Positions 1 to 64,000 of a DNA stretch of 64,000 nt are shown here, piece after piece. Position 1 is the first letter of the stretch, and every line of letters begins with the position of its first letter. The stretch lies in the NCBI GenBank assembly GCA_017640665.1, contig JAEPQE010000005.1, positions 1 to 64,000 on the forward strand, in the 5' to 3' direction. Both the position numbers and the translations under genes were made by a program. The notes under the pieces were generated by a model. It was not told the origin of the DNA. It saw nothing but the letters and a program-made list of their open reading frames with translations, and searched no databases. The stretch comes from Balneolaceae bacterium. GTDB taxonomy: Bacteria > Bacteroidota > Rhodothermia > Balneolales > Balneolaceae.

Positions 1-90
1 TTCGATGCTTTCACAATCAATGGTACAGAAGTTACTATTCAGCACAATCTGAACAGAACGATTGCTACCGGAAGAGGTAACAAATTCTAA
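1..90 (+). CDS. C-terminal end of an unidentified protein (partial)
   Basis: The first 90 bases are an open frame ending in TAA at 88-90 and encode the last 29 residues of a gene that begins before the window. The tail alternates polar and hydrophobic residues (FTINGTEVTIQHNL) and ends in phenylalanine, which is typical of the last strand of outer-membrane beta-barrels, but 29 residues are too few to name a family. A strong terminator follows 26 bases later, which supports this being a real gene end. Confidence 0.55.
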   Translation, partial: FDAFTINGTEVTIQHNLNRTIATGRGNKF

Positions 91-115
91 TCTATTTATT
101 AGATTCGTATAAACG

Positions 116-149
116 AAAAGGTCTCGGGTTTCCCCGAGACCTTTTTTTT
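116..149 (+). terminator. Rho-independent terminator
   Basis: A perfect 9-bp stem (GGTCTCGGG at 120-128, CCCGAGACC at 133-141) with a 4-base loop is followed by eight T. It ends the plus-strand gene that stops at 90. An A-run before the stem could also allow weak use from the other strand. Confidence 0.9.
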
Positions 150-171
150 GTTTGATAGATTTTAATAGCAT

Positions 172-203
172 AAAAAAAACCGTCGCAGAATATCTGAGAC
201 GGC
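172..203 (-). terminator. Terminator of the initiator tRNA gene
   Basis: On the minus strand a stem CCGTC-T-CAG / CTG-C-GACGG (one mismatch, loop ATATT, 180-202) is followed by eight T. It lies 8 bases downstream of the tRNA 3' end and so ends that transcript. Confidence 0.8.
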
Positions 204-210
204 TTTGTTG

Positions 211-283
<73 letters not shown>

Positions 284-295
284 ATTTGAGGACAA

Positions 296-327
296 GAAAG
301 ATACAGGTTTTATCACCCCAACTTCAA
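296..327 (-). promoter_or_regulatory. Bacteroidota-type promoter for tRNA-fMet
   Basis: On the minus strand TTG (325-327), a 21-base spacer and TATCTTTC (296-303) resemble the Bacteroidota promoter consensus (TTTG, about 19-21 bases, TAnnTTTG). The -7 box ends 12 bases before the tRNA 5' end, a sensible distance for a short leader. Confidence 0.55.
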
Positions 328-410
328 CATAAACTTTTCCTTTTTTTCACAATTACTTGTGCCGGGCTTTCCATATTATTGACGAAATTAAAATAAAAAA
401 CACATACAGA

Positions 411-1670
411 ATGATATCAACACAAGAAGCAATTACTCTTGAGAATGAATACGGAGCGCATAATTATCACCCACTACCTGTTGTTCTTGCAAAAGGTGAA
501 GGCGTATATGTTTGGGACCCTGAGGGTAAGAAATACTATGATTTTTTGTCTGCTTATTCTGCCGTAAATCAAGGACATTGCCATCCTGTAATAACAAAAG
601 CACTTACTGATCAAGCTTCTACTCTTACGCTCACTTCAAGAGCATTTTACAATAATATTCTTGGAGAGTATGAAAGGTATATAACAGAATATTTTGGCTT
701 TGATAAAATCCTGCCAATGAATACCGGTGTTGAAGGTGTTGAGACTGCAATAAAGATTTGTAGAAAGTGGGCATACGAGAAAAAGGGAATTCCCGAGAAT
801 GACGCACAAATAATAGTTTGTGAAAATAACTTCCATGGAAGAACTACCACCGTTATTTCTTTCTCTAATGACCCAGATGCAAAAAAGAACTTTGGGCCTT
901 ACACTCCGGGTTTCATTAAAATCCCTTACAACAACACAGATGCGCTAAAAAAAGCTCTAGAGCAACCAAACGTGGCTGGTTTTCTGGTTGAGCCCATTCA
1001 AGGGGAAGCCGGAGTTGTAGTCCCAGGTGATGATTTTCTACCAAGAGCCGCCTCGCTTTGCAAGGATGCTGACGTTCTTTTTATTGCAGATGAAATCCAG
1101 ACTGGAATAGCGAGGACAGGCGGGTTATTGGCTGTTTGTGGAGATTGTACCTGCGCCGGACATTGCGAGCGACAATCATCTTATACCAAACCTGATATTC
1201 TCATCTTGGGAAAGGCCCTTTCAGGTGGTTCTTACCCCGTATCTGCAGTACTAGCCAATAACGAGATTATGGACGTCATCAAACCAGGTCAGCATGGTTC
1301 TACGTATGGAGGTAATCCATTAGCATGCAAAGTTGCCATGGCTGCGCTTGAGGTGGTCAAGGATGAAAAACTTGCTCAGAATGCCCGAAAACTAGGCCAA
1401 TTGTTTCGTTCGGAAATGGAGAAACTGGTTGAGGAATCTGAATTATTTGTCAAAGTCAGAGGGAAGGGTTTATTAAATGCCGTTGTAATTAACGATACAC
1501 CAGACAGTGATACTGCCTGGCGTTTTTGTGTTGCTTTGAAAGAAAATGGTCTTCTTGCTAAGCCTACCCATGGGAACATTATACGCTTTGCCCCTCCTTT
1601 AGTAATGACAGAAAAACAGCTCATGGATTGTGTGTCGATTATTAAAGAAACACTAGCATCATTTATATGA
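411..1670 (+). CDS. rocD: Ornithine--oxo-acid aminotransferase
   Basis: A class III PLP-dependent aminotransferase of 419 residues that moves the delta-amino group of ornithine to 2-oxoglutarate, giving glutamate semialdehyde (arginine/ornithine catabolism, cytosol). The N-terminal block [16 protein letters not shown] and the segment [13 protein letters not shown] are typical of ornithine aminotransferase. The PLP-binding Asp is in FIADEIQTG (about residue 227) and the Schiff-base Lys in ILGKALSGG (residue 268). I chose the ATG at 411 because the longer frame from 357 adds 18 residues that the family lacks. A short insert with several Cys ([10 protein letters not shown], about residues 244-253) is not part of the core fold as I know it. 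Confidence 0.93.
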
Positions 1671-1931
1671 GAATTGGTTTATCAGGCTTGTAAAGACCTC
1701 CAGATGTAAGTTTTAGAATCACCATAAAAAATTGAACTCGCATCTAATCAGAAGCAAAAGTCATTCTTCGATTAGAAAAGCCCTTCCATATACAAAAAGA
1801 TCTTAAATTCGCTCAGGGAGGTATACCCTAATTACTCCGAAATAGCCCTATACAGTTTAAATGCTATTGAGCCAATTTGCCGTATTTGCTAGCTTTCACG
1901 AAATGAATTAATAAACTGATTTTTATTCCCA

Positions 1932-3278
1932 ATGCAACACACTAAATCTATTTCCCCGGAGAATGTCCGGTCTGTTTTAAGCAAACATCTACTCACTGAT
2001 GGATATGATATCGTTTTAGATCTTGAGAAAAGTCAGGGAGCCTACTTATACGATTCCAAGCACGACAAAAAATACCTCGACTTCTTCACTTTTTTTGCCT
2101 CCAATCCATTGGGGATGAACCATCCTAAGATTGCTCAGGATGAAGAATTTGTTGCTAAACTTGGCCGTGTTGCCATTAATAAACCTTCTAACTCCGATAT
2201 TTATACTGAGGAAATGGCTGAGTTTGTTGACTCATTCAGCAGAGTTGCGGTACCTGATCATCTTCCCCATTCTTTCTTTATCTCAGGGGGTGCACTCGCC
2301 GTTGAAAATGCAATGAAAGTTGCCTTTGACTGGAAAGTTCAGAAAAATTTCCAGAAGGGTTACAGAGAAGAGAAAGGGCATAAAATACTTCACTTCGAAA
2401 AAGCTTTTCACGGACGTTCAGGTTACACGTTAACGGTTACCAATACGGTTCACGATAAAGTAAAATACTTCCCGAAATTTGACTGGCCCCGGGTTATTAG
2501 TCCGGCTATGGAATTCCCTTCCACTCCTGATCGGATAGCTGAAGTGGTGAAGCAGGAAGATCTGGCAATTGCTCAGGCAGAACGATATTTCGAAATTTAT
2601 AAGGATGAAATAGCAGGAATACTAATTGAACCTATTCAAGGTGAAGGCGGCGACAGACACTTCCGTCCTCAATTTCATGAAGCTCTTCGGCAGTTAGCCG
2701 ATAAATATGAAGCATTGCTTATTTATGATGAGGTACAAACTGGCGTTGGAATGACTGGTAAATTCTGGGCTCATGAATATTTTGTAAAACCTGATATCAT
2801 TTCTTTTGGAAAGAAAGCACAAGTGTGCGGTATTCTGGCCGGACCACGAGTAGATGAAGTAGAGACAAATTGCTTCAATGTGTCTTCCAGAATCAATTCA
2901 ACCTGGGGCGGAAACCTAGTTGATATGGTTCGTTTTGGTCGAATTCTGAACATTATTGAAGAAGATAACCTTGTAGAGAATGCTGCTACAGTCGGGAATT
3001 ATCTTCAAACGCGTTTGGAGGCATTTGCTGATATCTATGAACATATGTCGAACCCCCGTGGAAAAGGATTATTCTGTGCAATTGACCTTCCTGATACACA
3101 TTCCCGAAATGCTGTGATTAAAGAATGCGTTGAAAACGGGCTTATGATCCTTGCTTGTGGAGATAAAACCGTTCGTTTCCGTCCACCGCTTACCGTTACT
3201 ACCGGACAAATTGATGAAGGGCTGGATATTCTTGAAAAGGCGTACAAAACCGGCATGGATAAGTGTCCAGTTGTTTAA
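1932..3278 (+). CDS. lat: L-lysine 6-aminotransferase
   Basis: A class III PLP aminotransferase of 448 residues, close to the 449 residues of the Mycobacterium Lat enzyme. It converts lysine and 2-oxoglutarate to glutamate and allysine (cyclising to piperideine-6-carboxylate). The block FFTFFASNPLGMNHP near residue 58 and FGKKAQVCGI (PLP Lys, residue 294 or 295) are diagnostic of this subgroup. The PLP Asp is in LIYDEVQTG. It lies 261 bases after rocD on the same strand; the gap holds no recognisable gene or terminator. The two enzymes are related but from different subfamilies, so this is not a recent duplication. Together they point to use of basic amino acids as nitrogen and carbon sources. 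Confidence 0.9.
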   Translation: MQHTKSISPENVRSVLSKHLLTDGYDIVLDLEKSQGAYLYDSKHDKKYLDFFTFFASNPLGMNHPKIAQDEEFVAKLGRVAINKPSNSDIYTEEMAEFVDSFSRVAVPDHLPHSFFISGGALAVENAMKVAFDWKVQKNFQKGYREEKGHKILHFEKAFHGRSGYTLTVTNTVHDKVKYFPKFDWPRVISPAMEFPSTPDRIAEVVKQEDLAIAQAERYFEIYKDEIAGILIEPIQGEGGDRHFRPQFHEALRQLADKYEALLIYDEVQTGVGMTGKFWAHEYFVKPDIISFGKKAQVCGILAGPRVDEVETNCFNVSSRINSTWGGNLVDMVRFGRILNIIEEDNLVENAATVGNYLQTRLEAFADIYEHMSNPRGKGLFCAIDLPDTHSRNAVIKECVENGLMILACGDKTVRFRPPLTVTTGQIDEGLDILEKAYKTGMDKCPVV

Positions 3279-3287
3279 ATAGTTAAG

Positions 3288-3402
3288 GTCATCCCAGAAC
3301 TTGATACTGAATAAAGTTCGGCGCAGGTTCAATTTGCTTATGGAAACGATCACATAATTCCATTGTAAACTCACACTGATCCTGAAACAAGTTCAGGGTG
3401 AC
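3288..3402. repeat. Dispersed GTCAT-bordered inverted repeat
   Basis: The segment starts GTCATCCCAGAACTTGATAC and ends CCTGAAACAAGTTCAGGGTGAC. The two ends are imperfect inverted copies of each other. Similar ends occur at 9699-9801 and as a single palindrome at 17805-17825, so this is one of several copies of an intergenic repeat family. Confidence 0.6.
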
Positions 3403-3426
3403 CCTTTCTTTTTAGTAAATTGATTT

Positions 3427-3558
3427 TTAAACCAGCTGATGACTCTCGGGCTGCATCACTATCTCATTAACAACTGCGGTACCGGGGACCATTACTGCTG
3501 AAAGTACGGATTTGGCTACATCTTTTGGGTTGAGCATCATATCTTTTTTAACCCGCAT
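3427..3558 (-). pseudogene. C-terminal remnant of a short-chain dehydrogenase
   Basis: On the minus strand an open frame of 43 residues plus stop (ATG at 3558, TAA at 3427-3429) reads like the last part of a short-chain dehydrogenase/reductase: NPKDVAKSVLSAV corresponds to the family's 'PEDVAeaVlfal' helix and VVNEIVMQPESHQ to the final 'vnEi.irPt.q' strand. The Rossmann fold, glycine motif and YxxxK catalytic residues are absent; the sequence upstream is occupied by the next gene's end at 3564. It is therefore best seen as a gene fossil left by deletion, although a tiny translated product cannot be excluded. Confidence 0.65.
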
Positions 3559-3563
3559 AACTA

Positions 3564-4301
3564 CTACAGCTCTTTTACTATGATATCGGAGCCCAGATAT
3601 TCTTTAGATTCAGATAAATACCAATGACGATATCTGGGAATTGTGATTCCCTCCCAGAAATATCTTCCATCAAAAAGGACTATTTCGTCTTCCTCATCCG
3701 GGTCATCATGAACAAATTTTAAGGCCTGAACAGAGTAATCTTTTTTAGAAAAATATACCTGCCACCGATCACTGATAATTGACTCCTTCAGGGTAAATTC
3801 AATCATAAAATACTCAGTACCGAACACTTCTTCATTGGAATACCTGGAGAAGTCTTTAACTAAATCACTTCTTAAGCTCATCGGGAAACCACCAAGCATT
3901 TCGTAGAACGTTCTGTAACCCTCATTTCTAGAGCTGGCTAATCTGTACTCTTCTTTTACTTCTTCTGAGTAATTGGCACTACCATTAACCAATACTATGG
4001 CTTCTCCTTCATCAGAAATAATCCTTTCTACTTCACCAATCTCATATTCTCTGGAAAGACTGAAACTCCCTGTAGCCATATCCATGATCAGTTTAGAATA
4101 ACGCCCCGGGTTCTGAATTCGGGGCTCCTGTATATGAATTGCCAAAGTAACCTGGCTCCATTTTGACTCAGGATCATGAAACTTCATACTCTCTTCTAAC
4201 ACAAACTCTGATGTAATCTCCTGAGCCAATCCAGAGCTTGAAGTACCTAAAAGAAATAGCATTACGACTAAAGTAAATCTCATTGTCTTCTTACTGTTCA
4301 T
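3564..4301 (-). CDS. Exported protein, possibly DUF6503/LolA-like
   Basis: A 245-residue protein with an N-terminal signal peptide (hydrophobic stretch about residues 8-25, cleavage likely after SSGLAQ). The rest is predicted beta-rich, with patterns such as 'YSVQALKFVHDD' and 'RYFWEGITIPRYRHWY' that recall outer-membrane-lipoprotein-like beta-sheet proteins annotated as DUF6503 in Bacteroidota; that assignment is from memory and tentative. It overlaps the upstream hydrolase gene by 11 bases, so the two (and the gene before them) form one minus-strand operon. Role unknown; probably periplasmic. Confidence 0.8.
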   Translation of the reverse strand: MNSKKTMRFTLVVMLFLLGTSSSGLAQEITSEFVLEESMKFHDPESKWSQVTLAIHIQEPRIQNPGRYSKLIMDMATGSFSLSREYEIGEVERIISDEGEAIVLVNGSANYSEEVKEEYRLASSRNEGYRTFYEMLGGFPMSLRSDLVKDFSRYSNEEVFGTEYFMIEFTLKESIISDRWQVYFSKKDYSVQALKFVHDDPDEEDEIVLFDGRYFWEGITIPRYRHWYLSESKEYLGSDIIVKEL

Positions 4302-5058
4302 TTAAGATAGAGTTAATAAATTCCAAAACTGTATTCCAGCTCTCACCAGCTTCTGCTCCTGTTCTACTTTGAACTAACATTGAAGAACCGTGCACTCCGG
4401 GATCGGCCACATAAGTTTGATGACCAAAAGACTCAACAAGTTCGAACTGCCGCTGAACGCTTTCTATTTCCATTTCTCCGGTTGGCCTCAAAACTAACAG
4501 AGGTAATTCCAGTACTTCTAAATATTCATCAGGTTTACACGATGCCATAGGTCCGCCAGAAGCTGGAGAAAAAGCCAGTGCTCCTGAAATTTTATCCTGA
4601 TTCTTTGCTGCTAACTGAATAGCCAATGACGCACTGTAACTACTTCCCCATACAATTACCTCACCGGTTAAGCTTTCGTTAGAAATAACATAATCCAGAG
4701 TAGATGTTAAATCTTCGTATGCATCACAATATGAATATTCATTAATCTCGATGTTTTCTACTGTACGATTATAACTTCCGTAGGTCTGCCCTCCCCGTCT
4801 TTGATCAACCGTGATCACATTAAATCCTTCATCTACCAAACGTGGAATAATGGAGCCATATTCTCCCCTCGCATTAGAGCCTCCCTGATGGAATAATATA
4901 ATCGTTGGAGCGTCACTGCTGGTCATATATTCATCGCCAAAAATCTGAACCGAGTCTACAGTTGTAAGAGTAAAATCATAATTGGGTTGGATTTCGATCT
5001 TTTGATCACATCCAACAGCCAATACTAAAAACCAAAGTGCCAAAACTATTTTTTTCAT
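4291..5058 (-). CDS. Alpha/beta-hydrolase lipoprotein
   Basis: A 255-residue lipoprotein (lipobox LAVGC at residues 13-17) with an alpha/beta-hydrolase fold. The oxyanion segment IILFHQGGSN is near residue 53, the nucleophile elbow is G-S-S-Y-S in VIVWGSSYSAS (about residue 138), and the catalytic His is probably in DPGVHGSSM near the C-terminus. It resembles dienelactone-hydrolase-like esterases of the cell envelope; the substrate cannot be told from sequence. The start codon overlaps the stop of the upstream gene (ATGA, 5055-5058), which indicates translational coupling. Confidence 0.85.
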   Translation of the reverse strand: MKKIVLALWFLVLAVGCDQKIEIQPNYDFTLTTVDSVQIFGDEYMTSSDAPTIILFHQGGSNARGEYGSIIPRLVDEGFNVITVDQRRGGQTYGSYNRTVENIEINEYSYCDAYEDLTSTLDYVISNESLTGEVIVWGSSYSASLAIQLAAKNQDKISGALAFSPASGGPMASCKPDEYLEVLELPLLVLRPTGEMEIESVQRQFELVESFGHQTYVADPGVHGSSMLVQSRTGAEAGESWNTVLEFINSILNEQ

Positions 5059-5579
5059 TTTTTTCTGGTATAAAAGATTCTCCAGTTTAACGTCCAGGTT
5101 GTTCCTCCGTCAAAAGACGATTCCCAATCCCAGGTAATAGAATCGTTTTTAATATCGTAAAATACCATTCGATACGTAAGTTTTCTTCCATCCTCAAGTT
5201 CAAAAAAAGCGGTTTGAAAGATTCGTTTATCACCTTCGAAGCCACCTTTAAAGTCATAATATCCACCGTTATTATCTGCCCAGGATTGTTTCCATCGCTC
5301 AAACTGAGGCTGATACACCGAAATGCTTGTTCCCTTGAAACCTTTACTTTGCCCTTCCAAAATCCGAAAGTTTTCCTGAATTACTTTGTCATCTAGAGTT
5401 TTCTCGATTCGATTAGTGCCTTTTCCTGTTACTCCATCTCCTTCATCCCAGGAGACATCCCATTCCCCTACCCAGAAATCGAAATACTCTTCTGGCTTAA
5501 GATCCTGAATAGCTAATTGAGCCTGAACTGGCACTACTGAGACTGATATAATTATGATTGATATTAATATGTATTTCAT
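5055..5579 (-). CDS. Exported DUF1579-like beta-barrel protein
   Basis: A 174-residue protein with a signal peptide (about residues 1-20, cleavage near VQAQ). The mature part contains FDFWVGEWDVSW followed by regularly spaced beta-strands (KGTNRIEKTLDD, GGYYDFKGGFEGDKR, DGRKLTYRMVFYD), the pattern of DUF1579-type small calycin-like barrels that may bind a hydrophobic ligand. It is the first gene of a three-gene overlapping operon with the hydrolase and the DUF6503-like protein. No catalytic residues can be named. Confidence 0.75.
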   Translation of the reverse strand: MKYILISIIIISVSVVPVQAQLAIQDLKPEEYFDFWVGEWDVSWDEGDGVTGKGTNRIEKTLDDKVIQENFRILEGQSKGFKGTSISVYQPQFERWKQSWADNNGGYYDFKGGFEGDKRIFQTAFFELEDGRKLTYRMVFYDIKNDSITWDWESSFDGGTTWTLNWRIFYTRKK

Positions 5580-5659
5580 TATATAAGTATTTAAAAGCCC
5601 GGTTTACAATTAAGCAAATCAGGCTTTGGGGTTTGTTTAGAGATGACCTCATCACCACG

Positions 5660-6391
5660 TCATATTTTTCTCCAAATCATCTTACTTCCATTAGGTAAGT
5701 CCCAAACCAGTTTGATTACATAAGGAGCTTTTTTTGAAAGTGAGAATGTAAATCCATCACTTGTAGAAATTTCTCTTGTTTTAACCTTTTCTCCTGATAA
5801 GGTCTCAACGTCAACTTCTGGCCCTATGGTTGCATATAAAGATGCCTGTGAGTTATTTTGGATATTCCAGTAGTCGAATTGAAAAACTTTTCCTTCACCA
5901 AAAGGTAGACCGATGAGCAGCATTCCATACAAGTTCCAGTCATAGAGTTGAGAGGAAACCAGAGAAGTATCTGAACGATAAGTACCCTCTTCATTTTGGT
6001 TTGACCTTGTAATTACCCTGCCAGTCTCGAACTCAAGAAAAAAAAGAGCTCCGTTTGGTGCATGTGTAGCAAATTTGATAGGATGTAATGACTCTTGCTC
6101 AACAACATTTATCCATGTGCTTTGAAGAGATCCGTCTGGTGAATACAAATCCTGAACACGGTGCAATATGTTCACTCCATTCTGCACTATTATCTGAGCA
6201 TAATCTGTCCAGTATCTTATCTGGTTTTCAGAACCATCCGGACTTTGGAGATAAACGTTCCAGCTGTTGGTATATGGTTCAATAAAATAGCCACTAATTA
6301 TACCATCCTTATACTCAATTTTTAACGTATCCTGGGCGCTTAATTGAGTAGCAGCGAGAATTACGAAACAAATAGTTTTGAGATCTTTCAT
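5660..6391 (-). CDS. Exported protein of unknown function
   Basis: A 243-residue protein with a signal peptide (cleavage probably after QLSA, near residue 19). The mature chain is rich in aromatic residues and beta-strand patterns (YFIEPYTNSWNVYLQSPDGS, FLEFETGRVITR, PYVIKLVWDLPNGSKMIW). I do not recognise a family. It lies 80 bases upstream of the three-gene operon on the same strand, and divergent from the AraC-type regulator that starts 75 bases away at 6467, so it may be under that regulator's control; this is inferred from position only. Confidence 0.75.
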   Translation of the reverse strand: MKDLKTICFVILAATQLSAQDTLKIEYKDGIISGYFIEPYTNSWNVYLQSPDGSENQIRYWTDYAQIIVQNGVNILHRVQDLYSPDGSLQSTWINVVEQESLHPIKFATHAPNGALFFLEFETGRVITRSNQNEEGTYRSDTSLVSSQLYDWNLYGMLLIGLPFGEGKVFQFDYWNIQNNSQASLYATIGPEVDVETLSGEKVKTREISTSDGFTFSLSKKAPYVIKLVWDLPNGSKMIWRKI

Positions 6392-6466
6392 TTTTAAAGA
6401 TTATTAGTTTGTTTATTTAATGAATTGTAAAAAAGACGATTCTAAAACTTTAGCCTTAACTCAGTT

Positions 6467-7306
6467 ATGGATTACCGAGAATTTAAACCTGATCTAAGTA
6501 TCCAGCATCTTGTTGAATGCTTTTGGACAAATTATCTCACTGAGGAAGATATACATGATGACTTCGACCTCATTATTCCGGATGGAAATACCGAAGCAAT
6601 GATTATGATTGATGGTACCTACCTAAGAAAGGATGAGCAGGTAAATACCGAATATCTTGTAAAGGATTGCCGGTTGGTTACTCCTTTCAAAAAGGCTGTA
6701 AAAGTATTTCAAAAACCGGGTACCTCCGGGATCTGTATTCGTTTTAAGCCAGGTGCTATTACTGAACTAACAGGCTATAGCCTTAAAGAACTCGACGAGA
6801 GTGCTTACCCACTTGAGGTCCTCATGCCTGATCTTACTGATTTATGTATGAATGAAGTCCATAAAGGCACTTCGAAAAAAGAGATTATTCAAAAAATAAC
6901 GCGCCTCTTACGTTCAATCAACTCAAAAGGACACTCAAGCAATCTGCTTACTCACCACTTTATTCAGTCAACTATAAAAGCGAAAGGGAATATTCTTATA
7001 GAATATTTTTGTGAAAAAACAGGGGTACATAAATCTACACTCGAGAAGAATTTTAACCACGAAACCGGACTCACTCCAAAGCAATATTCCCGAATAATCC
7101 GGTATAACTATTTAATGAATCAATTTATTTTTAGCGATAAAACGTTAACGCAGATAAGCCTCGATTCAGGTTATTATGATCAGAGTCACATGATTAAAGA
7201 CTTTACCAGCTTCACTGGTTTAAATCCCTCTCAATATAAGTCGATGGGTTTTCATATCCCTAAAATGATGGCTACATCTGTGACTCAAAAAGAGGCTTAT
7301 TACTAG
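6467..7306 (+). CDS. AraC-family transcriptional regulator
   Basis: A 279-residue regulator. The N-terminal half has the sensor-domain pattern of the DUF6597 type (YREFKPDLSIQHLVECFWTN at the start and GICIRFKPGAITELTGYSLKEL around residue 90). The C-terminal 100 residues are an AraC helix-turn-helix pair: ETGLTPKQYSRIIRYNYLM and LTQISLDSGYYDQSHMIKDF followed by TGLNPSQYK. The ligand is unknown. It is divergent from the exported-protein gene at 5660-6391 and converges on purL with 11 bases between the stop codons. Confidence 0.9.
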   Translation: MDYREFKPDLSIQHLVECFWTNYLTEEDIHDDFDLIIPDGNTEAMIMIDGTYLRKDEQVNTEYLVKDCRLVTPFKKAVKVFQKPGTSGICIRFKPGAITELTGYSLKELDESAYPLEVLMPDLTDLCMNEVHKGTSKKEIIQKITRLLRSINSKGHSSNLLTHHFIQSTIKAKGNILIEYFCEKTGVHKSTLEKNFNHETGLTPKQYSRIIRYNYLMNQFIFSDKTLTQISLDSGYYDQSHMIKDFTSFTGLNPSQYKSMGFHIPKMMATSVTQKEAYY

Positions 7307-7317
7307 TCTTTTATCCC

Positions 7318-9543
7318 CTAAACCTCCATCGCATTAGGAATCACATTCTCGTAGGTCTCTTTCATTTCGGTAACATCCAGTTCCCCGATACCTTCAAAGT
7401 TAAGTTTGGTTCCTGCTACCTGACCAAGGTTAATGATCGGAACCCCCGCACCTTTGAAATGAGCAAATGTGGTTTCTAAATTACTTTGAGCTACGGTAAT
7501 CACTACACCGGATTGCGCTTCGCTAAATAAAACTTCATGCTCTGAACCTACAAATGATCCTACGTTTATATTTGCTCCCAAGCCGCCATGAATAGCCATT
7601 TCAGCAAGAGTAATTGCAAGACCTCCATCAGAAATATCATGGGCTGCTGTGATAAATCTGGCTTTAATTGCTGCAAGTAACGACTCTTGAAGCTTCACTT
7701 CAAACTCAATGTCCAGTTCCGGTGAGTCACCCATCGTTAGTCCATGAATCACTTTCAGGTACTCGGTCGCACCTAATCCTTTTCGATCAGCCCCAATGTA
7801 GAGTACAACATCTCCGTCGTTTTTAAAGTCAGGTGTCGTAGTGTGATTCTCCACATCTTCAATCAATCCAAGCATTCCTATAATAGGCGATGGGAAAATC
7901 GCTGCATTTGGGTTTTCGTTATAGAAACTCACATTCCCGCCGGTAACCGGAGTATTCAAAGCTTTACAAGCATCTCCCATTCCTTTTAGTGCTTCTTTAA
8001 AGGTCCAGTACACTTCCGGTTTGTAGGGGTTTCCGAAATTAAGGCAGTTAGTGATCGCCAATGGTCGTCCTCCGGAACAAACCACATTTCTTGCAGACTC
8101 AACTACGGCAATCTGTCCACCACGACGAGGATTCAAATACACATAGCGTCCGTTGCAATCAGTCTTGGCTACTAAGCCCCGCTTAGTGCCTTTGATGCGA
8201 ATCACACCCGAATCGGAAGCTCCGGGAGGAGTTACCGTATTGGTACGTACGGTAGTATCATACTGCTCATGCACCCACTTTTTAGAAGCTATATTAGGAG
8301 AGTTCAATAACTTCTTAATAGTGCCGATGTGATCCTCAGGGTGATCCAAAGAGCCGGTATCAAAATTCTGAGTTTCTTCGAGGTATGCTGGCTTTTTGGT
8401 TTCTCTAATATATTGCGGTGCTCCTCCACCAAGAACAAGATGTTCTGCAGGGATTTCTGCTTTAACCTCACCTTCTTTCATATAAGTGACCTTATCACCA
8501 TCCACAACTTCACCAATAACCACACCATGGAGATCCCACTTTTCGTAGATATCTATGATTTCCTGTTCACGTCCTTTTTCTGAAACAATCAACATACGCT
8601 CCTGGCTTTCTGAAAGAAGCAGTTCGTATGCCGTCATCCCATCTTCACGAGCCGGAACTTTATCAAGATCGACCAACATTCCCTGCTCTCCTTTGGCTGT
8701 CATTTCACTGGTAGAACATGCGATTCCCGCTGCACCCATATCCTGCATTCCTACAACTGCACCCGTTTTCAGAGCATCCAGGCTAGCTTCTAACAATAGT
8801 TTTTCGGTAAACGGATCTCCCACCTGAACGCTTGGACGTTTCGCTTCACTTTCTTCACTGATTTCTTCCGACGCAAAGGTTGCACCATGAATTCCATCCC
8901 GACCGGTACTCGCTCCTACTATGATCACAGGATTTCCAATTCCTTTAGCAATCGCAGAAGCAGTTTCTCCTGCTTTTACTATACCGATACTCATCGCGTT
9001 AACAAGCGGATTCCCTTCATAACTTTCATCAAAATAAACCTCACCGGCAATTACCGGGACTCCAAATGAGTTCCCATAATCTCCGATCCCTCTTACAACA
9101 CCGTCGAGCAAAAACCGAACACGAGGCTCATCCATGCTTCCAAAGCGAAGTGAATTCAAACTCGCTATCGGGCGGGCTCCCATCGTAAAAATATCCCGGT
9201 GAATTCCACCCACTCCTGTTGCCGCTCCCTGATATGGTTCCACTGCAGATGGGTGGTTGTGACTTTCGATTTTGAATGCACACCCTAGTCCATCCCCAAT
9301 ATCCACCAACCCGGCATTCTCTTCCCCGGCTTCAACTAAAAGATGTTCTCCATCGCGTGGTAATTTCTTAAGCTCGATAATTGAGTTTTTATAAGAACAA
9401 TGTTCACTCCACATTACCGAATAAACGCCTAACTCAGTAAAGGTAGGAACCCGACCAAGCCGGGTTTTGATCATTTCAAATTCTTCTTCGTTTAATCCGT
9501 GTTCTAGAGCGAGTTCGAGGGTTACTTCCGGTTCTTGGGACAT
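7318..9543 (-). CDS. purL: Phosphoribosylformylglycinamidine synthase subunit PurL
   Basis: Small-type PurL of 741 residues, matching the ~740 residues of the Bacillus enzyme. It turns FGAR, glutamine-derived ammonia and ATP into FGAM in purine synthesis and works with PurS and PurQ, which are not in this window. Visible motifs include [11 protein letters not shown] (substrate site), [20 protein letters not shown] and DISDGGLA. I chose the ATG at 9543 ([10 protein letters not shown]), which fits the family start; the longer frame from 9591 adds 16 residues and would begin within a promoter-like TACCTTTA. Convergent with the AraC gene. Confidence 0.95.
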
Positions 9544-9617
9544 GAATGCTTCAAGTTGTGAATTGGAGTTCAGAGAAACATAAAGGTACAATGATTTTCA
9601 AAAAAAAGAGGGAGATG

Positions 9618-9640
9618 TTTTCCACAGAAATTGTGGATAA
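9618..9640. promoter_or_regulatory. Two inverted DnaA-box-like 9-mers
   Basis: TTTTCCACA (9618-9626) and TGTGGATAA (9632-9640) face each other across five bases. The second, read on the minus strand, is TTATCCACA, the exact consensus DnaA box; the first differs at one position. They lie 75-97 bases upstream of the purL start. They could be DnaA-binding sites that tie purL expression to replication, or a chance hairpin (6-bp stem). Confidence 0.4.
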
Positions 9641-9698
9641 AGTTATTAAACTTTCCATCTCATTATCATTAGTAATCTACTACCCAATAACTAAGAAG

Positions 9699-9801
9699 GT
9701 CATCTCGGACTTGATCCATGATCTTTTGGTTTGGCTTTGATCCTAAACCTATTTAAACCGTTTATTTCTAAATCTCACGAAGATCCTGAAACAAGGATGA
9801 C
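9699..9801. repeat. Dispersed GTCAT-bordered inverted repeat
   Basis: Begins GTCATCTCGGACTTGATCC and ends AGATCCTGAAACAAGGATGAC; the ends are imperfect inverted copies. The same end sequences are seen at 3288-3402 and 17805-17825. Confidence 0.55.
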
Positions 9802-9890
9802 AGAGTTTGAGAATAAGGTTAGTTTAGGTAAGCTAAATCATAAAGAATTCTCTTTCTCCCATTGCATCTAATTTTGAACATGCGTAAAAT

Positions 9891-9920
9891 CTAATATCGA
9901 TATTCAAATATGAATATTAG
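9891..9920. promoter_or_regulatory. Candidate operator of the Rrf2-type regulator
   Basis: A 30-base imperfect palindrome with outer arms CTAATAT and ATATTAG and inner GATATTC/TATGAATAT matches ends 17 bases before the Rrf2 start codon. A dyad of this size directly upstream of a self-standing Rrf2 gene is what an autoregulatory site would look like. The link to the regulator is inference. Confidence 0.5.
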
Positions 9921-9937
9921 AATTAAATTAACTGCTT

Positions 9938-10393
9938 ATGAAGCTAGTTTCACAAGGTGCTCAGTACGCTATTTCGGCGATAATCGCTATTTCTAAACAT
10001 CCAAGTGATGTTATTTCAGCAGCAGAATTGTCCAGGTCCCTGAACTGCCCCGCAGCTTATCTATCTCAGATTCTCTCCAAATTAAAAGCCCCTGGAATAC
10101 TTGGCTCTCAACGAGGACTTAATGGTGGTGTATTTCTTGCCCGTCCTTTAAAAGAAATTTCGGTTTACGATGTGATTGCTGCTATTGATGGTGAAGTATT
10201 TTTCTCGTCCTGTTTTATGGGTATTGAAGGTTGCGGTCATATTGAGCCCTGCCCTTTTCATAATTTCTGGGCAACTAAAAGAGATGAGATTAAACATTGG
10301 CTTGAAGAAACCTCTTTTGATGATGCAGAGAAAGTAATGAGTCAGGCTTGGTTTAATGAACGACTTTCCTTCACAAATACAGCTGTATTCTAA
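9938..10393 (+). CDS. Rrf2-family regulator, probably Fe-S binding
   Basis: A 151-residue Rrf2 protein. The N-terminal winged helix (GAQYAISAIIAISKHP, AAELSRSLNCPAAYLSQILSKL) is followed by GLNGGVFLARP and three cysteines at C92, C99 and C105 with H108 close behind. IscR uses C92, C98, C104 and H107 for its [2Fe-2S] cluster, so a cluster is likely; NsrR-like nitric-oxide sensing is an alternative. It is the first gene of the cbb3 oxidase operon and its stop overlaps the ccoI start (TAATG), which suggests that it senses oxygen, iron-sulfur status or NO and adjusts oxidase synthesis. A palindrome lies just upstream. Confidence 0.9.
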   Translation: MKLVSQGAQYAISAIIAISKHPSDVISAAELSRSLNCPAAYLSQILSKLKAPGILGSQRGLNGGVFLARPLKEISVYDVIAAIDGEVFFSSCFMGIEGCGHIEPCPFHNFWATKRDEIKHWLEETSFDDAEKVMSQAWFNERLSFTNTAVF

Positions 10394-12840
10394 TGCAAGA
10401 GAGCACCCTCATAGGACAAACTGCTTGTTTTCATTGTGGTGAAAACGTAAAAGAAACTGTCTTGAATTATGAGGGGAACGTCTTTTGCTGCGAAGGTTGC
10501 CGAACAGTTTTTCAGCTCCTGAAAGAGAATAACCTCTGTACTTATTATTCTCTTGATGAGCAACCTGGTCAAACGATGAGAACAGGGATCGAACGTAAAC
10601 GTTTTGATTATCTCAAAGATCTGGATGTTCAGCATAAACTGGTCGACTTTAAGAATGGATCTACCGCTTCTGTTACGTTTTTTATTCCTAATATCCATTG
10701 CACATCCTGCGTATGGCTCCTCGAAAATCTGCAAAATATTGACGAAGGTATTCTTAAAGGAACTGTCAATTTTATAAAGAGGACAGTTACTCTTATTTAC
10801 GATGAATCTAAAACTGAGCTTCGATCTATAGTTGAACTTCTTACCACGATTGGATATGAACCTGATTTAAAGCTGGAGCAGCTTAAGGATAAAAAAATCG
10901 GTACCATCGAGCGTGGCCTTTGGTTAAAACTTGGAGTAGCTGGTTTTTGTTTTGGGAATATCATGTTGTTCAGCTTTCCTGAATATCTGAGAATGGATCA
11001 ATCCGGGTCTTCAGAGATGTTCAGATACTTTTTCGGAGGATTGAATATCATTCTTGCTCTTCCGGTTCTTTTTTTTAGCGGGATTGACTACCTCAAATCA
11101 GCCTGGGCGGCGTTAAGTCAGAGAGGAATAAATCTGGATGTTCCTATCTCAATCGGAATGCTTGCCCTTTTTGGAAGAAGTTTGTTCGAAATTCTTAGTG
11201 GAACCGGAGCAGGGTATTTCGACTCTTTCACCGGCTTCATTTTCTTTTTACTGATCGGTAAAGTGGTTCAAAAGAAAACCTTCGATCAGCTCTCTTTCGA
11301 CAGAGATTACAAATCTTATCTCCCCATTTCAGTAATACGCCTCGAACAAGATCAGGAGCAGTCTATTCCTGTTAGTAAGATCGAAATTGGAGATCATGTA
11401 CTCATTCGGAATCAGGAGTTGGTTCCAGCTGATTCAATCAACATGACTGAATCTATCGATATTGATTACAGCTTTATCACCGGAGAATCTGATCCTGTTA
11501 CCTTAAATCGTGGGGAGCAGGTTTTTGCAGGAGGTAAAATAACAGGCCAAACCGCTGAGCTCGTTATCATAAAAAAAGTTGAGCATAGTTACCTAACTCA
11601 ACTCTGGGAGAATGAGTCCTTTAAAGCCCAAAAGGAACATAATCTAACCTCATTCGCAGATAGAATCAGTCCATACTTCACTTTTACTGTGATTGGTATT
11701 GCTCTGATTTCATTGTTGATTTGGCTTCGGATTGCTCCCTCTCAGGCATTTACTATTTTTACTGCGGTACTAATAGTTGCCTGCCCTTGTGCTCTGGCTC
11801 TTTCTACTCCGTTTACACTTGGTTCCGCTGTAAATATTCTCGCTGCGAATGGATTCTACTTAAAAAACACCTCTGTTCTAGAGCGGTTCTCAAATATTGA
11901 TACACTTGTGTTCGACAAAACAGGAACCATCACAGATTCGAATAATGCTGAAGTTGAATTTATCGGAAAACATCTGACAGATACAGAACTTCAAATGCTT
12001 GCTTCTGCATTCAAAAACTCTTTCCACCCTCTTTCTTTGGCTGTTTTTAAATCACTCAACCAGTATGTACTACCTCAAAAAGATTTTTTTAGAGAGGTTC
12101 CTGGAAAAGGAGTCGAGGCGTCGTTTGATGGAGGTCGGGTTTATTTTGGAAGTCTGGGTTTCCTGAAAGAGGAGATTAAGGGCTTGGATCTTAGCACACT
12201 TGAAAAACCTGAAAGAGGCTCTGTTGTTCATATTGCAATTAACAATGAGTACAAAGGTTTTTTCAGAATTCTTCACGGCTACAGAAATGGATTACAGAAA
12301 CTACTTAATAACTTTAGTGTATTAGGAACAAAACTTTACCTGCTCTCGGGAGACAATGAAAAAGAAAAAGCCTCTCTCGAAAATCTTTTTTCGAATTGGG
12401 AGAAGCTCCAATTCAATCAATCTCCAATTCAGAAACTGGAGTACATTCAAAATCTAAAGAAAAAGGATAAGAACAAGATCGCTATGATTGGCGATGGACT
12501 TAACGATGCTGGTGCGTTGAAGGCAAGTGATTTCGGAGTGGCTGTTTCTGATGATAAAAGTTCTTTTTCCCCTGCTTGCGATGCTATTATTGATGCCAGT
12601 TCACTTGAAAATATGGATCAGTTTTTTGGGTTCAGTAAATCTGCATTTAAAGTGATTATTGCAAGCTTCGGAATTTCATTGATGTACAATTTAACGGGGC
12701 TGGGCTTTGCTGTAACGGGACACCTCTCTCCTCTTGTAGCTGCTATCCTGATGCCTTTAAGTTCGATAACCATTATGGCATTCACTACTGTGGCAACACG
12801 CTTAACCGCTAAAAGAATGGGGCTAAAATTATGGGCGTAA
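10393..12840 (+). CDS. ccoI: Copper-transporting P-type ATPase CcoI/FixI
   Basis: An 815-residue P1B-type ATPase that supplies copper for cbb3 oxidase assembly. The N-terminus carries a cysteine cluster (CFHC at 12-15 and FCCEGC), then an HMA domain with CTSC (about residue 105). The membrane part contains the transport motif ACPCALALSTP, the phosphorylation motif DKTGTIT and the hinge GDGLNDAGAL. All catalytic motifs are intact. The order regulator-ccoI-ccoS-ccoNO fits CcoI rather than a general copper exporter. Start overlaps the Rrf2 stop by one base; the end overlaps ccoS by 10 bases. Confidence 0.93.
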   Translation: MQESTLIGQTACFHCGENVKETVLNYEGNVFCCEGCRTVFQLLKENNLCTYYSLDEQPGQTMRTGIERKRFDYLKDLDVQHKLVDFKNGSTASVTFFIPNIHCTSCVWLLENLQNIDEGILKGTVNFIKRTVTLIYDESKTELRSIVELLTTIGYEPDLKLEQLKDKKIGTIERGLWLKLGVAGFCFGNIMLFSFPEYLRMDQSGSSEMFRYFFGGLNIILALPVLFFSGIDYLKSAWAALSQRGINLDVPISIGMLALFGRSLFEILSGTGAGYFDSFTGFIFFLLIGKVVQKKTFDQLSFDRDYKSYLPISVIRLEQDQEQSIPVSKIEIGDHVLIRNQELVPADSINMTESIDIDYSFITGESDPVTLNRGEQVFAGGKITGQTAELVIIKKVEHSYLTQLWENESFKAQKEHNLTSFADRISPYFTFTVIGIALISLLIWLRIAPSQAFTIFTAVLIVACPCALALSTPFTLGSAVNILAANGFYLKNTSVLERFSNIDTLVFDKTGTITDSNNAEVEFIGKHLTDTELQMLASAFKNSFHPLSLAVFKSLNQYVLPQKDFFREVPGKGVEASFDGGRVYFGSLGFLKEEIKGLDLSTLEKPERGSVVHIAINNEYKGFFRILHGYRNGLQKLLNNFSVLGTKLYLLSGDNEKEKASLENLFSNWEKLQFNQSPIQKLEYIQNLKKKDKNKIAMIGDGLNDAGALKASDFGVAVSDDKSSFSPACDAIIDASSLENMDQFFGFSKSAFKVIIASFGISLMYNLTGLGFAVTGHLSPLVAAILMPLSSITIMAFTTVATRLTAKRMGLKLWA

Positions 12841-13013
12841 TTGTACTACTCATTGCTTTCAGCTTGTTGGTTGCACTCATTTTCCTGGGAGCCTTTTTCT
12901 GGGCTGTAAAAACTGGCCAGTTTGATGACCCACAGACTCCCTCGATGCGCATGCTCTTTGATGACAAACCTGTTTCAACTAAAAATAAAACGCTAACTAA
13001 TAAAACGGATTAA
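12831..13013 (+). CDS. ccoS: cbb3-type oxidase assembly protein CcoS
   Basis: A 60-residue single-span membrane protein. The hydrophobic helix (about residues 3-26, ending GAFFWAVKTGQFDD) and the following QFDDPQTPSMRMLFDD match the short CcoS/FixS family, needed for insertion of haem and copper into the cbb3 oxidase. It overlaps the ccoI end by 10 bases and is followed by ccoNO after two bases, so it is firmly inside the operon. Confidence 0.93.
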   Translation: MGVIVLLIAFSLLVALIFLGAFFWAVKTGQFDDPQTPSMRMLFDDKPVSTKNKTLTNKTD

Positions 13014-13015
13014 CC

Positions 13016-15202
13016 ATGGCGATGGACACGTTTCATTATGACAACAAAATAGTCCGCAATTTCGGGATTGCGGCTATGGGATTTGGCATTATCGGTTTCC
13101 TTGTAGGGCTGATTATTGCCTTAAAACTCATCTTCCCGGATTTTCTGGGATTCATACCTGAACTATCATACGGGAGACTGAGGCCACTTCACACCAATGC
13201 AGTAATTTTCGCTTTTGCGGGGAATGCAATTTTCTATGGAGTGTACTATTCCCTTCCAAGGTTGTGTAAAACCCCGATGTGGAGCCCTCTTCTTGGACAA
13301 ATTCACTTCTGGGGATGGCAGGCTATTATCCTCTCAGCTGTGCTTACACTTCCTTTTGGAATCACTACCAGTAAAGAATATGCTGAGCTGGAATGGCCTA
13401 TAGATATTGCTATTACCTTGATTTGGGTAGTATTTGGTATCAATATGATTATGACAATCATGAAGCGGCGTGAGAAGCATTTATATGTAGCTATATGGTT
13501 CTACATAGCCACTTTTGTGACGGTCGCTGTGCTTCATGTGGTTAACTCTTTCGAAGTTCCTGCGGGATTGTTAAAGAGTTATTCACTGTATGCAGGGGTT
13601 CAGGATGCCTTGGTTCAATGGTGGTATGGTCATAATGCGGTAGCTTTCTTCCTGACCACTCCATTTTTGGGGATTATGTATTATTTCATCCCTAAAGCAG
13701 CGAATCGACCTATTTTTTCGTATCGGTTATCCATCGTTCACTTCTGGTCACTGATTTTTATTTACATCTGGGCTGGACCTCATCACCTGTTATACACTTC
13801 GCTTCCGGGGTGGGCACAAGCCTTAGGAACGGTATTTAGTTTGATGCTGATTGCTCCATCCTGGGGTGGTATGTTGAACGGTCTACTTACATTGCGCGGG
13901 GCATGGGATCGTGTTCGCGAAGATCCGGTATTGAAATTCCTTGTAGTTGGTGTTACCGCTTATGGCATGGTAACTTTTGAAGGTCCAATGCTTTCAATCG
14001 CCAATGTAAATGCGATCGCTCACTACTCAGATTACATTATTGGACACGTTCACAATGGTGCTCTTCTATGGAATGGTGGCTTGACCTTTGCGATGTTGTA
14101 CTACATCACACCAAGGATTTACAAGACTGAGTTGTTCTCCGTAAAACTGGCGAATATTCATTTCTGGTTCGCCACTCTCGGAGCCATTTTCTACGTTATT
14201 CCAATGTATTGGGGTGGTATCACTCAGAGTCTAATGTGGAAGCAATTCACAGCAGAAGGTTTCCTTCAGTATCCAAATTTCCTTGAAACCGTAGTGCAGA
14301 TTATGCCGATGTACGCTTTACGTGCAGTCGGAGGCAGCTTGTTCATAGTTGGTGCAGTTGTAGGTGTTTATAACATCTGGAAAACAGCAGTAGCAGGAAG
14401 CCTTGAAGCTGAAGAAGAAGCACAAGCTCCTGCTATGATAGATCCAACCGATGGACATGAGGCTAAGTGGCACCGAAGACTTGAAGGACGCCCACTTAAG
14501 TTTACCGTATTGGTATTAGTAGCCATTTTGATTGGTGGAATCGTGGAATACATGCCAACAGCTCTCATCGATTCGAACATACCGACTATTGAAAGTGTAA
14601 AACCCTATACACCTCTTGAAGTAGCGGGGCGTGATATCTACATAGCTGAAGGATGTAATAACTGTCACTCACAAATGATTCGACCTTTCCGTTCTGAAAC
14701 TGAGCGTTACGGAGAATATTCTAAAGCCGGTGAGTTTGTATATGATCACCCATTCCTTTGGGGATCTAAACGGACCGGTCCCGATCTTCATCGCATTGGG
14801 GGTAAATACCCTGATTCGTGGCACCTGAGACACATGTATGACCCGAACTCAACTTCACCGGGGTCAATCATGCCTGCGTACTCATGGCTGCTTAAAACTG
14901 AGACTGATTTCAAGAGTATCCCAAACAAAATTAATGCACTCAGAACTGTAGGAGTACCTTATGTAGAGGGATATGAAAATCTTGCCATAAAGGATGCCAG
15001 AGCTCAGGCTGAAAGGATTGCTACCGGGCTTCGCGAGAATGGATTCGGAGAAGTTGAAGGCATCGAAATCACTTCAGAAAAAGAAATAATCGCCCTTATT
15101 GCATACATGCAACGCCTTGGAGTTGACATCTCAGGAAACAACGATCCGTTTTCAGGACTTCCATCCGATAGTCGAATGGGCGCAAATATTAAGGAGAACT
15201 AG
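13016..15202 (+). CDS. ccoNO: Fused cbb3 oxidase subunits I and II (CcoN-CcoO)
   Basis: A 728-residue fusion. Residues ~1-490 are the CcoN catalytic subunit with about 12 or more membrane helices; metal-ligand histidines are visible in RPLHTNAVIFAF, WWYGHNAVAFF, GPHHLLYTSLP and HVHNGALLW. After a linker (~490-500) a membrane anchor (VLVLVAILIGGIVEYMP) leads to the CcoO cytochrome c domain with its haem motif CNNCH (C547, C550, H551) and an M-containing distal segment (SPGSIMPAYSW). The enzyme reduces oxygen to water at the cytoplasmic membrane with high affinity. Fused CcoNO is known in Bacteroidota. No frameshift is involved; the junction is a continuous frame. Confidence 0.95.
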   Translation: MAMDTFHYDNKIVRNFGIAAMGFGIIGFLVGLIIALKLIFPDFLGFIPELSYGRLRPLHTNAVIFAFAGNAIFYGVYYSLPRLCKTPMWSPLLGQIHFWGWQAIILSAVLTLPFGITTSKEYAELEWPIDIAITLIWVVFGINMIMTIMKRREKHLYVAIWFYIATFVTVAVLHVVNSFEVPAGLLKSYSLYAGVQDALVQWWYGHNAVAFFLTTPFLGIMYYFIPKAANRPIFSYRLSIVHFWSLIFIYIWAGPHHLLYTSLPGWAQALGTVFSLMLIAPSWGGMLNGLLTLRGAWDRVREDPVLKFLVVGVTAYGMVTFEGPMLSIANVNAIAHYSDYIIGHVHNGALLWNGGLTFAMLYYITPRIYKTELFSVKLANIHFWFATLGAIFYVIPMYWGGITQSLMWKQFTAEGFLQYPNFLETVVQIMPMYALRAVGGSLFIVGAVVGVYNIWKTAVAGSLEAEEEAQAPAMIDPTDGHEAKWHRRLEGRPLKFTVLVLVAILIGGIVEYMPTALIDSNIPTIESVKPYTPLEVAGRDIYIAEGCNNCHSQMIRPFRSETERYGEYSKAGEFVYDHPFLWGSKRTGPDLHRIGGKYPDSWHLRHMYDPNSTSPGSIMPAYSWLLKTETDFKSIPNKINALRTVGVPYVEGYENLAIKDARAQAERIATGLRENGFGEVEGIEITSEKEIIALIAYMQRLGVDISGNNDPFSGLPSDSRMGANIKEN

Positions 15203-15204
15203 TT

Positions 15205-15396
15205 ATGTATAAAGAAGTACTCAGAACCATGGAAGGCGTTGAGATCTTCCCAAGTATCTCTCTCATTTTATTCTTCGCTTTTTTCATTCTCTTGGTGACT
15301 TATCTGGTACGTACAGGTAAGCACCATTGGGATGAAGCTGCAAATCTCCCGCTTGAATCCGATGAAATTATAAACCAGAAATTCACAAAATCATGA
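15205..15396 (+). CDS. ccoQ: cbb3 oxidase small subunit CcoQ-like
   Basis: A 63-residue protein with one membrane helix (about residues 15-35, ISLILFFAFFILLVTYLV) followed by a short cytoplasmic tail with KHHWDEAANLPL. Size, topology and position between ccoNO and ccoP match CcoQ, which stabilises the oxidase complex. It starts two bases after ccoNO and overlaps the ccoP start by four bases. Confidence 0.88.
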   Translation: MYKEVLRTMEGVEIFPSISLILFFAFFILLVTYLVRTGKHHWDEAANLPLESDEIINQKFTKS

Positions 15397-15995
15397 AGAT
15401 TTTAGACGACGAAAAGGACAAACTACTTGATCATGAATACGATGGAATCCGTGAACTGGATAACCACATGCCGACCTGGTGGCTCTGGCTATTTTACTTC
15501 ACTATTGGGTGGGGATTCCTGTACTTACTCTATTATGAGTTTACAGATGTAGGACCGGATCAGCACGAACAATATGAAATGGAAATGGCTGCAGCCGCAG
15601 AAAAATATGGCACCTCCAGTGAAGGACCCGGTGGCGATATTGCTGCTATTTCATGGAGCTTTGAAACTGATCAGGAGTCTATAGCTAACGGTAAAGAAAT
15701 CTACATGAGCACGAACAACCTTTGTTTTACCTGCCATGGAAATGCCGGAGAGGGATTGGTTGGTCCAAATCTAACCGATGAATTCTGGATTCATGGTTGC
15801 TCTGCTGATGAGTTAGCTACCAGCATAAGTAATGGATTTATGGATAAAGGAATGATGCCTTATGGAAGTAATGCCCCGATTTCGGATGATGACATGACTG
15901 ATTTGATCAGCTATGTCGCTTCCATACAGGGAACCAGCCCTGCTAATCCAAAAGCTGTCGACGAAACTCGTGCAGTTGAATGTACCATTGAATAG
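15393..15995 (+). CDS. ccoP: cbb3 oxidase cytochrome c subunit CcoP (one haem)
   Basis: A 200-residue subunit. The N-terminal part has the FixP_N pattern (HEYDGIRELDNHMPTWW, then a membrane helix about residues 28-48). The C-terminal half is one cytochrome c domain with CFTCH (C111, C114, H115) and a likely Met ligand in KGMMPYGS. Classical proteobacterial CcoP has two haem domains (about 300 residues), so this is the shorter single-haem type. It passes electrons from soluble or membrane cytochromes c to CcoO. Starts inside the end of ccoQ. Confidence 0.93.
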   Translation: MKILDDEKDKLLDHEYDGIRELDNHMPTWWLWLFYFTIGWGFLYLLYYEFTDVGPDQHEQYEMEMAAAAEKYGTSSEGPGGDIAAISWSFETDQESIANGKEIYMSTNNLCFTCHGNAGEGLVGPNLTDEFWIHGCSADELATSISNGFMDKGMMPYGSNAPISDDDMTDLISYVASIQGTSPANPKAVDETRAVECTIE

Positions 15996-16003
15996 GAGTT
16001 ATT

Positions 16004-16225
16004 ATGTGCCTGAAGTTTGATCCTGTAGAAAATACACTAAAGCAGACCTGTTCAGGTACATGTAAAAATAAGTGTGGCTTTAAATCAGATGAAGATTCGG
16101 TAACTGCCGGATCTTCATCGGTTAAGCCAACAAAAGTTAGTATTGGAAAAGGAACTCGCGATAGAAATCAATATCAGGTAATCCCATTTTTAAATAAAAA
16201 TCCATACAGTAATAAAGATTACTGA
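16004..16225 (+). CDS. Small Cys-rich protein in the cco operon, function unknown
   Basis: A 73-residue soluble protein. The first 24 residues hold four cysteines (C2, C16, C20, C24; spacing C-x13-C-x3-C-x3-C), and the remainder is polar without a membrane helix or signal peptide. A good Shine-Dalgarno site (AGGAG at 15994-15998) lies five bases before the ATG and overlaps the ccoP stop, so it is translated as part of the operon. The cysteines could bind a metal or an Fe-S cluster. I do not recognise a family; a copper- or cluster-handling role in oxidase assembly is only suggested by context. Confidence 0.75.
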   Translation: MCLKFDPVENTLKQTCSGTCKNKCGFKSDEDSVTAGSSSVKPTKVSIGKGTRDRNQYQVIPFLNKNPYSNKDY

Positions 16226-16298
16226 ACGTCAATTATTTATTGAGATCATAAAAAATCACAAGAAAAATAGATCGAAATTATTCAAATAGAGGATCAAA

Positions 16299-17753
16299 AT
16301 GGCATCTATTGATGACAGACGCATCACTAAAGACACATATAGAGATCACCTCGCCACCGTAAATGAAAAAGGTGGTCGAAACTGGATTTATCCCAAAAAA
16401 CCAAGCGGCAGATATTATAAAGCCAGGAATATATTCGCTCTTTTTCTTTTAGCTTTCTTCTTTGCCGGGCCATTCATAGAGATTAACGGGCAACCCCTGT
16501 TAATGATTAATATTCTGGAACGCGAGTTTGTGATTTTCGGAGTTCGATTCTGGCCTCAGGATTTACATCTGCTTGTTTTTGGAATGTTGACATTCATCAT
16601 TGCAGTAGTACTCTTCACTGCTATTTTTGGGCGTCTTTTTTGCGGATGGGCTTGTCCGCAGACCATTTTTATGGAAATCGTGTTCCGCAGAATTGAATAC
16701 TGGATTGAAGGAGATGCTTCAAGTCAAATCAGACTAAACAAAGCACCATGGACAACCGAAAAAATACTTAAGAAAGCCAGCAAACACGCTATTTTCTACG
16801 GAATGGCATTCCTGATCTCCAATCTCTTTCTGGCTTATGTTATTGGGAAAGATGCCTGGTTTGAATTAGTTACTGATCCTCCTTCGCAGCACCTGGGTGG
16901 ATTATCTGCAATGATTATCTTTAGTGGTGTTTTTTATGGAGTATTTGCCTTCATGCGGGAACAAGTTTGTCATTTTGTATGCCCTTATGGAAGAATGCAA
17001 TCAGTGATGCTAGATAATAATTCCATTAATGTAATGTATGATTACGTTCGGGGAGAGGATCGGGCCAGAGTCGGAGATAGAAAAAAAGTTGAGGCGGGAA
17101 AAGCTACCTTGGCTGATCTGGGATTTAGTGAAGACACTTCCTTTGGCGATTGCATTGATTGCTATCAGTGCGTAAAGGTTTGCCCGATGGGAATTGATAT
17201 ACGAAATGGAACCCAACTGGAGTGTGTACACTGTACTGCTTGTATTGATGCGTGTGATCATGTGATGGATAAAATTGATAAGCCCAGAGGCTTGATTCGT
17301 TACTCTTCAGAGAACGCCATTCGTGAAAAAGAGCGGAAAATTGTCAATCCAAGAGTAATTGGTTACAGCTCTGTCTTACTGGTTTTGATGACCACATTTG
17401 TTGTATTGATGAGTATGCGTAGCGATTTGGAAACTACTATTCTGCGCGAGCCTGGAACTCTCTATCAGGAGCTTCCGGGAGACCGATTCAGTAATATCTA
17501 TGATATCAAGGTGATCAATAAAACTTTTGACGAGGTTGATTACGAACTGGAATTAGTTTCTCCACAGGGAGCGCTTGTTTCATTAGGTAATGTTACTTCT
17601 GTTGAGGGACAAAGCATCTCAGAAGGTCGGTTTATGGTACAGCTTTCCCGGGAAGATTTGAATGGACTACAAACCGAACTCATATTTCAGGTTAAATCCA
17701 ACGGTGAAGTCGTAGAAACTGTAAGAACAGGATTTTTAGGGCCTGCTAATTAG
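16299..17753 (+). CDS. ccoG: cbb3 oxidase accessory protein CcoG (Fe-S, cupric reductase family)
   Basis: A 484-residue membrane iron-sulfur protein. Early helices are followed by FCGWACPQTIF (about residue 115) and QVCHFVCPYGRMQS, and the loop holds two ferredoxin-like clusters (CIDCYQCVKVCP and CVHCTACIDAC, about residues 287-320). A further helix near residue 350 leads to an extracytoplasmic immunoglobulin-like domain. Family members reduce Cu(II) to Cu(I) for oxidase assembly. The gene starts 73 bases after the small Cys-rich gene on the same strand. Confidence 0.93.
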   Translation: MASIDDRRITKDTYRDHLATVNEKGGRNWIYPKKPSGRYYKARNIFALFLLAFFFAGPFIEINGQPLLMINILEREFVIFGVRFWPQDLHLLVFGMLTFIIAVVLFTAIFGRLFCGWACPQTIFMEIVFRRIEYWIEGDASSQIRLNKAPWTTEKILKKASKHAIFYGMAFLISNLFLAYVIGKDAWFELVTDPPSQHLGGLSAMIIFSGVFYGVFAFMREQVCHFVCPYGRMQSVMLDNNSINVMYDYVRGEDRARVGDRKKVEAGKATLADLGFSEDTSFGDCIDCYQCVKVCPMGIDIRNGTQLECVHCTACIDACDHVMDKIDKPRGLIRYSSENAIREKERKIVNPRVIGYSSVLLVLMTTFVVLMSMRSDLETTILREPGTLYQELPGDRFSNIYDIKVINKTFDEVDYELELVSPQGALVSLGNVTSVEGQSISEGRFMVQLSREDLNGLQTELIFQVKSNGEVVETVRTGFLGPAN

Positions 17754-17804
17754 GAGTATGGAATGAGTATTACTTCGTGGATTAAAACATATTTACCAGT
17801 TGTT

Positions 17805-17825
17805 ATCCTGAACTCGTTTCAGGAT
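17805..17825. repeat. Single palindromic unit of the dispersed repeat
   Basis: ATCCTGAA and TTCAGGAT form a perfect 8-bp palindrome with a five-base loop between ccoG and ccoH. It matches the ends of the repeats at 3288-3402 and 9699-9801. A 68-codon frame at 17763-17969 is mostly a translation of this repeat. Confidence 0.6.
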
Positions 17826-17885
17826 CTGTTTAGAGATACGCTCTATATAAACCCCTCTCAAGAACAAAGCTTAACCCCTTACAGG

Positions 17886-17910
17886 TTCTCCCAAAGGGAC
17901 GCCTTTGGCG
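17886..17910. repeat. Second short dispersed repeat, copy 1
   Basis: TTCTCCCAAAGGGACGCC followed by TTTGGCG; a closely similar 24-mer is at 23249-23272. The unit contains two short palindromes (CTCCC/GGGA, CGCC/GGCG). Confidence 0.45.
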
Positions 17911-17965
17911 AGGATCAACACAGGAATTACAACCTTCATATTAAAAACTTTATAAATCATCCATC

Positions 17966-18415
17966 ATGAAAAAACTAGACTGGGGAAAAGGAATCGTAAT
18001 TGCCATCGTCCTGTTTATTATAGGAACGCTTAGTATGGTGAGTTATCTCATCAGCCTCGATTTCTATCTTGTGAATAATGACCACTATGAAGAAGGTGTC
18101 AACTACCAGGAAACCATTGATAGTAAGGAACGGGCAAACAATCTGGATGAGCAGGTGGTTGTACTTTTTGATGAAGAACGAATCGCTCTTAAAGTTATGT
18201 TTCCGGAAAGTGTGCTTCAAAATGCACAAGACGGGACTATTCAGTTATATCGGCCTAATGATTCTGCAAAAGATCTTACTCTTCCAATCGAGTTTGCAGG
18301 CGGTTCGACTCACGTAATTCCTATGGAGCGAATGGATAAAGGAAAATGGGTACTTACCATAAAATGGAAAATGGATGAACTTGAATATCAAAAAGAAGAA
18401 GTAATAATTATATAA
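17966..18415 (+). CDS. ccoH: FixH/CcoH-like oxidase assembly protein
   Basis: A 149-residue protein with an N-terminal membrane helix (about residues 10-32) and an exported beta-rich domain. The segment NDHYEEGVNYQETIDSKERA after the helix matches the FixH family pattern 'YyekglaYq..ida'. FixH/CcoH proteins help assemble the cbb3 oxidase and stay associated with it. It lies 212 bases after ccoG, a gap filled by repeat sequence, and one base before the TauE/SafE-like gene. The operon may have been loosened by repeat insertion here. Confidence 0.8.
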   Translation: MKKLDWGKGIVIAIVLFIIGTLSMVSYLISLDFYLVNNDHYEEGVNYQETIDSKERANNLDEQVVVLFDEERIALKVMFPESVLQNAQDGTIQLYRPNDSAKDLTLPIEFAGGSTHVIPMERMDKGKWVLTIKWKMDELEYQKEEVIII

Positions 18416-18416
18416 A

Positions 18417-19124
18417 ATGGAACTATGGACTGCACTATTTTTAGGCTTTGCCGGCAGTTTCCATTGTGTTGGGATGTGCGGTCCCATTGCGATGTCTATT
18501 CCAAGATCGAGTTCCCGATTTTTTATACTTACAGGTCATGCACTTATATACAATTCCGGTCGGATTTTAATTTATGGATTACTGGGTCTGTTGTTTGGAT
18601 TGTTAGGAACCCAAATTACGATCGCAGGTTTTCAGGGATGGATTTCTATCGTGCTTGGGGTAGCAATTGTAGCAGCTGTACTTATGAACCGGTTTTATAA
18701 AAACCACACAAAACCCATCCCCTTCGAAAAGTTCACTCAAAAAATTTCAACATACTACGGGTATTTATTGAGGAAAGAATCTTTGCCAGCTCTTTTCGGT
18801 ATGGGCATTTTGAATGGTCTTCTGCCCTGTGCTTTTGTATACTCAGGATTGGCTGTAGCTGTATTAACTGAATCTCCTTCTCATAGTATGATGTACCTGG
18901 CTCTTTTCGGTCTCGGAACTTTCCCCGCAATGTATTTTATGTATTTAGCTCCCTCTATTCTCTCACTTGACCTTCGAAATTCGATCCGAAAACTTGTACC
19001 CTATCTGGCTTTTTCTTTAGGCCTCTTTCTCATCGTTCGCGGGATTGCTCTTCAGGATTTATACCTCCCCAGAATCATAGCCGAAAGCGTTGAGAGCGTT
19101 TGTGTATTTCCAGGAACTAACTAG
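18417..19124 (+). CDS. Sulfite exporter TauE/SafE-like membrane protein
   Basis: A 235-residue integral membrane protein with about six helices. The N-terminal helix holds FHCVGMCGPIAMS, whose C-x3-C pair in a membrane helix is typical of the DsbD-like/SafE group found in cbb3 oxidase loci of Bacteroidota; GILNGLLPCAFVYSGLA is the matching second half motif with a proline-cysteine. These proteins are thought to move copper or reducing power for oxidase assembly. As the last gene of the cco operon it overlaps the convergent oxidoreductase gene by four bases; no terminator is visible. Confidence 0.85.
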   Translation: MELWTALFLGFAGSFHCVGMCGPIAMSIPRSSSRFFILTGHALIYNSGRILIYGLLGLLFGLLGTQITIAGFQGWISIVLGVAIVAAVLMNRFYKNHTKPIPFEKFTQKISTYYGYLLRKESLPALFGMGILNGLLPCAFVYSGLAVAVLTESPSHSMMYLALFGLGTFPAMYFMYLAPSILSLDLRNSIRKLVPYLAFSLGLFLIVRGIALQDLYLPRIIAESVESVCVFPGTN

Positions 19125-20311
19125 AAAGAGTACTCATCCTTCCATTCTACAACGCTGTTAGTATCCATTGCTTCGATAGCCATGCTTACCAAAATGGAAA
19201 CATTAGCTCCGGTTCTCACATTCGAATCCGGTTCTTCTTCATTATTGATGAAGTCTTTAAAATCAATCAACGCTTGTTTTGAGGCATCTATATCATCTGC
19301 CACGGTGATTGGCGCTCCTTCACCCCGCGACCATGCTTCTGAAGTAGCTCCTGAAACTCCATCAACAAGTCCTGTAGCACGAGCTTCATCAAGATTTTCA
19401 AGATATATTTTAGCGCCTCCGAAATTGATTACCATAGTTCCTTTCATCCCCTGCACCTTAATCTGGTAACGCTCATAGGAATTTGTTGTAAGACTCGTGA
19501 ATTTCGTGTTTAAACCATTTGGGTATTGCATCATAATATGCACATTGTCATAGGTTTCACGACCATCTTTCCAGTAATCAATCCCTCCAAATCCCGATAC
19601 TTTTGTTGGGGTTGTTCCTGCTACCCAGTTACAAAAATCAATTTGATGAGAACAGAGTTCTGCCGCTAACCCACCTGAATACTCACGGTACATTCTCCAG
19701 TTAATCATCCGTTCCCACTTCGGGTCTGGTACAGGTCTTCTCCAATCTCCGTTTCGGTTCCACTGGCATTCAATAGATTCAATATGACCTAAATATCCGC
19801 TATTTATAATTTCTACAGCTCGATGGTATAGCCTGCTACTGTGATATTGATGCCCAACCTGGAAGGTTTGGTTATAATTATCAATCCGTTTCACAAGATC
19901 AATGGCAGGTTGAATTCCCTTGATCATTGTTTTCTCGCAGTATATATGTTTGCCGGATTCTATCACATCCTCCAATACATCATTGTGAAGCGCATAAGGA
20001 ACCGCAATTATTATTGCATCGATATTTTTATCGTCCAAAATTCTCCGGTAGTCTTCGTACCCTTTCGCGCCGTTTGTTGCTTTATCAACGCAATCCTTTA
20101 ATCGAAAAGGAATGATATCAGAGCAGGCTGTTACTTCCACGCCATCAATTTCTTTCATCAAATAAGAAAGCCCGGTTCCACGGTCTCCGGTTCCAATCAC
20201 ACCAACACTTATATCGTTAAATTCTTTAGACCTGTATACTCCTGCAAACCCTGATGTGAGTGCCGCAGCTCCTACTAAACCAGTACTTTTGATAAAGTCT
20301 TTCCTTTTCAT
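19121..20311 (-). CDS. Exported Gfo/Idh/MocA-family oxidoreductase
   Basis: A 396-residue NAD(P)-dependent oxidoreductase. Residues 1-25 (KRKDFIKSTGLVGAAALTSG) resemble a Tat signal, but the motif has KRK instead of two arginines. The Rossmann motif is VGVIGTGDRGTG (about residue 37); YCEKTMIKG carries the conserved EK. The C-terminal domain includes ELCSHQIDFCNWVAG with a likely catalytic His/Asp. Such exported enzymes act on sugars or 3-keto-glycosides. It follows the next family member by four bases, so the two are co-transcribed. Confidence 0.9.
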   Translation of the reverse strand: MKRKDFIKSTGLVGAAALTSGFAGVYRSKEFNDISVGVIGTGDRGTGLSYLMKEIDGVEVTACSDIIPFRLKDCVDKATNGAKGYEDYRRILDDKNIDAIIIAVPYALHNDVLEDVIESGKHIYCEKTMIKGIQPAIDLVKRIDNYNQTFQVGHQYHSSRLYHRAVEIINSGYLGHIESIECQWNRNGDWRRPVPDPKWERMINWRMYREYSGGLAAELCSHQIDFCNWVAGTTPTKVSGFGGIDYWKDGRETYDNVHIMMQYPNGLNTKFTSLTTNSYERYQIKVQGMKGTMVINFGGAKIYLENLDEARATGLVDGVSGATSEAWSRGEGAPITVADDIDASKQALIDFKDFINNEEEPDSNVRTGANVSILVSMAIEAMDTNSVVEWKDEYSF

Positions 20312-20315
20312 CTCT

Positions 20316-21647
20316 TTAAACTATTGGTTCCCATCCTTCCTCATATTCGCGTTTCCAGTGCTTCATAGCTTCCGGATTATTAAGAATCTTCCCTGTCTCA
20401 GGGTCGATTTGGAGGCTCCCTCCGGTTTCCTGAGCTATATTCCCATAATGGCACAGCATGGTTGAAATACTTGCATCATTAATTGGTGCGCGTAGTTCTT
20501 CGCCAACTCTTATTGCATTCGCAAAATTGATCATATGGTTTACTGTTAACGCATCGAAACCTCTGGTATCAGCGGTACTCGCTGCACCTCCTCCTTGGGG
20601 TTCCACTTCTTCTTTGATGAGTTTACCTCCCAGATCGTATAACAGATACCCATTCCGATCTAATAAAATGGATCCTCTAGTACCATGAATTAACGACCCT
20701 CTTCCGCGCCCCATAATTGGGAATCCGTTACAGCTTTTCCCTTCCCAGGAAATCATTTTTCCTTTATCGTACTCAAAGTTTACGTTTTGGGTATCATAAT
20801 ATTCCCAATCGTCATCAAAATGAAAGCGACCTCCTGCAGAAGTAACTTTGCTCGGTAAATCTACGCCCAGGGCCCACCGACAAATATCAATCTCATGGGT
20901 TCCGTTGTTGTGAATTTCTCCTGTCCCCCAGCTCTTGAACCAATGCCAGTTATATGGATGTACATTATCCCGATAGTCCTCTCTTGGAGCAGGTCCCTGC
21001 CATAACTCCCAATCCAGACTGGATGGAACATTCACAATTTTGCCATTCCCAATAGAACCTCTTTGATTCGAGTACCACGCTTTACCGTAGTATACCTCTC
21101 CTATAATTCCGCCTCTTATCTCATTGACTGCTAATGTTGAGGTAACTGAGGATCTCTGCTGATTTCCCATTTGGCAAAGCATTCCGGTTTTCTTTTGTAC
21201 CTCTACCAGTAAGTCATTTTCATACGGATTATGACTGCAGGGCTTTTCTATAAATACATGCTTACCAGCCTGCATAGCCATAATTGCCATTGGAGCGTGC
21301 CAGTGTTCCGGGGTAGCGATAGTTATTACATCTACATCATCTTTCTCCAGCAATTTCCTGAAATCTTTTTCAACCTTAGGAACATAGCCTGTCATTTGCT
21401 GCGACCAGGTTTTGTGCTCATCAATAATCTCATCATCCACATCGCACATCCATGTAACTCTTGCATTCTCTAGTCTCGCTACAGCTTCGGCGTGGGCTTT
21501 CCCCCTACTCCGTACTCCCACCACAGCAAAATTTATCTGCTCATTTGGTTTTCCTTTAAGGATTGTCGGGAAACCTAACGCAAGAGCTCCTCCAATCCCG
21601 GCTGTAGTAGTTTTTTTAATGAAGGTTCTTCGATCGAGATTTTTCAT
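20316..21647 (-). CDS. Tat-exported Gfo/Idh/MocA-family oxidoreductase
   Basis: A 443-residue relative of the downstream gene with a clear Tat signal (DRRTFIKKTTTAGIGGALAL). The nucleotide-binding region starts INFAVVGVRSRGKAHAEA, and HVFIEKPCSHNPYE has the conserved EKP motif. HEIDICRWALGVDLP matches the sugar-binding half. Two members side by side with a DUF1080 protein resemble loci for oxidation and cleavage of glycosides through 3-keto intermediates. The substrate is not evident. It lies 102 bases after the DUF1080 gene, with a fragment of dispersed repeat in the gap. Confidence 0.92.
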   Translation of the reverse strand: MKNLDRRTFIKKTTTAGIGGALALGFPTILKGKPNEQINFAVVGVRSRGKAHAEAVARLENARVTWMCDVDDEIIDEHKTWSQQMTGYVPKVEKDFRKLLEKDDVDVITIATPEHWHAPMAIMAMQAGKHVFIEKPCSHNPYENDLLVEVQKKTGMLCQMGNQQRSSVTSTLAVNEIRGGIIGEVYYGKAWYSNQRGSIGNGKIVNVPSSLDWELWQGPAPREDYRDNVHPYNWHWFKSWGTGEIHNNGTHEIDICRWALGVDLPSKVTSAGGRFHFDDDWEYYDTQNVNFEYDKGKMISWEGKSCNGFPIMGRGRGSLIHGTRGSILLDRNGYLLYDLGGKLIKEEVEPQGGGAASTADTRGFDALTVNHMINFANAIRVGEELRAPINDASISTMLCHYGNIAQETGGSLQIDPETGKILNNPEAMKHWKREYEEGWEPIV

Positions 21648-21673
21648 ATTTCTGAATCTTGGTAATGTTAGTT

Positions 21674-21709
21674 GTCATTCTGAGGCTACTTCCTAAGAAT
21701 CTGCATAAA
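21674..21709. repeat. Half copy of a GTCATTCTGAG-type dispersed repeat
   Basis: GTCATTCTGAGGCTACTTCC followed by AGAATCTGCATAAA resembles one half of the element at 57255-57332 (GTCATTTTGAG...GAGAAATCT). Only one arm is seen. Confidence 0.4.
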
Positions 21710-21749
21710 TTGATTATTTTACAGTTTCTTCACTTTCATCAGGATGATT

Positions 21750-23111
21750 CTAAGAGTCTAATCGTTTAATAAAAATATTCCGGAAGTGTACTTCATTTCC
21801 ATGATCCTGAAGCAGGATATTTCCTTCTTCCCACGTACCAAAGCCCGGCCAAACTTCATATTTACTTTCATTCACAAGTTGCTGGAATTCAGGGGTATTC
21901 CGATCATATTCGAGTACTTTTCTACCATTAAGCCAGTGTTCTACATGATCTCCCCTGGAAATAATCCTGGCATGATTCCATTCGCCAACCGGATGGATGG
22001 GTTTATCTTCCGCCTTAATCAAATCATACAAAGAAGCGACCGTTCGGCTACCCGGTTGTGCTCCCAGTTTGGCATCCGGATGCAGGTCATCATCCAAAAT
22101 CTGATACTCCAGACCAATGGAAGAACCTTCGCCTTTATTCAGATCCGCATCCACAAAATATTTAATCCCGCTGTTAGCGCCGGAAGTTACCTTAAAATCT
22201 ACCCATAGTTCGAAATCGCTAAACAATTCACGAGTTACGATATCTCCCGCTGCAGCAGATTCGGATCCACCCGACTCGTGAATGGTTACCAGTCCATTTT
22301 CAACATCCCAACCGATACCTTTTTCAGAATAAGGAAATTCTGCAGAGCGGGCACCTCGCCATTTATCCATACTGGTTCCATCGTAGAGCAGTTCCCACCC
22401 CCAGTCTTCCTGGCTGTGCGTTAGTTTATTGTACATATCTTTAGCCGGAAGTGGAGTCTCCATGGCATATTTTCTAAGGTTTTCAGTAATAAGTCTGATG
22501 TTTCTCCACTGAATATCAATTCCAATTGCATCATCTGAATAGATTTCATGGACCTGAAGTGCAATGAATCCTTCAGCTGTGCGATCATCAATTAAATGCG
22601 AAACGGGTATTCCATTCACCCAGGTTCTGATTGTATCGCCAATCGCTTCAACCCGAAATTTATTCCATTCTAAATGTTTGTATGCAGCCTGCGCTTCAGG
22701 CATATCTATGAGTGGATGTAACCAACCTCGTCGGGCTTCATCATAAATTCCGCCTGTCCAGGCTCGTTCGGAAGGATCAATCTCAACTTGATAGCCATGG
22801 GTCCTACCATCTTGAAATTCAGGAATACTATTACTTCGTATTTGAACTCCTGAATTAGTTTCGGCAGACAGTTTTACTTCATATTCGAGGATAAAATCTG
22901 AATACGTCTGATCGGTTCTTAGAAAGGAATTGGGAGTGTTTGGAACTGTGATTCCAACAATAGCTCCATCGGTTACAGAATATTCAGCTACCCCCCCTAT
23001 TTGTGTCCATCCGTTTAATGTTTTTCCATCAAAAAGTAGTTGCCAGGGTTCTTGTTCTGCCTGACAAGTAATTAAAAAAAAGCTTAGTAAAAGTAGAGTG
23101 GTGAGTTTCAT
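21750..23111 (-). CDS. Lipoprotein with two DUF1080 (3-keto-disaccharide hydrolase) domains
   Basis: A 453-residue lipoprotein (signal ending LITC, Cys16). It has two copies of the DUF1080 concanavalin-like domain: the first starts WQLLFDGKTLNGWTQIGG (residue 23) and ends near 208; the second starts WELLYDGTSMDKWRG (about 239) and runs to the end. Both have the core 'SGVQIRS'/'SGIKYFVD' strand and the NxWNhhri-like 'WNKFRVEAIGDTIRTWVNG' and 'WNHARIISRGDHVEHWLNG'. DUF1080 proteins include 3-keto-glycoside hydrolases, which fits the two downstream oxidoreductases. It is the promoter-proximal gene of that minus-strand group. Confidence 0.92.
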   Translation of the reverse strand: MKLTTLLLLSFFLITCQAEQEPWQLLFDGKTLNGWTQIGGVAEYSVTDGAIVGITVPNTPNSFLRTDQTYSDFILEYEVKLSAETNSGVQIRSNSIPEFQDGRTHGYQVEIDPSERAWTGGIYDEARRGWLHPLIDMPEAQAAYKHLEWNKFRVEAIGDTIRTWVNGIPVSHLIDDRTAEGFIALQVHEIYSDDAIGIDIQWRNIRLITENLRKYAMETPLPAKDMYNKLTHSQEDWGWELLYDGTSMDKWRGARSAEFPYSEKGIGWDVENGLVTIHESGGSESAAAGDIVTRELFSDFELWVDFKVTSGANSGIKYFVDADLNKGEGSSIGLEYQILDDDLHPDAKLGAQPGSRTVASLYDLIKAEDKPIHPVGEWNHARIISRGDHVEHWLNGRKVLEYDRNTPEFQQLVNESKYEVWPGFGTWEEGNILLQDHGNEVHFRNIFIKRLDS

Positions 23112-23248
23112 TTGGAAGCGATTTTAGGATTCTACGGGAATATAGTTAATGCTCCCAATAGGGCAAATTTTGGGAAAATTTATCATATGTAATTTGAGAT
23201 AACGAAGATTGTTTTCCTTGAGGGAGACTGAAATCACACTTATGGAAT

Positions 23249-23272
23249 TTCTCCCGAAGGGATGTCTTCAGC
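23249..23272. repeat. Second short dispersed repeat, copy 2
   Basis: TTCTCCCGAAGGGATGTC followed by TTCAGC matches 17886-17910 in most positions. The same gap (23112-23373) also has a CCCTCC/GGAGGG hairpin near 23350 and no recognisable gene. Confidence 0.4.
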
Positions 23273-23373
23273 AAAAGGGAGGACCGTAGTGCCTAAAAGC
23301 TTTAAATCCTCACTGTCCCTTTCCCAGCGCCAAAATAAGTTTTGGTTCTGCCCCTCCCCCAAGGAGGGACATT

Positions 23374-23931
23374 TTACTCTAATAGCTTACTGAAATTACT
23401 TTCAGATACAAGTTTGGGCCTTCTTTTTGAACTTTTTCCACTTGCACTAATTAACAGTGAATACAGTTCTTCAAGTATTGTTTCGTCATAATTAAATCGT
23501 TTGGAAATTATGTACACTTCTTTCGCGCCACAATGTTCTGCAGAATCTCTTATCGCCCTGCGTTCTATTTCAGTAATCCCCCCTTCAGGCTCGTAATCTA
23601 AATTCATAATGAAAATAGCAGTCGTTACATACCACTTATCTGTAAGCTTTCTCAAAACTGCTCTCAGGGTCATTTCAAAGACTTCAAAATCTGAAATAAT
23701 AACACCTCTTGGATGATTTAAAGGGTCTATTTTTTTAGAAAATTCCTCCTGCATCCAACCATTTGTATCTACACTGGAACTTATTACCTGAATACTTTTT
23801 ACTCTGTAGTCATCACTGATTCCAACATCTGTTTTGGTCTTTAACCAGTTTCCATTCTCAAAGCATTTTACGTAGAGTGTTCCACGTCCTATTTGAACAA
23901 AAAAAGATCTATTTAAAGACTTAAAATACAT
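23374..23931 (-). CDS. Half-length MreB-like protein
   Basis: A 185-residue protein that looks like only the first half of MreB (normally ~340 residues). The section SDFEVFEMTLRAVLRKL aligns by eye with MreB 'ADFxVTEKMLxxFIxKv', and GGITEIERRAIRDSAEHCGA, then KEVYIISK, aligns with 'GxTxVERRAIRESAxxAGAREVxLIEE'. The N-terminal nucleotide loop 'DLGTANT' is replaced by VQIGRGTLY. The chain ends before the second phosphate motif (DIGGGTTE) and the adenosine motif, so it should not bind or hydrolyse ATP like MreB. It overlaps the HAD gene by 11 bases and is translated with it. Not obviously a pseudogene because the frame is intact with its own end. Confidence 0.75.
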   Translation of the reverse strand: MYFKSLNRSFFVQIGRGTLYVKCFENGNWLKTKTDVGISDDYRVKSIQVISSSVDTNGWMQEEFSKKIDPLNHPRGVIISDFEVFEMTLRAVLRKLTDKWYVTTAIFIMNLDYEPEGGITEIERRAIRDSAEHCGAKEVYIISKRFNYDETILEELYSLLISASGKSSKRRPKLVSESNFSKLLE

Positions 23932-24634
23932 CTCGTACTCCTAAAGCTTCTTTCAGCACCTCAAAATCATCGAAGCATAAATCAGGTAAAGTTGCTTCAA
24001 ATTCGTTGGGGTTAGATATATACCAGGCGACTTTCCACCCTGCTTTAAGTCCGCCTTTTACATCAGATGTGATCGAATCTCCTACATAGAGTATTTTATC
24101 TCTCGGAACTCCGGCTATTTCTGTAGAATGATCGAATATTTTTTGATGGGGTTTCATTACCCCCACTTCTTCTGAGATGACAATCTGGCTGGTTGTTTCT
24201 TTAAAACCAAACTGTTCAATTTTCATCCATTGAGTTTCTGCAAAACCGTTCGTTATAATTCCTGTTCGATATTTCGAAGCAATGGCATCATACGCTTCTT
24301 TGGCACCATCAATCCATTCCCAGTGATTGCGGTAATAGCTCATATATACTCTCCCGGCCTCTTCATATAAATCCGGATCGATATCAAGTTGTATGAAGGT
24401 CTCTTCAAACCTGCGCCTATGTAGAATGTGCCGATCGATTTCACCTCTGCCATATTCTTCCCACAATCCTTTATTGATGTGATGGTAGGTATCAATAAGG
24501 CTCTTCAGAGAAATGGAGTTAAAAACATCGAAATGCTGATGAACATCTGCCAATCCGTTTTGTTCTGCCTTTTTGTGATTAAGAAGGGTGTCATCTAAGT
24601 CAAAATAAATGAATTCGGGATTGAGAACTGACAA
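23921..24634 (-). CDS. YjjG-family HAD nucleotidase/phosphatase
   Basis: A 237-residue HAD hydrolase. Motif I is FDLDDTLLNH (residues 10-19), motif II is GIITNGFAET (Thr/Asn, about 107), the Lys is in VGVMKPHQKIF and motif IV is ILYVGDSITSDVKGG. The cap domain and spacing match the YjjG group, which removes phosphate from non-canonical pyrimidine nucleotides. Its start is 93 bases from the divergent lemA gene. The downstream half-MreB gene overlaps its end by 11 bases. Confidence 0.9.
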   Translation of the reverse strand: MSVLNPEFIYFDLDDTLLNHKKAEQNGLADVHQHFDVFNSISLKSLIDTYHHINKGLWEEYGRGEIDRHILHRRRFEETFIQLDIDPDLYEEAGRVYMSYYRNHWEWIDGAKEAYDAIASKYRTGIITNGFAETQWMKIEQFGFKETTSQIVISEEVGVMKPHQKIFDHSTEIAGVPRDKILYVGDSITSDVKGGLKAGWKVAWYISNPNEFEATLPDLCFDDFEVLKEALGVRDVF

Positions 24635-24727
24635 TGGAACGGTTTTTGATTATTGTTAGAACAGATTGAACATAAATCAATTCGGCTCGTATTACGGGCG
24701 CAAAGTTAATCAACTAAATACAAAAAC

Positions 24728-25318
24728 ATGAAGGGAAAAGTTATAATCGGAATTGTGGTAGTTATTCTTATCGCCTTTTTTGGTATAAGCGTAAATAACA
24801 ACCTCGTTGAAAGAGAGGAAAGCGTGGAAAGCGCTTGGGCACAAGTTGAGAATCAGTATCAACGCAGGGCAGATTTAATACCTAACCTGGTAAACACCGT
24901 TCGTGGTGCGGCTGACTTCGAACAGGAAACCTTAACTTCAGTAATTGAAGCAAGAAGTCAGGCTACTTCTGTTAACATAAGTTCAGATGATTTGAATGAC
25001 CCGGCCAAGCTTCAGCAATTCCAGCAAGCTCAGGCTCAATTAAGTGGTGCTTTATCAAGGTTATTAGTTACGGTAGAGCGTTATCCTGAATTGAAAGCGA
25101 ATTCCAACTTCAGAGATCTTCAGTCTCAGCTGGAAGGAACAGAAAACCGTATTTCTACAGAAAGAAAACGATTCAATGACGCTGCTCAATCATATAATAC
25201 TTCGATAAGGAAGTTTCCTACAAGTATTTTTGCTTCAATTGGCGGTTTTGATCGAAAAGCTTATTTCGAGGCAGATCAAGGCGCTGAGCAGGCTCCTGCG
25301 GTAGATTTTAGTAATTAA
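24728..25318 (+). CDS. lemA: LemA family protein
   Basis: A 196-residue membrane-anchored protein with one N-terminal helix (about residues 4-22, IIGIVVVILIAFFGI) and a long helical bundle. The family signature is visible in ESVESAWAQVENQYQRRADL followed by IPNLVNTV, and in the C-terminal FNDAAQSYNTSIRKFPTSIF. The function of LemA is unclear; it is usually next to TPM-domain proteins, as here. It is the first gene of a three-gene plus-strand group. Confidence 0.95.
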   Translation: MKGKVIIGIVVVILIAFFGISVNNNLVEREESVESAWAQVENQYQRRADLIPNLVNTVRGAADFEQETLTSVIEARSQATSVNISSDDLNDPAKLQQFQQAQAQLSGALSRLLVTVERYPELKANSNFRDLQSQLEGTENRISTERKRFNDAAQSYNTSIRKFPTSIFASIGGFDRKAYFEADQGAEQAPAVDFSN

Positions 25319-25339
25319 TTTAAATGACAAAAGCCTAAA

Positions 25340-25360
25340 GACCACCGACCTACGGTGGTC
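25340..25360. repeat. Hairpin between lemA and the first TPM gene
   Basis: GACCACCG and CGGTGGTC form a perfect 8-bp stem with a five-base loop. There is no T-run, so it is not a terminator; it looks like an intergenic palindromic unit that could protect or process the lemA transcript. Confidence 0.5.
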
Positions 25361-25388
25361 GATAGTCTGCCGTCCATCGTCCCACTCC

Positions 25389-25835
25389 ATGGCTAAATTT
25401 TTATCAAAAGAAGAAGAAAAAACTATTATCTCGGCTATTAAAGAAGCAGAATTAAATACTTCAGGAGAGGTCCGGGTACATATCGAACCAAGATGTAAAG
25501 CTGATGATCCGGTTACAAGAGCTAAAGAAGTGTTTTCAGAATTAGGAATGCATGAAACTGAACTCCATAATGGAGTAATCATTTATGTAGCAACTAAAGA
25601 TCATAAGATGGCTGTTTGGGGAGATAAAGGAATTCACGAAAAAATAGGCCAGGCTTTTTGGGAAGATGAGATTGCTTTGATGAAAAAGTATTTCCAGGCA
25701 GACGATTACGAAAGTGGGTTAAGAGATGCAATTCTGATGGTTGGTGATAAATTGAAGGAGTTTTTCCCTTATCAAAGGGATGATATTAATGAGTTGGATG
25801 ACGAGATTAGTTACGGGGGAAAGGAAGATGAATAA
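25389..25835 (+). CDS. TPM-domain protein (cytoplasmic type)
   Basis: A 148-residue protein with a single TPM domain and no signal peptide. The pattern FLSKEEEKTIISAIKEAELN (start), TSGEVRVHIEP, HNGVIIYVATKDHKMAVWGD and the helix LRDAILMVGDKLKEFFP is that of the short TPM proteins that follow LemA in many Bacteroidota. Its biochemical role is unknown. The stop (25833-25835) lies inside the start of the next gene, so the two TPM genes are coupled. Confidence 0.9.
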   Translation: MAKFLSKEEEKTIISAIKEAELNTSGEVRVHIEPRCKADDPVTRAKEVFSELGMHETELHNGVIIYVATKDHKMAVWGDKGIHEKIGQAFWEDEIALMKKYFQADDYESGLRDAILMVGDKLKEFFPYQRDDINELDDEISYGGKEDE

Positions 25836-26775
25836 TTATCCGGTTAAAGTCTTTGCGAAGAATCCGGCGAAGCAGATTTTGAAGCAATCTCAACGTTTCA
25901 ACTTAGAACAAAGAGATTGCTTCGTCGAAGAAATAGAACCTGCTGGTGTTAAAACCAGACTCATCGCAAAGACAGTTACTTTTATTCTTCTACTACTTGT
26001 CTCCTTTTCTTCAGTCTTTGCCCAAAATTTTGATTTTCTACCTGATCGACCAACAGGTATGGTGAATGACTATGCCGATATGCTTACAACAAGTGAGGAA
26101 CAACAGCTGGAACGTAAACTCATCAATTACAGAGATACTACTACAAATGTAATTGCCATTGCTACTTTGGAAAGCCTTGAAGGTAATTCTGTTGAAGAAG
26201 TTGGAACTGAACTATTCAACAATTGGAGGATGTGGGAAGGTGACAGATACAATGGTGTTTTAATACTTATTTCTGAAAGTGATCGTGCTATTCGAATTGA
26301 AGTAGGTTATGGGCTTGAAGGAGCAATACCAGATGTTATGGCTAACCGAATCATCAACGAAATCATTACTCCGAGTTTCCGAAATCAAGATGTATTCGGG
26401 GGGCTTGATCGTGCTACCAGTGCAATGATCCAGCTTGCTTCGGGAGAGTTTGAAGGCACACCTGAAGGATTAAGCAGAAGCAACGGAGATGGAGGTATTC
26501 CAATAGATGTCATCATTATTATTGTAGTGATTATTATTTTTATCATCTCCAAAGGAGGCAGAGGTGGTCGTGGAAATCGAAGAAGAACTTTCGGTCCGGA
26601 AGATGTGGTAGAAGCTTTATTCTGGAGCCAGGTTTTTGGTGGGGGAAGAAGTCGCGGAAGCGGAAGCTCTTGGGGAAGCGGTGGATTCGGTTCCGGTGGC
26701 GGAGGCGGTTTCGGTGGATTCTCCGGCGGTGGCGGTTTTGGTTCCGGTGGCGGTGGTGCGAGTGGGGGCTGGTAA
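25828..26775 (+). CDS. Membrane TPM-domain protein with glycine-rich tail
   Basis: A 315-residue YgcG-like TPM protein from the ATG at 25828 (the longer frame from 25780 overlaps the previous gene). The signal peptide is unusually late: the hydrophobic core VTFILLLLVSFSSVFAQ lies at residues 50-66. The TPM domain follows (VNDYADMLTTSEEQQLERKL, YNGVLILISESDRAIRIEVG), then a helix of Ile/Val (about residues 224-237) and a Gly/Ser-rich tail ending GGASGGW. Residues 8-49 are encoded by a dispersed repeat, so the native protein probably began with MNNYPVK directly before the hydrophobic core. Confidence 0.9.
   Translation: MNNYPVKVFAKNPAKQILKQSQRFNLEQRDCFVEEIEPAGVKTRLIAKTVTFILLLLVSFSSVFAQNFDFLPDRPTGMVNDYADMLTTSEEQQLERKLINYRDTTTNVIAIATLESLEGNSVEEVGTELFNNWRMWEGDRYNGVLILISESDRAIRIEVGYGLEGAIPDVMANRIINEIITPSFRNQDVFGGLDRATSAMIQLASGEFEGTPEGLSRSNGDGGIPIDVIIIIVVIIIFIISKGGRGGRGNRRRTFGPEDVVEALFWSQVFGGGRSRGSGSSWGSGGFGSGGGGGFGGFSGGGGFGSGGGGASGGW
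25849..25973. repeat. Inverted-repeat element inserted inside a signal-peptide coding region
   Basis: The outer ends GTCTTTGCGA (25849-25858) and TCGCAAAGAC (25964-25973) are exact inverted copies; inner arms GAAGCAATCTC (25881-25891) and GAGATTGCTTC (25913-25923) are also exact. Elements of this kind (GTCATTGCGA...GCAATCTC) are common between genes of Bacteroidota. Here the element is in frame within the 5' part of the TPM gene. Confidence 0.8.
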
Positions 26776-26780
26776 GTTGC

Positions 26781-28010
26781 TTAGTCTTTTAACGAATCCA
26801 ATGCCTGAACTAAATCAGCAATAATATCTTCAGCATCTTCAATACCTACTGCCAGGCGTACCAAACCCTCTGAAATTCCTGCTTTTTCACGTAATTCTTC
26901 ATCCATCACAGAATGGGTCATAGACGCAGGATGCTGAATCAAGGTGTCAACTGTTCCAAGGCTTACAGCGAGCGTACATAGCTTAACATTATTCATTAAA
27001 CGTTCGCCCGATGTATAACCTCCCACTAACTCAAATGAGATAACTCCGCTAAAACCATTTTCAAATATAGAATTTGCCAGTTCATATTGGGGATGAGATT
27101 CTAGTCCGGGATACCACACCGTCTTCACTCCATCATGTGACTCTAAGTATTGCGCCACTTTTAACGCATTCTCTGAGTGTTTTTTCATTCTCAAAGATAA
27201 GGTCTTTAATCCCTGGTGCAGTAAAAAGGCATCCTGAGGAGCAGAAATTCCACCAAGATTTTTCCTGAACTTAGCCAAACTTACTTCCTCTATCAGTTCT
27301 TTTTTTAGTACTAAAGCGCCACCAATTACACTACCATGACCTCCCAGATACTTTGTTGTAGAATGTGCTACAATATCTGCGCCAAGCGACAGTGGGCGTA
27401 AGTGATAAGGAGAGGCGAATGTATTATCTACCATAAGAAGCGCGCCATTCTGATGAACTATTTCTGAAATAACCTTAATATCACAAACAGTCATAGTAGG
27501 ATTGGCAATGCTTTCCAGATACACGAGCTTGGTATTCGGATTTTTCTTTAGCTCTATTTCCAAAAGAAACGAATCGCTCAGATCGATCAATGAAGTCGAA
27601 ATGCCCATTAATGGTGCTTCCTCTTTCAAAAACTGACTGGTACATCCATATAAGGCATCCTGAGCAATAACATGACCTCCCAGGGCAGTGGAAATTATTC
27701 CGGTACTTATTGCCGCCATCCCACTTCCAAATACCATTCCGCTGTATTCATCCTGGTCTTTTAATCCATATGTTTCAAGTTCACAAAGAGCTCTTTCCAG
27801 CTGCTCAACGGTAGGGTTTCCTAAACGGGAGTAAATGTGTCCGTCAGCTTCCCCTGAAAACGCATCTCTGCCTTGCTGCACATCATCAAAAACGAAGGTA
27901 GAGGTCTGGTAAATCGGAACCAGATGCGAACCAAACTGATCCTTTCTCTTTTTACCAGCGTGAACGGTAGTAGTATTAAAACTATGAGGTTTTTTTGTAA
28001 CAGTAACCAT
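26781..28010 (-). CDS. PLP-dependent methionine gamma-lyase-like enzyme
   Basis: A 409-residue trans-sulfuration-family PLP enzyme. The PLP Lys is in HSTTKYLGGHG, the Asp in LLMVDNTFASP, and the N-terminal pattern VPIYQTSTFVFDD and YSRLGNPTVEQLE is standard. ALYGCTSQF carries the cysteine that marks methionine gamma-lyases (Cys116 in the Pseudomonas enzyme), which favours cleavage of methionine to methanethiol, ammonia and 2-oxobutyrate over cystathionine gamma-synthase. Its start overlaps the stop of the Lrp-type regulator by one base (TAATG). It converges on the TPM gene with only five bases between the stops. Confidence 0.88.
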   Translation of the reverse strand: MVTVTKKPHSFNTTTVHAGKKRKDQFGSHLVPIYQTSTFVFDDVQQGRDAFSGEADGHIYSRLGNPTVEQLERALCELETYGLKDQDEYSGMVFGSGMAAISTGIISTALGGHVIAQDALYGCTSQFLKEEAPLMGISTSLIDLSDSFLLEIELKKNPNTKLVYLESIANPTMTVCDIKVISEIVHQNGALLMVDNTFASPYHLRPLSLGADIVAHSTTKYLGGHGSVIGGALVLKKELIEEVSLAKFRKNLGGISAPQDAFLLHQGLKTLSLRMKKHSENALKVAQYLESHDGVKTVWYPGLESHPQYELANSIFENGFSGVISFELVGGYTSGERLMNNVKLCTLAVSLGTVDTLIQHPASMTHSVMDEELREKAGISEGLVRLAVGIEDAEDIIADLVQALDSLKD

Positions 28011-28492
28011 TATACAGGGATATTAAATTCTTCTTTAATAGTGCTTAGCACAATGCTGGTATGAAGTCGTTGAACATCGGGAAGTGTGGTTAACTTAGCC
28101 CGCAAAAACTGTTCGAAATCCTTCACATCTTTTGCAACAATATGAAGAAGGAAATCTCCTTCTCCGGTTGTGTTGTAGCAGGCAAGAATCTCGGGAATAG
28201 ACTTTATGGCGTCAGTAAACTCATCCATAAGATTTAATTGATGAACGCTTAGCGTAACGGAAACAAACGCGCTAAAACCCTTTCCTATAGACTCTTTATT
28301 GAGTATCGCGGTATAGCCTTGAATTACATTATTTTTTTCCAGTCTTCGCACTCTTTCAAGGGTAGGAGTTGTAGTAAGATTAATTCTTTCTGCAAGTTCC
28401 TTATTAGATAGCCTTCCCTCTTTCTGAAGAATCGAAACTATCTTTTTATCTATTTCATCGAGCTTAACTTCCTGCATACTTAACCTATTCAT
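28010..28492 (-). CDS. Lrp/AsnC-family transcriptional regulator
   Basis: A 160-residue Lrp-type regulator with an N-terminal helix-turn-helix (IDKKIVSILQKEGRLSNKEL, then TTTPTLERVRRLEKNNVI) and a C-terminal ligand-binding RAM domain (YNTTGEGDFLLHIVAKDVKD). It is coupled to the methionine gamma-lyase gene and probably controls it in response to an amino acid. An in-frame ATG five codons later (28477) has a somewhat better upstream purine run, so the true start is uncertain. Strong palindromes lie immediately upstream. Confidence 0.93.
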   Translation of the reverse strand: MNRLSMQEVKLDEIDKKIVSILQKEGRLSNKELAERINLTTTPTLERVRRLEKNNVIQGYTAILNKESIGKGFSAFVSVTLSVHQLNLMDEFTDAIKSIPEILACYNTTGEGDFLLHIVAKDVKDFEQFLRAKLTTLPDVQRLHTSIVLSTIKEEFNIPV

Positions 28493-28520
28493 TATTCTTT
28501 TTATTATAAATTAATTGGTA

Positions 28521-28538
28521 TATAGTATCAATACTATA
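28521..28538. promoter_or_regulatory. Palindrome 1 upstream of the Lrp gene
   Basis: TATAGTAT-CA-ATACTATA is a perfect 8-bp dyad 29 bases upstream of the Lrp start, a reasonable autoregulatory operator. Confidence 0.55.
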
Positions 28539-28574
28539 ATACAAATACAGAATAAAATTCTGTATTTGTATTAT
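28536..28574. promoter_or_regulatory. Palindrome 2 upstream of the Lrp gene (18-bp arms)
   Basis: ATAATACAAATACAGAAT (28536-28553) is followed by AAA and its exact reverse complement (28557-28574). The 18-bp perfect arms make this one of the strongest dyads in the window. A shorter dyad TTATTC-AAA-GAATAA (28571-28585) follows. Likely regulatory; the protein that binds is not known. Confidence 0.6.
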
Positions 28575-28590
28575 TCAAAGAATAATAAAC

Positions 28591-28626
28591 TAAAAAAGCC
28601 CCGAAGTTGACCAATCTCCGGGGCTT
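28591..28626 (-). terminator. Terminator of the fadE transcript
   Basis: On the minus strand AAGCCCCG and CGGGGCTT (28596-28603, 28619-28626) form an 8-bp stem followed by TTTTTTA, 31 bases after the acyl-CoA dehydrogenase stop. Confidence 0.85.
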
Positions 28627-28656
28627 AGACATGTTAACTCGAACTACCAATAATAT

Positions 28657-31149
28657 TTATACTTGTTCGGCGACCTCCTCTGAGGGCAGGCCATTTCCTC
28701 TTGGGGCTCTCGTAGTTTCGTTCATATACTCCTCCTGAGTGAATTCATCTACCTGAATTGCATCGTAGCGGGCATCTTCTGCTTTTCTCGCTAACTCCGC
28801 TTCTTCTTTAGTGATGACTCCTTTTTCCAAGGCAGGGTCAATCAAATCTGGCACAGGGGCTTTTGGAATTTCCCGCTTCTTCATTGCTACATACATTTTC
28901 TTATAAACCGGAGCTGCTTCGGTGATCAGATTAAGCGTATGCTCGTATCTTCCAATGGCTTCTGTTGGATCTTTTGGAATATAAGTCCCTTCTGTAATCC
29001 GGTCGCGTTGCTCGCCCACCGTTTGCATTGCTGAAGCTACTTTGTGTCCCAGATAATCTGATGGATAGGTTCCAATAGGATTCATTCTGGACCAAACTCC
29101 TGCCAGGCGAAATACCCAGGTCAAGCCCGGCACTTTGATTTCCCGTAAAATTCCCTCAAAGGCTTCCTGCATCCTGAAGAAAATATAATCCATTGACCAT
29201 TTGAAATAAGCTTCGTCTTCTTTTCGGCGACCTTCAGCTTCGAACCTTCTTAAAGTTGCAGCAGCGAGGTACATGTGACTTAATACATCCGCATAACGAC
29301 CTGCGATCTTCTCCTTCATTTTTAGGGCGCCACCATAAGACCCAAGTGCTATATCCGCAAAAAATGCAAAAGAAGCAGAAGCCCAGGCCAACTTTTTGAA
29401 ATACCTGGAAGCAGGACCGCTAACCGGAGACGAAGCTAAACGTCCACGGGTAATACTCAACATAAATGCACGAGCTTTATTTCTGCCTACATGACCAATA
29501 TGTGCCCAGAAATTTTCATCAAAGGCTTTGGCATCACCTTCTGTTAATGCTTTAATTTCATTGAGAGCATAAGGGTGACATCGAATAGCTCCCTGACCAA
29601 AAATCATAAGCGTTCGGGTTAGGATGTTTGCTCCTTCTACTGTAATAGCAATTGGAAGAGAGATATATCCATTGGCAAAAATATTTCGCGGGCCGCGTGA
29701 GATTCCGGCTCCCCCTACAATATCCATTCCGTCATTGATTACTTCACGCATCAACTCGGTAAAATTATATTTCATTATTGCAGTCACTACCGCCGGTTTA
29801 GCACCTTTATCAAGTCCTCCTGTAGTATATTTTCTTGCCGCTTCCATAAAGTATGTGTAGCCACCTATTCTTGCCATCGGCTCTTCAATTCCTTCAAACT
29901 TTCCAATATTCAAACCGAACTGTTTTCGGATCATTGCATAAGCCCCAACAACTCGCGTAGCCATTTTAGCTCCGCCCAGACTCTGCGCCGGTAGAGATAT
30001 TCCACGCCCAACTGCTAAGGACTCCATTAACATACGCCAACCATTTCCAGCGCCTTCTTTTCCACCGATTATAGCGTCTATGGGAACTACTACATCATGA
30101 CCATGAGTGGGGCAGTTGTAAAAAGGAACTCCAAGTGGATCATGCCGTTTTCCAATTTCCACTCCTTTTGTATCTGAAGGAATTAGCGCACAGGTAATTC
30201 CTAAATCCTCTCCTTTGCCCAGTAAGTTTTCCGGATCATAAAGTTTAAATGCTAATCCAAGTACCGTAGAAATTGCTGCGAGTGTGATGTATCGTTTATT
30301 CCAGTTCAGTTTCAGGTATAACTTTCCATCTTCTCCTTTAAAAACTTCACCGTGAGATGTCATACCCCCGGCATCCGATCCAGCATTTGGCTCTGTGAGT
30401 GCGAAACAAGGCATTTCAACGCCAGCAGCCAATCTCGGGAGATAATATTCTTTTTGCTTATCAGTTCCGTAATGCATTAATAACTCGGCCGGACCAAGTG
30501 AATTAGGAACCATTACGGTTGTCGCCAAAGGTCCACATCGGGAACCAAGTTTCGCTACAATCGCGCTATGTGCAGTTGCTGAGAACTCGTGTCCGCCAAA
30601 CTTTTTGGGAATTATCAACCCAAAAAAACCTTCCTTTCGCATGTATTCCCAAGCGTCTTCGTTAAAGTCTTTTTTTACAAATACATCCCAATCATTCACC
30701 ATACCGCAAAGCGCTTCCACCTGATTGTCCAAAAAACTTTGCTCGTCTGTGGTTAACTCAGGATAAGGCTCATCCAAAATTCTTTTGAAATTTGGCTTTC
30801 CGGAAAAAAGTTCCCCTTCTACCCAAACGGTACCTGCATCGATAGCGGTTTGCTCGGTTTCAGAAATGGTTGGGAGAAAATTAAGTACATCCAGTAGCTT
30901 CATTATTGGAGCACTTAGCAAATTTCTACGAACAGGCTTGATATTAAACAGCACTACCAAAACTGTATAAGTAATAAATATCCAGTTTGAAGCTTCCAAA
31001 CCCGCAAGTCCCAAATACCCTGCGATAGCCCATAACCAAAGTGGAGCTCCGGTGTAGGCAAAGCCAACTACCAGAATAATTGCTGCTCCGATTGATGCCC
31101 AAAGTGGCGCTTCATATAAAAATCCAAATAGTTCTGTAATTGCTTCCAT
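28657..31149 (-). CDS. fadE: Acyl-CoA dehydrogenase FadE
   Basis: An 830-residue FadE-type acyl-CoA dehydrogenase (Escherichia coli FadE is 814). Two or three N-terminal membrane helices (about residues 10-75) anchor it; the dehydrogenase core then follows with GFFGLIIPKKFGGHEFS, MPCFALTEPNAGSDAGGM (FAD/substrate loop) and IVGGAGISRGPRN. The C-terminal extension is typical of FadE. It carries out the first oxidation of fatty acyl-CoA. The TetR gene begins the transcript nine bases upstream, which suggests fatty-acid-responsive control. Confidence 0.95.
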   Translation of the reverse strand: MEAITELFGFLYEAPLWASIGAAIILVVGFAYTGAPLWLWAIAGYLGLAGLEASNWIFITYTVLVVLFNIKPVRRNLLSAPIMKLLDVLNFLPTISETEQTAIDAGTVWVEGELFSGKPNFKRILDEPYPELTTDEQSFLDNQVEALCGMVNDWDVFVKKDFNEDAWEYMRKEGFFGLIIPKKFGGHEFSATAHSAIVAKLGSRCGPLATTVMVPNSLGPAELLMHYGTDKQKEYYLPRLAAGVEMPCFALTEPNAGSDAGGMTSHGEVFKGEDGKLYLKLNWNKRYITLAAISTVLGLAFKLYDPENLLGKGEDLGITCALIPSDTKGVEIGKRHDPLGVPFYNCPTHGHDVVVPIDAIIGGKEGAGNGWRMLMESLAVGRGISLPAQSLGGAKMATRVVGAYAMIRKQFGLNIGKFEGIEEPMARIGGYTYFMEAARKYTTGGLDKGAKPAVVTAIMKYNFTELMREVINDGMDIVGGAGISRGPRNIFANGYISLPIAITVEGANILTRTLMIFGQGAIRCHPYALNEIKALTEGDAKAFDENFWAHIGHVGRNKARAFMLSITRGRLASSPVSGPASRYFKKLAWASASFAFFADIALGSYGGALKMKEKIAGRYADVLSHMYLAAATLRRFEAEGRRKEDEAYFKWSMDYIFFRMQEAFEGILREIKVPGLTWVFRLAGVWSRMNPIGTYPSDYLGHKVASAMQTVGEQRDRITEGTYIPKDPTEAIGRYEHTLNLITEAAPVYKKMYVAMKKREIPKAPVPDLIDPALEKGVITKEEAELARKAEDARYDAIQVDEFTQEEYMNETTRAPRGNGLPSEEVAEQV

Positions 31150-31158
31150 AATGTTTCC

Positions 31159-31761
31159 TTATGCTGTTGTAATCCTGACTAAAAATCCCTGAACGATATG
31201 TTCAATGGATTCTTCTATAAATTTATTCCTATCAATTTTACTGTCCAGACGTTGATTTAGTACGACTGAAATTACACCATGTAATTGTGCCCAAATCGAA
31301 TAAGCTGCAATTTGGGGTTCATCAAGTTCCATCAAACCTTCCTCAATTCCTTTTTTTATCACGGATTCAAGCAAAGCATAACCCCGACGGGCTTTCCTAA
31401 ATTTCTCTTTTGGATAGCGGCTCATCTCACTTGAAAGCATCACATAAATAACCTGATACTTTTCAGAGTAAGACATCGCGAATTCTACGTAAGCCCGAAT
31501 AATTGCCTCAAACTTATCAATGGTCGATATCTTCTGAGCGGCACTTTGCTCAATCGCTCTACTTAACTCCTCCACAGATTCCTCGATCAGTGTATGGACT
31601 AAATGATCCTTGTTTTCAAAATAGAGATAAATGCTGGTCGCCGATACTCCTATTTCTTTTGCAATTTTTCGCATAGACAGGGATGAATAACCCTTTGTAA
31701 ACAAGAAATGCCTGCTTGTATCAAGAATTTTTTCTCTAAGTGACAACTCTTCTCCGTTCAT
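31159..31761 (-). CDS. TetR-family regulator of fatty-acid oxidation (inferred)
   Basis: A 200-residue TetR/AcrR protein with the helix-turn-helix block SMRKIAKEIGVSATSIYLYF at residues 24-43 and a helical ligand-binding domain. It is the first gene of a two-gene unit with fadE (nine bases apart), and a cluster of GTTAAC dyads sits just before its start codon. By analogy with FadR-type TetR proteins it probably represses the pair until an acyl-CoA binds; the ligand is inferred. Confidence 0.9.
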   Translation of the reverse strand: MNGEELSLREKILDTSRHFLFTKGYSSLSMRKIAKEIGVSATSIYLYFENKDHLVHTLIEESVEELSRAIEQSAAQKISTIDKFEAIIRAYVEFAMSYSEKYQVIYVMLSSEMSRYPKEKFRKARRGYALLESVIKKGIEEGLMELDEPQIAAYSIWAQLHGVISVVLNQRLDSKIDRNKFIEESIEHIVQGFLVRITTA

Positions 31762-31773
31762 ATAATAAGATTG

Positions 31774-31802
31774 GTTAACAGTGTTAACTTAACGAAGTTA
31801 AC
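31774..31802. promoter_or_regulatory. Overlapping TetR-type operators (three GTTAAC)
   Basis: GTTAAC occurs at 31774-31779, 31783-31788 and 31797-31802. The first two make a 15-base dyad (GTTAACAGTGTTAAC); the last two make a perfect dyad with arms GTTAACTT/AAGTTAAC and a four-base centre. The site begins 13 bases upstream of the TetR start codon, as expected for an autoregulatory operator. Confidence 0.7.
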
Positions 31803-31842
31803 TAATCCTGAAAGAAAATCAAGCTCCATTTTTAAAGTATAA

Positions 31843-32499
31843 TCAGGTAAGTGAAAAAGAAAGAAACCGGATGGTTCTGTCTTTTTTCAGATGTAATCCT
31901 TCATAATAAGTGCGGATTGAGAGCTCAGGGTCATTCGGACATTCTTTGTAGACATCTCCTACATCCCTATGAAGAATTAAATTTTCCTGTTGAATCACCT
32001 CTTTAGTGAATTCATAAAGTTCAGGGCTATCTGTCTTAAGATTGATGGTAGCTCCTTTCTTCAATAAGGGGCGGTAAAGTTCGAGAAATTTAGGCGAAGT
32101 GAGTTTTTTTCGATCCTTCTTAAGTTGTGGGTCAGGAAATATGATCCAAATTTCATCCACTTCATTTTTTTCAAAAAATTGACCCAGATGATCAATGTAA
32201 GCCCTAAAGAATCTAATATTTTCTAAACCGAGTTCTAATACTTTCGTGGCGCCAACCCATATCCGGTTCCCTTTAATATCGAATCCAACAAAATTTTTAT
32301 TCGGATAAAGACTTCCTAGCCCTATTGAATACTCCCCCTTTCCGCAGGCTAATTCGAGAACAACCGGGTGTTCATTTTTGAAAATTTTAGAATTCCAGCT
32401 TCCTTTTGGGAAAGGATTCTTACTGTTGTAATCCGTCCATTCGAACACATGTTCCATAGACCGGATTTCGTCCATTCTTTGCTCTTTAACCTTGGGCAT
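31843..32499 (-). CDS. trmB: tRNA (guanine-N7)-methyltransferase
   Basis: A 218-residue SAM-dependent methyltransferase that makes m7G46 in tRNA. Motif I is VLELACGKGEYSIGLG (about residue 47); FVGFDIKGNRIWVGA and IWIIFPDPQLKKDRKKLTSP with the catalytic FPDPxxKxxxxKR-like segment are diagnostic of TrmB. It follows pdxH by one base on the minus strand, in a three-gene group headed by the redoxin. Confidence 0.95.
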   Translation of the reverse strand: MPKVKEQRMDEIRSMEHVFEWTDYNSKNPFPKGSWNSKIFKNEHPVVLELACGKGEYSIGLGSLYPNKNFVGFDIKGNRIWVGATKVLELGLENIRFFRAYIDHLGQFFEKNEVDEIWIIFPDPQLKKDRKKLTSPKFLELYRPLLKKGATINLKTDSPELYEFTKEVIQQENLILHRDVGDVYKECPNDPELSIRTYYEGLHLKKDRTIRFLSFSLT

Positions 32500-32500
32500 T

Positions 32501-33145
32501 TTAGGGCGACAATCTTTTTACAGACCAGCTTGAACCTTCTTTTGAGTATACGATCCGATCGTGTAGACGACTTCTCCTTCCTTGCCAGAATTCAAAATAA
32601 ACAGGACCAACTTTATAACCACCCCAGGTTTCCGGCATTGGAACTTCACCTTCGGAATATTTTTCAGATAGGTCTTTAAACTTTGCATCCAGAAAATCAC
32701 GCCCCGGAACCACTTCACTTTGATTGGAAGCCAATGCTCCGATCTGGCTCATATAGGGGCGTGTTTTGAAATATGCTTCACTTTCCTGTTTCGGGAGCTT
32801 GTGAGCAGTGCCCTCAATGCGAACCTGTCGTTCGAGCTCAATCCAGAAAAAACAGGCGGCAACATTTGGGTTTGCCTCAATCTCATCTCCTTTATTACTG
32901 GCGTGATTAGTAAAAAAAGTAAAACCATCTTCATCGAAACCCTTTAGGAGAACTATTCGATTGTGAGGTTTACCGGAACCGTCAACGGTGGCAAGAGACA
33001 TCGCGTTTGGCTCTTTTACAAGAGAATTAATTGCTTCCTTAAACCAACATTCGAATTGCTTATATGGATTTCTATCGACCTTCGTCTCATCTAAAGAATG
33101 TTGTGTATACTCCTGTCTGATTTTCTTGAGATCAATATTGTCCAT
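32501..33145 (-). CDS. pdxH: Pyridoxamine 5'-phosphate oxidase
   Basis: A 214-residue FMN enzyme that makes pyridoxal phosphate. NAMSLATVDGSGKPHNRIVL and FTFFTNHASNKGDEIEANP form the FMN-binding part; RQVRIEGTAHKLP and the C-terminal FWQGRRSRLHDRIVY, then WSVKRLSP, are the PNPOx signature. Length is normal for the family. It supplies the cofactor used by the PLP enzymes elsewhere in the window, but this is not a functional linkage. Two bases separate it from the redoxin gene upstream. Confidence 0.96.
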   Translation of the reverse strand: MDNIDLKKIRQEYTQHSLDETKVDRNPYKQFECWFKEAINSLVKEPNAMSLATVDGSGKPHNRIVLLKGFDEDGFTFFTNHASNKGDEIEANPNVAACFFWIELERQVRIEGTAHKLPKQESEAYFKTRPYMSQIGALASNQSEVVPGRDFLDAKFKDLSEKYSEGEVPMPETWGGYKVGPVYFEFWQGRRSRLHDRIVYSKEGSSWSVKRLSP

Positions 33146-33147
33146 AA

Positions 33148-33729
33148 TTATCCGAAATAGTCGGGCTCGTTACCCGGTTTCCATTTAATATTGCAGCCAA
33201 TGCTGGGTATTTGTGAGGCGACCAGCTCTCTTCCTTCCAGAAGTGCATCGATAGCATTTTTAAGATCTGCTCCAGTTGTTTCTTTCCCATTTCCGGGGCG
33301 ACTTTCATCAAACTGGCCTCTGTAAACCAACTCGTTTTTCTCATCGAATAAGAAGAAATCAGGAGTACATGCAGCCATATACTCTTTAGCTACTTCCTGA
33401 GTCTCATCGTATACATACGGGAATGGATATTCTTCCCTTTTTACTACTTCGATCATCTTTTCAGGAGAATCGGCGGGATAGTTTTCAACATCGTTTGAGC
33501 TTATCGCTACAAATCCTATTCCCTGCTGGATGTAAGAATTTGCCACCTCAACAAGTTTGCGGTTAAGATGCTTTACATAGGGACAATGATTACAAATAAA
33601 TGCAACTACAAATCCTTTCGAATTTTTTGAATACTTGTTCAGGTTTAAAATCCCGCCAGTTACAATTGGCAGGGTAAAATCCGGAGCCTTTGTTCCCAAC
33701 TCCAGCATTGTTGATTCTACTGCTGACAT
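33148..33729 (-). CDS. Thioredoxin-fold redoxin
   Basis: A 193-residue AhpC/TSA-like redoxin. KAPDFTLPIVTGGILNLNKY starts the fold and the active-site region is VAFICNHCPYVKHLNRKL, with the Cys pair in C-N-H-C. Later DFFLFDEKNELVYRGQFD is the conserved strand pair. Proteins of this type are common single-domain thiol oxidoreductases without a signal peptide; substrate unknown. First gene of the group with pdxH and trmB. Confidence 0.85.
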   Translation of the reverse strand: MSAVESTMLELGTKAPDFTLPIVTGGILNLNKYSKNSKGFVVAFICNHCPYVKHLNRKLVEVANSYIQQGIGFVAISSNDVENYPADSPEKMIEVVKREEYPFPYVYDETQEVAKEYMAACTPDFFLFDEKNELVYRGQFDESRPGNGKETTGADLKNAIDALLEGRELVASQIPSIGCNIKWKPGNEPDYFG

Positions 33730-33875
33730 TATTTCCTCTTTTTTAATAAATCCTCAGCTAGCTACGCCGGGATGATAGTTTGCCTTGATGAATTATTTAT
33801 GAAAATACGGCTTATCTGAAAGAGGTTAAAGAGAAAGGTCTATATTCCTTATTCGAATCATAAATAAAGGACATA

Positions 33876-33953
33876 AAAAAACCCGATACCCAAATGAAAA
33901 TAAATATAGTGGTCATCTATGTTTAAAAAGCTACTCTCAAATGGGATATCGGG
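33876..33953 (-). terminator. Long-loop terminator after the radical-SAM gene (candidate)
   Basis: On the minus strand an arm at 33941-33953 (CCCGATATCCCAT) pairs with 33882-33892 (GGGTATCGGG) with one bulged base, a loop of about 48 bases, then TTTTTTTA. It lies 70 bases past the radical-SAM stop. The large loop is unusual, so the region might be a structured 3' end rather than a simple terminator. The rest of the 294-base gap shows no gene. Confidence 0.5.
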
Positions 33954-34023
33954 AAGCTACTGGATGTACACGGAAAAAGAGGCCGGTTGTTTCCTGCTTT
34001 TTTGTAAATATTTATAATAATTT

Positions 34024-35082
34024 TCAGAATAAAGTTAGTTGATCTCCCGAGCTTTTTTTGAAATGCTCTATTGTCATAGGAGTTCGAGCCTCATTCAATC
34101 CCAGTTTTTTTGTTTGAATGGCAAAGATATCCCTGATTTGTTGTGAAAAATTTCCATCACCTCTCATCCTTTTTCCCCAATCAGCTTTATACAGTTTACC
34201 TCCTCTCATATCGTATAACCGGTTTTTAATTTTCTCTTTTCGATCAGGGAAGTGCTGCTCCAACCAATCCACAAAAATATCCTTCACTTTATAAGGGAGA
34301 CGAACAATAGTATATCCCGCATGAGTGGCTCCCGCATTTTTTGCGGCCTTTAAAATATCCGGGCATTCATGATCTGTAAGCCCGGGGATAATCGGAGCAA
34401 CATTCACTCCTACAGGAATCCCGGCTTTGGCTAAAGCTTCAATAGCTCTCAGTCTTCTGTTTGGGCGGGATGTTCTTGGTTCCATGATTTCCGTGAGGCT
34501 CTTGTCCAGAGTGGTGATGGAGATAGTTACCCTGACGCAATTATATTCGGCAAGTTCTTTCAGGTAATCAATATCGCGCGTTATTAAATGATTTTTGGTG
34601 ATAATTCCAACCGGGTTCCGAAATTCAGCGAGTACCTCAAGACATCCTCTTGTAATCAGTAATTTTCTCTCCAGAGGTTGATATACATCCGTGATCCCGC
34701 TCATCGCTATAACCTGGGGCTCCCACTTAGGAGACATCAATGTCTTTCTAAGTAGCGCAGCGGCATCATACTTCACGATGATTTTGGTCTCGAAATCCAA
34801 TCCCACCGAGAAGCCCAGGTATTCGTGATAAGGTCGCGCATAGCAGTAGATGCATCCATGTTCACATCCCCGATAAGGGTTTAAACCGGCTTCGAAGGGA
34901 ATATCCGGGCTCTTATTGAAGGAAATTATATTCTTGGTATCATCTTTGAAAAGTTGTGTTTTTTGAGCAGGCTTTTCTCCTGTTTCTTCATCCAAATCAT
35001 AATCTACATAGTGACCTTCAAACCTGTTAATGGGATTATCGGAAGCTCCTCTGCCTCGTTTTGGCTTTTGTAATTGACTCAT
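34024..35082 (-). CDS. PA0069-family radical SAM protein
   Basis: A 352-residue radical SAM protein related to the SplB-like group. The cluster motif is GCEHGCIYCYARP (C-x3-C-x2-C, about residue 74); GLNPYRGCEHG before it and VRVTISITTLDKSLTEIMEP after it are characteristic of the PA0069 family. These proteins resemble spore photoproduct lyase but their substrate is not established. The C-terminal segment is basic (RMRGDGNFSQQI). Single gene with its own terminator. Confidence 0.92.
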   Translation of the reverse strand: MSQLQKPKRGRGASDNPINRFEGHYVDYDLDEETGEKPAQKTQLFKDDTKNIISFNKSPDIPFEAGLNPYRGCEHGCIYCYARPYHEYLGFSVGLDFETKIIVKYDAAALLRKTLMSPKWEPQVIAMSGITDVYQPLERKLLITRGCLEVLAEFRNPVGIITKNHLITRDIDYLKELAEYNCVRVTISITTLDKSLTEIMEPRTSRPNRRLRAIEALAKAGIPVGVNVAPIIPGLTDHECPDILKAAKNAGATHAGYTIVRLPYKVKDIFVDWLEQHFPDRKEKIKNRLYDMRGGKLYKADWGKRMRGDGNFSQQIRDIFAIQTKKLGLNEARTPMTIEHFKKSSGDQLTLF

Positions 35083-35144
35083 TCATCAAAATTAAATTAC
35101 ACATATATTGTACATATAATTTACATTTTCATTAGCCAACAACA

Positions 35145-35175
35145 AATAAAAAAAGCCATGCTTTTACACATGGCT
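35145..35175 (-). terminator. Terminator of the 35195-35995 lipoprotein gene
   Basis: On the minus strand AGCCATG and CATGGCT (35154-35160, 35169-35175) form a perfect 7-bp stem with an 8-base loop, followed by a T-run (35147-35153). Confidence 0.85.
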
Positions 35176-35194
35176 GTTCTTAGGCTTAGCATCA

Positions 35195-35995
35195 TCAATT
35201 CGGACAGGCTGTGTTCTCCAGGTTTTCATTCCAGCAAGCTTTGGTGCCACTGTTATAATTTGGAGCTATAATAAATCCAACTTTAGTTTCGGTATTAAAA
35301 CTAATTGTAGTTTCTTCTCCGGAAGATGCATCCAGATATACAAGTGTTTTAGTTGTTCCATCAAAATTGTATTTGATGGTATCACCGAGATTATCATTCC
35401 TGCCGCTTGTAACTTCAAAATCTATGGATGCAGAATTTTCACTTTTTGTCCATGTAATCATTGAAACATCATCACCTGTAGATAAATCGTAATAAATCCA
35501 GCTCCCGGAAGTAGCATTAAAGTCCGAGTTTCCCTCGAAAAATAGTGCGTTACTTAAAGGGGGATTTACTGCAGAATTGGTAACGTAAAATTTCCAGTTC
35601 ACATCACTATTACTGTTCGTTGCAGCTGTAAGCCTCACACCATATGAGTTACCCTGAGCAGTAGTTGAATAAGACCATTCCCATTCACTACTCGCAATTT
35701 CATCAGGGTCATTTTGTTGAGCCGCATTTAACAATACCTTAGGTATTGTAAGGTTGGCTTCCAGAATTATTTTTGCAATTCCTGATGCGACTAGTGCTGT
35801 ATTGAAATTTGAACCTGCTGCAACAGTCTTAGCTTTGTTGTTCTCTGCATTTTCCATTTCTGAGAAATCAGCGGACATTGATTCTTCTGAAGGGATACTT
35901 GGTGGTGCGTCATTGCTATTGGTACTATTACATGAGTAAGCAGTAAGTGCGAACGCAGTAATCAGAATTAAAGATGTATTTTTAAAAACTTTCAT
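35195..35995 (-). CDS. Lipoprotein of unknown function
   Basis: A 266-residue lipoprotein with lipobox LTAYSC (Cys22). After a Ser/Asn/Glu-rich linker (about residues 23-55) the mature chain is a beta-rich domain with EWEWSYSTTAQGNSYGVRL, SGSWIYYDLSTGDDVSMITW and DTIKYNFDGTTKTLVYLD. I do not recognise the family, though the alternating strands suggest a secreted beta-sandwich or lipocalin-like domain. Monocistronic: a terminator follows and 69 bases separate it from the amidohydrolase gene upstream. Confidence 0.85.
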   Translation of the reverse strand: MKVFKNTSLILITAFALTAYSCNSTNSNDAPPSIPSEESMSADFSEMENAENNKAKTVAAGSNFNTALVASGIAKIILEANLTIPKVLLNAAQQNDPDEIASSEWEWSYSTTAQGNSYGVRLTAATNSNSDVNWKFYVTNSAVNPPLSNALFFEGNSDFNATSGSWIYYDLSTGDDVSMITWTKSENSASIDFEVTSGRNDNLGDTIKYNFDGTTKTLVYLDASSGEETTISFNTETKVGFIIAPNYNSGTKACWNENLENTACPN

Positions 35996-36064
35996 AAGTC
36001 AACTCTGTTGTTAGGATTTGACTTATTGAACCTCCAATGAAAACATTGGTTCCAATTTCTAAGC

Positions 36065-37714
36065 TTAGTTTTTACTAAACATTTGTGTTCCAGCCACCCA
36101 GGTTTCGAGCACTTCAATTTCCCATATTTCACTTGCAGGCACTTCAAAATAATCCTGATCAATTAAGATAAAATCTGCCCACTTTCCTGGCTCCAAAGAG
36201 CCAAGGACTTCTTCCTGATGTCCGGCATAGGCTGCATCAAGAGTAAAAGCTTTTAAAGCTTGTTCCCTGGAAAGAGATTCTTCAGGATACCATCCTCCTT
36301 CAGGGCTTCCTCCATGATCCATACGTGTTACCCCCGAATACAACCCAAAGAAAGGGTTTGAATGCTCTACCGGGAAGTCTGATCCTGCAGCTACAATGGT
36401 TCCCTGATCTAAAAATGTTTGCCATGCGTATCCACCTTTGATGCGTTGTGGACCAACACGATCTTCGGCCATATTTTTATCACTGGTCGCGTGGGTTGGC
36501 TGCATCGAAGCGATTATGTCTAATTCTTTAAATCTTGGGATATCTTCTAATGAAACAATTTGAGCATGCTCAACCCTGTTTCTTAACCCCTGATTCCCAT
36601 TCAGACTTTTTGAGTAAGCAATGGCGTCCAACACTTGTCGGTTTCCCGCGTCCCCAATCGCATGAATATTAGCCTGAAATCCTTTACCCATTACTTTTGA
36701 AACCATTTGATTCATTTCATTCTGGTCTACAAAAAGTAACCCTTTGTTGCCCGGATCATCGGAATAAGGCTCAATCATTGCCGCGCCACGGCTGCCAAGT
36801 GCTCCATCAGAATATAACTTAACACTTCTAAGAGCGAGCATGTCTTCTGCATAAGAAGCAATGGGGCCTTCAGCCGATAACGAATCAAAAGCAGAACCAG
36901 CCCCACCGATCATTGCATAAATACGGGTTTTAAGTCGGTTCTGATCAGCAAAATCTTTAAACATTTCCCAGGTATTTACCCCAACACCTGCGTCGTGAAC
37001 TGATGTAATTCCCATTTTTGCCATTTGATCTAGGGCTTTCTCAAGTGCCAATTCCCGTTCTCTTAGCGTACTTGAGGGGATGATAGAGTTTATATAACCT
37101 TCAGCAGCATCAACAAAAACACCCGTTGCTTCTCCCCTACTATTTCGGATAATTTTTCCACCCTGGGGATCCGGAGTGTCTTTACTTACACCTGCAAGCC
37201 TCATTGCCATTGAGTTTCCCCAACCTGCATGCCCATCAACTCGGCTTAGCCAGACTGGTCTGTCTGAAACTACCCGATCCAAATCTTCGGCAGTAGGAAA
37301 TTCGTTTTCGGGCCACAACGTTTGATTCCATCCCCGACCCTGAATCCACTCCAGATCAGGATTTGCTTCTGCATATTCACCTACTTTTTCTAGTGTTTCT
37401 TCAAGAGTTGGAATCCCTGCAAGGTTCACTTGTAGTTCCTGAAATCCGAGCCCCATCACATGGCCATGAGCATCAATCAATCCGGGCAGCATGGTTTTAC
37501 CTTCCCCATCAATTACTTCGCCTGAGTACTTTTCTGAAAGCGACTCATCTCCTGTTTCAAGTACCTTTCCATCCTGAATTACTAATACTGAAAAGTTGAT
37601 TAACTCATCACTGGAAAACGTATATCCGTTCACATTTTCAATAATTGTAATTTGAGAAGGTTGAGAACACCCCGCAACAACCATTAATAGTAATCCTACC
37701 AGTAGTTTTTTCAT
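36065..37714 (-). CDS. YtcJ-like amidohydrolase lipoprotein
   Basis: A 549-residue metal-dependent amidohydrolase of the YtcJ/NfdA group. From the ATG at 37714 the protein begins with a lipoprotein signal (MKKLLVGLLLMVVAGC); the longer frame from 37762 adds an atypical N-terminus. The metal motif is LIDAHGHVMGLG; IHAIGDAGNRQVLDAI and ASMQPTHATSDKNM follow, and VAAGSDFPVEHSNPFFGLYS holds the conserved Asp. Members cleave amide or N-formyl bonds in varied substrates. Located outside the cytoplasmic membrane by its lipid anchor. Confidence 0.92.
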   Translation of the reverse strand: MKKLLVGLLLMVVAGCSQPSQITIIENVNGYTFSSDELINFSVLVIQDGKVLETGDESLSEKYSGEVIDGEGKTMLPGLIDAHGHVMGLGFQELQVNLAGIPTLEETLEKVGEYAEANPDLEWIQGRGWNQTLWPENEFPTAEDLDRVVSDRPVWLSRVDGHAGWGNSMAMRLAGVSKDTPDPQGGKIIRNSRGEATGVFVDAAEGYINSIIPSSTLRERELALEKALDQMAKMGITSVHDAGVGVNTWEMFKDFADQNRLKTRIYAMIGGAGSAFDSLSAEGPIASYAEDMLALRSVKLYSDGALGSRGAAMIEPYSDDPGNKGLLFVDQNEMNQMVSKVMGKGFQANIHAIGDAGNRQVLDAIAYSKSLNGNQGLRNRVEHAQIVSLEDIPRFKELDIIASMQPTHATSDKNMAEDRVGPQRIKGGYAWQTFLDQGTIVAAGSDFPVEHSNPFFGLYSGVTRMDHGGSPEGGWYPEESLSREQALKAFTLDAAYAGHQEEVLGSLEPGKWADFILIDQDYFEVPASEIWEIEVLETWVAGTQMFSKN

Positions 37715-37778
37715 TTTTTGTTGATTCTTATAGTTAGCTGATTGTCGATTAAAAGTATTCAAACCTATGATAATTCTT

Positions 37779-39917
<2,139 letters not shown>

Positions 39918-39948
39918 TCGAAATCCCTTCAAAAAAGGGATTATTTAC

Positions 39949-40788
39949 TCACAAGTTTTCCACAACTCTTTTTAGTATATCAGGTTTATCAGAAAATATG
40001 CCCGAAGCCCCTTTTTTTATAATTTTTTCCATAAGAGCTTCGTCATTCACAGTATAAATAAAGAAGGGAATATTTTTTGAGGTAAGGTCTTCAACCCAGG
40101 CGTTACTCAACTGGCGATGACTGCAATTAAATGCATCTCCCTTATACTTTTTCACTAACTGCGATGGGCTTAGGTTCCCGGATTGACTCTTATCGTAGAG
40201 AATCGCTTTAGGCATTCCGGGAGCTAGTTTTTCTAAGTGTTCCATAACTCTATAATCAAAACTGGAGAATATTATCTGATCTTCAACTCCGGCTTCTTTC
40301 ACTATCCTCAAAGCTTTGTCAACTATCCCTCCTTTAGCATTATCAGTCACGGCTTCCGATTTGATCTCAATGTTAACAGCAATTTTATCTTTAGTGTAAG
40401 ACAAAACCTCTGCTAAAGTAGGAAAAGGTTCTCCCGAGAATTTTTCATCAAACCAAGCTCCCGTTTCCAGTTCTTTTAGCTCTTCCAGCTCAAAATCTCC
40501 AACATTACCTGTAGCTCGGGTTGTCCGGTCAACCGTTTCATCATGGACTACCACCGGCACTCCGTCTTTACTTAGAGAAATATCCAGTTCTATCATCTCT
40601 GCTTTCATTTCGATGGCTAACCTGAATGCAGAGTGGGTATTCTCCGGTGCATAAGCACTTGCTCCGCGGTGGGCAATTACAACAAAATCATCAGAATTAT
40701 GGGTGGGCAGATTTGGAAGTTTATACTCTTGGGACATAAGTGAGTAAGGCTGAACAAGAAGAATAGTTAGCAAGCAAAATAATTTCAT
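39949..40788 (-). CDS. Exported glycerophosphodiester phosphodiesterase
   Basis: A 279-residue GDPD with a signal peptide (hydrophobic residues 3-18). The catalytic region FVVIAHRGASAYAPENTHSA has the conserved HRG and PENT, EMIELDISLSKDGVPVVVHD the metal-binding ExD and His, and FFIYTVNDEALMEKIIKKGA then GIFSDKP the C-terminal signature. It splits glycerophosphodiesters from phospholipids into glycerol-3-phosphate and an alcohol, in the periplasm or outside. Single gene. Confidence 0.94.
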   Translation of the reverse strand: MKLFCLLTILLVQPYSLMSQEYKLPNLPTHNSDDFVVIAHRGASAYAPENTHSAFRLAIEMKAEMIELDISLSKDGVPVVVHDETVDRTTRATGNVGDFELEELKELETGAWFDEKFSGEPFPTLAEVLSYTKDKIAVNIEIKSEAVTDNAKGGIVDKALRIVKEAGVEDQIIFSSFDYRVMEHLEKLAPGMPKAILYDKSQSGNLSPSQLVKKYKGDAFNCSHRQLSNAWVEDLTSKNIPFFIYTVNDEALMEKIIKKGASGIFSDKPDILKRVVENL

Positions 40789-40925
40789 ACCAAGTGAATT
40801 GATTTCAACCCGATAATAAACAACTTTTCCTTAACCGCAATATTATCTATCGCGGGATTTTGGAAATAGGTTCCCCTCATGGAATAAATCCAAAACGGGT
40901 GGCCAATTAGTAATTTTTTAAAATT

Positions 40926-41276
40926 CTAGTTCTGAGAATTAATAACCCTTTTGATTGCTTTGTTTAATAGTGAGTCAAACGAATCTGTGTGAGTGAGAAT
41001 GTAATACACAAAATAAAGTCCTACTATTGCTGTCATGCTTCCAACTACTGTCATAACAGTTGCAATCCAGTCAGGCTGAATAATATTGAGAACTGAAAGC
41101 GCTACCACGCTAACACCTAAAAATATCTGTGATAAGGCAGATAAGAGATGCAACCCATTTACTGAGTGCACCTTATCAAAAAACACAGAAAAACTACTAA
41201 GATTCCGGGTAGGAATATCTACCCGGATCGAGTTCTCTTGAACTAAAGAATTTTTTTCTTTTGGTTCCTCGTACAT
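40926..41276 (-). CDS. Small membrane protein of unknown function
   Basis: A 116-residue protein with a polar N-terminus (1-42) and two membrane helices (about residues 45-65, LSALSQIFLGVSVVALSVLN, and 72-92, IATVMTVVGSMTAIVGLYF) ending in a basic tail. I do not recognise a family. It is divergent from rlmB and not obviously linked to the GDPD gene downstream (137 bases). Confidence 0.75.
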   Translation of the reverse strand: MYEEPKEKNSLVQENSIRVDIPTRNLSSFSVFFDKVHSVNGLHLLSALSQIFLGVSVVALSVLNIIQPDWIATVMTVVGSMTAIVGLYFVYYILTHTDSFDSLLNKAIKRVINSQN

Positions 41277-41349
41277 GTCCTTACTTTTTAACTAACCTCG
41301 ACAATCGCTTTTCATTATAATAAAAAGCAGGTTTCATTTAAAATTAATT

Positions 41350-42099
41350 ATGCCCAAAACCGAAAATTTTTTCATCTATGGCAGAAAGCCAGTAGAAGAA
41401 GCCTTATCAGCCCGGTCAAAACAAATTGACAAGATTTTTGTTAAGAACTCAATTAGTTCAAACAGCTACAAAAAAATTTATGAAACCGCTTTCACAAACC
41501 ATATCCCTTTGGTGACCGTTCCTGAAGCTAAAATTCTCAGTTTAGTTGGAAGAGTAAATCACCAGGGTTTTGTTGCGCTGATGAGTAATATCACTTATTC
41601 CAGTTTTTTTGATTGGATTGAAACACAGGACTTAACTAAAAGAGTAGCTGTTCTTTTGTTGGATGGAATTGAAGATCCGCACAATCTGGGAGCAATTTTA
41701 AGAACGGCAGCTGCTGCCGGAGTTAATGCTGTAATGGTTCCTACACAAAATCAGGCTCCTGTTAATGCCACTGTATTCAAAACGTCTGCGGGTACCGCGG
41801 GTAGAATTCCGATCATTCGGGTTCACGATACAAGCCAGGGTTTTAAAGATCTTAAACTGGCTGGGTTTTCCATTGTAGGACTTGATGGATTAGCCGAAAA
41901 CGAAATCTGGGAGGCAGAATTCGAAAACCCAATCGCTTTCCTGATAGGAAATGAAGGAAAAGGCATTTCAAAAGGATTACTTAAGAAATGTGACCAGCTC
42001 ATCAAATTTCCGATGGAGCATAATGTTGAATCTCTCAATGCATCGGTAAGTGCTGCATTAGTAAGTTATGAATGGAAACGCAGAGGATTAATCATATAG
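41350..42099 (+). CDS. rlmB: 23S rRNA (guanosine-2'-O)-methyltransferase, RlmB type
   Basis: A 249-residue SpoU-family methyltransferase. The N-terminal substrate-binding domain begins FFIYGRKPVEEALSA; the knotted methyltransferase domain has LLLDGIEDPHNLGAILRTAA (motif 1), FLIGNEGKGISKGLL (motif 2) and FPMEHNVESLNASVSAAL (motif 3). This set is that of RlmB (Gm2251) and close TrmH-like relatives. Its end overlaps the convergent DUF1343 gene by 12 bases. Confidence 0.93.
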   Translation: MPKTENFFIYGRKPVEEALSARSKQIDKIFVKNSISSNSYKKIYETAFTNHIPLVTVPEAKILSLVGRVNHQGFVALMSNITYSSFFDWIETQDLTKRVAVLLLDGIEDPHNLGAILRTAAAAGVNAVMVPTQNQAPVNATVFKTSAGTAGRIPIIRVHDTSQGFKDLKLAGFSIVGLDGLAENEIWEAEFENPIAFLIGNEGKGISKGLLKKCDQLIKFPMEHNVESLNASVSAALVSYEWKRRGLII

Positions 42100-43305
42100 G
42101 AGATATTTTTTTCTTTGTAGCCTGAAGTCTTCAACCTCACTCTCCCAATCATAATCTTCTTCCCAGTTAAGGATTTCATCGTTGCCACTTAAAAGCAGTA
42201 AATGCCTTCTGTGAGCAAATTCTTTATCCTGTTCTAACATCGTTGAACGAAATAATTTTACCAGCTCCAGACCGAATGTTACAGGATCATTGAACCCCGG
42301 AGTGATATAAATTGATATTCCATTAATCTTCTCTCCTTCAAACTTTGGATTGTATGCTTTGCCCGGAATGGTCTTGGGAACGAAGCTAGTGGTATCTATT
42401 TCTACTCCGAATTCTGTTTCCATTCTTCTGATTTCATCGAGCTCTAATTCAAGCTCGGGATACCCAATTGTCAGAAATGGAGAATCAGTACCTCTTCCTT
42501 CAGAAATATTTACTCCTTCAAAAAAACAGGTGCCCAAATATACATAAGCGTTTTCGAATGTTGGTAAATTTGGTGATGGCGGGGTCCAGTTTAACCCTGT
42601 TTCAGGCCATTGCATATTTCGTTGCCAGCCTTCCATTTCTATTATTTTTACTCTTGGTTCGTGCTCGGTATCCAGCCATCCTTCCCCAATTGCCATCAAT
42701 GCCAGTTCGCCTAAGGTTAACCCATGAGCTACTGGAATTGGATAAGAGCCCACGAAGGATTTATACTCATCTTCGAGCACCCATCCTGAAACATATTCAC
42801 CACCAGCAGGATTGGGGCGATCAAGAATCCAAACTTCTTTATCAAACGCTGCGGCAGCTTCTATTATGTTCTTCATTGTTGAATTGTAGGTATAAAAGCG
42901 AACTCCTACGTCCTGCATATCGAATAATAAAACATCAATATCTTCCAACATTTCCCAGGTAGGTTTTTTGTTTGATCCATACAGGGAAAAAACCGGTAAC
43001 CCCGAGGCCTGATCAATGCCTCCTTCGATTACTTCACCATCAGCATAGTCTCCCCGAAAACCGTGTTCCGGTGCAAATAGAGCAGTTATATTCACTTCTA
43101 ATGCCAGTAAAGTATCCAATACATGGGTATTCTGGATACGTGCTGTGGGGTTCATAACCAGTCCAACTTTTCTACCCTCAAGTTCAGATAAATGAATTTC
43201 AATTAACACCTGAGCCCCAGGTTTTACTACGCTTGTATACTGTTCTGAATTATTATCACAACAAAAAAGAAGTGGCAGAAAAAATAAAATCGAAAGTGGT
43301 CTCAT
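42088..43305 (-). CDS. DUF1343 lipoprotein, NamZ-type exo-N-acetylmuramidase
   Basis: A 405-residue DUF1343 protein with a lipoprotein-like signal (LLFCC, residues 12-16). VGLVMNPTARIQNTHVLDTL, FAPEHGFRGDYADGE, DVLLFDMQDVGVRFYTYNST and FFEGVNISEGRGTDSPF are the family's conserved blocks. Characterised members (NamZ) remove N-acetylmuramic acid from the non-reducing end of peptidoglycan fragments, so a role in cell-wall recycling is likely. Located outside the inner membrane. Convergent with rlmB. Confidence 0.9.
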   Translation of the reverse strand: MRPLSILFFLPLLFCCDNNSEQYTSVVKPGAQVLIEIHLSELEGRKVGLVMNPTARIQNTHVLDTLLALEVNITALFAPEHGFRGDYADGEVIEGGIDQASGLPVFSLYGSNKKPTWEMLEDIDVLLFDMQDVGVRFYTYNSTMKNIIEAAAAFDKEVWILDRPNPAGGEYVSGWVLEDEYKSFVGSYPIPVAHGLTLGELALMAIGEGWLDTEHEPRVKIIEMEGWQRNMQWPETGLNWTPPSPNLPTFENAYVYLGTCFFEGVNISEGRGTDSPFLTIGYPELELELDEIRRMETEFGVEIDTTSFVPKTIPGKAYNPKFEGEKINGISIYITPGFNDPVTFGLELVKLFRSTMLEQDKEFAHRRHLLLLSGNDEILNWEEDYDWESEVEDFRLQRKKYLLYD

Positions 43306-43336
43306 GTCAAAAAGTAATCAGAGGATTCATAAAACG

Positions 43337-43367
43337 AAAAAGCCCCGATATAATATTCGAGGCTTTT
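43337..43367 (-). terminator. Terminator of ndk
   Basis: AAAAGCCCCGA and TTCGAGGCTTTT pair with one mismatch; on the minus strand the stem is followed by a T-rich tail. It lies 23 bases beyond the ndk stop and before the DUF1343 gene. Confidence 0.75.
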
Positions 43368-43389
43368 AAAAATTACATCCGGAAATATA

Positions 43390-43821
43390 CTAAGCCTGGT
43401 TCGCAACTACTTCTGATTCCTGAAAGAAGTACGCAGCTTCAATCTTTCCATTTTCTACCGAGTCGGAACCGTGAATGATATTCTCACCAACGCTATCTGC
43501 AAAATCAGCTCTGATAGTACCCGCCTCAGCTTCAGAAGGGTTAGTTGCGCCAATCAAGGTTCTGAAGTCAGCGATTGCATTTTCTTTTTCCAATATCATT
43601 GGAACACAAGCTCCACTGCTCATGAATTCGCACAACTCTCCGTAGAACGGACGCTCTTTATGTACTGCATAAAAGCCACCGGCTGTATCAGCTGTAAGGC
43701 GGGTCATTTTCATTGCAAGAATAGTAAAACCAGCATCCTGAATTCGTTTTGTTACTTCTCCGATTAGTCCTTTCCGAACACAATCGGGCTTGAGAATAGT
43801 TAATGTTCTTTCTATTGCCAT
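43390..43821 (-). CDS. ndk: Nucleoside diphosphate kinase
   Basis: A 143-residue kinase that balances nucleoside triphosphate pools. [20 protein letters not shown] starts the fold; the catalytic His is in [20 protein letters not shown], the family signature. Length is normal. The upstream region holds a palindrome (CTTTTGAAG ... CTTCAAAA, 43853-43876) of unknown role, and the cyclase gene lies divergently 113 bases away. Confidence 0.97.
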
Positions 43822-43934
43822 TGTTTAGTTTTATTAAAATTTTGTAACAAGCTTTTGAAGCGTTACTCTTCAAAAAGCATATTAAAGATAAGGTTTTAAA
43901 GGAACAAAAATAGACCTAACTACCCCATAAAGTT

Positions 43935-45785
43935 GTGAATAAAGAAGGACAACAACACTATTTCAATTGGTCAATTCAACTGAAAGCCAGCCCTAAAAAG
44001 CTCTGGCCCTTTGTGTCTGATACTAATGCCGTATTCAGGCTAATGGGGTTTGCCAGTGTTAAAAAAACTCAGCTTTCGCGAACTGCGCCTAAAGGATTTT
44101 TAGGCGTTACGAATGCAAGGATGAGTTCTTACCTGCATTGGGAACAAGAGCCTTTTATTTGGGAACGCCCTTTCCGCTTTGGTACAAACCGTAACTATAA
44201 GCTAGGGCTCTTTAAAAATTTCAGGTACCTGGTAGATCTGATTCCGAATTCTAAAGGAACCATTGTTCAAGCCCGGTTTTGGATTACTCCACAGAAGAGT
44301 GGGATGTTTTCTTTTCTCAAATTTTGCTTCGAAAACTTTCTTAGACGCCGTTTCTTGAGAATTCTGAAAGATTACGATTACTGTGCTTACAAGGGAATGC
44401 TTCCGTACGAACAAAATACTCCAAAAACATTAGTCAGGGGCGCAGAATCAAAAATACGTTCTATCGAGTCTATACTTATCGAAAAAACCCGAAGAAAAAG
44501 AATCATTACTCACTTACTGGAATATATTCGAAAAGCAGACGATGAAGCTTTGGTACGAATTCATCCCTTTATGCTTGCAGAGTATTGGGGAGAAAAAAAG
44601 TATGCTGTATTGAATGTATTCCTCCATGCTGCAAAAAATAACCTTCTCGACTTTTCATGGGATGTATGCTGTCCGAATTGCAAAGCTCCTCGCAATAATT
44701 TCAGGAAACTAAAAGAAGCACGGGCTAATCTTTTTTGTGAAGAATGTGATCTTGACTACGAGATGGATTTCAATAAAAACACCCATCTTGTATTCACAGT
44801 TCATCCACTAATTCGGAAAATTTCAGACCGGGACTTTTCTTATGGTGATCCTCAATCAACCCCGCATAAAGTTTCTCAGCATTTTTTGAATATCGGGGAA
44901 TCTGCGTATCTAAAAGTGAAACTTGAAGAAGGAACTTATATTTTTAAAAGCCATATGCATGAGGGTGAGCTTGTTCTTCATGTACGCGAAGATGGATTAG
45001 ACACAGTTTCTTTGGTTATGAGCGATGAGGACTTTGAAGGGCAAGAAGTGACCATTTCTACCAAACCAAATCTTACTTTCGTAAATGATTCTTCCAAAAA
45101 AGTAGTCTGTTTTCTTGAGAAAAAAGACTGGAAAGAAGAAGCGACTTACGCCAGTGAAGTAAGTTCTGTACATGATTTCAGAACGTTATTTTCCCGGGAA
45201 GCACTGAAAGAAGGCACCAGTGTTAAAGCTTCCGGGGTTACCATGCTTTTTACCGATATTATGAACTCGACCGAGTTCTATCAACAGGAAGGGGATGATA
45301 TGGCTATTGGTAGGGTAATGAACCACTTTAAGATAATCCAATCTATTGTTGCTGAGGAACGCGGTGGAATTGTAAAAACAATCGGGGATTCCGTGATGGC
45401 GGTATTCAGAGAACCTGTTTCAGCAATTAAAGCCGTTGAGCGTATTCAGCAGATTTTCTCGGGCCCAGGCTCTTTAGGAGATTCTTTCAAGTTGAAAGCA
45501 GGAGTACATTATGGAGATTGTGTGGCTGTAAACCTAAATGACCGTACAGATTATTTTGGAACTACTGTAAACATCGCTGCACGTCTTGTAGACGCCGCTA
45601 AGGAAAAAGAAGTAGTTATTTCTGAGGAGTTCTATAATCACCCCGATGTTAAACTTTATCTAAATAAAAAAGATAAAGCACTCTTCGTAAAAGAAAACAA
45701 AATTGAGCTAAAAGGATTTGAAAATCAGGAATTCAAAGTAAAACAAATCCGTCTTGAACGCCCTTCCCTCCGCCTTGTGGTATAA
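43935..45785 (+). CDS. Class III adenylate/guanylate cyclase with SRPBCC-like and zinc-ribbon parts
   Basis: A 616-residue multidomain protein starting with GTG. Residues ~1-150 look like an SRPBCC/START-type lipid-binding fold (FNWSIQLKASPKKLWPFVSD). The middle holds a zinc ribbon (CCPNCKAP...LFCEECDLDY, about residues 240-275) in a DUF5939-like region. The C-terminal cyclase domain begins VTMLFTDIMNSTEFY (first metal Asp), has IVKTIGDSVMAVF (Lys and second Asp) and TDYFGTTVNIAARLVDAA (base, Asn and Arg). All cyclase residues appear intact, so it should make cAMP or cGMP. No membrane helix is evident, suggesting a cytosolic sensor. Confidence 0.88.
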   Translation: MNKEGQQHYFNWSIQLKASPKKLWPFVSDTNAVFRLMGFASVKKTQLSRTAPKGFLGVTNARMSSYLHWEQEPFIWERPFRFGTNRNYKLGLFKNFRYLVDLIPNSKGTIVQARFWITPQKSGMFSFLKFCFENFLRRRFLRILKDYDYCAYKGMLPYEQNTPKTLVRGAESKIRSIESILIEKTRRKRIITHLLEYIRKADDEALVRIHPFMLAEYWGEKKYAVLNVFLHAAKNNLLDFSWDVCCPNCKAPRNNFRKLKEARANLFCEECDLDYEMDFNKNTHLVFTVHPLIRKISDRDFSYGDPQSTPHKVSQHFLNIGESAYLKVKLEEGTYIFKSHMHEGELVLHVREDGLDTVSLVMSDEDFEGQEVTISTKPNLTFVNDSSKKVVCFLEKKDWKEEATYASEVSSVHDFRTLFSREALKEGTSVKASGVTMLFTDIMNSTEFYQQEGDDMAIGRVMNHFKIIQSIVAEERGGIVKTIGDSVMAVFREPVSAIKAVERIQQIFSGPGSLGDSFKLKAGVHYGDCVAVNLNDRTDYFGTTVNIAARLVDAAKEKEVVISEEFYNHPDVKLYLNKKDKALFVKENKIELKGFENQEFKVKQIRLERPSLRLVV

Positions 45786-45887
45786 AATATTCCTACCTTA
45801 GTATCCTATGTATTGTAGCTTTGAGCTATTTCCGCACTTTGAACTATAACAGAAAGGACAAAAAAGTTATCTCAAAAAATAATTTCA

Positions 45888-47906
45888 ATGCCTAATCGAT
45901 TAGCCAAAGAAAAAAGCCCCTACCTCCTTCAACATAAAGATAATCCTGTTGAGTGGCTTCCCTGGGGTGATGCTGCTTTTACCAAGGCGCAGAAAGAAAA
46001 CAAGCCCGTGTTTCTGTCGATTGGGTATGCTACCTGCCATTGGTGTCATGTAATGGCCCATGAAAGTTTTGAAGATGAACAGATCGCAAGTTTATTGAAC
46101 GATGCCTTCATCAATGTAAAAGTGGATCGCGAAGAACGCCCGGATATCGACAGCATGTACATGACCGTGTGCCAGATGTTGAACGGACATGGCGGCTGGC
46201 CACTCACCATAGTACTTACACCAGATAAAGAACCGTTTTTTGCAGCCACATATATCCCAAAAGAAGCTCGTTATGGTCGCATTGGATTGAGACAACTCAT
46301 TCCCGGGATTAAGGGGATGTGGGCTCATGAACCTGAGAAAATTCGAAAAGCGGTTGAAAGTATTAAGGAAGGATTCGGTAAGTCTCAGCAGTTTGAAGCC
46401 GGAGAATTCCCTGGAACAGAAACAATTGATTATGCAGCTGAGCAACTCGCCATGCGCTTTGATGATGAGTTCGGAGGCTTTGGTTCGGCTCCTAAATTCC
46501 CTTCTCCCCATAATCTGATGTTTCTGCTTCGCCACTGGAAACAAACCGGTGAGCAACGTTTTTTAGATTCTGTAGTTGAAACATTAATCGCGATGAGACT
46601 GGGAGGAATCTGGGATCATATCGGCTTCGGTTTTCACCGTTACTCCACCGACAAGGAGTGGCTTCTTCCTCATTTTGAGAAGATGTTGTACGATCAGGCA
46701 TTGCTTATGATGGCTTATACCGAAGCCTGGCAAATCACTAAGAATCCGCTCTTCAAACAAACTGTCTTTGAAATTGCTGAATATGTCTCGCGAGAACTCA
46801 CCAGTGAAGAAGGTGTCTTTTTCTCTGCTGAGGATGCCGATAGTGAAGGCGAGGAAGGTAAATTTTATATCTGGGACTTCTCTGAGATTGATTCGATACT
46901 GGATGAAAGCGATGCTTCTTTCTTCAAAACACAATTTAATTTAAAGAAAGAGGGAAACTTTGAAGATGAGGCCAGCAAGGAGCTAACCGGACAGAACATT
47001 CCGCACCTAAGCAGAAAGCTGTCGGAGGAAGAATTGGAACATTGGGCTCAAATCAGAACAGAACTTTTTGATGTGCGGGACCAAAGAATCCGCCCTCAGC
47101 TCGATGATAAATCGTTAACTGACTGGAATGCTCTGATGATTGCTGCTCTTGCCAAAGCAGGGGCTGTTTTCAATAATCCGGAATTCATTAAACAGGCAGA
47201 AAAAGCTTTTTCATTTATAAATCAGCATCTTATTAATGAAGGGCAACTTTTTCATCGCTATAAAGAAGGTGAAACTGCGATAGAAGCTTTTGCAGACGAT
47301 TATGCTTTTCTGATCTGGGCTGGAATTGAGTTATACGAAGCTACATTTAACTCAGAATATCTAGGCAAGGCTATTGAATGGAATAAACAACTTCTGAATA
47401 TTTTTTGGGATGAAGAACACGGTGGTTTCTTTTTCAGTGTGAATGACTCCGATCAACCTTTAGGTAGACAAAAACAGATTTATGATGGCGCTGTTCCTTC
47501 GTCCAATTCTGTTGCATTTTTGAATCTGATCAGGTTAGGACGATTTACAGGAAACTCCAAGTTAGAAGAAAAGGCCAATCAGTTGGGGCAAAGTTTTTCT
47601 TCGGATTTAATCCGATCAGGTTCCAGCAGCGCAATGAGCATGATGGCTCTTCAATTCTTATTCAATGATCCGAAAGAGGTGGTTATAGCTGAAGGAGAAA
47701 ATGACCCTACTGAGTTTTTTAAACATTTTCGCGCTGACTTCGACCCTTTTAAAGTCCTATTGTTTAAACCCCGTAAAAAAGATAAAAAGCTTTTTGAGAT
47801 CGCTTCGTATTTAGAAAATCAAACCGCTATAAACAAAAAAACCACGCTGTACATTTGCCGGAATTATTCCTGCGAAAAACCCGTCTTTGATATTAATTCA
47901 TTATGA
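45888..47906 (+). CDS. YyaL/SPATA20-type thioredoxin-domain protein
   Basis: A 672-residue protein. The N-terminal thioredoxin-like domain has [20 protein letters not shown] and [20 protein letters not shown] (C-x2-C, about residues 50-53), both diagnostic of the YyaL/DUF255 family. The rest is an (alpha/alpha)6-barrel with [17 protein letters not shown] and [14 protein letters not shown]. Related to human SPATA20; the reaction is not established. Starts 102 bases after the cyclase gene with no visible terminator, so it may be co-transcribed. Confidence 0.93.
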
Positions 47907-48003
47907 ATTCTTAGGTTTTCGGATTTGTTACTTTCTTTTTTGCGGTTACATTCCAATCCAATAAAATTGATCTTTCGTACTTAACAACGAACATAAAAAG
48001 TAT

Positions 48004-48618
48004 ATGCTGTTTTTTATTCTATCAACAATCGGGAAGTTTCTTACTCAGAATAATTCCCGTGATCGAGACCTTATACGTCGTATTGCATCCAAAGAACCGG
48101 AAGCACTTAGCATGTTGTACGATCATTACAACCGCTTGCTTTTCGGGCTTTTGAAATCCATTCTTAAAAAAAAGGAGGAGGCAGAAGATATACTTCAGGA
48201 AGTGTTTACGACTATTTGGGAGAAAGCCGATCAATTTGATGCTGAACGAGGAACAGCGTACACATGGATTGTTTCATTAACCAGAAATAAAGCCATCGAC
48301 CGACTAAGATCGAAAGTGTATAAAGAGCAGAAAAAACAATCGACCAGCCTGAATGATGATGACGTTTTTCATCCATTGTACTCAGAAGAAAATAATCCTC
48401 TGGAAAACACGATTCTTTCCGACCGGGCTAAGCGAGTGTATAATGCACTTCAGAATTTATCCGAAAAACAAAGATCTGTTATTCAGGTCGCTTACTTCGA
48501 TGGTTTGAGTCAATCCGAAATCTCAGATGAATATGATATTCCTTTGGGTACAGTTAAAACAAGAATGCGTGATGGCATGATAAAATTACGAGAGCTTCTG
48601 GCTCAGGAGATGGTCTAA
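48004..48618 (+). CDS. ECF RNA polymerase sigma factor
   Basis: A 204-residue sigma-70-family factor. Region 2 is YDHYNRLLFGLLKSILKKKE followed by EAEDILQEVFTTIWEKAD; region 4 is LSEKQRSVIQVAYFDGLSQS, then EISDEYDIPLGTVKTRMRDG. The next gene, an RskA-like anti-sigma, starts within its stop codon (TAATG), so the two act as a pair. Its regulon is unknown. Confidence 0.93.
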   Translation: MLFFILSTIGKFLTQNNSRDRDLIRRIASKEPEALSMLYDHYNRLLFGLLKSILKKKEEAEDILQEVFTTIWEKADQFDAERGTAYTWIVSLTRNKAIDRLRSKVYKEQKKQSTSLNDDDVFHPLYSEENNPLENTILSDRAKRVYNALQNLSEKQRSVIQVAYFDGLSQSEISDEYDIPLGTVKTRMRDGMIKLRELLAQEMV

Positions 48619-49412
48619 TGGCAAAGAATGAAAACGCCCAAAATTTTGAAGAGCTGTGTGCAGCCTATGTACTTGGCGCACTAACCCGTGAGGAAAAAGA
48701 ATCATTCGAAATGCTGCTAACACAAGCCAGCGATGAACAGAAGCAGTTTTATAATGATATGGAAGTGATAGCAGCCGAAATGGCGCTTCTTTATCCTGAA
48801 CTGACCCCTTCCCCTTCTGTTAAACAGCAACTTATTGATATGGCATGGGCATCAGTAAATTCATCAAATGGAGCTAATGTTCACTATTTATCACGCTTCA
48901 GATATGCTGTGGCGGCATCAGTTGCCTTTATGCTGGTATCTATTGGATTACTGTTCCAAACGCAGAACCTTAATGATGATTTATCCGATCAACTAGCTTT
49001 GATAGATCTACAACAGAACAGAATTGAAATTTTAGAAACAGAGGTTGAGCGTAAAGAAGAACTTCTTACCATTCTGGAAGCCCGTGATGTGGATCTTATT
49101 TTAATGGACGGACTGGAAGTAAATCCAAGCGGGTATGGAAAAGTGGTTTGGGATAAAGACAATGGGCAGGCTTTGCTTCAGGTTGCGAATATTCCATCCG
49201 TTCCAACTGCTAAAGAATATCAACTCTGGTTTGTAGTAAACAATCAGCCAATTAGTGCGGGAGTATTTGCTGTGAAAAATCCGGCACAGGATAACTTCTT
49301 TAAGATTTCTGAATTTCAGCAGGGGGGCACTGGTGCATTTGCAATCACTCTTGAACCAGAAGGTGGCTCTCCTCAACCAACGGGTGATATGTATCTCTTA
49401 GGAAGTATGTAA
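48618..49412 (+). CDS. RskA-type anti-sigma factor
   Basis: A 264-residue membrane protein. The N-terminal anti-sigma part (FEELCAAYVLGALTREEKES) is followed by a single membrane helix (about residues 95-115), a coiled-coil-like segment and an external RskA domain (KEYQLWFVVNNQPISAGVFA, FAITLEPEGGSPQPTGDMYL). It should hold the ECF factor at the membrane until a signal releases it. One-base overlap with the sigma gene. The following 152-base gap has no visible terminator. Confidence 0.9.
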   Translation: MAKNENAQNFEELCAAYVLGALTREEKESFEMLLTQASDEQKQFYNDMEVIAAEMALLYPELTPSPSVKQQLIDMAWASVNSSNGANVHYLSRFRYAVAASVAFMLVSIGLLFQTQNLNDDLSDQLALIDLQQNRIEILETEVERKEELLTILEARDVDLILMDGLEVNPSGYGKVVWDKDNGQALLQVANIPSVPTAKEYQLWFVVNNQPISAGVFAVKNPAQDNFFKISEFQQGGTGAFAITLEPEGGSPQPTGDMYLLGSM

Positions 49413-49564
49413 TTGAACCTCTTCTAAGCCTCAAGATTTAATTATTTATTGTACATTGCCAGGCGTCAGATTGGCTTTAGTTAAATGAATATCAGATCAG
49501 CAAGTGTGATAAGGCTTTTCTTCATCGGGAAATGTTTAAATAAATTGATTCGGAAGGGTACATA

Positions 49565-50686
49565 ATGTCGTTCATAATTGAAAAGGTTAGCGGAAAATCG
49601 GGGCTCAACTCATTCATCAAATCACAGTGGAATTTTTATGAGGCAGATGAAAACTTCGTCCCCCCACTTATTCATGATCGTAAGAAGTTATTGAATGAGA
49701 AAAAAAACCCTTTCTTCAAACATTCTGAGATTCAACACTTTCTTGCTAAAAGAGGGTCTAGGATAATTGGACGGATTTCAGCGATTATTAATCAGAATCA
49801 CAATAAAACACATAATGATAAAATCGGTTTTTTTGGCTTTTTTGAGTGTGTTGATGAACCAGAAGTAGCCGCTGCTCTTTTTCAAGAAGTAGAAAACTGG
49901 CTCAAAGATCGTGGAATGAACGCTTGCCGGGGTCCGGTTAACCCTTCTATGAATGATGAATCCGGGCTTTTGATTGATGGATTTGATTTACCACCCGTTC
50001 TTTTGATGACCTACAATCCCCCTTATTATAAAGATCTGATTGAGGGGCTAAATTATAAGAAAGCTAAAGATCTCTATGCTTACCATCTTACCAATGGAGA
50101 GTATATTTCGGAACGTATGGAGCGAATGCAAGAAGCGATTATCAAGAGATATGATCTGAAGATTAGAAAAATTGACTTCAAGAATAACTTTAAAGAAGAT
50201 GTCGAAAGCCTGAAGGAAATCTACAATGCAGCGTGGCAACCTAACTGGGGATTCGTAAAAATCACTGACGAAGAATTTGACTTTCTTGCAGCAGATCTGA
50301 AAACCTTTGCCGTTGAAGATTATGTGTTGTTACTCGAATCGAAAGGTAAATTGGCCGGTTTCTCACTAGGACTTCCAGATCTTAACCAGGTACTAATTCA
50401 TAACAAAAAAGGGTCTTTACTCGGGGCAGCCTATCACCTGTTCACAAAGAAAAAGCTCATCAATACCATGCGGATTCTGATTCTGGGAGTATTGCCGGAA
50501 TTTCAGGGTAAGGGTTTTGATTCTGTACTTTATTACGAAGTAGGTAAAAGAAGCCGACCGCTGGGAATTGAATATGGTGAAGCTTCCTGGATACTGGAAG
50601 ACAACGAAGCCATGAAAAAAGGAGCCACCGAAATAATGAAAGGTGTGCACTATAAAACCTACCGAATCTTCGAGAAACCGATATAG
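49565..50686 (+). CDS. GNAT-like protein, YghO family
   Basis: A 373-residue protein with a GNAT-like fold split in two. The first part has FVPPLIHDRKKLLNEKKNPF and FFGFFECVDEPEVAAALFQE; the middle CRGPVNPSMNDESGLLIDGF is characteristic of the YghO group; the second acetyltransferase-like half contains LILGVLPEFQGKGFDSVLYY, an acetyl-CoA-binding Q/RxxGxG-like loop. Substrate unknown. It starts 152 bases after the anti-sigma gene. Confidence 0.85.
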   Translation: MSFIIEKVSGKSGLNSFIKSQWNFYEADENFVPPLIHDRKKLLNEKKNPFFKHSEIQHFLAKRGSRIIGRISAIINQNHNKTHNDKIGFFGFFECVDEPEVAAALFQEVENWLKDRGMNACRGPVNPSMNDESGLLIDGFDLPPVLLMTYNPPYYKDLIEGLNYKKAKDLYAYHLTNGEYISERMERMQEAIIKRYDLKIRKIDFKNNFKEDVESLKEIYNAAWQPNWGFVKITDEEFDFLAADLKTFAVEDYVLLLESKGKLAGFSLGLPDLNQVLIHNKKGSLLGAAYHLFTKKKLINTMRILILGVLPEFQGKGFDSVLYYEVGKRSRPLGIEYGEASWILEDNEAMKKGATEIMKGVHYKTYRIFEKPI

Positions 50687-50873
50687 TTCTGGTCTTTCAT
50701 TTCACTTATCCTGTTGTTTATAAATAAATAGGAACGATAAATAGCTACAAACCCTTTTATTTAAATGTGGACAGGTTTTTTATTAAAAAAATCCAATCCG
50801 CTGGTCAAGAGAGTTCGTACTCAGTTATGTATTGCCCAAACTGGGGCTATTAATATTAATTAAACAACAAATA

Positions 50874-53800
50874 ATGAAACTTTTAAAACAGCTACGATCA
50901 GCTCTTTTTATATGTTTTGCGATGTTATTAGGGTTCTCCCAAGTAAGTATTGCACAAACAATGTTTAAAGCCAATTTAAGTGGTAGTAACGAAACCCCAT
51001 CAATCACTAGTCCGGCATGGGGGACAATAACCGGAACTCTTACCGGAACTCAACTTGTGGTAGAAGGTAATTTTGAGGGATTAGTAGGAGACTATTCCGC
51101 TTCACATATTCATCTTGGAATGGCGGGTGAAGCAGGTGGAGTCCTTTTTTCTTTAACTGCGGTAACTGATGTTGATAATAAAGGTGGTGATTATGTCGGA
51201 GCAAGCAACACCTTTAATTTAACATCTGGTCAGGTTGATACTCTTAACGCAAGAGGATTATATATAAACATTCATTCTTCAGAATATCCAGGAGGAGAAC
51301 TTCGGGCACAATTACAACCCGATATGGATGCACATTTCCGAGCGAATTTATCCGGAGCTTTTGAAGTAACACCTACCAAATCAAACGCTACCGGTGCAGT
51401 AGTTTTGGAGCTGGATGCTGACACCTTATATGTTTCAGGTTCGTTTAGTGGATTAACGGGAGACTATTCAGCATCTCACTTGCACATAGCCCCAATAGGT
51501 GAAGGTGGCGGAGTAGCCTTTGCACTCACCCCTACAGTAGCGGGAGACAGTCGTTCAGGAACTTATTTTGCTGTTGATAACAAATTCACGCTTACAGCTC
51601 AACAAAAGCAAGACTTATGGGATCGTAAGTTTTATGTAAATGTACACTCCGCAACTTTTGGTGCAGGTGAGGTTCGCGGGCAGATTACTCCGCCAGTAAC
51701 AGCTTCGTTTTATGGTAAACTTTCAGGAACTGGAGAAAACCCATCGGTCAACTCGGCGGGAACAGGAGCAGTACTGATTGAACTTTCAGGAGATTCTTTA
51801 TTTGTATCGGGAGCTTTTCAAGCTCTTGGCTCTGAATTTACAGGAGCTCATATTCACACAGGACACGCAGGCATTTCGGGTGACGTAGCGGTGGCATTAA
51901 CAGCCTCTTTAGAAGCCGGAAATATTGCAGGGTCATTCTTAGTATCTGATAACAGATTTGAGCTTACATCCCAACAAAAAACAGATTTATTGAACCGGAA
52001 TATGTACGTAAATGTGCATTCTCAGAACAACGCGCCAGGAGAATTACGAGCACAAATTTTAGGAGATGCTTCCGCTTATTTTCATACACACCTATTAGGA
52101 ATCCATGAAGTTCAGCCTGTGGATAAATCCGGGTATGGTAGTGCAATTGTTGAGCTAACGGGTTCAAGAGCTATTGTTTCTGGAGGATTTCAATCTTTAG
52201 ATGGTGATTTTACCGGATCACATATTCATGCCGCTAAAGCAGATGCTAACGGAGATGTGTCCGTTGTACTTACTCCTTCAACAAACACAGTAGGAGAAAT
52301 GACGGAAGGCGAATTTGAAGTCAGCTCTAACACTTACACATTTACCAGCGCTCAAATCGATTCTATATTCAATGAAAGCTTCTATGTAAATATACATTCT
52401 TCAAGCACACCTTCAGGAGAGCTTCGTGGACAGCTGCTTTTTGATGTGGCAAATACCTACCCGGAACCACCTAGTCTTACCTTCCCCGGCGATGGCGACT
52501 TACTTGAGCTATCAACCACAGCCAGTACAGCTCTTGAAGTTACCTGGGGCCATGATGGTATAGATGGCGACGATAATAAGGTAGTTTATATCTGGCAACT
52601 TGCTACTGATGAAAACTTTAATGATGTAGTTGTGAATGCAAATGTGGGCACAGAACAGAAATACGCCACAACTCATGGCGATTTTAATATGCTCCTTGCC
52701 GATCTTGGGGTGGTTTCTGGTGGTGAAACCATGTTGTATCATCGCGCCTTTGCTTCTGATGGAAGTGATCTAGCAGCAAGTGATACCTTCATGGTTTCTG
52801 TACAACGTCCGGACTTTGGTTCTGAAGTGTACGAGATTCTGTTAAGTGGAAGCAACGAAGTTCCCCCTATCACCTCTCAGGCATACGGAAAAGTAACGGC
52901 CGTATTTAATGGAACACATCTGGTACTTGATGGCGAGTTTGAAGGATTAAGTGGAGACTTTACAGGTGCGCACCTTCACTTTGGCCAATCCGGGCAAGCA
53001 GGAGGTGTTGAAGTAGCTGTTTCTCCGAACATTAACGGAGATATGACCAGTGGAACATTCGCTGATTTTGATACCAGCTATGCGTTAACACCTGATCAGA
53101 TTTCAAAACTTCACTCTCGGGCTTTGTATTTAAACATCCATTCCAGCGCTCATCCGGGTGGTGAATTGCGAGGACAGGTTGTTCCAAAGTCTGATTATTA
53201 CTTCCGAACCAATTTTTCAGGTGCATTCCAGGCTCCTCCGTTTCCAAGTATGGCTTCGGGAGCAGCTACTTTAGAACTCACCGGTGATACATTGACGATT
53301 TCAGGTTCTTTTTCAGGATTATCAGATGATTATGTTGCTTCACATATTCACATAGCTCCAGTGGGAAGTTCGGGCCCAGTATCGATTACACTTAACCCCG
53401 TAATAGAAGTAGATAACCGCTCCGGAGTCTTTGTAGCAGAACAGAATGAGTTTATTCTTGACGCAGATCAGAAGTCAGCACTTTGGAACAGAGAGTTCTA
53501 TATAAACATCCATGTTTCTGAACTCGCTTTACCTGAACTAAGAGGAAACATTACTCCTCCGGTAACTGCCGCATTCTATGCAACACTTTCTGGTTCTGCC
53601 GAAAATGAATCTGTTGAAGCAAGTGGATGGGGTGCAATGCTCGTTGAATTCCACAAAGATTCGTTAATAGCTTCGGGTTCTTTTGATGGTCTGGAATCCA
53701 ATTACTCCGCGTCTCATATTCATGCGGGACATGCCGGAGAAAACGGAGGCGTTATAACCGGGCTTACCGCAGACATTTCTAATGATACTTCAGGTACGTA

Positions 53801-54965
53801 TGCATCTGCAGCGAATACTTTCGGATTATCTTCTGATCAAATTGAAGGATTGTTTGAACGTGGTATGTACATAAATATACATTCAGCAGACAATGCAGGT
53901 GGTGAATTACGAGGCCAGGTTCTTGGCGATGCCACTGCTTATTTTAAAACTAAGCTGAATGGTGACCATGAGAATGATCCGGTTATTAATACCTATGGAT
54001 ATGGTGCAACCAATATCGAGTTGGCAGGAGATCGTATTATCGTTTCCGGTGGCTTTGATCAGCTCTCTTCTGCTTTCTCAGGAGCACATATTCATTCCGG
54101 GTCAGTAAGTACCAATGGAGATGTAGAAGTTGCATTAAGCCCAACAGTAACGAATGACACCACAGGCGTATTCGATCCGGCTATGAATACATTCACTGTT
54201 ACAACAGATCAGGCGAATGCAATGTTCATGGAAGGCACATACATAAATGTACATTCTTCTGCTAACCCGGGAGGAGAGCTACGCGGACAGTTGCTGTTTG
54301 GTGATAACTTCTTCCCTTCCGAAGTTGAGATTACAGCCCCTGCGGATGGTGCGGAATTGACAATCTCAGGAGATGCTGCAACTACTTTTACTGCAGAATG
54401 GTCGAAAGCTACCGACCCAAATGGTAATGAACTACGCTATGTGTGGGCAGTTTCCTCAGATTCAGAATTTGATGAAATCCTGTATTTCACCAATGTTGGT
54501 TCAGATACCAGCGCTACCTTAACGTTCGAAGTATTAGACGGGCTTTTAGCCGACTTAAGTGTTGGGCTGAATGCTTCCGCTACCATTTACCATTCCGTGA
54601 TGGTTACAGATGGAAGTAATGAAAGCTTCAGTGAACCTCAATCTGTAAATCTTACTCGTGGTATGATTACTTCTAACGAAGATGATGAAGGAACCGGACC
54701 TTTGGTGTTTGGATTGGATCAAAACTATCCGAACCCATTCAACCCATCTACAGCGATTAGTTTTACGCTTTCGGAAAGCGGAAATACAACCTTAAAAGTA
54801 TTCAATATGCTTGGACAGGAAGTAGTTACACTTGCCAACGAAAGATTAAGCGCCGGAAGTTACACGTACAACTTTGATGCGAGCTCGCTTGCCTCAGGTA
54901 TGTATATTTACAGGCTTCAGGCTCAAAATCAAACCGTCACGAAGCGTATGATGCTTATTAAATAA
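50874..54965 (+). CDS. Secreted eight-CHRD-domain protein with type IX sorting domain
   Basis: From the ATG at 50874 (signal peptide ending VSIAQ; the frame from 50832 adds 14 unlikely residues) a 1363-residue protein. Four CHRD domains start near residues 30, 153, 276 and 400 (FKANLSGSNETPSITSP, FRANLSGAFEVTPT, FYGKLSGTGENPS, FHTHLLGIHEVQP), then an Ig/FN3-like domain (~530-645); four more CHRD domains start near 651, 775, 898 and 1021, then a second Ig-like domain (~1147-1260). CHRD domains repeat the motifs SASHIHLG, YINIHSSEYPGGELRAQL. The C-terminal ~80 residues (NYPNPFNPSTAISFTL ... SGMYIYRLQA) are the Por/type IX sorting domain. Function probably adhesive or surface-structural. Confidence 0.93.
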   Translation: MKLLKQLRSALFICFAMLLGFSQVSIAQTMFKANLSGSNETPSITSPAWGTITGTLTGTQLVVEGNFEGLVGDYSASHIHLGMAGEAGGVLFSLTAVTDVDNKGGDYVGASNTFNLTSGQVDTLNARGLYINIHSSEYPGGELRAQLQPDMDAHFRANLSGAFEVTPTKSNATGAVVLELDADTLYVSGSFSGLTGDYSASHLHIAPIGEGGGVAFALTPTVAGDSRSGTYFAVDNKFTLTAQQKQDLWDRKFYVNVHSATFGAGEVRGQITPPVTASFYGKLSGTGENPSVNSAGTGAVLIELSGDSLFVSGAFQALGSEFTGAHIHTGHAGISGDVAVALTASLEAGNIAGSFLVSDNRFELTSQQKTDLLNRNMYVNVHSQNNAPGELRAQILGDASAYFHTHLLGIHEVQPVDKSGYGSAIVELTGSRAIVSGGFQSLDGDFTGSHIHAAKADANGDVSVVLTPSTNTVGEMTEGEFEVSSNTYTFTSAQIDSIFNESFYVNIHSSSTPSGELRGQLLFDVANTYPEPPSLTFPGDGDLLELSTTASTALEVTWGHDGIDGDDNKVVYIWQLATDENFNDVVVNANVGTEQKYATTHGDFNMLLADLGVVSGGETMLYHRAFASDGSDLAASDTFMVSVQRPDFGSEVYEILLSGSNEVPPITSQAYGKVTAVFNGTHLVLDGEFEGLSGDFTGAHLHFGQSGQAGGVEVAVSPNINGDMTSGTFADFDTSYALTPDQISKLHSRALYLNIHSSAHPGGELRGQVVPKSDYYFRTNFSGAFQAPPFPSMASGAATLELTGDTLTISGSFSGLSDDYVASHIHIAPVGSSGPVSITLNPVIEVDNRSGVFVAEQNEFILDADQKSALWNREFYINIHVSELALPELRGNITPPVTAAFYATLSGSAENESVEASGWGAMLVEFHKDSLIASGSFDGLESNYSASHIHAGHAGENGGVITGLTADISNDTSGTYASAANTFGLSSDQIEGLFERGMYINIHSADNAGGELRGQVLGDATAYFKTKLNGDHENDPVINTYGYGATNIELAGDRIIVSGGFDQLSSAFSGAHIHSGSVSTNGDVEVALSPTVTNDTTGVFDPAMNTFTVTTDQANAMFMEGTYINVHSSANPGGELRGQLLFGDNFFPSEVEITAPADGAELTISGDAATTFTAEWSKATDPNGNELRYVWAVSSDSEFDEILYFTNVGSDTSATLTFEVLDGLLADLSVGLNASATIYHSVMVTDGSNESFSEPQSVNLTRGMITSNEDDEGTGPLVFGLDQNYPNPFNPSTAISFTLSESGNTTLKVFNMLGQEVVTLANERLSAGSYTYNFDASSLASGMYIYRLQAQNQTVTKRMMLIK

Positions 54966-54972
54966 TTTAAAA

Positions 54973-55058
54973 GTCATTCCGCGGTGAATGCTGGAATCTG
55001 AATTCCTGCGTTCGCCTGCCTTCCAAAGTACGAGTACATCGGACAGGTAGGAGTGAAA
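54973..55058. repeat. GTCATTCC-type dispersed repeat
   Basis: Starts GTCATTCCGCG; a near-perfect dyad (GAATGCTGGAAT / ATTCCTGCGTTC, 54986-55013) follows. The right border is uncertain. Confidence 0.45.
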
Positions 55059-55075
55059 TTATAACTCAAACAAAT

Positions 55076-55114
55076 TAAGCTGCCTTTCTTTTTAGAGAGG
55101 CGGCTTTTTTTTAT
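55076..55114 (+). terminator. Terminator of the CHRD gene
   Basis: AAGCTGCCT and AGGCGGCTT (one G-T pair) form a stem followed by a run of eight T; 111 bases after the CHRD stop. Confidence 0.8.
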
Positions 55115-55198
55115 TTCATATTGAGCAATCCGGCCTTCGTGTTCTTTCGTATTTAATATCAAGAAACACGTTTATTAGTTAGTTAAGTGATAGAGATA

Positions 55199-55232
55199 AG
55201 GGCTGTCCCGGAAATGGACAGCTCTTTTTTTT
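55199..55232 (+). terminator. Second plus-strand terminator
   Basis: GGCTGTCC (55201-55208) pairs with GGACAGCT (55216-55223), followed by eight or more T. There is no coding region between it and the previous terminator. Confidence 0.8.
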
Positions 55233-55237
55233 AGACA

Positions 55238-55270
55238 TAAAAAAAGGCATACTTGTTAGAAATACGCCTT
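55238..55270 (-). terminator. Terminator of the DUF4412 gene
   Basis: On the minus strand AAGGCGTA and TATGCCTT pair (one G-T) and are followed by a T-run; 23 bases past the DUF4412 stop. Confidence 0.75.
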
Positions 55271-55292
55271 CAAAAATTTGTATGAGCTTATC

Positions 55293-56036
55293 CTAATTGC
55301 CCATCATCATACTGAAAATGAGTTCCTGAAGTCCTATAAGATTCACTCCTGAAGGGATTTCAACCATCGCTTTTGCAACACTGGATTTATTCACATTAGT
55401 GACTTCAAACACGGTTTCAGTGTTACCCTTTTCATGCACTTCAATCAGCATTGGAAAGTTTTTGGATTTAAACTCCTGTGTTAGTCTTGAGGAGGAATTC
55501 CTCATACTTTCCGGTACATTTTTCCATGGCTCAGCCAACATTCCCCAATTAATGTCAATACCGGAAGTGAGCCAGATCGAAACCGAGTTTTTATCCTCAT
55601 CATTTTCGATCAACAGCTCGGTGCACTCATATCCATTAATTGTTCTGGTCTTATTCGTATATCTGAAATCGGTATCAGAATTAACCTCCGGGTTGTCATC
55701 GCTCATCATTCCAGCCATCTGGAAAAACCCTTCCAGTTCTTCTTTGGTAAACTGCAGGCCTTTATTCTCTCCCATCAAGACCACGAAGTCTTTCTTGTCG
55801 TTTCTAATGAGTAAACCACTTGCGTCAAAGTCGTCTGAAAAACTAACCGCCTGGTCTCCCTTTAAGATAATCCGGTTAGCGGTTGCATATAAATTCATCT
55901 CACTGGTTTGAGGTATCCCATTGTTTTCGCTGTAGAGTTTCATGGTAACTTGTCCCTCAAATTGGGCGAATACATTGGTTGAGATTCCCATCAAACCAAG
56001 CATTGCAAAACCAAATAGTATCTTTTTAATCTTCAT
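55293..56036 (-). CDS. Exported DUF4412 protein
   Basis: A 247-residue protein with a signal peptide ending NVFAQ. The mature part FEGQVTMKLYSENNGIPQTS, ATANRIILKGD and the later TINGYECTELLIENDEDKNS are the typical beginning and centre of DUF4412 proteins, which resemble outer-membrane lipoprotein sorting folds. A Met-rich C-terminus (FSMMMGN) is odd but may be unstructured. Function unknown; located in the periplasm or outer membrane. It lies 67 bases after mnmA on the same strand. Confidence 0.85.
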   Translation of the reverse strand: MKIKKILFGFAMLGLMGISTNVFAQFEGQVTMKLYSENNGIPQTSEMNLYATANRIILKGDQAVSFSDDFDASGLLIRNDKKDFVVLMGENKGLQFTKEELEGFFQMAGMMSDDNPEVNSDTDFRYTNKTRTINGYECTELLIENDEDKNSVSIWLTSGIDINWGMLAEPWKNVPESMRNSSSRLTQEFKSKNFPMLIEVHEKGNTETVFEVTNVNKSSVAKAMVEIPSGVNLIGLQELIFSMMMGN

Positions 56037-56103
56037 AAATCTTTTGAATTAATTGTTCAATATGGTGCAGTTAACGAATTGAAGCCCGTGTTGTTACGTG
56101 GCA

Positions 56104-57234
56104 TCAGGCAGTTATAAGATCACCCAATCCAACATTTACTTTTTTGATCCATCCACCTGCAACAACATCGTCGCCTTCGTAGCACACTACAGCCTGACCT
56201 GGGGTAATGGCTTCTCTTCCCGCAGGAAAATGAACTTTGATTTCATCGTCTCCAGTTTGAGTGATAGTCCCGAGTGCCCCATCATCATTGTAACGGATTG
56301 CTCCAATAATCTCCATTTCTTCTATTGGGATGCGATCGTACTTGATCAGGTTGATTTCTTTCGCGATCAAAGTAGAGCTTACCAGATCCTCCTTTTCTCC
56401 AATCGTAATGGTATTAGTGATTGGGTTGATATCGGTCACATACACAGGCTTTCCCATAGGAAGGTTCAAGCCTCTTCGTTGACCGATTGTATAAAAAGGA
56501 TAACCTTCATGTTCTCCGAGGATGTTTCCGTCCTTATCTACAAATTTACCGCCGCCGACCCTTTCTTCGAGTCCTTCTACACGATCTTTGAGAAAACGAC
56601 GATAATCATCATCAGGCACAAAGCAGATTTCGTAGGAATCGGGCTTATTTGCTACATTCAGCAATCCGTGATCTTCGGCAATCTGCCGGATTTCAGTTTT
56701 GGGATATTCTCCTAAGGGGAAAATAGTTCTGGCCAGATGTTTTTGTGCTACTCCCCAAAGTGCATAAGACTGATCTTTCTTTGGATCTAATCCCCTGGAG
56801 ATAATATGCCGGCCATTTTCTTCTCTAACTTTGGCGTAGTGCCCGGTAGCGATGAAATCACATCCAAGATTATCTGCACGTTTTAAAAGCGCAGCCCATT
56901 TGATGTGGGTATTACAAAGCACACAAGGATTTGGAGTTCTTCCGCCCAGATAATCATCTACAAAACGGTCGATGACCCAGTCGCCAAACTCTTCGCGAAT
57001 ATCTACAATAAAATGCTTAAACCCGTGATTTACCGCGATATGACGAGCATCATTCATACTCTCTACCGTACAACAACCCGTTTCTTTACCGTTATCACCA
57101 CCACTCCGGTGGTAATCCCAGGTTTTCATCGTAATACCGATGACTTCGTATCCTTGTTCTCTGAGCATTACCGCAGCCACAGAGGAATCCACTCCCCCAC
57201 TCATAGCTACTAATACTCTTCCTTTTTTGCTCAT
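56104..57234 (-). CDS. mnmA: tRNA-specific 2-thiouridylase
   Basis: A 376-residue enzyme that makes 2-thiouridine at position 34 of Lys, Glu and Gln tRNAs. VLVAMSGGVDSSVAAVML is the ATP PP-loop; GGRTPNPCVLCNTHIKW holds the first catalytic Cys and SYEICFVPDDDYRRFL the second; FYTIGQRRGLNLPMGKPVYV is the typical C-terminal RNA-binding part. All residues needed are present. Single gene in front of DUF4412. Confidence 0.97.
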   Translation of the reverse strand: MSKKGRVLVAMSGGVDSSVAAVMLREQGYEVIGITMKTWDYHRSGGDNGKETGCCTVESMNDARHIAVNHGFKHFIVDIREEFGDWVIDRFVDDYLGGRTPNPCVLCNTHIKWAALLKRADNLGCDFIATGHYAKVREENGRHIISRGLDPKKDQSYALWGVAQKHLARTIFPLGEYPKTEIRQIAEDHGLLNVANKPDSYEICFVPDDDYRRFLKDRVEGLEERVGGGKFVDKDGNILGEHEGYPFYTIGQRRGLNLPMGKPVYVTDINPITNTITIGEKEDLVSSTLIAKEINLIKYDRIPIEEMEIIGAIRYNDDGALGTITQTGDDEIKVHFPAGREAITPGQAVVCYEGDDVVAGGWIKKVNVGLGDLITA

Positions 57235-57254
57235 GCTTTTAACTTTCTCTGTTT

Positions 57255-57332
57255 GTCATTTTGAGCGTCTGCGAGAAATCTATAGGTGCATTTTATACAG
57301 ATTTTTAGATTTCTCCCTCCGGTCGAAATGGC
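57255..57332. repeat. GTCATTTTGAG-type dispersed inverted repeat
   Basis: Left end GTCATTTTGAGCG and GAGAAATCT (57273-57281), right end AGATTTCTC (57307-57315) and CGAAATGGC (57324-57332). The arms are inverted copies. Related to the half copy at 21674-21709. The gap 57235-57585 holds this and the next palindrome and no gene. Confidence 0.65.
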
Positions 57333-57499
57333 AAAGATGTATCTTGATACAAACGAGTGCAAAGATACAGCTTTTTTTGAAGAAGGAAGTAATCCCTTCA
57401 TTGTTAATAGTGATGGACGGGATAGAAAATCATCTTGTCGCTAACTGGTTAGTTTGTTACTTCAACAAAAACCGAAGACCTCCTCCGCTTAAACGCGGG

Positions 57500-57571
57500 T
57501 TGTTATACAAATAATCTAAAGCAATTCTAATTCCATAAATGAATGGAATCAACTCTATATTTGTATAACAA
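57500..57571. repeat. Nested perfect palindromes, 72 bases
   Basis: TTGTTATACAAATA (57500-57513) is matched exactly by its reverse complement at 57558-57571; inside, ATTCCAT (57530-57536) pairs exactly with ATGGAAT (57543-57549). The element ends 14 bases before the M14 peptidase stop codon. No T-run flanks it, so it is not a normal terminator; it could be a small mobile unit or an RNA structure. Confidence 0.7.
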
Positions 57572-57585
57572 AATTTCCAACCCAA

Positions 57586-59511
57586 CTACTCTTCCTCTAC
57601 TTCTCCCAGCACAAACTCTTCTTCAATGTACCCGCCACGGGTAGATAGTATTTTAAGCGTTCCTTTGGCTCCTTCTATTCCATTCAACTGAACTCTGAAT
57701 GTAGTTGTCTTCTGTTCTCCTGCATCAGTGTAACCTGCTTTTATGGTTTTGTTATAGGTTTCAGGAGTAAGGATTTTTACCTGGGCGTTTTCATGTCCTT
57801 TGGTTAGTTCTTCATCAAAGGAAAGCATTAAACGATCTTCTTGTACTATCTTTACCAATTGTGCTTGTTTTAATGCTACAGGAAGCTTCCCGGTATTCGA
57901 CCACTTAATTTCTATCTCGTAAATGTTGTCGCTTTCTTTGGTGATTTCCATTTCATCGAAAGAAATTTGTGGTAGCTCCATTGCCATCGCCAGATTAAAG
58001 AGTGCCTGTTTTTTTGCCCAGCTTTCTACCTGCCAGGCCGGTCCATTTTGACTGAAGAATTTCGGATGAAATCCGCCGATTTCTACTTTTCCAAAATCGG
58101 GATGATCAAATTCTTCCCATTCTCTAAATCCTCTTCCTTCGTTTTCAAGGTCATCCCAGGTTATTCCGTCGAAGTCATCGTAAATTCCATCATTATTATA
58201 ATCTTCCATCGCGCCGTTATTCCAAAGCTCATCTCCATACCAAATAGAGCCGAAATAGAAATATCCGAAATCAGGTCCATGTCCAAATAGCGGTCTTGGA
58301 ATAGACGGATCGCCGGTTACCCGATTGGTTGGATAGCGGGTCATGTAGGTTTCGTACACATCCCCGGCCCAGGGATAGTTGGTAATTTCCAGTCCCATTT
58401 TGTCGTACTTCTCGTACAACGCTAAATCTTCGGGGTACATTCTTTCCGCACTTTTAGACGTTGAGGGCGGACGTAAATGCATTGGAACCCGTGTGTCCAT
58501 CGAATTTACTACCGAGATATTAGGGTGAGTCAACATCCACATAACAACCGATTTTGATTCAGGCTCACTTAACGGATATGCTCCTGCTCCGTATTGGGTG
58601 TAGCCACGTCCGGTAGCGTCTTTTCCAATATCAGGTCTCCAGTTTTCGGCATAGTTACGGTGTAAATCCAAACCACCAATACCATCTTCGTTATAATCAC
58701 CATCTCCATCATTATCGATTCCTTCACTATACACAAACCATTCACCTTTCCCGTCCAATACCCGTTGCATCAAACGTCCTTTCGGATCTCTTGGGTCTAT
58801 GATATAGTTCGCTTCATCCAGTTCGTCTTCATTGGCCTTGCGCCGGATTTGGTATATGATTCCATCACCATCTAAATCTTCTTCGGGATCTTCGTCCAGT
58901 AAACCATCTCTATCGTTATCATGTGGACGAACTGAGCTCCTATTTCTTTGTGCGGTATGAAGATATAAATTTGAACCATCGGGATTGTTTTGTGGTCTCA
59001 GGTAGATTGTCTTTGTATCAATCAGCTTGGTAATGGCTTCATCTTTTCCATAGTTGGAAAGCAGATGATGTGTTAACCAAAGGATAGACTCACTACTTGT
59101 AATTTCTCCACTATGTCTGCCTCCTTCAAAGTACGCCGCCGGTTTATCGGTATGTTTTCCGGTTTCTTTATTGGTGATGGTCATTTGAAGAATCGGACGC
59201 CCTTCAAAACTTGTAGCTACCTGGTATAAATCAGTGATTTCCGGAAAATCTTCCGCCCATTTTTTATACCAATGGTACATAACATCAACAGTATGATACT
59301 TATCAAAACTAATCTCTTCTCCGGCTTCGTAAATTACTTCCGGTTGTTGATGCTGAGCAAAGAAGCTAATGCCATGGCGCTCTCCTTTAACCGTATACAT
59401 TGCCGTGTCTTTATCCGATTCCGGCCAAGTGTAAGGATTAAGTGTTTTGTATTCCTGGGCAGTGACTTGAGTGCATAAAATGAGTGCTATTATGGTAAAA
59501 AAGGACTTCAT
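57586..59511 (-). CDS. Exported M14-family zinc carboxypeptidase
   Basis: A 641-residue exported peptidase (signal ending QVTAQ). The zinc motif is FEGGRHSGEITSSE (H-x2-E, about residue 132); YLRPQNNPDGSNLYLHTAQR carries the conserved substrate-binding Asn/Arg. A repeat-like acidic segment DNDRDGLLDEDPEEDLDGDG, and a similar one near NDGDGDYNEDGIGG, looks like a calcium-binding loop and is common in Balneolota/Ignavibacteria M14 proteins. The C-terminal part from about 540 is a beta-sandwich. Likely degrades peptides outside the cell. Confidence 0.92.
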   Translation of the reverse strand: MKSFFTIIALILCTQVTAQEYKTLNPYTWPESDKDTAMYTVKGERHGISFFAQHQQPEVIYEAGEEISFDKYHTVDVMYHWYKKWAEDFPEITDLYQVATSFEGRPILQMTITNKETGKHTDKPAAYFEGGRHSGEITSSESILWLTHHLLSNYGKDEAITKLIDTKTIYLRPQNNPDGSNLYLHTAQRNRSSVRPHDNDRDGLLDEDPEEDLDGDGIIYQIRRKANEDELDEANYIIDPRDPKGRLMQRVLDGKGEWFVYSEGIDNDGDGDYNEDGIGGLDLHRNYAENWRPDIGKDATGRGYTQYGAGAYPLSEPESKSVVMWMLTHPNISVVNSMDTRVPMHLRPPSTSKSAERMYPEDLALYEKYDKMGLEITNYPWAGDVYETYMTRYPTNRVTGDPSIPRPLFGHGPDFGYFYFGSIWYGDELWNNGAMEDYNNDGIYDDFDGITWDDLENEGRGFREWEEFDHPDFGKVEIGGFHPKFFSQNGPAWQVESWAKKQALFNLAMAMELPQISFDEMEITKESDNIYEIEIKWSNTGKLPVALKQAQLVKIVQEDRLMLSFDEELTKGHENAQVKILTPETYNKTIKAGYTDAGEQKTTTFRVQLNGIEGAKGTLKILSTRGGYIEEEFVLGEVEEE

Positions 59512-59600
59512 AGTTGGCTTGATTGAGTTAGTTACAGGCTCAGAGTTTAGTTAATACTGATAGGAGTTACAATATGAGCCGCCCGTTTTGAAATCAAGCA

Positions 59601-59815
59601 TTACTGAAGCTTCAATAACACGTACCAATCTTTGTCTCTACCCGTTGGAGAATTTCCAAGAGATACTTTCTTTCCTCCTTCAACAGAAGTAACTGTACCT
59701 TTATCGCCATCAAAATATTTCCCACTTTCTCCCTCAACGGGATCTAAGAAAGGGCAACTTCATCTCCTTTTCTAAAATCTACAAAATCGGATGCTCTTAC
59801 TAGCTTATATTTACT
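59601..59815 (-). pseudogene. Frameshifted C-terminal remnant of an unidentified gene
   Basis: On the minus strand the region reads as one protein tail in two frames. The first frame (from 59815) gives SKYKLVRASDFVDFRKGDEV then ALS and a stop; one base of shift later the second frame gives DPVEGESGKYFDGDKGTVTS through VEGGKKVSLGNSPTGRDKDW and YVLLKLQ then a stop at 59601. The amino-acid composition is protein-like across the junction, which suggests a gene truncated at the 5' side with a one-base loss near 59753. Family not recognised (possibly an SH3-like small barrel). The rest of 59512-59843 holds nothing that I can name. Confidence 0.55.
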
Positions 59816-59843
59816 TCAAAACAATCTCAAAAAAAATAGATTT

Positions 59844-60377
59844 ATGAAATTTTTATTATCACTTATTATAGCGGTTCTTATTGCCTGTTCTGCATACGCG
59901 CAGGAAGCCCTTCATCCAATTATTCCATCCTTTGGTGGTATTTATGCAATTGAAGGAGGGATTAATCCGGATTCTGAAATAGAATACAATATTGTTATTG
60001 ATCTCAAACTCCTCGACCGGGATAAAGAGAGCGTAAATCGTGGGTTAAATAATGTAGCAAGAATGATGAACCTGCATGGCTTAGGTGGAGTAAAAGCTGA
60101 AAACCTGAATGTGGCTGTGGTCATCCATGGCGGAGCTACTGATTTGATTCTGACTAATGAAGCCTACCAAAAACGCTATGAAGTAGATAATCCCAATCTG
60201 GAACTCATTAACATCCTGAAAGAAGCTGGAGTTGAGCTATATGTGTGCGGACAGTCATTATTATCCCGTAAGTATGCACAGAGTGAAGTAAATCCCAAAA
60301 TCACCATCGGGCTTTCTATGCTAACCGTTTTTACCACTTATATGCACAATGGCTATGTGCCGCTGGTTTTTGGTTAG
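59844..60377 (+). CDS. Exported DsrE-family protein
   Basis: A 177-residue protein with a signal peptide (ending SAYAQ) followed by a DsrE/DsrF-like domain: NIVIDLKLLDRDKESVNRGL, then NVAVVIHGGATDLILTNEAY and KEAGVELYVCGQSLLSRKYA with the conserved Cys (about residue 134). Exported DsrE-like proteins are frequent in Bacteroidota; function unknown, possibly sulfur transfer. The end overlaps the convergent HNH gene by four bases. Confidence 0.88.
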   Translation: MKFLLSLIIAVLIACSAYAQEALHPIIPSFGGIYAIEGGINPDSEIEYNIVIDLKLLDRDKESVNRGLNNVARMMNLHGLGGVKAENLNVAVVIHGGATDLILTNEAYQKRYEVDNPNLELINILKEAGVELYVCGQSLLSRKYAQSEVNPKITIGLSMLTVFTTYMHNGYVPLVFG

Positions 60378-60874
60378 GTCATATACAAGTACGGCTTCCA
60401 AGGCTCTTGAACATTCCCATTATAATCCCGAAAGAAGGTAATTGGAATTGGACGATACGGCTTTGAACTAAGTGTCATATTCGCCTCTTTAGGTGTTTTA
60501 TTCCCTTTCTTCACGTTACAATTCTCACAGGCAGTAGCCAGGTTTTCCCAGGTATCTTTTCCACCACGACTTTTTGGGATCACGTGGTCAATCGTTAGCT
60601 TCGATTTCTTTCCGCAATACTGGCAGGTGAAATTATCACGTCGCATTATATTTCGCCGGGATAGCACCACCTTGGTATATGGAATCCTGATATAGCTTCT
60701 CAGCCTGATTACAGACGGATATTGGTACGCCTCTCTGGGAGTTCGGAGTGCTTTTCCGGGATCGTCATGAAGAAGTTCTGCCTTTTCCAGAAAAAGGAGC
60801 TTCATCGAGCGCTGCACCGAGCAGATACTTAACGGTTGGTAGTCTTGGTTCAGCACAAGTACATTAGCGTTCAT
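60374..60874 (-). CDS. HNH endonuclease-like protein
   Basis: A 166-residue HNH protein. The N-terminal VLVLNQDYQPLSICSVQRSM is typical of a widespread single-gene family in Bacteroidota. The HNH fold has CQYCGKKSKLTIDHVIPKSR (C-x2-C and the DH of the catalytic motif, about residues 94-113) and NLATACENCNVKKGNKTP (second C-x2-C). No toxin-antitoxin partner, methylase or intron is nearby, so its role (probably DNA metabolism) is not known. Overlaps dsrE by four bases. Confidence 0.9.
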   Translation of the reverse strand: MNANVLVLNQDYQPLSICSVQRSMKLLFLEKAELLHDDPGKALRTPREAYQYPSVIRLRSYIRIPYTKVVLSRRNIMRRDNFTCQYCGKKSKLTIDHVIPKSRGGKDTWENLATACENCNVKKGNKTPKEANMTLSSKPYRPIPITFFRDYNGNVQEPWKPYLYMT

Positions 60875-60944
60875 GATGCATCCTGTTTAGGATTGGATTG
60901 TTGATATGTAGATGTATTTCTTTTGAAGAGAATGCAGGATATGA

Positions 60945-60985
60945 ACAATAAAAAAAGGCGTACCCGCTGTGAACGAGTACGCCTT
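60945..60985 (-). terminator. Terminator of the PiT-like transporter gene
   Basis: AAGGCGTAC and GTACGCCTT (60955-60963, 60977-60985) form a perfect 9-bp stem; on the minus strand a T-run (60950-60956) follows. 34 bases after the transporter stop. Confidence 0.9.
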
Positions 60986-61018
60986 AGTATGAAGTATTTT
61001 ACTATCAAATTCAAGCTG

Positions 61019-62146
61019 CTAAAGCCCGATGTAACCCAAAATCTCTTCTCTTACGTCTGCGTTGATTGAAATTGCAAGCAATATTGAGACTAACAAACCG
61101 AACAGTGCATAGGAAAGATCTTTGAAAATGATCTTAACAACCTTACCCATTGGTTTACCCATTTTACGGCTTGAGGTTATACTCATTCCAATCTCACGAC
61201 CTGCAAGTAAACCTAAAAATACCCAGGTTGTACTCATAGGAACTGTACTTACTGTTAGTTTATAAACCAAAAGAATGGCATAAATAAAGTCAATGATAGT
61301 CGCTGAACGGATATCGGTAACCCGCGATTTTTCGGTAACAATACGCTGGATCTTATCTCCCCTTAAATAGAACAGAATACCTAACCCAAAGAAAATGAAC
61401 AGTGCAAAACCTAAAAACTGTCCAAGGCTCAACGATCTTGGCAAATAAACTGCTACGTTAGCCGCATCCTGCATTACCCATACGGCCCATAAAGATCCGG
61501 ATGTAACCCACTGGATTGGAGTCCAGTAGTTTTTAGGCTTACTTTTTGAAAACTTTTCTTCAAGTGCTTTGGTAACCAATAACCACACGATAAGACCCGC
61601 AGCAAAAGCCAGAAAGTAGCCGCTTAAACTTTTTCCAAGTACGCCTGTAATACTTGATGCAGAAGTCGCAAAACAGCTTAGTAACAGGAATGTGGTAGAA
61701 ACCGGCATTCTCATTCTGGTCAGGATCAGAAGAAAGATTGGAGCCGCTACCTGTAAGAAAGAAAAATCTGTGGGTGTTGTTTCAAAACCCTTAGATGCCA
61801 GCCTTTGATAACTTACATCCCCATCAAAAATGATGAAACTTACGGTTACTACTACAAGGAAGATGCCCCCTATGTATAACCATAAATGCCACCACTTTTT
61901 GTCTTGATTGGAAGCTAGAAAAGTTCCGATAGTCTGGATACTATCATTTGCAATAGCCGAGTAGCCTGCAAAAATAAACCCTACCCACATTGCAATTTCG
62001 GCATAAGGAAAAGTAACGCCAGCAGCAAAAAAGAAAAAGCCTATGAGGCCTAAAAAAATACGCTCCTGCTTTATAACAGTATAAAAACTGTCTGGAATAA
62101 GCCTCTCAGTAAGGCTTAGGTTTTTTTCAGAATTTGAATCACTCAT
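61019..62146 (-). CDS. PiT-like inorganic phosphate transporter-type membrane protein
   Basis: A 375-residue integral membrane protein with about ten helices. Two matching motifs of the PiT/PHO4 superfamily are visible: ANDSIQTIGTFLASNQ (near residue 67) and the pair RMRMPVSTTFLLLSCFATSA (~150) and VSTVPMSTTWVFLGLLAGRE (~310), the inverted repeats of the transport core. It is shorter than typical PiT and lacks the big cytosolic loop. Phosphate (or another anion) uptake is likely; the substrate is inferred. Single gene with a strong terminator. Confidence 0.82.
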   Translation of the reverse strand: MSDSNSEKNLSLTERLIPDSFYTVIKQERIFLGLIGFFFFAAGVTFPYAEIAMWVGFIFAGYSAIANDSIQTIGTFLASNQDKKWWHLWLYIGGIFLVVVTVSFIIFDGDVSYQRLASKGFETTPTDFSFLQVAAPIFLLILTRMRMPVSTTFLLLSCFATSASSITGVLGKSLSGYFLAFAAGLIVWLLVTKALEEKFSKSKPKNYWTPIQWVTSGSLWAVWVMQDAANVAVYLPRSLSLGQFLGFALFIFFGLGILFYLRGDKIQRIVTEKSRVTDIRSATIIDFIYAILLVYKLTVSTVPMSTTWVFLGLLAGREIGMSITSSRKMGKPMGKVVKIIFKDLSYALFGLLVSILLAISINADVREEILGYIGL

Positions 62147-62336
62147 TTTGTTTGTTTGGTGTGCTTTTTGATCGCACGAAACTACCCACCTTATGTTACC
62201 AAACTATTAACTCAGTATGTTATCAGCGTTAAGAAACTGATCAAAAATTACAAGTGAATTTTTTTAGTCTGAAAGGGGAAAACTTCCTGGTTTGCAGAAA
62301 TAGAAACTGTAGGTATTCTGTACTTAATTAGTGAAA

Positions 62337-63002
62337 TTACAGACTCAGAGATGTAGAAAATAAGATAAGATGACTCAGTCCGTTTCCTTCAAAAAAATCT
62401 GCAGCGCGATACTGAACAGCAAATTCTAGATCTGAATCATCATTTAAACCAAACCCATAGCCAACCAAAGCTCTATTCTCTCCACTGGTTTCGCCTTCGC
62501 TTAACGATAACAGTATTTCATCGGAGATTTTAAAATAATTACCATCTTCTTTTTTATGCGGAAATTTAATACTTAACCGGTAGCGTGCCCTGTTTGCAAA
62601 ACCTTGTGTTCTTATCCTCTGTTCAAGTCTGATACGGTGTGAGCCGCTTCTTCCAAAAACCGGGCTCTTTAAATCAAGTTGTTCTGTAATCCTGTTCTCA
62701 TGCCTTGGATTATCCGTAAATGGTCCCGACTGCCGGTACAAATATCCCATCCCAAACTTGTTACCCTTTTTAAGTTTATATGCCCCAAATAAAGACGCCT
62801 CCGCATGCCTTATGATATTTGCATTGTCGAGATTATCAAGGGAAGTAAAAATTTCAGTTTTTGCACTAAATGAAATCAAATCTGTATGATCCCATGAATA
62901 AGTTAGCGCCGGAGCCCAGATATACTCTGCATTTTGTGATTTAATGTCGGAGGTTAGGAACACTACAAAAAAGAGTGTTCCCCAAATGAGAGTATTTTTC
63001 AT
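62337..63002 (-). CDS. DUF2490 outer-membrane beta-barrel-like protein
   Basis: A 221-residue exported protein from the ATG at 63002 (signal peptide about residues 1-21, ending SDIKSQ; the longer frame from 63047 adds 15 residues before it). The mature chain is a series of alternating strands (YIWAPALTYSWDHTDLISFS, HRIRLEQRIRTQGFANRARY, ALVGYGFGLNDDSDLEFAVQ) ending in a Leu/Ser-rich strand, the pattern of DUF2490. Probably an outer-membrane barrel; function unknown. Confidence 0.85.
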   Translation of the reverse strand: MKNTLIWGTLFFVVFLTSDIKSQNAEYIWAPALTYSWDHTDLISFSAKTEIFTSLDNLDNANIIRHAEASLFGAYKLKKGNKFGMGYLYRQSGPFTDNPRHENRITEQLDLKSPVFGRSGSHRIRLEQRIRTQGFANRARYRLSIKFPHKKEDGNYFKISDEILLSLSEGETSGENRALVGYGFGLNDDSDLEFAVQYRAADFFEGNGLSHLILFSTSLSL

Positions 63003-63308
63003 TGGCTGAAAGCCTGATTCCCAGAATAGAAATAGTATACCAGACACTATCTCACTTCTGTGCTCAGGTTTATTAATTTTGTGATGGTGTTTAAAACCGA
63101 GTAAAAAATACTCTGTTTTTGCTGATCTTTACGGGCTAAAAAATCGGAGATTTTCCTGAATATTAAAAGGCTCTTTTTTTATTGTATCTAAATTGTTACT
63201 AAAAAATTATGCCAATGTTTGTTACCCTCTTAATCACATTTTCATGTGAGTTTAAAAATCTTCTCAACTCTGTTCCTTACTGCAAACTCAATCAATCTAT
63301 TTTTCGGT

Positions 63309-64000
63309 ATGTCTACCAAATCTATTCTTCTTCTGATTTTTGTTTATTCTCTTTTTCAGATCAACTTCACAACTACTACCCCTAAAAATCAGACCATTAA
63401 TGCCGTACTTGGTGATGTAAGCTTTGTTGATGAATTTGGAAGGCTTCCAAACGATGGAGATTCCGAGACGCTCCGAATTACCACTCATCTTAAGTATGTA
63501 ACTTCTCTTCTTGAATCCGCTGATGTATCACATCTATCGACTTCGCAACTTAAAAATCGACAGCATCTTATTTCTCTTCTTAAGACTTATACAGAAGAGA
63601 ATCCTTTCCCAATAAATTATGATTATCTAAACGAACGGCGTCCGACTTTCATAGACAAGCATGGAAATATTTGTGCCGTCGGCTACCTTGTTCAACAAAC
63701 TGCCGGACAAGGAGCAGCAAAAGCAATCAATACAGAATTTAAGTACGAATACCTGATGGAAATGGAATCAGAATTACTGGATGGATGGCTCGCAGAAAGT
63801 GGCCTTACAAAAAAAGAAGCGGCAATGATTCAACCTGCTTATGGGCCTTCAGAAACTGTAGAAAATAATATAAGAACTGACTATTTAGTTTCTTCTATCG
63901 GATTAGCATTCCTTCAAGTTGCGGGCACTTCCTATTCGCTTTCGGATAAATACTCTGCAAAATCAGGTGTATACTTTTCCACTTTCTCTTCAGGTCTTGC
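63309..64000 (+). CDS. Start of an unidentified exported protein (partial)
   Basis: An open frame begins at the ATG at 63309 and runs past the window end; 230 residues are visible. The N-terminal hydrophobic segment (ILLLIFVYSLFQI) could be a signal peptide. The segment RRPTFIDKHGNICAVGYLVQ near residue 110 is a striking conserved-looking motif that I associate with uncharacterised Bacteroidota proteins but cannot assign. The visible part contains no known domain. Preceded by a 306-base non-coding gap with no clear promoter. Confidence 0.75.
   Translation, partial: MSTKSILLLIFVYSLFQINFTTTTPKNQTINAVLGDVSFVDEFGRLPNDGDSETLRITTHLKYVTSLLESADVSHLSTSQLKNRQHLISLLKTYTEENPFPINYDYLNERRPTFIDKHGNICAVGYLVQQTAGQGAAKAINTEFKYEYLMEMESELLDGWLAESGLTKKEAAMIQPAYGPSETVENNIRTDYLVSSIGLAFLQVAGTSYSLSDKYSAKSGVYFSTFSSGL

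Follow-up and report, generated by a model that had tools for sequence, protein, structure and literature searches.

A half-length MreB-derived protein of a Balneolaceae bacterium that retains the equivalent of the MreB dimerisation helix

A gene of 185 codons in the genome of a Balneolaceae bacterium encodes a protein, here called half-MreB, which descends from the first half of MreB, has lost the nucleotide site of its ancestor, and has preferentially kept the segment equivalent to the MreB dimerisation helix together with the strand that follows it. Purifying selection acts on this gene between two species, the one analysed here and a second member of the genus (genome G039). It lies in the window, by which we mean the whole stretch of 64,000 nucleotides that was analysed (positions 1 to 64,000 of contig JAEPQE010000005.1, assembly GCA_017640665.1). 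We are close to certain that half-MreB is a real, selected, and MreB-derived gene. The function that we propose is far more tentative, and we give it somewhat less than an even chance: half-MreB would be a nucleotide-free, one-domain MreB paralog that acts on MreB through the face bearing the dimerisation helix. The features of the locus are collected in Table 1.

Table 1. Features of the half-MreB locus (positions in the window; residue numbers refer to half-MreB)
Feature	Position	Strand	Basis
Half-length MreB-like gene, 185 aa	23374..23931	-	Window ORFs (ATG at 23931, stop ending at 23374); Pfam MreB_Mbl match; G039 ortholog; omega = 1 rejected
Residues 10-22, degenerate first strand and phosphate-1 loop, FFVQIGRGTLYVK replacing a DLGTAN-type loop	23866..23904	-	Alignment to own MreB
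Residues 99-104, KWYVTT, where own MreB has KWYSTT	23620..23637	-	Alignment
Residues 121-134, EIERRAIRDSAEHC, equivalent of the MreB dimerisation helix	23530..23571	-	11/14 identical to own MreB; excerpts of PMC4051119 and PMC5624674
Residues 135-142, GAKEVYII, strand after the helix; Lys144 lies beyond	23506..23529	-	Alignment
Residues 150-163, predicted extra helix with no match to MreB sequence	23443..23484	-	Low-confidence models
Residues 165-173, GKSSKRRPK, basic tail, also in the G039 ortholog	23413..23439	-	Ortholog alignment
YjjG-like HAD phosphatase gene upstream, sharing 11 bases with the start of half-MreB	23921..24634	-	Pfam, NCBIfam
Divergently oriented lemA gene, beyond yjjG	24728..25318	+	Pfam LemA

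Family searches place the protein with MreB. Half-MreB passes the cutoff of the Pfam family MreB_Mbl (PF06723; 33.2 bits against 27, E 3.3e-8, residues 76-144), as does its G039 ortholog (32.1 bits), while its scores of 37.1 and 33.1 bits against the NCBIfam MreB models stay far below the subfamily cut-offs of 293 and 365.75 bits, which are those of full-length proteins. PDB entry 4cze is matched at E 0.0013, and all six distinct sequences found in the structure database are MreB entries, a result that is the same with a two-species profile. Homology to MreB is clear over about residues 60-146, residues 1-60 aligning weakly, and it stops before the second phosphate motif. With its own stop after 185 residues, and with 179-183 residues in the ortholog, the protein falls short of the two-domain size of about 330-360 aa. 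The preliminary description of this DNA, made from the letters alone, was therefore right to place here a half-length MreB-like reading frame that corresponds to the first half of MreB and has a C-terminus of its own. A full-length mreB (357 aa) is present on another contig of the same genome, and the genes adjoining it are taken for mreC, mreD, and mrdA on the strength of their sequence and order rather than of a family search.

The codon usage score of the half-MreB frame, 0.081, is near that of the reference (0.088, sd 0.025, from 25 chunks of eight long window ORFs), and two shifted frames score -0.014 and 0.011; codon usage alone is indecisive on the strand, because one antisense frame scores 0.073. 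The G+C content of half-MreB (0.344) is lower than that of yjjG (0.395), which in turn is lower than that of the window (0.407). No repeats of at least 14 bases were found in window positions 23100-23400, and promoter-like sites are about as frequent as chance would have them (5, with an expectation of 4.7).

The G039 ortholog occupies the same site behind yjjG and is 44% identical over 179 codons. A dN/dS ratio near 1 among relatives, named beforehand as an argument against the preliminary description, was not what we found, as a codon model of the two genes rejects omega = 1 (2dlnL 55.8). Half-MreB nevertheless evolves fast, with a dN of 0.54 against 0.14 for yjjG, 0.08 for lemA, and 0.01 for mreB; since dS is saturated in all four genes (at least 3.15, and unbounded for half-MreB), we use from these comparisons the dN values and the rejection of omega = 1 and nothing else.

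The loss and retention of MreB residues are uneven along the protein. We aligned the N-terminal halves of MreB from up to 44 loci and counted how many of the residues at least 90% invariant among them are kept by half-MreB, its G039 ortholog, and a distant half-length protein from genome G012, described below; a fourth half-length protein, from G107, was left out of this count. Half-MreB keeps 1/10 of these residues at the first strand and phosphate-1 loop, 4/17 in the IB region, 8/20 from the RPL motif to the next helix, 7/9 in the helix, 5/6 in GAKEVYII, and 0/8 in the subsequent segment containing the catalytic Glu, whose position (E140 in Caulobacter) is taken by Lys144. For the same segments in order, the ortholog keeps 1, 4, 7, 6, 5, and 0, and the G012 protein 0, 0, 5, 4, 4, and 0. 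The absence of the DLGTANT loop, which had been noted from the start, is thus confirmed by the near-complete turnover around phosphate-1. Helix and strand together, EIERRAIRDSAEHCGAKEVYII, retain 12/15 near-invariant residues in half-MreB against 13/55 elsewhere (Fisher p 1.1e-4), 11/15 against 12/55 in G039 (p 3.7e-4), and 8/15 against 5/55 in G012 (p 5e-4). When only the RPL segment serves as the comparison, the excess becomes marginal (p 0.037 for half-MreB, 0.041 for G039); all of these p-values are descriptive only, because the segments were picked after the preliminary description had named the block. Upstream of the helix, the KWYVTT segment would, by its position, correspond to the hydrophobic loop of MreB and is possibly membrane-contacting; the loop as such is described for MreB in the excerpt of PMC4051119.

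The conserved block singled out in the preliminary description coincides with the helix reported to mediate inter-protofilament dimerisation in MreB (PMC4051119, excerpt). According to the same excerpt, the main helix of this kind in Caulobacter MreB spans Ala117-Ala130, the V118E substitution leads to single protofilaments, and E. coli cells with the matching V121E stay spherical. Caulobacter MreB has AVERRAINDSCLNA at this site, as read from the structure match, and numbering its Val as 118 puts an Ile at 123 and an Ala at 130, in agreement with the residue names in the excerpts of both papers (PMC4051119, PMC5624674). Residue 140, the catalytic Glu in PMC4051119, then falls two residues past the Ile138 of that sequence. 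Residues 121-134 of half-MreB align to this helix, with Ile122 at the position of Val118 and Lys144 at that of Glu140. The initial idea that the protein copolymerises with or blocks MreB would thereby gain a concrete surface. Lateral action on MreB has precedents: binding to the flat face is the proposed means by which CbtA blocks MreB (PMC5624674, excerpt), and the MreB paralogs of B. subtilis add laterally to each other's filaments (PMC7641798, excerpt).

Structure prediction bears on the fold class at most. The unguided model of half-MreB (pLDDT 43) has an order of strands and helices that fits actin subdomain I, and it gave no significant fold match and no match to MreB. A model guided by six MreB rows reached pLDDT 53 and pTM 0.56, and Foldseek matched it best to two MreB structures and a model of Mbl (E 5e-4 to 1e-3, query TM-score 0.40 to 0.44). 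In VIA, the guided model matched many MreB chains at Z of about 8 to 10 (4cze: Z 9.2, rmsd 2.4, 100 aligned), but it shows the actin fold class at most, because other actin-fold proteins come within about 1 Z of MreB (BeeR 9.4, Arp4 9.1, propionate kinase 8.8). Ribosomal proteins are matched too, at E near 5e-3, and as its alignment contains MreB, the guided model is not independent evidence for the fold. In several of its matches the aligned range ends at the C-terminal residues of MreB; this weak model hints that the extra helix at residues 150-163 may replace MreB's own C-terminal part.

The product of the upstream gene scores 149 bits against TIGR02254, just under the curated cut-off of 159.9, and passes that of the general HAD_2 family (78 against 23.8). 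The half-MreB gene of the window starts at an ATG within the final codons of yjjG. Its G039 counterpart has the corresponding ATG one base past the end of yjjG, and its frame is open from an overlapping TTG start as well. This arrangement suggests translational coupling of the two genes. A yjjG match was obtained in 78 of the 92 family genomes. Among the 30 family yjjG loci that were read, two have the half gene behind yjjG and 28 are without it (one of the 30, G091, ends about 360 bases past yjjG, where a whole gene could not show). The coupling with a YjjG-type phosphatase that the preliminary description had reported is hence real in the window and in G039 and does not extend to the other loci read; among those examined, the pairing is positional and genus-specific. 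On the upstream side, a lemA-like gene was seen in 19 of the 20 loci viewed, and in G039 as well. In the window, lemA and two TPM-domain genes (Pfam) follow one another at 24728-26775, and similar-looking genes stand upstream of yjjG in most loci viewed. The heptamer TGTCCCT is found in both the stretch at window positions 23310-23370 and the intergenic stretch behind yjjG in the third genus member, G040 (L039); in G040 it forms the inverted repeat CTGTCCCTCTCCGGAGAGGGACAG, and in the window only a short terminator-like hairpin lies near it.

A second type of half-length protein, shorter than that of the window, was found when profile A1 was searched over 128 genomes of the order. It consists of two further short frames, one in G012 (131 aa from its ATG) and one in G107, whose proteins are similar to one another (E about 1e-19) and, more distantly, to MreB proteins (E 4e-6 to 8e-4; four of the four MreB proteins compared for G012, one of four for G107). 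A profile comparison aligns this type to the window type over 82 columns with 98% probability. The Pfam MreB_Mbl cutoff is not reached by either protein, G012 scoring 14.5 bits and G107 giving no MreB match at E 0.1, and no yjjG is present among the ORFs viewed around the two frames. All four half-length proteins group together (support 99/98) in a 49-row tree built from N-terminal halves. Their branches, of 1.1 to 3.4, are long, so that a single origin is not claimed, and the tree singles out no MreB parent for them. In the G107 frame (L077, 3800-3826), no ATG, GTG, or TTG precedes a TTG reading MSRIS. An ATG frame, MFSTLFKK, resembles the start of the G012 protein and runs into a stop directly after six A, so that a frameshift, real or due to a sequencing error, is likely. 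Several family genomes have two to four MreB-type matches each; the three divergent full-length copies that were read, in G041, G043, and G073 (L079, L080, L081), keep a DLGT(A/V/S)N loop, and mreC or mreD were not seen among the ORFs around them.

Some MreB-type match occurs in 90 of the 92 family genomes, and half-length frames of the window type occur in the window genome (G000) and in G039 only. Conservation of the gene across the group, proposed as a check in the preliminary description, did not hold up, as the gene is present in two of the three genus genomes analysed, being absent from G040, and in no other of the 92 from the family. A search with the N-terminal profile A3 recovered it from 2 of the 244 genomes of the class and from 2 of the 394 of the phylum, and a search with the G012 protein likewise identified 2 of 394 phylum genomes. 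In a class search with profile A5, among the matches listed, which reach E about 3.5e-7, the rows besides G000, G039, G012, and G107 are at least 336 aa long, with the exception of a 200-aa row from G522. A further short frame of 230 aa in G049, met in the family and order searches, begins at a contig end and was set aside. A scan of an 84,980-species collection returned six loci, all of them full-length MreB, and would miss diverged halves because it uses exact peptide patterns. A phage origin was rejected, with no match in 50,697 phage records, and so was a plasmid origin: 5 of 72,556 plasmid records match at 27.8 to 32.1% identity, and the three of these five that were examined are full-length MreB genes. 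The viral contigs scanned contained no relative of half-MreB, and two weak PHROGs matches (E 0.083 for the G039 protein, 0.021 for the G107 protein) were not taken as kin. In the titles and abstract starts of the open-licence PMC articles found, we met no description of a protein of this kind.

By DNA identity, G039 is the most distant of the three genus members (73-74% against 79% identity around mreB; 73-76% against 81% around yjjG), which would date the gene to the common ancestor of the three members or earlier; a gain in or before that ancestor with a loss in G040 is the simplest history on these identities. The MreB protein tree contradicts them, pairing G000 with G039 (100/95) and leaving G040 outside, on tiny branches. 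Under that topology a gain after the G040 split would do, and the gene could be younger than the three-member ancestor. The interval between yjjG and the following gene measures 287 bases in G040, and the searches found no remnant of half-MreB in it.

The mechanism that we consider most likely would begin with the duplication and truncation of mreB, with loss of ATP binding and of domain II, and would leave a one-domain product composed of subdomains IA and IB, with a new helix at the C-terminus perhaps closing the domain. Half-MreB and the YjjG-like phosphatase would be made from one mRNA, and half-MreB would be located at the membrane, where its helix could dock on the flat side of full-length MreB and replace the opposite strand. 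Without an ATP site and domain II, half-MreB should not form a filament of its own; it would therefore limit or tune, in a dose-dependent manner, the formation of antiparallel double filaments, and hence the wall-elongation machinery. A stricter variant, in which half-MreB is a natural strand cap that pairs with one MreB protofilament, stops the second, and arose once or more in the class, seems to us improbable. The main doubt about docking in general is that the helix is also part of the fold core, so its retention may serve folding. A dN of 0.54 also fits poorly with a tight interface to a nearly unchanging MreB, and the absence of the gene from G040 and the poor unguided model likewise count against this reading.

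Alternatively, half-MreB could be a co-opted actin-fold domain that makes no contact with MreB and acts on another partner, such as the HAD phosphatase, a nucleic acid, or, via the basic tail, the membrane. We hold this to be rather doubtful, though of appreciable weight: both genomes with the gene have it immediately after yjjG, with its ATG at or in the yjjG end, it diverges fast, and the basic tail is present in both orthologs. Against this reading, the dimerisation helix is preferentially kept by each of the three half-length proteins for which residues were counted, yjjG is missing from the ORFs viewed around the second half-length type, and 28 of the 30 family yjjG loci read have no half gene. 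It is unlikely, in our judgement, that half-MreB is instead a positive scaffold, positioned beside MreB filaments at the membrane, which recruits or positions wall enzymes and leaves strand pairing unblocked. Such a role would agree with the nearly identical first residues of the two orthologs (MYFKSL-RS-F), their N-terminal hydrophobic moments as a helix (0.51 and 0.45, computed without a control), the KWY loop kept in the window protein, and the co-assembly of MreB paralogs (PMC7641798, excerpt); yet nothing found sets it apart from the blocking model, and no wall-synthesis gene is present among five Pfam-scanned neighbours and the phosphatase.

The remaining explanations deny the gene a function or its existence. 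In favour of a decaying, functionless MreB fragment are the absence of the gene from G040, the failure to find it in 242 of 244 class genomes, its high dN, and a G+C content below that of its neighbours. We nonetheless find decay very improbable, given that omega = 1 is rejected and that none of 1000 neutrally simulated copies stayed free of stops at any of three divergences, whereas neither species has a stop. The amino-acid identity of the pair is 0.44 at a DNA identity of about 0.55; simulated means were 0.26 (maximum 0.39) at a DNA identity of 0.57 and 0.20 (maximum 0.30) at 0.50, with the caveat that at 0.64 they were 0.35 with a maximum of 0.46. That an error of sequencing or assembly has split a full-length mreB paralog is of negligible probability in our view, and we found no point in its favour: the 262 bases between the half-MreB stop and the next gene are too few for the missing second half of MreB, and G039, an independent species, has a protein of the same length with a C-terminus of the same kind.

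To our knowledge, the cellular control of the pairing of MreB's two antiparallel strands is an open question. If action on MreB through the dimerisation-helix face is the true function of half-MreB, the protein, having the pairing half alone, would be a ready probe for separating strand pairing from ATP-driven filament growth, and may be a built-in regulator of cell shape. It would also show how a truncated actin paralog turns regulator. The principle that a shortened duplicate modulates its full-length parent is found in human SRGAP2C, which acts on SRGAP2A.

Among known proteins, half-MreB is most directly compared with MreB, Mbl, and MreBH (PF06723), which it resembles from about residue 60 to 146, a stretch that presumably comprises subdomains IA and IB, and with which it shares the dimerisation helix; unlike MreB, it is without the phosphate-1 loop, the catalytic Glu, and domain II, has 185 rather than 357 aa, evolves fast, and lies outside the mre cluster. 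In B. subtilis, MreB, Mbl, and MreBH (PMC7641798, excerpt) likewise provide extra MreB-family proteins beside the main MreB, but those paralogs are full-length and polymerising. CbtA and its homologs YkfI and YpjF (PMC5624674, excerpt) have the same proposed target, the flat face of MreB, and would likewise interfere with double filaments; CbtA, a toxin of 124 aa that is paired with an antitoxin, is not presented as MreB-derived in the excerpt, and it is likened to half-MreB by proposed target and outcome, with no claim of kinship in sequence. If our reading is true, half-MreB would be a self-derived counterpart to such flat-face inhibitors. As a truncated-paralog regulator, it would have its parallel in human SRGAP2C of SRGAP2A (PMC6904453, excerpt), an unrelated protein of a eukaryote.
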